Source of the DNA: Anaerolineaceae bacterium
GTDB lineage: Bacteria > Chloroflexota > Anaerolineae > Anaerolineales > Anaerolineaceae
Reading direction: 5' to 3'
Length of the DNA: 6,845 nt
Assembly: GCA_028699715.1 (NCBI GenBank)
Contig: JAQVUC010000056.1
Coordinates: 1-6,845, forward strand
Each line of letters begins with the position of its first letter. The first letter of the stretch is position 1. The notes under the pieces are model-generated. The model saw nothing but the letters and a program-made list of their open reading frames with translations. It searched no databases and was not told where the DNA came from. The position numbers were made by a program, and so were the translations under genes. This document shows, one piece after another, positions 1-6,845 of this stretch.

Positions 1-147
1 GCATATTGCGGTCCTGTCGTTCTTTCCAGATTCTGGCTAATTCACGCTACTGCAAAAGAAACGTGGTTTCTCTTTGGTACAACCTGTCTGCTGCTGCTTC
101 TAGCTTTGATCAACATCCTGTTTCCCCACAAAACATCATGCGTCTGA
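1..147 (+). CDS. 3' end of a polytopic membrane protein gene (partial)
   Basis: Frame 1 is open from the window edge to a TGA at 145-147 and gives 48 residues. The tail has a short loop containing SRFWLIHATAKETW, then one strongly hydrophobic segment (WFLFGTTCLLLLLALINILF) and a short polar end (PHKTSCV). This is how many transporters finish, with a last transmembrane helix and a brief cytoplasmic tail. The start lies outside the window, so the family cannot be fixed. A major-facilitator or other sugar transporter would suit the glycosidase remnant downstream, but that is inference. No clear terminator follows; a weak 6-bp hairpin (TGTCAC/GTGGCA, 193-210) is the only candidate. Confidence 0.6.
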   Translation, partial: AYCGPVVLSRFWLIHATAKETWFLFGTTCLLLLLALINILFPHKTSCV

Positions 148-173
148 TCCTCATCATTCAGGAGGTCAATCCG

Positions 174-215
174 ATGGGGACACAAGCCGACTTGTCACAA
201 AAAAGTGGCATTTGA
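174..215 (+). CDS. 13-codon mini-ORF with a consensus ribosome binding site
   Basis: A perfect AGGAGGT (160-166) lies 7 bases before ATG 174, which opens a 13-codon frame (MGTQADLSQKSGI) ending in TGA 213-215. The stop overlaps the -35 box of the tRNA promoter, and the frame contains a weak hairpin with an A6 loop (193-210). It could be a leader-type peptide, or the start of a gene whose body was lost when the tRNA promoter region was joined here. The peptide resembles nothing I know. The signal is stronger than chance for the ribosome site, but coding function is uncertain. Confidence 0.25.
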   Translation: MGTQADLSQKSGI

Positions 216-240
216 CAAGACTGCGATGAGATGCTATGAT
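212..240 (+). promoter_or_regulatory. Sigma-A promoter of the tRNA operon
   Basis: A perfect TTGACA (212-217) is separated by 17 bases from TATGAT (235-240), one mismatch from TATAAT. Transcription would start near 247, about 20 bases before the mature tRNA-Leu, and run through both tRNAs to the terminator at 509-538. This near-consensus strength is usual for stable RNA genes. Confidence 0.88.
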
Positions 241-266
241 AATCGAGCGCACAACAAGAGCGTCCT

Positions 267-354
267 GCTCGTGTGGCGGAACTGGCAGACGCAACGGACT
301 TAAAATCCGTCGGACTTATCATCCGTGCCGGTTCGAGTCCGGCCACGAGCACCA
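267..354 (+). tRNA. tRNA-Leu (anticodon UAA)
   Basis: A class II tRNA with every arm visible. The acceptor stem is GCTCGTG (267-273) with CACGAGC (344-350). The anticodon stem ACGGA/TCCGT encloses loop CTTAAAA with anticodon TAA at 301-303. A long variable arm (about 311-326, CGGA/TCCG) is typical of leucine and serine tRNAs. The T arm is GCCGG-TTCGAGT-CCGGC. Discriminator A and CCA are encoded (351-354). It reads UUA, and by wobble UUG, codons. Confidence 0.95.
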
Positions 355-400
355 AGAAATGCAACAGGCAGTGGGCGAATCGTCATTGTGTGGCAAACGA

Positions 401-473
401 CGCGGAGTAGAGCAGCTGGTAGCTTGTCGGGCTCATAACCCGGAGGTCGCAGGTTCGAATCCTGCCTCCGCAC
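401..473 (+). tRNA. Initiator-type tRNA-Met (anticodon CAU)
   Basis: Anticodon CAT is at 434-436. Three initiator hallmarks are present: an unpaired C1 x A72 at the top of the acceptor stem (C401, A472), three consecutive G:C pairs in the anticodon stem (G429-431 with C439-441), and an A11:T24 pair in the D stem. Acceptor pairs 2-7 are GCGGAG with CTCCGC; the T arm is GCAGG-TTCGAAT-CCTGC. The 3' end is odd. After A72 the genome reads CCCC, so position 73 is C instead of the usual A, and no CCA is encoded although the neighbouring tRNA-Leu encodes it. Formyl-Met initiator is the best call; elongator Met and Ile-lysidine tRNAs lack these features. Confidence 0.9.
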
Positions 474-508
474 CCCAAATGTGTGATCAAACATATCGCA
501 CTGACAGG

Positions 509-538
509 CCCAGAAACCGCAATGGTTTCTGGGTTTTT
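509..538 (+). terminator. Rho-independent terminator of the tRNA operon
   Basis: A perfect 10-bp stem, CCCAGAAACC (509-518) with GGTTTCTGGG (524-533), has a 5-base loop and is followed by TTTTT (534-538). It closes the two-tRNA transcript and separates it from the rhamnosidase remnant. Confidence 0.92.
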
Positions 539-566
539 CATATCCGGAATTTTGCGAGGTATCTTT

Positions 567-1272
567 ATGGAACATTCATTTAAGGGGCAATGGATTACTG
601 ATTCCAAAGGTGACAAAATTGCTTGATGCATATCGCAGGTGCTACGAAACAGATCATTTGCTGAGGAACCTTGACAAATGGTGCGTGGTTGAATGGCCAA
701 AGAATTTTCAGCATGATAATGATGTGGATATAACGGAGGGAAAAGTTTGTGAAGAGGCACACGTATCAATCAACGCTTATTATATCGAAGCGATACGCAC
801 CGCCAACAGAATGGCACATATTCTGGGACGACAAAAATATCGTGATGAAAAGCCCTTGCTCGACAGATTCTACGCGGTCTTTTACAATGAGGAGAAAAAG
901 CTGTTTAAAGACGGTGAAAACACAAACCATATCAGTCTCGTCGGGAACAGTTTTGTCTATGGATTTTCTCTTTGCCCCGACAAAGAATGTGAGCAAGCTA
1001 TCATTGAAGCCATAAAAAGAGAGGGCATCAGTTCGCTTTCATTTTTCTGTGTTTTCCCTGTATTGCTTGGCTATGCCAGAAATGGAAGAACTGACCTTAT
1101 TAAGGAAGCTCTTTTAAATAATGGTGCATGGAGACGCATGCTTCGTGAAGATGCCACGACCACCTTTGAGGGTTGGGGCAAGTCCACCAAATGGAACACG
1201 TCCCTATTCCACTTAACGATGTCATACGTCGCCACTTTCATGGCGGATGTGGCGATTGAGAAAATTCTTTGA
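567..1272 (+). pseudogene. Alpha-L-rhamnosidase (GH78-like) gene with internal deletion and frame break
   Basis: Two pieces of one family 78-like gene are fused. Piece 1 starts at ATG 567 behind GAGGT (556-560) and reads MEHSFKGQWITDSK, a typical N-terminus for this family, but its frame stops at TGA 624-626. Piece 2 is a different frame, homologous-looking from about 592, and runs to TGA 1270-1272 (about 220 residues from GTG 610). It shows the C-terminal part of the catalytic (alpha/alpha)6 barrel: WCVVEWPKNF, DVDITEGKVCEE, NHISLVGNS, and ATTTFEGWG followed by KWNTSLFH. The Glu in TFEGW matches the general-base position expected for GH78. The first catalytic block (DCPxRE-like), the carbohydrate-binding and linker domains and most of the barrel are missing, which would be roughly 500 residues in a full-length enzyme. 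GTG 610 or TTG 619 behind AAAGGTGA could start a fragment, but an enzyme is not expected. The family call comes from motif recall, not a search. Confidence 0.68.
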
Positions 1273-1373
1273 GATATACCCAACCACGGAGGGGCGGACA
1301 GCTTGCGTAAAGAGCACCCGGCAAAGCACGTTCCCGAACCTTTTACTTTGATACCATAAAGGAGCGCCACGAT

Positions 1374-2120
1374 ATGCACATCATCAGGAACATACTCAGT
1401 AAAATAGTATACGGCATCGCCCGGGCGCATGCCTTCCTGCTTGACGGGCTCGTCTACATTATTGAAACTGGTGTTCTGCTGGTGCGAAGCTTCCTCAGGG
1501 GATGCGCCATATTGATCAGCATGGGTGGCTGCCTGGCTGTCATCCTGCTTCTCGGCCCGGTTGGCCACTGGATCACACAACATCCTTCACTCATTGTTGT
1601 TTCGCTGATTATCCTGGTCTTCCCTTTACTGGGTGCAGCTTCTGTCTCATTCCTTAAGGCTTTCAAAGAAATCAGCACCCGGTATTTGTTTCATTTATCC
1701 CGGCATCTTGAGGATCCTGAACGGTACATGTATCATGCTTACCGTTTTTACCGCCAGGCATACCGTCAGGCTGAAGAAGATGCACAACGCCGGGAAAGGG
1801 ATCGTCGAGAACAGCAGCAAAAAGCCTGGGAAGATAGATTTCGTCAATGGCATCAATATGGCGGAACCTGGCAGCAACAGGAACAGGTTCAAGCCAATCC
1901 CTACCTCGACTTCAAACGCAAGTATGAAGAGAGCTGTGCCCTTCTGGACGTTCCAGTAACGGCAGATCAGTATAAAATCAAGCTGGCTTACCGAAAAAAA
2001 GCTAAAATATACCATCCTGATATCAATAAAAGCCCTGATGCGACACGAAAATTTCAGATGGTCAATGAAGCGTATGAATTTCTCAATGAAGACAATATAC
2101 AGCGCTATAAAAGAATCTAA
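1374..2120 (+). CDS. Membrane-anchored J-domain protein (DnaJ-like co-chaperone)
   Basis: A 248-residue protein. Residues about 43-62 and 72-93 are two hydrophobic segments forming a membrane hairpin, and a basic amphipathic stretch precedes them. Residues about 120-175 are a highly charged, Gln/Arg-rich helix (RQAEEDAQRRERDRREQQQK), likely a coiled coil or spacer. Residues about 186-246 are a C-terminal J domain: ALLDVP, a basic helix II (KLAYRKKAKIY), the diagnostic HPD at 214-216, and helix III with FQMVNEAYEFL. J domains stimulate the ATPase of Hsp70 (DnaK). There is no Gly/Phe region and no zinc domain, so it is a class III type that would recruit DnaK to the membrane. ATG 1374 is chosen because AAAGGAG (1358-1364) lies 9 bases upstream. 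No client can be named; the following rpoD has its own promoter. Confidence 0.85.
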   Translation: MHIIRNILSKIVYGIARAHAFLLDGLVYIIETGVLLVRSFLRGCAILISMGGCLAVILLLGPVGHWITQHPSLIVVSLIILVFPLLGAASVSFLKAFKEISTRYLFHLSRHLEDPERYMYHAYRFYRQAYRQAEEDAQRRERDRREQQQKAWEDRFRQWHQYGGTWQQQEQVQANPYLDFKRKYEESCALLDVPVTADQYKIKLAYRKKAKIYHPDINKSPDATRKFQMVNEAYEFLNEDNIQRYKRI

Positions 2121-2224
2121 GCGATACCATACGTTTTCTTGCGTTCAGGAAAACGCTCCTGACTGATTTGCATACCACGCCAATCTCGGTTGGTCTGATC
2201 TGATGGTCAGGAGAATACACCTGT
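2121..2224. other. Non-coding gap with overlapping, mutually exclusive stem-loops
   Basis: This gap after the J-domain gene contains several inverted repeats that share bases. CGTTTTC (2132-2138) pairs with GAAAACG (2149-2155). TCAGGA (2145-2150) pairs with TCCTGA (2157-2162). CTCCTGAC (2156-2163) pairs with GTCAGGAG (2206-2213). None has a good T-run, so none is a convincing terminator. I see no gene here. Confidence 0.4.
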
Positions 2225-2253
2225 TCGACATGCAATTTCCGCCATAATATGAT
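2225..2253 (+). promoter_or_regulatory. Promoter of rpoD
   Basis: TCGACA (2225-2230, one mismatch to TTGACA) is followed after 17 bases by TATGAT (2248-2253). An overlapping perfect TATAAT (2253-2258) gives an alternative -10 box with a poorer -35. Transcription from near 2260 would leave a leader of about 180 nt before rpoD, so the gene has its own transcript and does not depend on the J-domain gene. Confidence 0.65.
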
Positions 2254-2283
2254 ATAATAAAAGGAATTCGTGCCGATTTATAC

Positions 2284-2301
2284 GTTCATGCATGCATGAA
2301 C
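2284..2301. promoter_or_regulatory. 18-bp perfect palindrome near the rpoD transcription start (candidate operator)
   Basis: GTTCATGCATGCATGAAC is a perfect 18-bp palindrome about 25-40 bases downstream of the predicted start site. As DNA it has the symmetry of a site for a dimeric repressor blocking early elongation. As RNA it would form a 7-bp hairpin with a CAUG loop. I do not recognise it as the site of a known regulator. Confidence 0.45.
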
Positions 2302-2358
2302 ACATTCATTCTGAGATGATTCACCTGTATTCATCGGACAGGCAGTTTGGCTCAGCAA

Positions 2359-2418
2359 CAGGCCGTTTCCTGGTGGTCAACCGACTCACTTTCGAGTCGT
2401 TGGAACTGGAAACGGCTG
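2359..2418 (+). promoter_or_regulatory. Two-tier stem-loop in the rpoD leader
   Basis: The outer stem is GCCGTTTCC (2362-2370) with GGAAACGGC (2408-2416), 9 perfect pairs extended by G-U and C-G pairs. The inner stem is CGACTC (2382-2387) with GAGTCG (2394-2399), extended by CAA/TTG past a bulged C. The structure ends about 9 bases before the G-rich ribosome binding site, leaving that site exposed. There is no T-run, so it is not a terminator; a role in mRNA stability or translation control is inferred. Confidence 0.55.
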
Positions 2419-2426
2419 GCTACCAT

Positions 2427-2443
2427 GGGGGGGAATATTAATG
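2427..2443 (+). promoter_or_regulatory. Unusual G7 ribosome binding site of rpoD
   Basis: Seven consecutive Gs (2427-2433) lie 7 bases before ATG 2441 and are the only possible Shine-Dalgarno sequence. Pairing with CCUCC works only with a G-U pair, unlike the AGGAGG-type sites of neighbouring genes. An ATG at 2425 directly precedes the tract in another frame; loss of one G would place it in frame with rpoD. Confidence 0.55.
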
Positions 2444-3508
2444 CAGGATCATATAAACACACAGTTGGTTTCAGACCTCTTGATACGGGCTCGCGCCGCA
2501 GGCGGGAAATTGGGGCGCGACGATATCCTTCAAGCGCTTGTATTCAATGATCAGGATCCGGACGACGCTGACGCGATCATTGCTCAGCTTAGCTTACACG
2601 GCATAACAGTCAATCAGGAATCTGATCAGGCTGATGAAGATAAGGGTGATGTACTTTCTGAAGACCTCTCCCAGATCGCTGTTGATGACCCTGTGCGCAT
2701 GTACCTGAAAGAGATTGGCAAATTCGACTTGCTCACCCGCGATGAGGAAATAGATTTGGCTGAAGCAATTCGGAACGGTGATGAAGAAGCGAAAAAGAAG
2801 CTGTGCGAAGCCAATCTGCGCCTGGTTGTCAGCATAGCAAAGCATTATGTCGGCCGCAACATGCATTTCTTGGACCTGATCCAGGAGGGCAACATCGGGC
2901 TGATGAAATCAGTTGATAAATTCGATCACACCAAAGGCTTTAAATTTAGTACCTATGCCACCTGGTGGATTCGCCAGGCGATAACCAGGGCGATTGCCGA
3001 CCAGAGCAGAACCATCCGTGTCCCCGTGCATATGGTTGAGTTAATCAACAAAACAATCCGCTGCCAGCGTCGGCTGAGCCAGCATCTTGGCCGGGAACCG
3101 GATGTTGAGGAAATCGCTGAGGAAATGGAGCTGCCGGTCGATAAAATAACAGAAATCATGAAATACGCCCTCGATCCCATATCCCTTGAAAAACCCATCG
3201 GCGAAGAAGGCGACAGCATGCTGGGTGACTTCATCCCAGACGAAGATGCCACCTCACCTATCGAGCATGCCTCACAGCAGATGTTTCGCGAGCAGCTGTT
3301 TAAAGTTCTGATGACCTTAACACCCAGAGAAAGTAAAATCCTGCGCCTGCGTTACGGTCTGGATGACAATAGGTCACGGACACTTGAGGAAGTCGGCCGT
3401 GAATTCAACGTCACCCGTGAACGCATCCGCCAAATTGAGGCGAAAGCACTGCGAAAACTGCGTCACCCTTCGCGGAGCAGCGTGCTAAGCGGCAGCCTTG
3501 ATCATTAA
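2441..3508 (+). CDS. rpoD: RNA polymerase primary sigma factor RpoD/SigA
   Basis: The 355-residue housekeeping sigma factor directs core RNA polymerase to TTGACA/TATAAT promoters. A short region 1.1 is at about 8-60, then an acidic linker. Region 1.2 starts at [12 protein letters not shown] (82-93) with [11 protein letters not shown]. Region 2 (about 120-190) holds [14 protein letters not shown], the core-binding [19 protein letters not shown] and the -10-reading [16 protein letters not shown]. Region 3 follows ([15 protein letters not shown]), then the finger [10 protein letters not shown] (264-273). Region 4 ends with [27 protein letters not shown] and [12 protein letters not shown], the -35-reading helix-turn-helix. 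Length fits SigA of Clostridia and Bacilli, which lack the long non-conserved insert of proteobacterial RpoD. A region 1.1 and an unaltered 4.2 mark it as the primary factor. The usual upstream dnaG is absent. Confidence 0.97.
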
Positions 3509-3579
3509 AATCGTATCCAGGATGTGATTAATCCCATGATGTTGTCGCAGACCCAAAACAGAGCTGAAAAAATAATCAC

Positions 3580-3608
3580 TTGACAAATCGCCATTTTCGG
3601 CGTTTACT
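3580..3608 (+). promoter_or_regulatory. Promoter of the zinc-ribbon gene
   Basis: A perfect TTGACA (3580-3585) is followed after 17 bases by TTTACT (3603-3608, 4 of 6 matches to TATAAT). The spacer holds a short dyad, CGCC (3589-3592) with GGCG (3599-3602), flanked by AAA/TTT, which could bind a regulator. No terminator for rpoD is evident between 3509 and 3579, so read-through from rpoD is also possible. Confidence 0.6.
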
Positions 3609-3609
3609 T

Positions 3610-3633
3610 AAGTAGTCGTTAAAACGACAGCTT
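3610..3633 (+). promoter_or_regulatory. Dyad at the transcription start (operator or 5' hairpin)
   Basis: GTCGTT (3615-3620) and AACGAC (3623-3628) form an inverted repeat. It is extended by AAGT (3610-3613) with GCTT (3630-3633) across one A-A mismatch. It sits immediately downstream of the -10 box, where the mRNA would begin, so it could be an operator or a stabilising 5' hairpin. Confidence 0.45.
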
Positions 3634-3885
3634 AATGGACTTGGCCCGGCGTCAGGAAAACCTGCCTATCCGGACAGAAACAGCATTATGCATACAGCAC
3701 AGGTTTTATCAAACAAGGAACACCGGTCATGTATGTATAAAAGCAATGACAGTTAACAGAGGTATCCAGACAATCAGCTTGGAATCATCCGACTGAACAC
3801 TCCCATCAAAACGGTTCAAACGACCAGAACAAATTCCGGTAAGGCTATGGAGCCTGCCGGGGCAAAGTGAAAGAGGATTAAAAAA
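3615..3885 (+). other. Long untranslated leader of the zinc-ribbon gene
   Basis: About 270 nt separate the predicted transcript start from ATG 3886, with no protein-coding signal of note. Visible structure: CAGG/CCTG with an A4 loop (3653-3664), TTTTAT near 3704 facing ATAAAA near 3736, and a compact hairpin at 3836-3860 just before the ribosome binding site. The length recalls cold-shock-type leaders, but I do not recognise a cold box or a known riboswitch. Confidence 0.4.
3836..3860 (+). promoter_or_regulatory. Hairpin just upstream of the zinc-ribbon ribosome binding site
   Basis: CCGG (3836-3839) pairs with CCGG (3857-3860) and AGGCT (3842-3846) with AGCCT (3851-3855), with an ATGG loop. 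It ends 12 bases before GAGGA (3873-3877). The loop ATG (3847) opens a 7-codon frame (MEPAGAK) ending at TGA 3868-3870 just before the Shine-Dalgarno, a possible upstream mini-ORF. Confidence 0.4.
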
Positions 3886-4185
3886 ATGCCAGACAAAAGC
3901 ATCGTATGCAAAGATTGCGGAACAACATTCATGTTTACAGAGAACGAACAAGCTTTTTACGCTGAAAAAGGCTTTGACAACGAACCACAGCGTTGCCCGG
4001 AATGTCGTGCCGCTAGAAAACAGGCTCGCAACAGTGGACGCGGTGGATTCCAACAGAGAGGCGAACGCGAAATGTTCCCGGCCACCTGTTCAGAATGTGG
4101 CTGTGAGACCATGGTTCCCTTCAGGCCATCAGGTGATAAGCCAGTTTATTGCCGGGAGTGTTACCAGCAGATGAGAGGCCGTTAA
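3886..4185 (+). CDS. Small protein with two zinc ribbons (zf-trcl / CxxC-x17-CxxC type)
   Basis: A 99-residue protein. The N-terminal ribbon, DKSIVCKDCGTTFMF...FYAEKGFDNEPQRCPECR, carries Cys 8, 11, 37 and 40 and matches the family I recall as probable zinc-ribbon zf-trcl (PF13451). The C-terminal ribbon has Cys 68, 71, 89 and 92 with exactly 17 residues between the CxxC pairs. The linker (about 44-62) is Arg/Gly/Gln rich with SGRGG and QQRG, resembling RGG-type RNA-binding tails. Each ribbon should bind one Zn2+. No catalytic function is evident; a role in RNA or nucleic-acid binding is inferred from the linker and from the long structured leader. GAGGA (3873-3877) lies 8 bases before ATG. 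It is monocistronic, with its own promoter and terminator. Confidence 0.9.
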   Translation: MPDKSIVCKDCGTTFMFTENEQAFYAEKGFDNEPQRCPECRAARKQARNSGRGGFQQRGEREMFPATCSECGCETMVPFRPSGDKPVYCRECYQQMRGR

Positions 4186-4209
4186 GCTAATCTCCAATGC
4201 AAAATCATC

Positions 4210-4243
4210 AGCCCCCGCCGGTTATGCCGGCGGGGGCTTTTTT
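4210..4243 (+). terminator. Strong rho-independent terminator of the zinc-ribbon gene
   Basis: A 12-bp perfect GC-rich stem, AGCCCCCGCCGG (4210-4221) with CCGGCGGGGGCT (4227-4238), has loop TTATG and is followed by T6 (4238-4243). The convergent minus-strand gene ends at 4298, so the hairpin may also stop transcription from that side, though only a broken T-run follows on the minus strand. Bases 4244-4297 hold nothing else visible. Confidence 0.95.
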
Positions 4244-4297
4244 GTTACACCCTATGGGTACAGCCATGATCAACCGCAGGCATATCCCGCTTCTTTT

Positions 4298-4978
4298 CTA
4301 CAGCTCAGCTGATGCTGCCTCATACGGAACGCGTCGTTCCGGGCAGTTCTCCCGGGGGCACAGACGGCAATTCTCAAAGTGATTTTTCGCGGAAAAGTAG
4401 AAACCAGAAACCGACTTGGAGGGAATCATCAGGCAGGAATCCGTCAGCTTGACCCCTATGGCATCCGCCAGATCGGACATCAAGGCAAAGAGCGGTTTCT
4501 GCTGAGTGATCGGCCAGTCAGCTAATGAGCCGGGGCTCATCTGTGACAGGTCGCTCTTGGCAAAGTACTTGTTCTGAACGGTCTTGCGCATATGCTGGAT
4601 GCTTTGCCGGAGTACCTGGTTTTTTATCTCGTCAGCCCAGTACTGCTCCAGAAAATCCGTATAACCGCGCGACCATGCATCAATTTCAGTGCCGCAAGTC
4701 GCGACATAAGGCAGCACGCGATGCGATTCACCCAGGTTGCGCCGAAGCAGGGCTGATGTAAAGATATGCCCTTCCACAAGGATCTCCTCTTCCCGTTTTT
4801 CCTCAAGCGCTGCAACAGCAAACACATACTTGGGCCGGGCAATCTGCTCTGCTTCCTTTAGCATGCGGCAAAAGGATTGATAGTCTTCGTTCTGAAGATC
4901 ATCGTCAATTTTCAGTTTTTTTAAGAGCAGGCCAAGGTTCAGTCTAAAAGGGATATCCGCTTGTATGGTCTTCTGCAT
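4298..4978 (-). CDS. Stand-alone B12-dependent methionine synthase activation-domain protein
   Basis: A 226-residue soluble protein. Residues about 80-190 match the activation (SAM-binding, reactivation) domain of cobalamin-dependent methionine synthase MetH (PF02965 as I recall): ATCGTEIDAWS, DEIKNQVLRQSIQHM, MSPGSLADWPITQQKPLFALM (147-167), AIGVKLTDSCLMIPSKSVSG (173-192). The homocysteine, folate and cobalamin modules of MetH are absent. After the domain comes FENCRLCPRENCPERR with Cys 204, 207 and 212, a CxxCx4C group seen in stand-alone versions, possibly a metal or Fe-S site. In MetH this domain uses SAM and an electron donor to rescue oxidised cob(II)alamin. Here it probably serves a separate corrinoid protein encoded elsewhere. 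GGAAGGA lies just upstream of ATG 4978. The upstream neighbour is the ferritin-like gene, with the inserted palindrome between them. Confidence 0.85.
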   Translation of the reverse strand: MQKTIQADIPFRLNLGLLLKKLKIDDDLQNEDYQSFCRMLKEAEQIARPKYVFAVAALEEKREEEILVEGHIFTSALLRRNLGESHRVLPYVATCGTEIDAWSRGYTDFLEQYWADEIKNQVLRQSIQHMRKTVQNKYFAKSDLSQMSPGSLADWPITQQKPLFALMSDLADAIGVKLTDSCLMIPSKSVSGFYFSAKNHFENCRLCPRENCPERRVPYEAASAEL

Positions 4979-5032
4979 GTTTATCCTTCCTGATTTTCAG
5001 TCTGCAACCAGCGGCAGCTTTACCGGTATAAG

Positions 5033-5039
5033 TTCAATA
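5033..5039. repeat. Left copy of the 7-bp target duplication TTCAATA
   Basis: TTCAATA directly abuts the left terminal repeat of the 131-bp element and is repeated exactly at 5171-5177 on the other side. Removing the element and one copy restores a continuous ferritin-gene 3' end followed by the short leader of the next gene. Confidence 0.85.
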
Positions 5040-5170
5040 CACAACTTTCCCACCCCGCACAGCGGGTAGACTTTTCAGGCGCTGCTGTTTGACAGGCTGA
5101 GGAGCTTGCTCCGCGGTCAAACAGCCTGGGCAGCAGGAGTAAGCGCCGATAAGTCTGTGGGAAAGTTGTG
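5040..5170. mobile_element. 131-bp palindromic MITE-like element
   Basis: The ends are a 14-bp perfect inverted repeat, CACAACTTTCCCAC (5040-5053) and GTGGGAAAGTTGTG (5157-5170), flanked by the direct repeat TTCAATA. Inside, nested pairings continue: AGACTT (5068-5073) with AAGTCT (5151-5156), GGCGCT (5078-5083) with AGCGCC (5142-5147), GCTGTTTGAC (5084-5093) with GTCAAACAGC (5116-5125), and GGAG (5101-5104) with CTCC (5109-5112). The left arm alone carries a 14-base insert with its own hairpin CCCGC-ACA-GCGGG (5054-5066). The whole element could fold into one long branched hairpin as RNA or single-stranded DNA. It has no coding capacity, so it would need a transposase supplied in trans. There is no T-run, so it is not an ordinary terminator. 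The family is not recognised. Confidence 0.82.
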
Positions 5171-5177
5171 TTCAATA
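5171..5177. repeat. Right copy of the target duplication, overlapping a stop codon
   Basis: TTCAATA here reads TATTGAA on the minus strand and contains the last Tyr codon (TAT) and the TGA stop of the ferritin-like gene. The duplication therefore preserved the reading frame and stop despite insertion at this point. Confidence 0.85.
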
Positions 5178-5654
5178 GTCTTCCCTTTTACCGAACTCGG
5201 CATCTTCGACCCAGTCTTCAGGTCGGCGCAGCAGGGTCAGCAATGTATCGAATAGCTCATAATGCTGTTTTTCCTGGTCAATCAGGAACCGTAGAAGCTC
5301 CTGGTCTTCGGAGGCAGCCATCTTGTCCAACAGCTCTTCATATTGTGCCACGCTTTTCTCTTCCAGATCCAGCGCGTGAGCATAAATATCCAGTTGCCGC
5401 GGGATCGATGTGACATCAGCCTTGAAGTCCTCTAATTCACTAAACACATTACGGTCATCTGTGAGCAGCGACAGTTCCGCGGTGACATTCAAACCTTCTG
5501 CCCTTTTCTGCAGCAGCCTGGCATGCTTCTGCTCAGCTCCGGCCAGCAGTGTGAAAACACGGCTGATCGCATGACCTTTATGACTGGCGGCCTGCTCCAG
5601 ATAATATTTCTCTCCGTCCTGTTCCATCTTAATGGCAAAATCATAAAGATTCAT
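5172..5654 (-). CDS. Ferritin-family (rubrerythrin-like) diiron protein
   Basis: A 160-residue all-helical protein with the four-helix pattern of COG1633-type ferritin-like proteins. Likely metal ligands are Glu11 (AIKMEQDGEKYY), the first ExxH at Glu41/His44 (AEQKHARL), Glu98 or Glu99 (LDLEEKSVAQYEEL) and the second ExxH at Glu128/His131 (DQEKQHYELF). There is no C-terminal rubredoxin domain, so it cannot relay electrons by itself as classical rubrerythrin does. Peroxide scavenging or iron handling in an anaerobe is the usual inference. The start is set at ATG 5654 because GGGAGGA lies 5 bases upstream and the helix pattern begins there. An in-frame extension to 5813 runs through promoter-like and repeat sequence and is probably non-coding. 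The 131-bp element begins at the stop codon. Confidence 0.88.
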   Translation of the reverse strand: MNLYDFAIKMEQDGEKYYLEQAASHKGHAISRVFTLLAGAEQKHARLLQKRAEGLNVTAELSLLTDDRNVFSELEDFKADVTSIPRQLDIYAHALDLEEKSVAQYEELLDKMAASEDQELLRFLIDQEKQHYELFDTLLTLLRRPEDWVEDAEFGKREDY

Positions 5655-5676
5655 CTTAATCCTCCCTGTGTTCGCC

Positions 5677-5696
5677 TGGCTGTGTTCACTCAGCCA
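5677..5696 (-). promoter_or_regulatory. Small stem-loop in the ferritin-like gene leader
   Basis: TGGCTG (5677-5682) pairs with CAGCCA (5691-5696) around an 8-base loop. It lies in the presumed leader, about 13 bases upstream of the ribosome binding site. The 8-bp direct repeat CTGTGTTC (5666-5673 and 5680-5687) overlaps it. Confidence 0.3.
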
Positions 5697-5712
5697 AATC
5701 GTTTTATGGTTC

Positions 5713-5745
5713 ATTTTATCATATTTACACAACAATCCCACAGAC
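5713..5745 (-). promoter_or_regulatory. Candidate promoter of the ferritin-like gene
   Basis: On the minus strand TGATAAAAT (5721-5713) is an extended -10 element (TGn plus TAAAAT, 5 of 6). No good -35 box is present at the right distance. The start would fall near 5706, giving a leader of about 50 nt. The upstream part overlaps the diverged copy of the MITE end at 5728-5760. Confidence 0.4.
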
Positions 5746-5760
5746 ATTTCGCTGCTTACT
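5728..5760 (+). repeat. Diverged relative of the 131-bp element's end
   Basis: Compared with the reverse complement of 5138-5170, 27 of 33 bases agree. CACAAC, CCCACAGAC and CTTACT are exact, with substitutions between them. The similarity fades after 5760, although TCAGCC and an AAAAG plus CCCGC/GCGGG hairpin occur at roughly matching distances further on. A clean second terminal repeat and target duplication are not visible, so it looks like an old, decayed copy. Confidence 0.55.
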
Positions 5761-5824
5761 GCAGCGGCAAAGGGTTGGAGCGTTATGATCTTCATTTTAT
5801 CAGCCAGCAACATACGTTATCACT

Positions 5825-6517
5825 TCAACATAAAAGCCCCGCTGCAGGCGGGTATTCATGACAAAGCAGGTAGCGTGGCGCTTCATCCGCAATAACGTTC
5901 GGGAAGCGTCCCGCAGGTTTATAGAAATAATTGTCAGTTGTGTCATCATTGACTTGAGACACTTCTCCCGCTAAAACCATGCCAAACCCCTGCTCTGCCC
6001 GGAATCGATGGTACTGGTGTGTAGGCAGGGCAATGCTTTCCCCGGGGCGAAGCCGTATCACGGATCCTGCTTTTACCACACGAGCATGGCCATCAACCCT
6101 GATCGTTACTTCTGAGTCGGCGATCTGATGATCAATTGTGGCGTTATAGACGTCAACCAGAAGATTACCACCACCGCGATTGATGATATCTTCCATTTTA
6201 TTGCTATGAAAATGGAGTGGCGTGACTTGCCCTTCCCGAACGACCATTATTTTTTCTGCATAAGGTTTGCTCCCGGACTGTTTTTTTGAGCTACCATTGC
6301 GCAGGGTAAATAACAGCAGGCCGACTTCAGTATATGAGCCACTGCCAAAGTCCGTTATATCCCACCCCAGCATATTTTCTCTGATCTCATCAAATTCTGG
6401 CCCTTTACCCAGCCATTCTTCCGGTGTCCAGTACGCAAAAGGCGGCAATTTGAAGTTCATCATGCCTATAAAGACAACTGCCTCTGCCAGATAACGATTA
6501 ATATCTGACCTTTTCAT
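5825..6517 (-). CDS. D-lyxose ketol-isomerase (cupin sugar isomerase)
   Basis: A 230-residue cytosolic enzyme of the D-lyxose isomerase family (PF07385; relatives include Bacillus YdaE and E. coli O157 lyxose isomerase). It interconverts D-lyxose and D-xylulose and often D-mannose and D-fructose. The N-terminal part (NFKLPPFAYWTPEEW, DITDFGSG) is family-typical. The cupin metal motif is TPLHFHSNKMEDIINRGGGN, with His102, His104 and Glu109 as expected Mn2+ ligands and His170 (or 167) in PTHQYHRF as the fourth. AGAGGAGA lies about 10 bases upstream of ATG 6517. It follows the SGNH hydrolase gene by 23 bases, suggesting one operon for breakdown and use of deacylated sugars. The last codons (PPAAGLLC) run through the transcription terminator; relatives usually end near the preceding EYP. 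Confidence 0.9.
   Translation of the reverse strand: MKRSDINRYLAEAVVFIGMMNFKLPPFAYWTPEEWLGKGPEFDEIRENMLGWDITDFGSGSYTEVGLLLFTLRNGSSKKQSGSKPYAEKIMVVREGQVTPLHFHSNKMEDIINRGGGNLLVDVYNATIDHQIADSEVTIRVDGHARVVKAGSVIRLRPGESIALPTHQYHRFRAEQGFGMVLAGEVSQVNDDTTDNYFYKPAGRFPNVIADEAPRYLLCHEYPPAAGLLC
5832..5852 (-). terminator. Terminator overlapping the end of the lyxose isomerase gene
   Basis: On the minus strand CCCGC (5852-5848) and GCGGG (5842-5838) flank a 5-base loop, followed by GCTTTTA. The stem is short (5 GC pairs) and the T-run is 4, so termination may be partial. It lies inside the last codons, before the stop at 5825-5827. Confidence 0.5.
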
Positions 6518-6540
6518 GATGGCTCATCTCCTCTCTGATA

Positions 6541-6845
6541 TCAGCCTTCAATCTTTGCCTTGCGGGAAACAAACGTCTTATCCGGCAGATCTGCCTGTAT
6601 TTGCCAGTCTTTTACGGTTTTATACAAACGCGGAGCCATATAGGAAAAACCGGCAATATTCGGATGCAGCCAGCCATCAGAAAAGCAGGCAGGATTGTGA
6701 GGCGATACTTCCAGCCCGTCGATCAGATGAACACGGGATCCCGCTGCATCTATGGCTTGCTGGCTTAGGCATGCCACAAGCTGCTGAAAACTGCCACATT
6801 CTTTGCTTTTATGAAGATCATCACGCCAGATCGGTGTGATTACAA
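6541..6845 (-). CDS. SGNH/GDSL-type hydrolase, C-terminal part (partial)
   Basis: The frame is open from the window edge to TGA (6543-6541) and gives about 100 residues. VITPIWRDDLHKSKECGSF, then VHLIDGLEVSP, then the block-V-like SDGWLHPNIAGFSYMAPRL are the usual end of an SGNH hydrolase such as a carbohydrate esterase. The final block carries the catalytic His (HPN) and normally an Asp three residues before it. Here the spacing is D-G-W-L-H, one residue longer than the common DxxH. The Ser-containing block I lies outside the window. A deacetylase or esterase acting on plant polysaccharide would suit the lyxose isomerase gene 23 bases downstream. An internal GTG at 6777 is not the start. Confidence 0.78.
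   Translation of the reverse strand, partial: VITPIWRDDLHKSKECGSFQQLVACLSQQAIDAAGSRVHLIDGLEVSPHNPACFSDGWLHPNIAGFSYMAPRLYKTVKDWQIQADLPDKTFVSRKAKIEG

Follow-up and report, generated by a model that had tools for sequence, protein, structure and literature searches.

The window, by which we mean the whole 6,845-nt stretch of DNA analysed here, is contig C254 of the 1.7-Mb bin G000. It carries a 131-bp element that is a near-complete palindrome with two side hairpins, one per arm (Table 1). The element follows the stop codon of a rubrerythrin-like gene and precedes the start of another gene, which codes for a B12-dependent methionine synthase activation domain. An earlier note, made from the letters alone, had described perfect 14-bp terminal inverted repeats, a perfect 7-bp direct repeat around them, nested pairing over nearly the whole length and a lack of coding capacity, and these descriptions are borne out. 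The 145-bp stretch formed by the element and its direct repeats reaches −46.8 kcal/mol when folded as DNA, where shuffles average −20.3 (z −8.9), and −73 as RNA, where they average −44.8 (z −6.9); none of 200 shuffles did as well in either case. No open reading frame of at least 60 amino acids lies inside the element, which has room for 43 codons at most. Its GC content is 58%, compared with 48% for the window.

We scanned the window and 315 kb of collected loci for exact 12-bp inverted ends, 60–400 bp apart, accompanied by an exact 5-bp direct repeat, and this combination is unique to the element. An extra pair, A5039–T5171, also permits an alternative reading with 15-bp ends and a TCAAT duplication (see below). 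Promoter-like sites are no more numerous than in shuffled sequence, and at the Rfam gathering score the element is unmatched, two tRNAs being the sole entries. Elsewhere in the window, the open reading frame at 610–1272 (plus strand) matches only the later part of an alpha-L-rhamnosidase domain (profile positions 130–336 of 339) and is possibly a truncated gene.

Table 1. Positions of the features discussed in the text (window coordinates unless a contig is named; TIR, terminal inverted repeat)
Feature	Position	Strand	Remarks
MITE, 131 bp, complete copy	5040–5170	+	72.5–99.2% identity to 33 aligned G595 copies
Left TIR, CACAACTTTCCCAC	5040–5053	+	exact; 13 of 14 bases as at both ends of the insertion sequence at G595:C441
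Right TIR	5157–5170	−	exact reverse complement of the left end, 14/14
Left target duplication, TTCAATA	5033–5039		7/7 identity with 5171–5177
Right target duplication, TTCAATA	5171–5177		includes the stop codon of the rubrerythrin-like gene (5172–5174, minus)
Small side hairpin, CCCGC-ACA-GCGGG	5054–5066	+	immediately inside the left end; folding; helix 2, 91.5% of cells paired, 34 rows
Central stem-loop of the palindrome	5085–5124	+	folding; helix 4, 92.6% of cells paired
Small side hairpin of the right arm, CCTG...CAGG	5125–5137	+	folding; helix 5, 98.5% of cells paired
Rubrerythrin-like gene	5172–5654	−	Pfam PF02915
Gene with B12-dependent methionine synthase activation domain	4298–4978	−	Pfam PF02965
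Old decayed copy of the same family	5728–5848	−	right end well kept (47 nt, 77%); left end unrecognisable
Insertion sequence ends in G600	L179, 5863–5988; L180, 1–126		contigs stop 126 bp into the insertion sequence

Copies of the element and the probable host genome

The element occurs once in bin G000, and a search of the nominal genus (29 genomes) returned no copy except that of the window itself. A pattern search within one clostridial order located a different genome, G595, which belongs to the same family as the Clostridiales bin G045 (GenBank record SLMY01000257.1). Positions 479–5165 of the window equal contig C163 of G595 with 99.85% identity over 4687 bp, a comparison that stops short of positions 5171–6845 of the window; C163 terminates inside the element. 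The RpoD protein of the window has 56–58% identity to its matches in genomes filed under the same genus and 62–67% to genomes that were reached via records of Clostridiales and other Bacillota and lie in their class. Among the 28 other genomes of the nominal genus, of which several are incomplete, none gave a match to the rubrerythrin-like gene at E ≤ 0.001. On the basis of the C163 match and these RpoD and rubrerythrin comparisons, the contig is probably misplaced in G000 and foreign to that bin, and we take G595 as the probable host species.

In G595, we found 42 matches to the element at E ≤ 0.01 on 38 contigs, a count that includes C163, the window's own locus, and that comes from the 40 of 65 first-look candidates that were scored, so that further copies may exist. 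The matches are 74–99% identical to the element; thirty-five of them cover at least 110 bases and seven are shorter. Copies at other loci, which the earlier note had named as support for its reading, are thus present, and the palindrome is not confined to a single locus. For comparison of the copies, 33 of the 42 were aligned with the window copy to give 34 rows; the nine left out were C163 and eight matches that are for the most part incomplete or diverged. Identity to the window copy is at least 97% in 6 of the 33. The assembly comprises at least 497 contigs, a number of which end within these repeats; at least one pair of such contigs, C331 and C21, which have TGACATT in common, looks like two halves of a single insertion.

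The left-end pattern, CACAACTTTCCCAC with at most one mismatch, occurs at 50 sites in G595; none of 22 further genomes from the family has more than two. The right-end pattern occurs 17 times in G595 and once each in 3 of 187 other genomes of the order, so that by this search many copies are restricted to G595 within its order. Of 391 clostridial-class genomes sampled, 22 had hits at E ≤ 0.05, the best reaching 0.0014; these hits are 18–33 bp long and were taken as chance. Searches of plasmids and phages gave one chance match of 25 bp in one case and none in the other. In viral contigs, exact end-pair patterns are absent, and three 18-bp matches to the right-end pattern have no second end within about 200 bp. 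The rubrerythrin-like gene has relatives at six loci (best identity 48%); other window genes accompany it in none of the six, and the three loci that were scanned contain no comparable palindrome nearby.

Some copies in G595 depart from the common form. A 60-bp form with an internal deletion lies at C85:1562–1621 between two TTGTAA sequences, and the copy C115a starts with CTCAAC, as the insertion sequence described below does. On C236 (about positions 1078–1323), a copy adjoins a partial one, and the 19-bp repeat found there contains end-like sequence; it looks as though one end had given way to that of its neighbor.

Twenty-one places, the window and 20 in G595, have both flanks; at the remaining matches a flank or an end is missing. 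Flank agreement was compared for every register from 4 to 10, and register 7 alone rose above its shuffles: the mean flank match was 0.619, the shuffles averaged 0.395, and their highest value in 2000 was 0.517; registers 4–6 and 8–10 stay below their shuffled maxima. In this fixed register, the 7-bp flanks are exact in 4 of the 21 places, match in at least six of seven positions in 8 and in fewer than six in 13. The duplication of the C113 copy becomes exact after a shift of one base and was left out of the exact count, and the 7/7 counted for C236 is weaker than it appears because its right flank resembles an element end, giving the 19-bp repeat. The duplicated targets are AT-rich, and their ends lean towards T.....A, the first base being T in 15 of the 21 right copies and the last base A in 13. 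Since register 7 alone stands above the shuffles and the targets have this lean, the evidence favors a target duplication of 7 bp, as the earlier note had read it, and we rejected the combination of a 5-bp duplication with 15-bp ends. The T.....A preference may explain the apparent pairing of a 15th end base in the window. No empty site was found; the joined flanks of the 21 places, searched against the collected loci, gave self-matches only.

The window contains a second, decayed member of the family in reverse orientation. A profile of the G595 copies used with nhmmer matches positions 5848–5728 (minus strand) with E 8.3e-8 and 24.5 bits, whereas the best of 100 shuffled windows reached 6.1, and the same segment was picked up as an inverted repeat (I1). 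Its right end is located on the upstream side of the rubrerythrin-like gene. The left part, where the profile alignment is of low confidence and a plain alignment does no better than shuffles, runs into the gene for D-lyxose isomerase (5825–6517, minus). The Pfam domain of the isomerase ends at residue 222 (codon 5852–5854) and the profile match starts at 5848; the old insertion is therefore the likely source of this gene's stop codon and of its final seven residues. A one-sided copy was considered and rejected, as the family profile reaches 5848, though with low confidence there. We also considered whether the facing ends 5125–5171 and 5727–5773 bound a mobile unit around the rubrerythrin-like gene; their tips point inward, and the gene therefore lies outside both copies.

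A candidate partner insertion sequence

G595 also contains an insertion sequence of 1591 bp (C441:128–1718) with CTCAACTTTCCCAC at both ends (sites 128–141 and 1705–1718). Thirteen of the 14 end bases equal those of the MITE, so that a transposase gene bounded by like ends, as the earlier note had anticipated, is found in the same genome. The two end types combine to C(A/T)CAACTTTCCCAC, position 2 being A at both ends of the MITE and T in the insertion sequence. The outer 14 bp are all that the two have in common; their subterminal sequences differ, and the MITE is therefore not a simple internal deletion of the C441 copy. Among the 50 left-end sites of G595, C441 provides the only facing pair recognized at the distance expected of the insertion sequence, and the stretches examined hold one full insertion sequence against about 40 MITEs.

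The C441 insertion sequence has one uninterrupted transposase reading frame, which scores 493.8 bits with the NCBIfam IS4-family model NF049925 (cut-off 250) and matches the Pfam families DDE_5, DDE_Tnp_1 and, weakly, DDE_Tnp_2. The motif Y(2)R(3)E(6)K (YREK) is present at residue 338, and the spacing of the catalytic aspartates is in the family range, provided that D120/121 and D225 are the right residues. Compared by sequence with solved structures, the transposase gave no match at E ≤ 1. The flanks of this copy, TTACTTA and TCATTAA, agree in 4 of 7 positions and form no intact duplication.

In G600, a genome of the same family, C441-type ends lie at two contig tips, with 98% and 96% identity over 126 bp, where the contigs stop as if assembly had broken at a repeat. 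TTATTTA adjoins both tips, from which we infer a single insertion with a TTATTTA duplication. Plasmid relatives were matched in 101 records, five of which were examined for ends. In those from Bacillus velezensis and Selenomonas, similar ends are accompanied by 7-bp duplications (TAATTAA and TAAATAA, respectively, both 7/7); the one from Lactobacillus crispatus has clear ends and an imperfect repeat, and in the Geobacillus and Alicyclobacillus records convincing ends were not found. A small hairpin directly inside one terminal repeat is seen in several related insertion sequences (L178, L181 and L196) as well as in the MITE. We draw no conclusion from it, since it is absent or weak in other insertion sequences and has no fixed end relative to the transposase gene.

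Mode of movement and rival explanations

The copies, the duplications and an insertion sequence with nearly the same ends are all found in G595, and the interpretation as a MITE made in the earlier note stands. We hold it very probable that the element is a non-autonomous 131-bp MITE, present at about forty places in the host genome and likely mobilized by an IS4-family transposase of ISPepr1 type, encoded in a resident insertion sequence with nearly the same ends. The C441 transposase or a close relative would recognize the 14-bp ends, and the element would move by the usual DDE cut-and-paste route and be joined to staggered target cuts 7 bp apart. The closest copies, with at least 97% identity, would have moved recently. 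The long palindrome may be a by-product of two near-identical arms, and read-through transcription of the rubrerythrin-like gene in the direction of the B12-domain gene would give an RNA with a long stem. With 14 bp alone in common, a differing position 2, imperfect C441 flanks and no empty site, a C441-type transposase is put forward as the likely mover and no more firmly than that.

The MITE might instead have been moved by a different insertion sequence of the same subgroup, now lost or unassembled, that would end exactly in CACAACTTTCCCAC and match the MITE arms in its subterminal sequence. The difference at position 2 on both sides, the lack of similarity of the arms beyond 14 bp and the fragmentation of G595, with contigs ending inside these very repeats, all speak for such a mover. 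Against it, C441 is the sole recognized facing pair among the 50 sites, and C115a shows that one MITE copy has an IS-like start; we regard this alternative as unlikely, if the most serious of those considered. The earlier note had also suggested a hairpin or single-strand route, which found no support: duplications of fixed length, found together with a DDE transposase gene between like ends, suggest ordinary cut-and-paste. A REP/BIME or IS200-like single-strand repeat, intergenic and moved by a Y1 transposase through a hairpin, would agree with the hairpin form and with the 14 of 21 places that lack an overlap of at least 20 bases with a reading frame of at least 100 amino acids. Single-strand Y1 movers, however, are not known to leave a target duplication, and given the 7-bp duplication, the perfect terminal inverted repeats and the DDE partner candidate, we consider such an origin barely credible.

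The remaining question is whether the fold itself is maintained. A structured RNA that is kept by selection on its fold and spread by duplication instead of transposition would account for the strong folding and for the 92.6% of cells that are paired over 34 rows, compared with 91.7% after letter shuffles and 38–42% when the structure is slid along the alignment. It would also agree with the number of cells in which both sides have changed, 18 where shuffles give 6.5, and with a covariation score of 0.075 against 0.062, neither of which was reached in 500 shuffles; at columns 47 and 114, for example, C–G (20), U–G (6) and U–A (7) are found. These counts are, however, inflated by kinship among the copies, one of the aligned rows served as the source of the structure, and a single copy may have been entered twice, as C331 and C21, whereas the 6 pairs that show both-side changes are nothing out of the ordinary (71 of 500 shuffles). 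Single-sided changes in the stems comprise 50 G.T and 41 A.C cells (28 and 26 distinct), with no strand bias, so that neither strand's RNA fold appears favored and nothing marks a conserved RNA; the upkeep as RNA that the earlier note had allowed for is accordingly left without support. With 7-bp target duplications, no Rfam match and many copies in G595 alone within its order, we judge this explanation very improbable. Variation is 0.065 in paired and 0.116 in unpaired columns, and the pattern fits a palindrome that was inherited from master copies and decayed afterwards. A more speculative proposal, to which we give a small but real chance, is that the palindrome itself is selected. Master copies would keep their arms paired through matched changes, the hairpin, as extruded DNA or in a read-through transcript, would aid survival or jumping, and host genes would take up old copies, the end of the D-lyxose isomerase gene being a case in point.

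What began as a one-off palindrome can thus be described as a family of MITEs, of an ordinary kind, for which a likely partner transposase can be named. An ISPepr1-type insertion sequence seems to be accompanied by a high-copy, non-coding passenger, copies of which lie where contigs break and perhaps at the end of a gene. The finding also indicates that the contig has probably been placed in the wrong genome bin.

Comparison with known systems

According to De Palmenaer et al. (2008, PMC2266710), members of the ISPepr1 subgroup of the IS4 family are 1500–1600 bp long, have ends of the form YT-AA-YTT---A, the motif YREK and direct repeats of 7–8 bp, and insert into AT-rich targets. Measured against that description, the C441 insertion sequence agrees in length, in YREK and in all eight conserved positions at both ends. 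The 7-bp repeats are seen at the G600 flanks and in the two plasmid relatives, while the C441 copy's own flanks match in 4 of 7 positions. Its ends also satisfy 6 of 7 positions of the IS701 consensus line and the short lines of IS10 (2/2) and IS1634 (3/3). Judged from its sequence, the C441 insertion sequence fits the ISPepr1 subgroup type of the IS4 family. The MITE ends agree with the same consensus in seven of eight positions, CA replacing CT at the tip; the element differs from the described ISPepr1 insertion sequences in its 131-bp length and in having no transposase. We found no report of a MITE tied to the ISPepr1 subgroup in the literature searched, which lay outside ISfinder and most subscription papers and in which three papers name the subgroup. 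One of the three, PMC3542288, names both ISPepr1 and MITEs; it classes the latter as type II, showing no clear resemblance to its insertion sequence ends.

Of the MITEs covered by a review (PMC10969869), QMITE2 of Coxiella burnetii has direct repeats of 7–9 bp, ends of 23–29 bp, a core of 113–145 bp and a strong stem-loop in its transcript. Compared by description, it differs from the present element in its longer ends and in its core and resembles it in direct repeat length and strong stem-loop. MITEs are typically AT-rich according to the same source. Prokaryotic MITEs that have ends in common with an insertion sequence are termed type I in PMC3542288, and the present element departs from this type in being GC-rich and palindromic nearly throughout. 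The present element resembles this type in being short and non-coding, in its many copies, target duplications and strong stem-loop, and in having inverted ends that are nearly those of a resident insertion sequence.
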